Shown in pieces: positions 1-5,211 of a stretch of 5,211 nt of DNA (positions within the stretch are counted from its first letter, which is position 1; the number at the start of each line of letters is the position of its first letter). A program made the position numbers and the translations under genes. Source of the DNA: Gammaproteobacteria bacterium. Lineage in GTDB: Bacteria > Pseudomonadota > Gammaproteobacteria > GCA-001735895. The notes below the pieces were generated by a model. That model saw only the letters and a program-made list of their open reading frames with translations, did not search any database and was not told the DNA's origin. The stretch covers positions 1-5,211 of the forward strand of contig QNFD01000220.1 of assembly GCA_003645435.1 (NCBI GenBank), in the 5' to 3' direction.

Positions 1-284
1 GCAAAGACCAGAAGTACCAGTGTAATCAGCGCGAAATGGAACACCATTAAGGGCCAGTTGCTTTTAAGAATGCGCCGGGTTGCCAGTGCCAGCAGAAAAT
101 TAATTATTAACAGCGATGACGGCACCGTGATCAACCAGATTCGCCCCTCGAGAGCGATCTGGTAGTAAGTGATGATCGATAGCGTCAGTACTACCAGTAA
201 AAAAAGCGTAACCTGGTTGGATGCAAATAGACGGATTAACGCATTCGGGCTAACGCTGTTACGGTGGGTTTTCGCAGTTTTCAC
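1..284 (-). CDS. ResB/Ccs1-like cytochrome c biogenesis membrane protein, N-terminal part (3' end outside window)
   Basis: The visible 94 residues run from a GTG start at 284-282 to the window edge with no stop. After a basic, soluble N-terminus (KTAKTHRNS) come three hydrophobic stretches: about residues 24-41, 49-68 and 77 onward. A short loop (ALEGRIW) separates the first two and a basic loop (ATRRILKSNW) the last two. This pattern, with a histidine in the third stretch (H83, in LMVFHFAL), resembles the start of ResB (Ccs1/CcsB). ResB works with CcsA in System II to carry haem across the inner membrane and attach it to CXXCH apocytochromes. H83 may match the known transmembrane haem-ligand histidine of that family, which is inference. 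The GTG lies inside the eleven-haem gene (26-base overlap), implying translational coupling and a shared job. A ccsA-like gene is expected further left. The alternative is an unrelated polytopic membrane protein; without the periplasmic domain the family call is moderate. Confidence 0.66.
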   Translation of the reverse strand, partial: MKTAKTHRNSVSPNALIRLFASNQVTLFLLVVLTLSIITYYQIALEGRIWLITVPSSLLIINFLLALATRRILKSNWPLMVFHFALITLVLLVF

Positions 285-2643
285 TACTGTCTCTCATCCA
301 GTCCCGGCCGTTTTCACCGTTACCCGGGGAGCCTGCCGAACCGCAATCGCTATCCCGCCAGGTGCCACTGGAGCGGAAGTTCCTGATCTTTAGGAGTGCA
401 TTATTGTAATAAGGTCCATTGGTATATCCCGCCTCGGTATTGTTCCTCACCTGGGTTCCGGCAGGTAATCCTGCTTCCGGCCCAACATCATTCAAGTTAA
501 CCAGGAAGGCTTTATTCTTCCAGCCATGGGGCACCGAAACATGACACCAGCTACAGCGCAGATTGCCGATCTTATCAGCGTGAAAGGAATGAAGATTACT
601 ATCTTTGTTACCGCCAAAACCACTATTACCGCCACTATCTGTCGCATACCGCGTATAGTCATGGCACTTGAAACATAAATCATTGGAGTTTCCTGTCCCC
701 GTATTCCGGTCCCAGTTTCCTTTGAGGATAAAATTATTGGTCGAACCATGCGGTCCCCAGGGATTTCCATTCTCCCCACCCGATGGAGCGGAAGTGCCCA
801 GGCCGGTATTCGAACCATGACAATCCGAACAATACATCCTCTGATTTCCTACATCGCCACCACCGCTCCAGGGTGACTCCCAGTTTGCAGCATTGGTGTT
901 ACGCACGGCATTAGTACGGCCCGTGCGGCCGATGACCGGGTGCCAGGAGCGATGATTATTGGTGGAGTAGGAAGACGCCGCACCCGAATCGAAAGTCGTA
1001 ACCTCTCCTCTATGGCTGGCGGGCGCCTGGAACTCGATAGCCTGGTTGGTGTAATCGGTAACATCGTTAGTGCCGAACAGGGTATTACCACCGGTATCTC
1101 CGAGCACAGGTGGATTCACTCCGTAGGCGTAATCAGAGTGGCACTTCAGGCAAATCTGGTACTCGCGCGTCACATAGGTGCTAACGACGAGAGTACTGGC
1201 TCCACTGCCCCCGTCACCACTTTTGATAATATAACTGATCGGCAAGTTGTTCGGATCAAAACTATTAGATCCGTATACCGGTTCGATACCCCAGGAGCCG
1301 CGTAAAACGCCGGATGCAATATTGGTATGCCCGGTGCTATGATCATGTGTACCCGCCTGCGTAGTGCCAGTGCCATTGAACAAACGGTTCTTGATAACAC
1401 GATGGGGGTTGTGACAATCGGTACATTCGACGTGACGGTTACTCAGGTTAAAATTGGCATTGTCTTCAATCATATCGGCATCCTGGATATCATGAATTTC
1501 GTTTAACGCCTGCTGATCAGTAGTAGTGATCGGCATATGGGTTAGGCCGGTGGTGAAATCACTTTCTACATTAGGCACTTCAAAGCTCCCTCCACCCTGG
1601 CCAACGAGTACCCCACCATCCGCTGAATGACAGGTATAACATGCTTCTTCGAGGGCCGCATTGCCCCCGGTTTTGGGGACAGAAAGACTGTCGGTACCTT
1701 CTCTCAACAAACGACGGGTTCCCTGAACCGCATGCGTATCATGACAATTCAGACAACTGGCTTCCCAGACCCGGGTATTGGCCGGAAACTCGCGCAGATT
1801 TGCCGCGGCAGTAGTATAGATTTCATTCGCTGAAGCAGGGTCGGCATGTGCAGAAGTCGACCAGGCTGTTCCCAGTTTGTCATGACAGGCAATGCAGTTA
1901 ATATCGTTAGCTTCATTAAAATTACCACCAACCGGAAAGCCTTGCTGGAAGCGATGCAGGCGTAAAAATTTGATATTTTGAGCGATATCGGTGTCGCGAA
2001 TATGCGGATCGTGGCAACTGGTGCACTGCACCTGATTATTTTCGAGTGGCACCACCGGAGTCGTTCCTGGTGCGCGATTGCCAATATGGGTTTCCAGATT
2101 CGGATCACGCAATTCCCCATCGGTATTAGCGAGCGTACTATCGTAAGTAAAGGAAATTGGATGATCATTACCGAGATCGGTGCCGAGCTTGCGGGTGAAT
2201 CCGGTCGAATCACCGTGGCCTGAGGGCATCACACCACCAGCACCTGTGCCGCTCATGTTAATCGTCACATTGGTCTGTGCGTTCAACACGTTGACCGAAC
2301 CCAGCGCAATAGTCCCATCGTGACATGATAAACACAGCTTAGAACTACCCCCAGGTGTTGCCGCTATGTCATTGGCATCGATAGAATTGGAAGTATAGGG
2401 AGTATAGGTCGCTCCTGACGCCTGTCGATTCCACAAAGGGGCATTGGGCAGGGCTTCAGCCTGGTGCGGCGTATGGCAGAAGACGCAAATTTGGCTTTCC
2501 GAGACGGCGGTAACACTACCCGGGCTGCTAGTCGATAAATTATGCCGGGTGCTAGCAATATCAGAAATGCGCTCGGCATTGAGCGAAAAACTCACCATCA
2601 GCATCGAACCAAGCAAACTATTCAGGAAAACCCTGCAAGGCAA
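259..2643 (-). CDS. Exported undecahaem (11 x CXXCH) c-type cytochrome
   Basis: This 794-residue protein (counted from the TTG at 2643) has eleven CXXCH haem-attachment sites, with first Cys at 53, 104, 207, 250, 297, 335, 407, 498, 605, 657 and 697. Several continue as CXXCHxPH or CXXCHxxH (CHTPH 56-60, CHDPH 210-214, CHDTH 300-304, CHNPH 410-414), the paired-CXXCH style of multihaem cytochromes. At least twenty further His residues are available as distal ligands, so bis-His haems are possible throughout. Residues 5-23 form a Sec signal core ending in LNA before ERISD. The mature start, around RHNLS and then CVFCHTPH, is typical of large exported cytochromes. Haem-free stretches rich in Gly, Ser, Thr and Asn separate the sites. 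A 94-residue tail after the last haem holds two lone Cys (767, 790). The likely role is long-range electron transfer at or beyond the outer membrane. The upstream gene is a propeller lipoprotein and the downstream gene is ResB-like. The start is uncertain: TTG at 2643 has no clear ribosome site, and ATT at 2670 is better placed. I cannot assign a named orthologue. Confidence 0.93.
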   Translation of the reverse strand: MPCRVFLNSLLGSMLMVSFSLNAERISDIASTRHNLSTSSPGSVTAVSESQICVFCHTPHQAEALPNAPLWNRQASGATYTPYTSNSIDANDIAATPGGSSKLCLSCHDGTIALGSVNVLNAQTNVTINMSGTGAGGVMPSGHGDSTGFTRKLGTDLGNDHPISFTYDSTLANTDGELRDPNLETHIGNRAPGTTPVVPLENNQVQCTSCHDPHIRDTDIAQNIKFLRLHRFQQGFPVGGNFNEANDINCIACHDKLGTAWSTSAHADPASANEIYTTAAANLREFPANTRVWEASCLNCHDTHAVQGTRRLLREGTDSLSVPKTGGNAALEEACYTCHSADGGVLVGQGGGSFEVPNVESDFTTGLTHMPITTTDQQALNEIHDIQDADMIEDNANFNLSNRHVECTDCHNPHRVIKNRLFNGTGTTQAGTHDHSTGHTNIASGVLRGSWGIEPVYGSNSFDPNNLPISYIIKSGDGGSGASTLVVSTYVTREYQICLKCHSDYAYGVNPPVLGDTGGNTLFGTNDVTDYTNQAIEFQAPASHRGEVTTFDSGAASSYSTNNHRSWHPVIGRTGRTNAVRNTNAANWESPWSGGGDVGNQRMYCSDCHGSNTGLGTSAPSGGENGNPWGPHGSTNNFILKGNWDRNTGTGNSNDLCFKCHDYTRYATDSGGNSGFGGNKDSNLHSFHADKIGNLRCSWCHVSVPHGWKNKAFLVNLNDVGPEAGLPAGTQVRNNTEAGYTNGPYYNNALLKIRNFRSSGTWRDSDCGSAGSPGNGENGRDWMRDSSENCENPP
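290..295 (-). promoter_or_regulatory. Ribosome binding site for the ResB-like gene
   Basis: The minus strand reads GAGAGA, then five bases, then the GTG at 284-282. It lies inside the last codons of the eleven-haem gene. The in-frame TGA at 296-294 rules out an earlier start, so GTG at 284 is the first possible one. Confidence 0.5.
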
Positions 2644-2671
2644 CGGCGATATTTGTCTGAATTTTCGAATC

Positions 2672-3778
2672 TTAATTACCCCCCAGATACTGAAACACGG
2701 ATATGCGCCTGTTCAGCATATCTGACACGAAAATTCTATCATTACTATCCACCCACAACCCGGTGGGTTGGGAGAATTGCCCCGCTTCGAATCCGGATCC
2801 GCCCAGCGACATCAACAGATTCCCATCAGGGTTATAAACAATCACATGGTCATAATAACTTTCAGATACGTATATATTTCCATCAGAATCCAGCGCTACC
2901 CCTTTCGGTCGGGACAAATTACCCACGTACAACCCCCGTTGGCCGAGGGTTTGCAAGTATTGGCCAGTATCATCGAAAATCTGTATTCGCGCATTTAGCG
3001 AGTCACCCACGTAGAGTTTATCCTGGCGATAAGTTATAAATGTTGGATGATTCAATTCGCCCTCATTGCTACCGGATTTACCCCATATATCAATCAATTC
3101 CCCGTTAACATCAAATACCTTGATGTTGTCATCGGCGGTGTCGCTAACGAATATTCGATCGGCAGCGGGATCATAGGTGATACCGGTAGGCCGATTCAAC
3201 ACCCCCTTGCCGATGGTGTTAATCAATTCACCGTTATCATTTAACTGATATACCAGGGATAACTCCGAGTCCGTCACCCAGATAGAGTTTACCGCATTCA
3301 TCACCCCAACCGGGCTCAGAAAGGGAATATTCAGGCTAGTTTCGTTCCAGATGAAGAATTCACCTGCTCTCTCATCAAAAACAAAAATTGCCTGCCACCC
3401 CGTATCGGCCACATAAATCCTGCCATTGTTATCCGAGGAAATTTGTTGAGGCTGAACCAGATTAAGCACAGAAACTTTTTCTTCATCGACACCGGCGAGA
3501 GCTGCAAAAAAACCAGACCATGCGTTTCTATTCTGACTGATAGTCGTGGAATTGGATTCACCGTACAAGTGACCAATAAATGCATATCTCGGAACTGCCG
3601 GTGGCGATGGCCAGAGGATTATGTCGGGATTACTGGAACCGTACCCGGGCATTTGAAACGGGTATTTGACAGACACAGTACTACAGCCTGAAAACAGCAA
3701 AAAAATTATCAACCCCAGGCAACTGCGACGCATCACCGTAACGGTAATCATGTGAGACAGGCACCGCGAGATTACCAC
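2672..3778 (-). CDS. Six-bladed NHL-repeat beta-propeller lipoprotein
   Basis: The 368-residue product begins with a lipoprotein signal: MRRSC, a hydrophobic run, then LLFSGC, with Cys32 as the lipidated residue. The +2 residue is Ser, not Asp, which fits sorting to the outer membrane. After a linker with WPSPPAVPRYAF (56-67) come six NHL-type repeats at roughly 106-135, 152-190, 194-233, 242-279, 288-326 and 335-366. They show the recurring pattern hxxPxGI...D..IYVSD....I.VF..NGE....G, clearest as RPTGITYD/IFVSDTADDNIKVFD and QPTGLWVD/IFVSDMLNRRISVF. Such propellers usually act as binding platforms and have no catalytic signature here. In this operon a scaffold or assembly role for the cytochromes is the natural inference. 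No CXXCH is present. The chosen GTG at 3778 overlaps the previous stop by seven bases and has a G6 tract eight bases upstream. ATG at 3751 or 3733 are alternatives; 3733 puts the lipid Cys at residue 17. The lipoprotein and propeller calls are strong; the partner is unknown. Confidence 0.92.
   Translation of the reverse strand: MVISRCLSHMITVTVMRRSCLGLIIFLLFSGCSTVSVKYPFQMPGYGSSNPDIILWPSPPAVPRYAFIGHLYGESNSTTISQNRNAWSGFFAALAGVDEEKVSVLNLVQPQQISSDNNGRIYVADTGWQAIFVFDERAGEFFIWNETSLNIPFLSPVGVMNAVNSIWVTDSELSLVYQLNDNGELINTIGKGVLNRPTGITYDPAADRIFVSDTADDNIKVFDVNGELIDIWGKSGSNEGELNHPTFITYRQDKLYVGDSLNARIQIFDDTGQYLQTLGQRGLYVGNLSRPKGVALDSDGNIYVSESYYDHVIVYNPDGNLLMSLGGSGFEAGQFSQPTGLWVDSNDRIFVSDMLNRRISVFQYLGGN
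2679..2684 (-). promoter_or_regulatory. G6 tract, candidate ribosome binding site for the eleven-haem gene
   Basis: The minus strand reads GGGGGG, then eight bases (TAATTAAG), then ATT at 2670-2668. It lies in the last codons of the propeller gene, whose TAA is at 2674-2672, one base before that ATT. A G-run can pair with the CCUCC anti-Shine-Dalgarno through one G-U. Use of this ATT would give a signal peptide n-region with RKFR, which suits Sec export. No ATG, GTG, CTG or TTG occurs between the in-frame TGA further upstream and the TTG at 2643. Confidence 0.35.
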
Positions 3779-4188
3779 CTGCCTGGCCCCCCGGTTTGAT
3801 TACTGCCACGGATACCCGTCTTCAACCCGGGCTTGCCCGAATGGCAGAGATCGCATCTATCCACGCCCCAGGCAACCTCACCATTGTGGCACATACCACA
3901 ATACTGCCCGTCAATGATTCCCCCCATGGAAATATTGTTGGAACCAACCCGCATTTCAAATCTCAACTCGCTGTGACAAACCTTGCAGCGAAAGCGGATG
4001 CGATGGAACCAATGGGGATAAATCACCGGACGCACTCCATTTTTTTCGGAAAGCTGATTGAGCACCACATCAGCATACTCGGCTGTCGCATAAAAGCTAA
4101 GACCGAAGCTCAACACGATGAAAAGCATGACAAAAGCTTTACCACTGAATGAATAATTTATGCTTTTTGTAAACATCCTGGTTCTCAT
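3772..4188 (-). CDS. Small periplasmic triheme c7-type cytochrome
   Basis: This 138-residue protein has an N-terminal Sec signal (hydrophobic core about 18-33, likely cleavage after ATA at 34-36, before EYAD). A single trihaem domain follows, with CXXCH at 68-72 (CKVCH), 97-101 (CGMCH) and 112-116 (CDLCH). The preceding PHWFH (His59, His62) matches the PHxxH just before haem 1 in its upstream neighbour, as do the NxIxM and YCGxCH segments, so the two are paralogues. The family is the c(7)-type trihaem cytochromes, which act as small periplasmic electron shuttles. Only two His lie outside the haem motifs, so one haem may have Met88 (in NNISM), another residue or no distal ligand. The C-terminus is short, Gly-rich and cationic (LKTGIRGSN). 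The start is ATG at 4188, 18 bases after the previous stop. ATG at 4176, with GAGA upstream, is an equally good start and keeps the whole signal. Confidence 0.92.
   Translation of the reverse strand: MRTRMFTKSINYSFSGKAFVMLFIVLSFGLSFYATAEYADVVLNQLSEKNGVRPVIYPHWFHRIRFRCKVCHSELRFEMRVGSNNISMGGIIDGQYCGMCHNGEVAWGVDRCDLCHSGKPGLKTGIRGSNQTGGPGRW
3787..3792 (-). promoter_or_regulatory. G6 tract, candidate ribosome binding site for the propeller lipoprotein
   Basis: The minus strand reads GGGGGG, then eight bases (CCAGGCAG), then GTG at 3778-3776. It lies in the final codons of the small trihaem gene (the GG of TGGPGRW). The AGG inside the spacer could also serve. This favours the GTG over the ATG codons at 3751 and 3733, neither of which has a well-spaced purine tract. 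Confidence 0.4.
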
Positions 4189-4206
4189 CGATTATTGCTA
4201 TCTGGT

Positions 4207-4755
4207 TTAACGGCCAGTATTGGGTTGCACTCCAGGTTTACCGAGGAAGGTCCTTCTTACGACACTGTGACAACGATTACATTCAGTCAACGGAAATGCA
4301 ACCGCGCCATGGCATTGGCCGCAGTAATTGCCGGACAAAATAGCAAGCATATTGATTGGATTGGCATCAACTTCCTTGATAAATATCTTGTCGTGGCAGT
4401 TACTACAGTCCAGCCATTCGGTATGCGGACGATGCGGAAACAATACCAGCGGCATTTCACCGGTCCGTTCCATGATGATATCCATATCGATTACTTCGAT
4501 TTTGGTATCCGGATAGATATTAGTACGAGGTTCGATATATCCCTGCTTTAATGCCTGGTTCCATAACACCTTATTACCCACGCTGTCAGGTGGTAGTTGT
4601 GACAGTGCTTCCGCGGGTTCCTGTAACATTTCAATTGCAGGGTTGGCAGGGTCGTGCAAGCCGTCATCTTTCAGCGGCTTCCAGTTTCGTTCGGCGCTCT
4701 GCAAGCCAGATGAAATGAGTAACAGCGTTAGACAAATGCAGTATTTGATATTCAT
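4207..4755 (-). CDS. Periplasmic triheme c7-type cytochrome with N-terminal extension
   Basis: From ATG at 4755 the product is 182 residues. Numbering here counts from the TTG at 4764, three residues earlier. The Sec signal (NIKYCICLTLLLISSGLQSA) is followed by a mature start at ERNWKP. Residues 30-100 form an extension with no haem, including a DGLHDPANPAIEMLQ segment, and then the trihaem domain follows: PHRPH (111, 114), CSNCH (120-124), NPINM (Met139), CGQCH (148-152) and CNRCH (162-166). His37 in the extension could be the third distal ligand, giving three for three haems, unlike the shorter paralogue next door. The role is periplasmic electron carriage between an inner-membrane donor or acceptor and the larger cytochrome, inferred from family and operon. 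ATG at 4755 was preferred to the TTG because it has GAGG just upstream (4762-4759) and starts five bases after the previous stop. Cys9 and Cys11 lie in the signal and are unlikely to be lipidated. Confidence 0.92.
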   Translation of the reverse strand: MNIKYCICLTLLLISSGLQSAERNWKPLKDDGLHDPANPAIEMLQEPAEALSQLPPDSVGNKVLWNQALKQGYIEPRTNIYPDTKIEVIDMDIIMERTGEMPLVLFPHRPHTEWLDCSNCHDKIFIKEVDANPINMLAILSGNYCGQCHGAVAFPLTECNRCHSVVRRTFLGKPGVQPNTGR

Positions 4756-4760
4756 GAGCC

Positions 4761-5211
4761 TCAACCCGGAATATAAATACCGGCACTGCGAATCGCGCGC
4801 ACCAGTTGCTTGGTCGATTGTTCGAGCAAGTCGATGGCTATTTCATAAGCGCCGTCTCCGGCATAGGCGTCTGCCTGTTGGCGCAATACCTTTGCCTCCG
4901 CAACAAATTTAGTGACTTGCGTTTTGCTGTAATCCGACTTTTCTTTTCCCTCAACCAGCAGTCGAATCAGCATATTATGGGTATCATTTCGATCGATTTC
5001 ATAATCATACTCCTCTTCTTTTGTTTCAAATTGCAGTGACCGTACCAGGGTTTGCCCGGACCTGATGGACTCGATAGATACCTTTAGTAAATGGTAAGCC
5101 TTGTCTATTTCGCGACGAGCCTCTGTACTATCACCTTTGCCTAACAATTCATCGGCCCGGGCGATTAACTGGTCTAACTGATTATTGACCTTTTGTTTGC
5201 TGTCGGTTTCA
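4761..5211 (-). CDS. Helical protein of unknown function, C-terminal part (5' end outside window)
   Basis: The frame is open from the window edge (5211) to a TGA at 4763-4761, giving 150 visible residues and no certain start. TTG at 5147 is only an internal Leu, since coding continues upstream with DQLIARADELLGKGD. The sequence is highly charged and rich in Glu, Lys, Arg, Leu and Ala. It has helical-repeat patterns (ADELLGKGDSTEARREIDKAY near the start, ADAYAGDGAYEIAIDLLEQSTK near the end) that look like paired helices of the TPR kind. Between them lies a distinctive block with SGQTLVRSLQF, KEEEYDYEIDR and NDTHNML. The end, LVRAIRSAGIYIPG, is also distinctive. There is no CXXCH, no metal motif and no membrane segment in the visible part. 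It is the first visible gene of the operon, five bases before the trihaem cytochrome, so it may help assemble or dock cytochromes. That is inference, as I do not recognise a named family. Confidence 0.8.
   Translation of the reverse strand, partial: ETDSKQKVNNQLDQLIARADELLGKGDSTEARREIDKAYHLLKVSIESIRSGQTLVRSLQFETKEEEYDYEIDRNDTHNMLIRLLVEGKEKSDYSKTQVTKFVAEAKVLRQQADAYAGDGAYEIAIDLLEQSTKQLVRAIRSAGIYIPG

Follow-up and report, generated by a model that had tools for sequence, protein, structure and literature searches.

A gammaproteobacterial Uet-type gene cluster and the OmcE-like domain of its undecahaem cytochrome UetJ

A compact run of multihaem cytochrome genes raises the question of which electron transfer system it belongs to and how such a system might work. 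We analysed a stretch of 5,211 nucleotides from a gammaproteobacterial contig (QNFD01000220.1; the window), in which an earlier note had recognised two trihaem c7 cytochromes, an NHL lipoprotein, an exported 11-haem cytochrome and a haem-attachment factor. All of these were identified, on the minus strand (Table 1), and the claimed 17 haems correspond to 17 CXXCH motifs counted over the c7 pair and UetJ (3 + 3 + 11). Chance is excluded as the source of these numbers, since shuffled proteins of equal composition contain on average 0.01, 0.01 and 0.03 motifs (two c7 proteins and UetJ) against the 3, 3 and 11 observed.

Table 1. Features of the window, with the evidence used to assign them
Feature	Coordinates	Strand	Evidence
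UetF2-like TPR/helical protein, 5′ end cut by window edge	4761..5210	minus	ORF, F2 model 243 bits
UetG1, trihaem c7 cytochrome	4207..4755	minus	3 CXXCH, signal-peptide-like N-terminus
UetG2, second trihaem c7 cytochrome	3772..4188	minus	3 CXXCH, signal-peptide-like N-terminus
UetI, NHL-propeller lipoprotein	2672..3733	minus	PF01436, I model, lipobox-like LFSGC
UetJ, exported undecahaem cytochrome	259..2643	minus	11 CXXCH, PF09699
UetJ N-terminal OmcE-like domain	1858..2571	minus	residues about 25-262, haems 1-4, His34, 60, 161, 214
UetJ seven-haem C-terminal part	262..1857	minus	haems 5-11
UetJ Met370	1534..1536	minus	conserved Met
ResB/CcsB-like haem-attachment protein, N-terminal part	3..284	minus	ResB model

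Both c7 proteins match Pfam PF14522 Cytochrome_C7 (5.1e-11 for UetG1, 1.3e-13 for UetG2) and NCBIfam TIGR04257 (6e-17 and 4.5e-17), a family that bears the name 'nanowire_3heme', and score 313 and 237 bits with the G1 and G2 models; the F2 and ResB models used for other genes were built from the sequences of relatives. UetG1 was started at the ATG at 4755, with a TTG at 4764 likewise open. UetI lies directly upstream of UetJ in a frame open from 3778, matches PF01436 NHL (8.5e-25) and scores 529 bits with the I model versus 140 with the H model; its lipobox-like motif was read from the sequence. The ResB/CcsB-like fragment gave 62.5 bits (E 9.7e-21) with the ResB model and no Pfam match above cut-off, and its relative in locus L004 barely reaches the PF05140 cut-off. 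A TPR-like gene absent from the earlier finding belongs to the same gene run, with 149 amino acids visible in a frame open from 5210 to 4761 and a weak TPR_2 match below the Pfam cut-off.

The name Uet, reportedly introduced by Eddie et al. 2022 (mSphere), is used here on the strength of gene order and of the gene lists in the literature. The window is almost certainly the downstream half of such a cluster, combining an undecahaem J, an NHL gene upstream of it, trihaem c7 cytochromes and, ahead of the G genes, a gene of TPR type. To place it we kept 80 related loci of 576 confirmed stretches, with gene counts covering the fetched flanks only. Gene order in these loci agrees with the list UetA to UetJ as given in the relevant parts of PMC10734462 and PMC5371394, running A B C D E F G H I J in L070, L072, L076, L077 and L079, so that the resemblance to Uet suggested in the earlier note proves right by composition and order. 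UetA, UetB and UetC, which in related loci are a four-haem cytochrome, a peptidyl-prolyl isomerase and a barrel, lie beyond the window and are known from relatives alone, and D and E would likewise fall outside it. The earlier note had seen neither porin nor isomerase and had proposed extending the search; both genes are found upstream of the point where the window ends in the nearest relatives (L001, L002, L004, L005 and L006; Pfam was run on L004), and they are missing from the window because it stops before the upstream half. It thus covers about half of a cluster rather than the complete wire once suggested. Where the sequence before J extends over 9 kb or more (47 loci), the fetched stretch contains A, B, C, D, E, G1 and also I in 37 cases.

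Layouts were compared among the 55 loci that contain I and reach 3.5 kb or more upstream: G1 and G2 without H, as in the window, occur in 23, G1 and G2 with H in 22, G1 and H without G2 in 8, and none of the three in 2. UetH, the second NHL gene, is missing from 25 of the 55 as it is from the window, and was therefore not counted as defining for Uet. The window is presumed to carry an extracellular electron transfer set, as the earlier note had it, and its layout combines two G cytochromes with a single propeller. Locus L087 has a second NHL frame that is overlain by an overlong open frame.

UetJ comprises 794 amino acids counted from a TTG, its start being uncertain, and matches PF09699 Paired_CXXCH_1 (4e-24). 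Eleven CXXCH motifs are present in 203 of 204 aligned rows and ten in the remaining one, and for the 11 haems there are 15 further histidines outside these motifs, each conserved in 203 or all 204 of the rows. The only cysteines outside CXXCH are residues 3, 767 and 790, so UetJ has no CXXCK. Both features argue against a periplasmic respiratory enzyme of nitrite, hydroxylamine or tetrathionate type, an identity that we regard as highly improbable. The weak matches to NCBIfam profiles of NrfH and NrfB, which fall well short of the cut-off, would favour such an enzyme, as would the location of some J loci outside uet clusters. Against it stand the linkage of J to the barrel and to an OmcE-like UetA, and the relatives of UetJ in the PDB, which at E 0.01 are only OmcE and 9yuq; no NrfA, HAO or OTR-type chain in the PDB was matched by the UetJ sequence profile at E 10. 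Neither a catalytic-haem signature nor an enzyme relative was thus found; a known periplasmic enzyme with a catalytic haem would have been one of the outcomes that the earlier note had named as refuting its reading. Homologues without the other genes, the second such outcome, do occur in part: among the 47 loci that reach 9 kb or more upstream, 3 have J without any uet neighbour, and full-length UetA lies elsewhere in all three genomes. In 10 loci the stretch fetched around J contains none of the uet genes and neither ResB nor CcsA; 7 of these loci have less than 5 kb upstream. No UetJ relatives were found in plasmid records (tblastn, 1e-5). Position 370 is Met in 124/124 rows of the long UetJ family and His in 127/127 rows of a short family, and UetJ may thus contain one His/Met haem, tuning it to high potential.

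The most informative feature of the window, unnoticed in the earlier note, is the relation of the UetJ N-terminal domain to OmcE, which is found both by sequence profile and by predicted fold. OmcE is the only Foldseek match in the PDB for the predicted fold of this domain, which is the weakest part of the UetJ model (residues 54-97 fall below pLDDT 50). For the C-terminal part with haems 5-11 a structure match was looked for and none was found. UetA of L004 is matched to OmcE along its whole length, and its four haems and four extra histidines align with haems 1-4 and the four distal histidines of UetJ. In UetA these are His 35, 61, 159 and 243, conserved in 95-100% of 37 frames, all 37 of which stop two residues past haem 4. 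The UetJ N-terminal domain and UetA thus both have two features of an OmcE protomer, namely sequence and fold homology, and four haems with four non-CXXCH histidines. According to the part of PMC12203936 concerned with its ligands, haem 2 of OmcE receives a His ligand from the adjacent subunit, and a domain of this kind therefore expects a partner; haem 2 of UetJ could also be satisfied internally, since all four distal histidines and many others are kept. In the two papers found to mention both OmcE and Tenderia, the passages concerned draw no link between them, and a link between OmcE and Uet may already be in print.

With a whole protomer-like domain, and with 14 extra histidines common to the long and short families offering spare ligands for 11 haems, UetJ might itself be a filament subunit that polymerises through this domain, with UetA as cap or starter. 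We consider this unlikely, as OmcE and UetA end right past haem 4 whereas UetJ runs about 530 residues further, a length that would occupy the packing site of the next subunit, and as UetA already provides a product of OmcE size.

UetA and UetJ co-occur across genomes (39/40 versus 0/329, counted by hand from the best two J and best six A candidates per genome), at cut-offs of at least 600 bits for UetJ, plus a partial match at positions 10-465 in G087, and at least 240 bits for UetA, which were chosen after seeing the data and placed in the gap of the best-per-genome scores (the next UetA, in G121, scores 149 bits). Weaker UetA-type matches occur in nine further genomes, one of which, G121 (positions 16-270), has no UetJ match at all. 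No UetA-like frame is present in 38 loci; where the genomes of 17 of these were searched, full-length UetA was found in 16, several copies lying just beyond the fetched flank or next to another J. This co-occurrence would suit whatever task A and J might perform together, and is in that respect counted against a docking role. The short family, which is deeply diverged from the long one, repeats the pair of OmcE-like subunit and J relative, with propellers and a protein of about 680 amino acids in between; it is represented in Thiohalobacter sp. IOR34 (P0241), while locus L046 is from Ramlibacter lithotrophicus RBP-1. In a tree of N-terminal domains one short-type subunit (L085) groups with the J rows, which also counts against the docking role.

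From the computed gene order, homologies, barrel, shared fold and co-occurrence we infer a presumed outer-membrane porin-cytochrome conduit, with components in the periplasm and at the surface, in which UetJ sits at UetC and its N-terminal domain seats a UetA filament, a scheme to which we give about an even chance. The trihaem cytochromes D, E, G1 and G2 would carry electrons through the periplasm, and UetJ, kept in place at the beta-barrel UetC and scaffolded by the propeller lipoprotein UetI, would take over their transfer at or across the outer membrane. The OmcE-like domain of UetJ would be the seat from which OmcE-like tetrahaem UetA begins its filament, docking through the shared domain, while UetB and ResB/CcsA would serve folding and haem attachment. 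Electron flow is probably uptake, judging from the published hosts. A large outer-membrane barrel belongs to the Uet clusters of relatives; the predicted structure of UetC from L002 has 28 beta strands (pLDDT 90.9), with barrels including MtrB among its structure matches.

The longest of these structure alignments is to MtrB, and this would also suit a conduit without filaments, in which UetA is a monomeric surface cytochrome, UetJ an MtrA/MtrC-like wire, embedded in the porin or at the surface, and the OmcE fold a matter of common ancestry only. The MtrC/MtrF-like stretch PF22113 at UetJ residues 202-342 (4.8e-15) is likewise compatible with an ordinary surface or conduit cytochrome and speaks against docking, and PMC10734462, where it describes UetA, calls it simply an extracellular tetrahaem cytochrome. 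We hold such a conduit possible but doubtful, given that UetA retains the four haems, four distal histidines and C-terminus of OmcE, and that its pairing with an OmcE-like J domain recurs in the deeply diverged short family. Returning to a docked filament, a broader proposal, which we put forward tentatively, is that UetJ and its short relatives form the long-sought base of OmcE-type nanowires, as conserved adaptors in which a first domain mimicking the filament subunit is connected by the seven-haem part to the outer-membrane barrel and the propeller; OmcE-like subunit, propeller, barrel and 11-haem adaptor would then be a general nanowire-docking system of which Uet is the elaborated form.

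How cytochrome nanowires join the cell envelope is an open question, and a 2025 review, in its passages on the subject, describes direct biochemical evidence tying porin-cytochrome conduits to nanowire formation as lacking (PMC12307469). A conserved pair in which the membrane-side cytochrome has the nanowire's own fold offers a specific, testable two-gene hypothesis, and makes a candidate nanowire system of the undecahaem Uet cluster, which has been described in biocathode and iron-oxidising bacteria.

Among known systems, the related loci share with Uet of Ca. Tenderia electrophaga and the Tenderiales, as described in parts of PMC10734462, PMC5371394 and PMC12575090, the tetrahaem A, isomerase B, barrel C, trihaem D, E and G, the TPR gene, NHL proteins H and I and undecahaem J; compared by published gene lists and order, the window differs in having two trihaem genes of the G type and only one for an NHL protein. 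MtrCAB and MtoAB resemble Uet in tying a large outer-membrane barrel to multihaem cytochromes and in the MtrC/MtrF-like Pfam stretch of UetJ, while a DmsE/MtrA-type NCBIfam profile matches UetJ only below cut-off and the UetJ sequence profile found no MtrA or MtrC chain of the PDB at E 10. The OmcE nanowire of Geobacter sulfurreducens (PDB 7TFS) is homologous to UetA over its full length and has fold, haems and four extra histidines in common with the UetJ N-terminal domain; it differs from UetJ, which has seven additional haems, and it forms filaments, with a reported rise of 34 A (PMC12954529); UetA and UetJ are likened to it by sequence and predicted fold. OetABI of syntrophic sulfate reducers, compared by its description in part of PMC10553843, is a proposed porin conduit next to filament-forming cytochromes, and a related operon includes an isomerase and a beta-propeller, according to the section of PMC12246660 that describes it; the filament candidates of OetABI differ from those of Uet in being of OmcS and OmcX types.

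Genes in the window lie on the minus strand, and the Pfam and NCBIfam assignments of their products are concordant. The cytochromes contain 3, 3 and 11 CXXCH motifs, against 0.01 to 0.03 expected from composition-matched shuffled proteins. The span 259-4755, singled out in the earlier note as a candidate extracellular electron transfer module, is bounded exactly by the 11-haem gene's stop codon and the ATG that opens the first c7 gene.

Genes and gene fragments identified in the window
Feature	Coordinates	Strand	Basis
TPR-like gene, 3'-terminal part, truncated by window edge		-	ORF
Trihaem c7 cytochromes, two genes		-	3 + 3 CXXCH
NHL-propeller lipoprotein		-	ORF, Pfam
Exported 11-haem cytochrome	259-2643	-	11 CXXCH
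ResB-like gene, start portion		-	ORF

A scan of GTDB genomes using the 11-haem protein (UetJ, J) as query yielded 576 confirmed stretches, of which the best 80 were kept; open frames were called in all 80 loci and clustered, and profiles were built. Within these best 80 the recurring gene order is A (4 haems), B, C, D, E, F1/F2 (TPR-like), G1 and G2, H and I (NHL), J (11 haems), ResB and CcsA, with D, E, G1 and G2 encoding c7 cytochromes and E carrying an extra monohaem domain in some loci. Pfam runs on single members assigned B as a PPIC-type isomerase and the CcsA-type gene to the cytochrome c assembly domain, placed the ResB family barely at the cut-off of the ResB model and gave no match for C. 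The window ORFs scored best against the F2, G1, G2, I and ResB models built from these relatives. Where at least 9 kb of sequence lies upstream of J (47 loci), families found on J's strand within the fetched stretch were A (38), B (41), C (42), D (42), E (43), G1 (42), G2 (37), H (22) and I (44), the counted G genes of L014 and L021 lying about 9 kb downstream of J. The complete set of A, B, C, D, E, G1 and I is present in 37 of the 47, the uet set is partly missing from seven (L011, L020, L028, L031, L033, L041 and L047) and none of the seven families occurs in three (L054, L056 and L062); at L028, L033 and L047 the fetched flank ends just short of A, which a genome search places about 10 kb from J. 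ResB and CcsA are both present in 46 of the 58 loci that extend 4 kb or more downstream. This gene set is that of the published Uet cluster, described as comprising a tetrahaem UetA, isomerase UetB, beta-barrel porin UetC, trihaem UetD/E/G, NHL proteins UetH/I and undecahaem UetJ (PMC10734462), and the window cluster is a member of this already known kind, to which the earlier note had likened it.

UetA and UetJ occur together. Across 369 genomes drawn evenly from the same class, UetJ matched above 600 bits in 39 and partially in one more (G087); UetA exceeded 240 bits in 39, every one among these 40, leaving G337 as the only genome with J and without A, and in 0 of the 329 others. Weaker UetA-type matches were present in nine further genomes, including G121 (149 bits), which has no UetJ match. 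A UetA-like frame is absent from 38 loci, and we searched the genomes of 17 of these together with that of L020, which has the frame. Full-length UetA (at least 239 bits) is present in 16 of the 17, the remaining genome (G008, of L051) giving weaker OmcE-like matches only. Within the order of L054's genome UetJ matched in 22 of 24 genomes at 1e-30, the match in G034 being weak and N-terminal only. UetJ copies with no uet neighbours within the fetched stretch (L051, L053, L054, L056, L063 and L068) lie near TPP-enzyme and amidohydrolase families (Pfam, one member each).

Of 204 aligned UetJ rows, 203 have 11 CXXCH motifs and one has 10, and 15 extra histidines are kept in 203 or 204 rows. Fourteen extra histidines are common to the long (124) and short (127) relatives, with conservation of at least 99% in either set, and the column of Met370 in the window protein is Met in 124/124 long and His in 127/127 short rows. 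The window UetJ contains no CXXCK, and its ligand pattern as read from sequence suits a wire better than an enzyme. Haem 2 of the tetrahaem nanowire subunit OmcE takes a ligand from the neighbouring subunit (PMC12203936; for cross-subunit ligation see also PMC12954529 and PMC9473688), which makes docking a plausible role for the OmcE-type domain with which UetJ begins. A second solved structure related to UetA and UetJ is PDB 9yuq chain N, a 'putative multiheme cytochrome c' (16 chains).

Weak-only UetJ matches were obtained in 11 of the 369 genomes, and seven such loci were fetched (L081-L087), each encoding an 11-haem protein and a smaller 4-haem one (219-238 aa). The 11-haem protein is 569-597 aa in five; the frame of L085 ends at the contig end and that of L087 extends too far upstream. 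Gene order is A, NHL, a 632-717 aa protein, NHL, J in five of the seven (L081-L084 and L087); two trihaem genes replace the first NHL in L086, where that NHL lies upstream of A, and in L085 J and A are separated by ResB- and CcsA-like genes. In these loci the module takes a second, widespread form: a short UetJ relative accompanied by an OmcE-like 4-haem protein and, in most, by NHL propellers flanking a protein of about 680 aa. Short and long 11-haem proteins are homologous across most of their length (hhalign probability 100, E 2e-104), and in L084 both the small (3.6e-22) and the 11-haem protein (7.6e-31) match OmcE. In the N-domain tree 37 UetA rows form one supported group and 29 UetJ rows another; short J rows group with UetJ (94/90, not starred), and short A rows are not one group, that of L085 falling among J rows (99/94). 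From this grouping the split between subunit and adaptor domains is probably older than that between long and short types, the root being unplaced. Short-type relatives abound, with 7,640 of the 7,998 candidates that were scored matching at E 0.001, although many matches may be more general multihaem proteins. At the C-terminus of short UetJ relatives (L084:10150-11856) the alignment has a CX3CH-like motif, and 125 of 127 rows retain two His, which may indicate a twelfth haem.

Other variation surrounds the UetJ relatives. In L060, L061, L067 and L075 each 11-haem gene is followed by a family of about 740 aa, whose sampled member (L067) matches a Pfam lactonase 7-bladed propeller; three of the four loci have two UetJ-size 11-haem genes in tandem, and in L060 the first is cut. 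Extra UetA-like cytochromes of 4 or 5 haems lie downstream of ResB (L001:13538-14468, split across two frames; L006:13481-14455; L030:12856-13596). UetE of L004 (L004:5106-6071) combines a c7 domain with a monohaem domain of the CBB3 type, which may connect it to the inner-membrane chain. Histidine-kinase (23/80 loci) and sigma-54 response-regulator (17/80) families, as in L011 and L024, lie near the cluster, mostly downstream.

Sequence relations, gene order, fold and co-occurrence are shown by computation, whereas location, filament and docking are inferred. In the proposed model the trihaem c7 proteins would carry electrons in the periplasm, UetJ would sit at the barrel UetC together with the propeller lipoprotein UetI, and UetA would form a filament outside the cell that rests on the copy of the filament domain carried by UetJ itself. 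Sequence does not decide the direction of electron flow; the hosts described in the literature, which are biocathode and iron-oxidising bacteria, favour uptake. The relation to OmcE and the pairing of A with J give the cluster its interest, and are worth following because published work calls the link from conduit to nanowire unproven (PMC12307469) and considers the route by which filaments lead into the cell poorly understood (PMC10553843).

The trihaem, TPR and undecahaem genes of Ca. Tenderia follow, by their locus tags, the same order as the related loci (PMC5371394). The window's layout, two G genes with one NHL gene, recurs in 23 of the 55 loci that could be scored, and these include the close relatives L001, L002, L004, L005 and L006; the remaining loci have G1, G2 and H (22), G1 and H (8) or none of the three (2). 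The G1 plus H layout is the Tenderia-like one, whereas the window has G1 and G2 with a single NHL gene.
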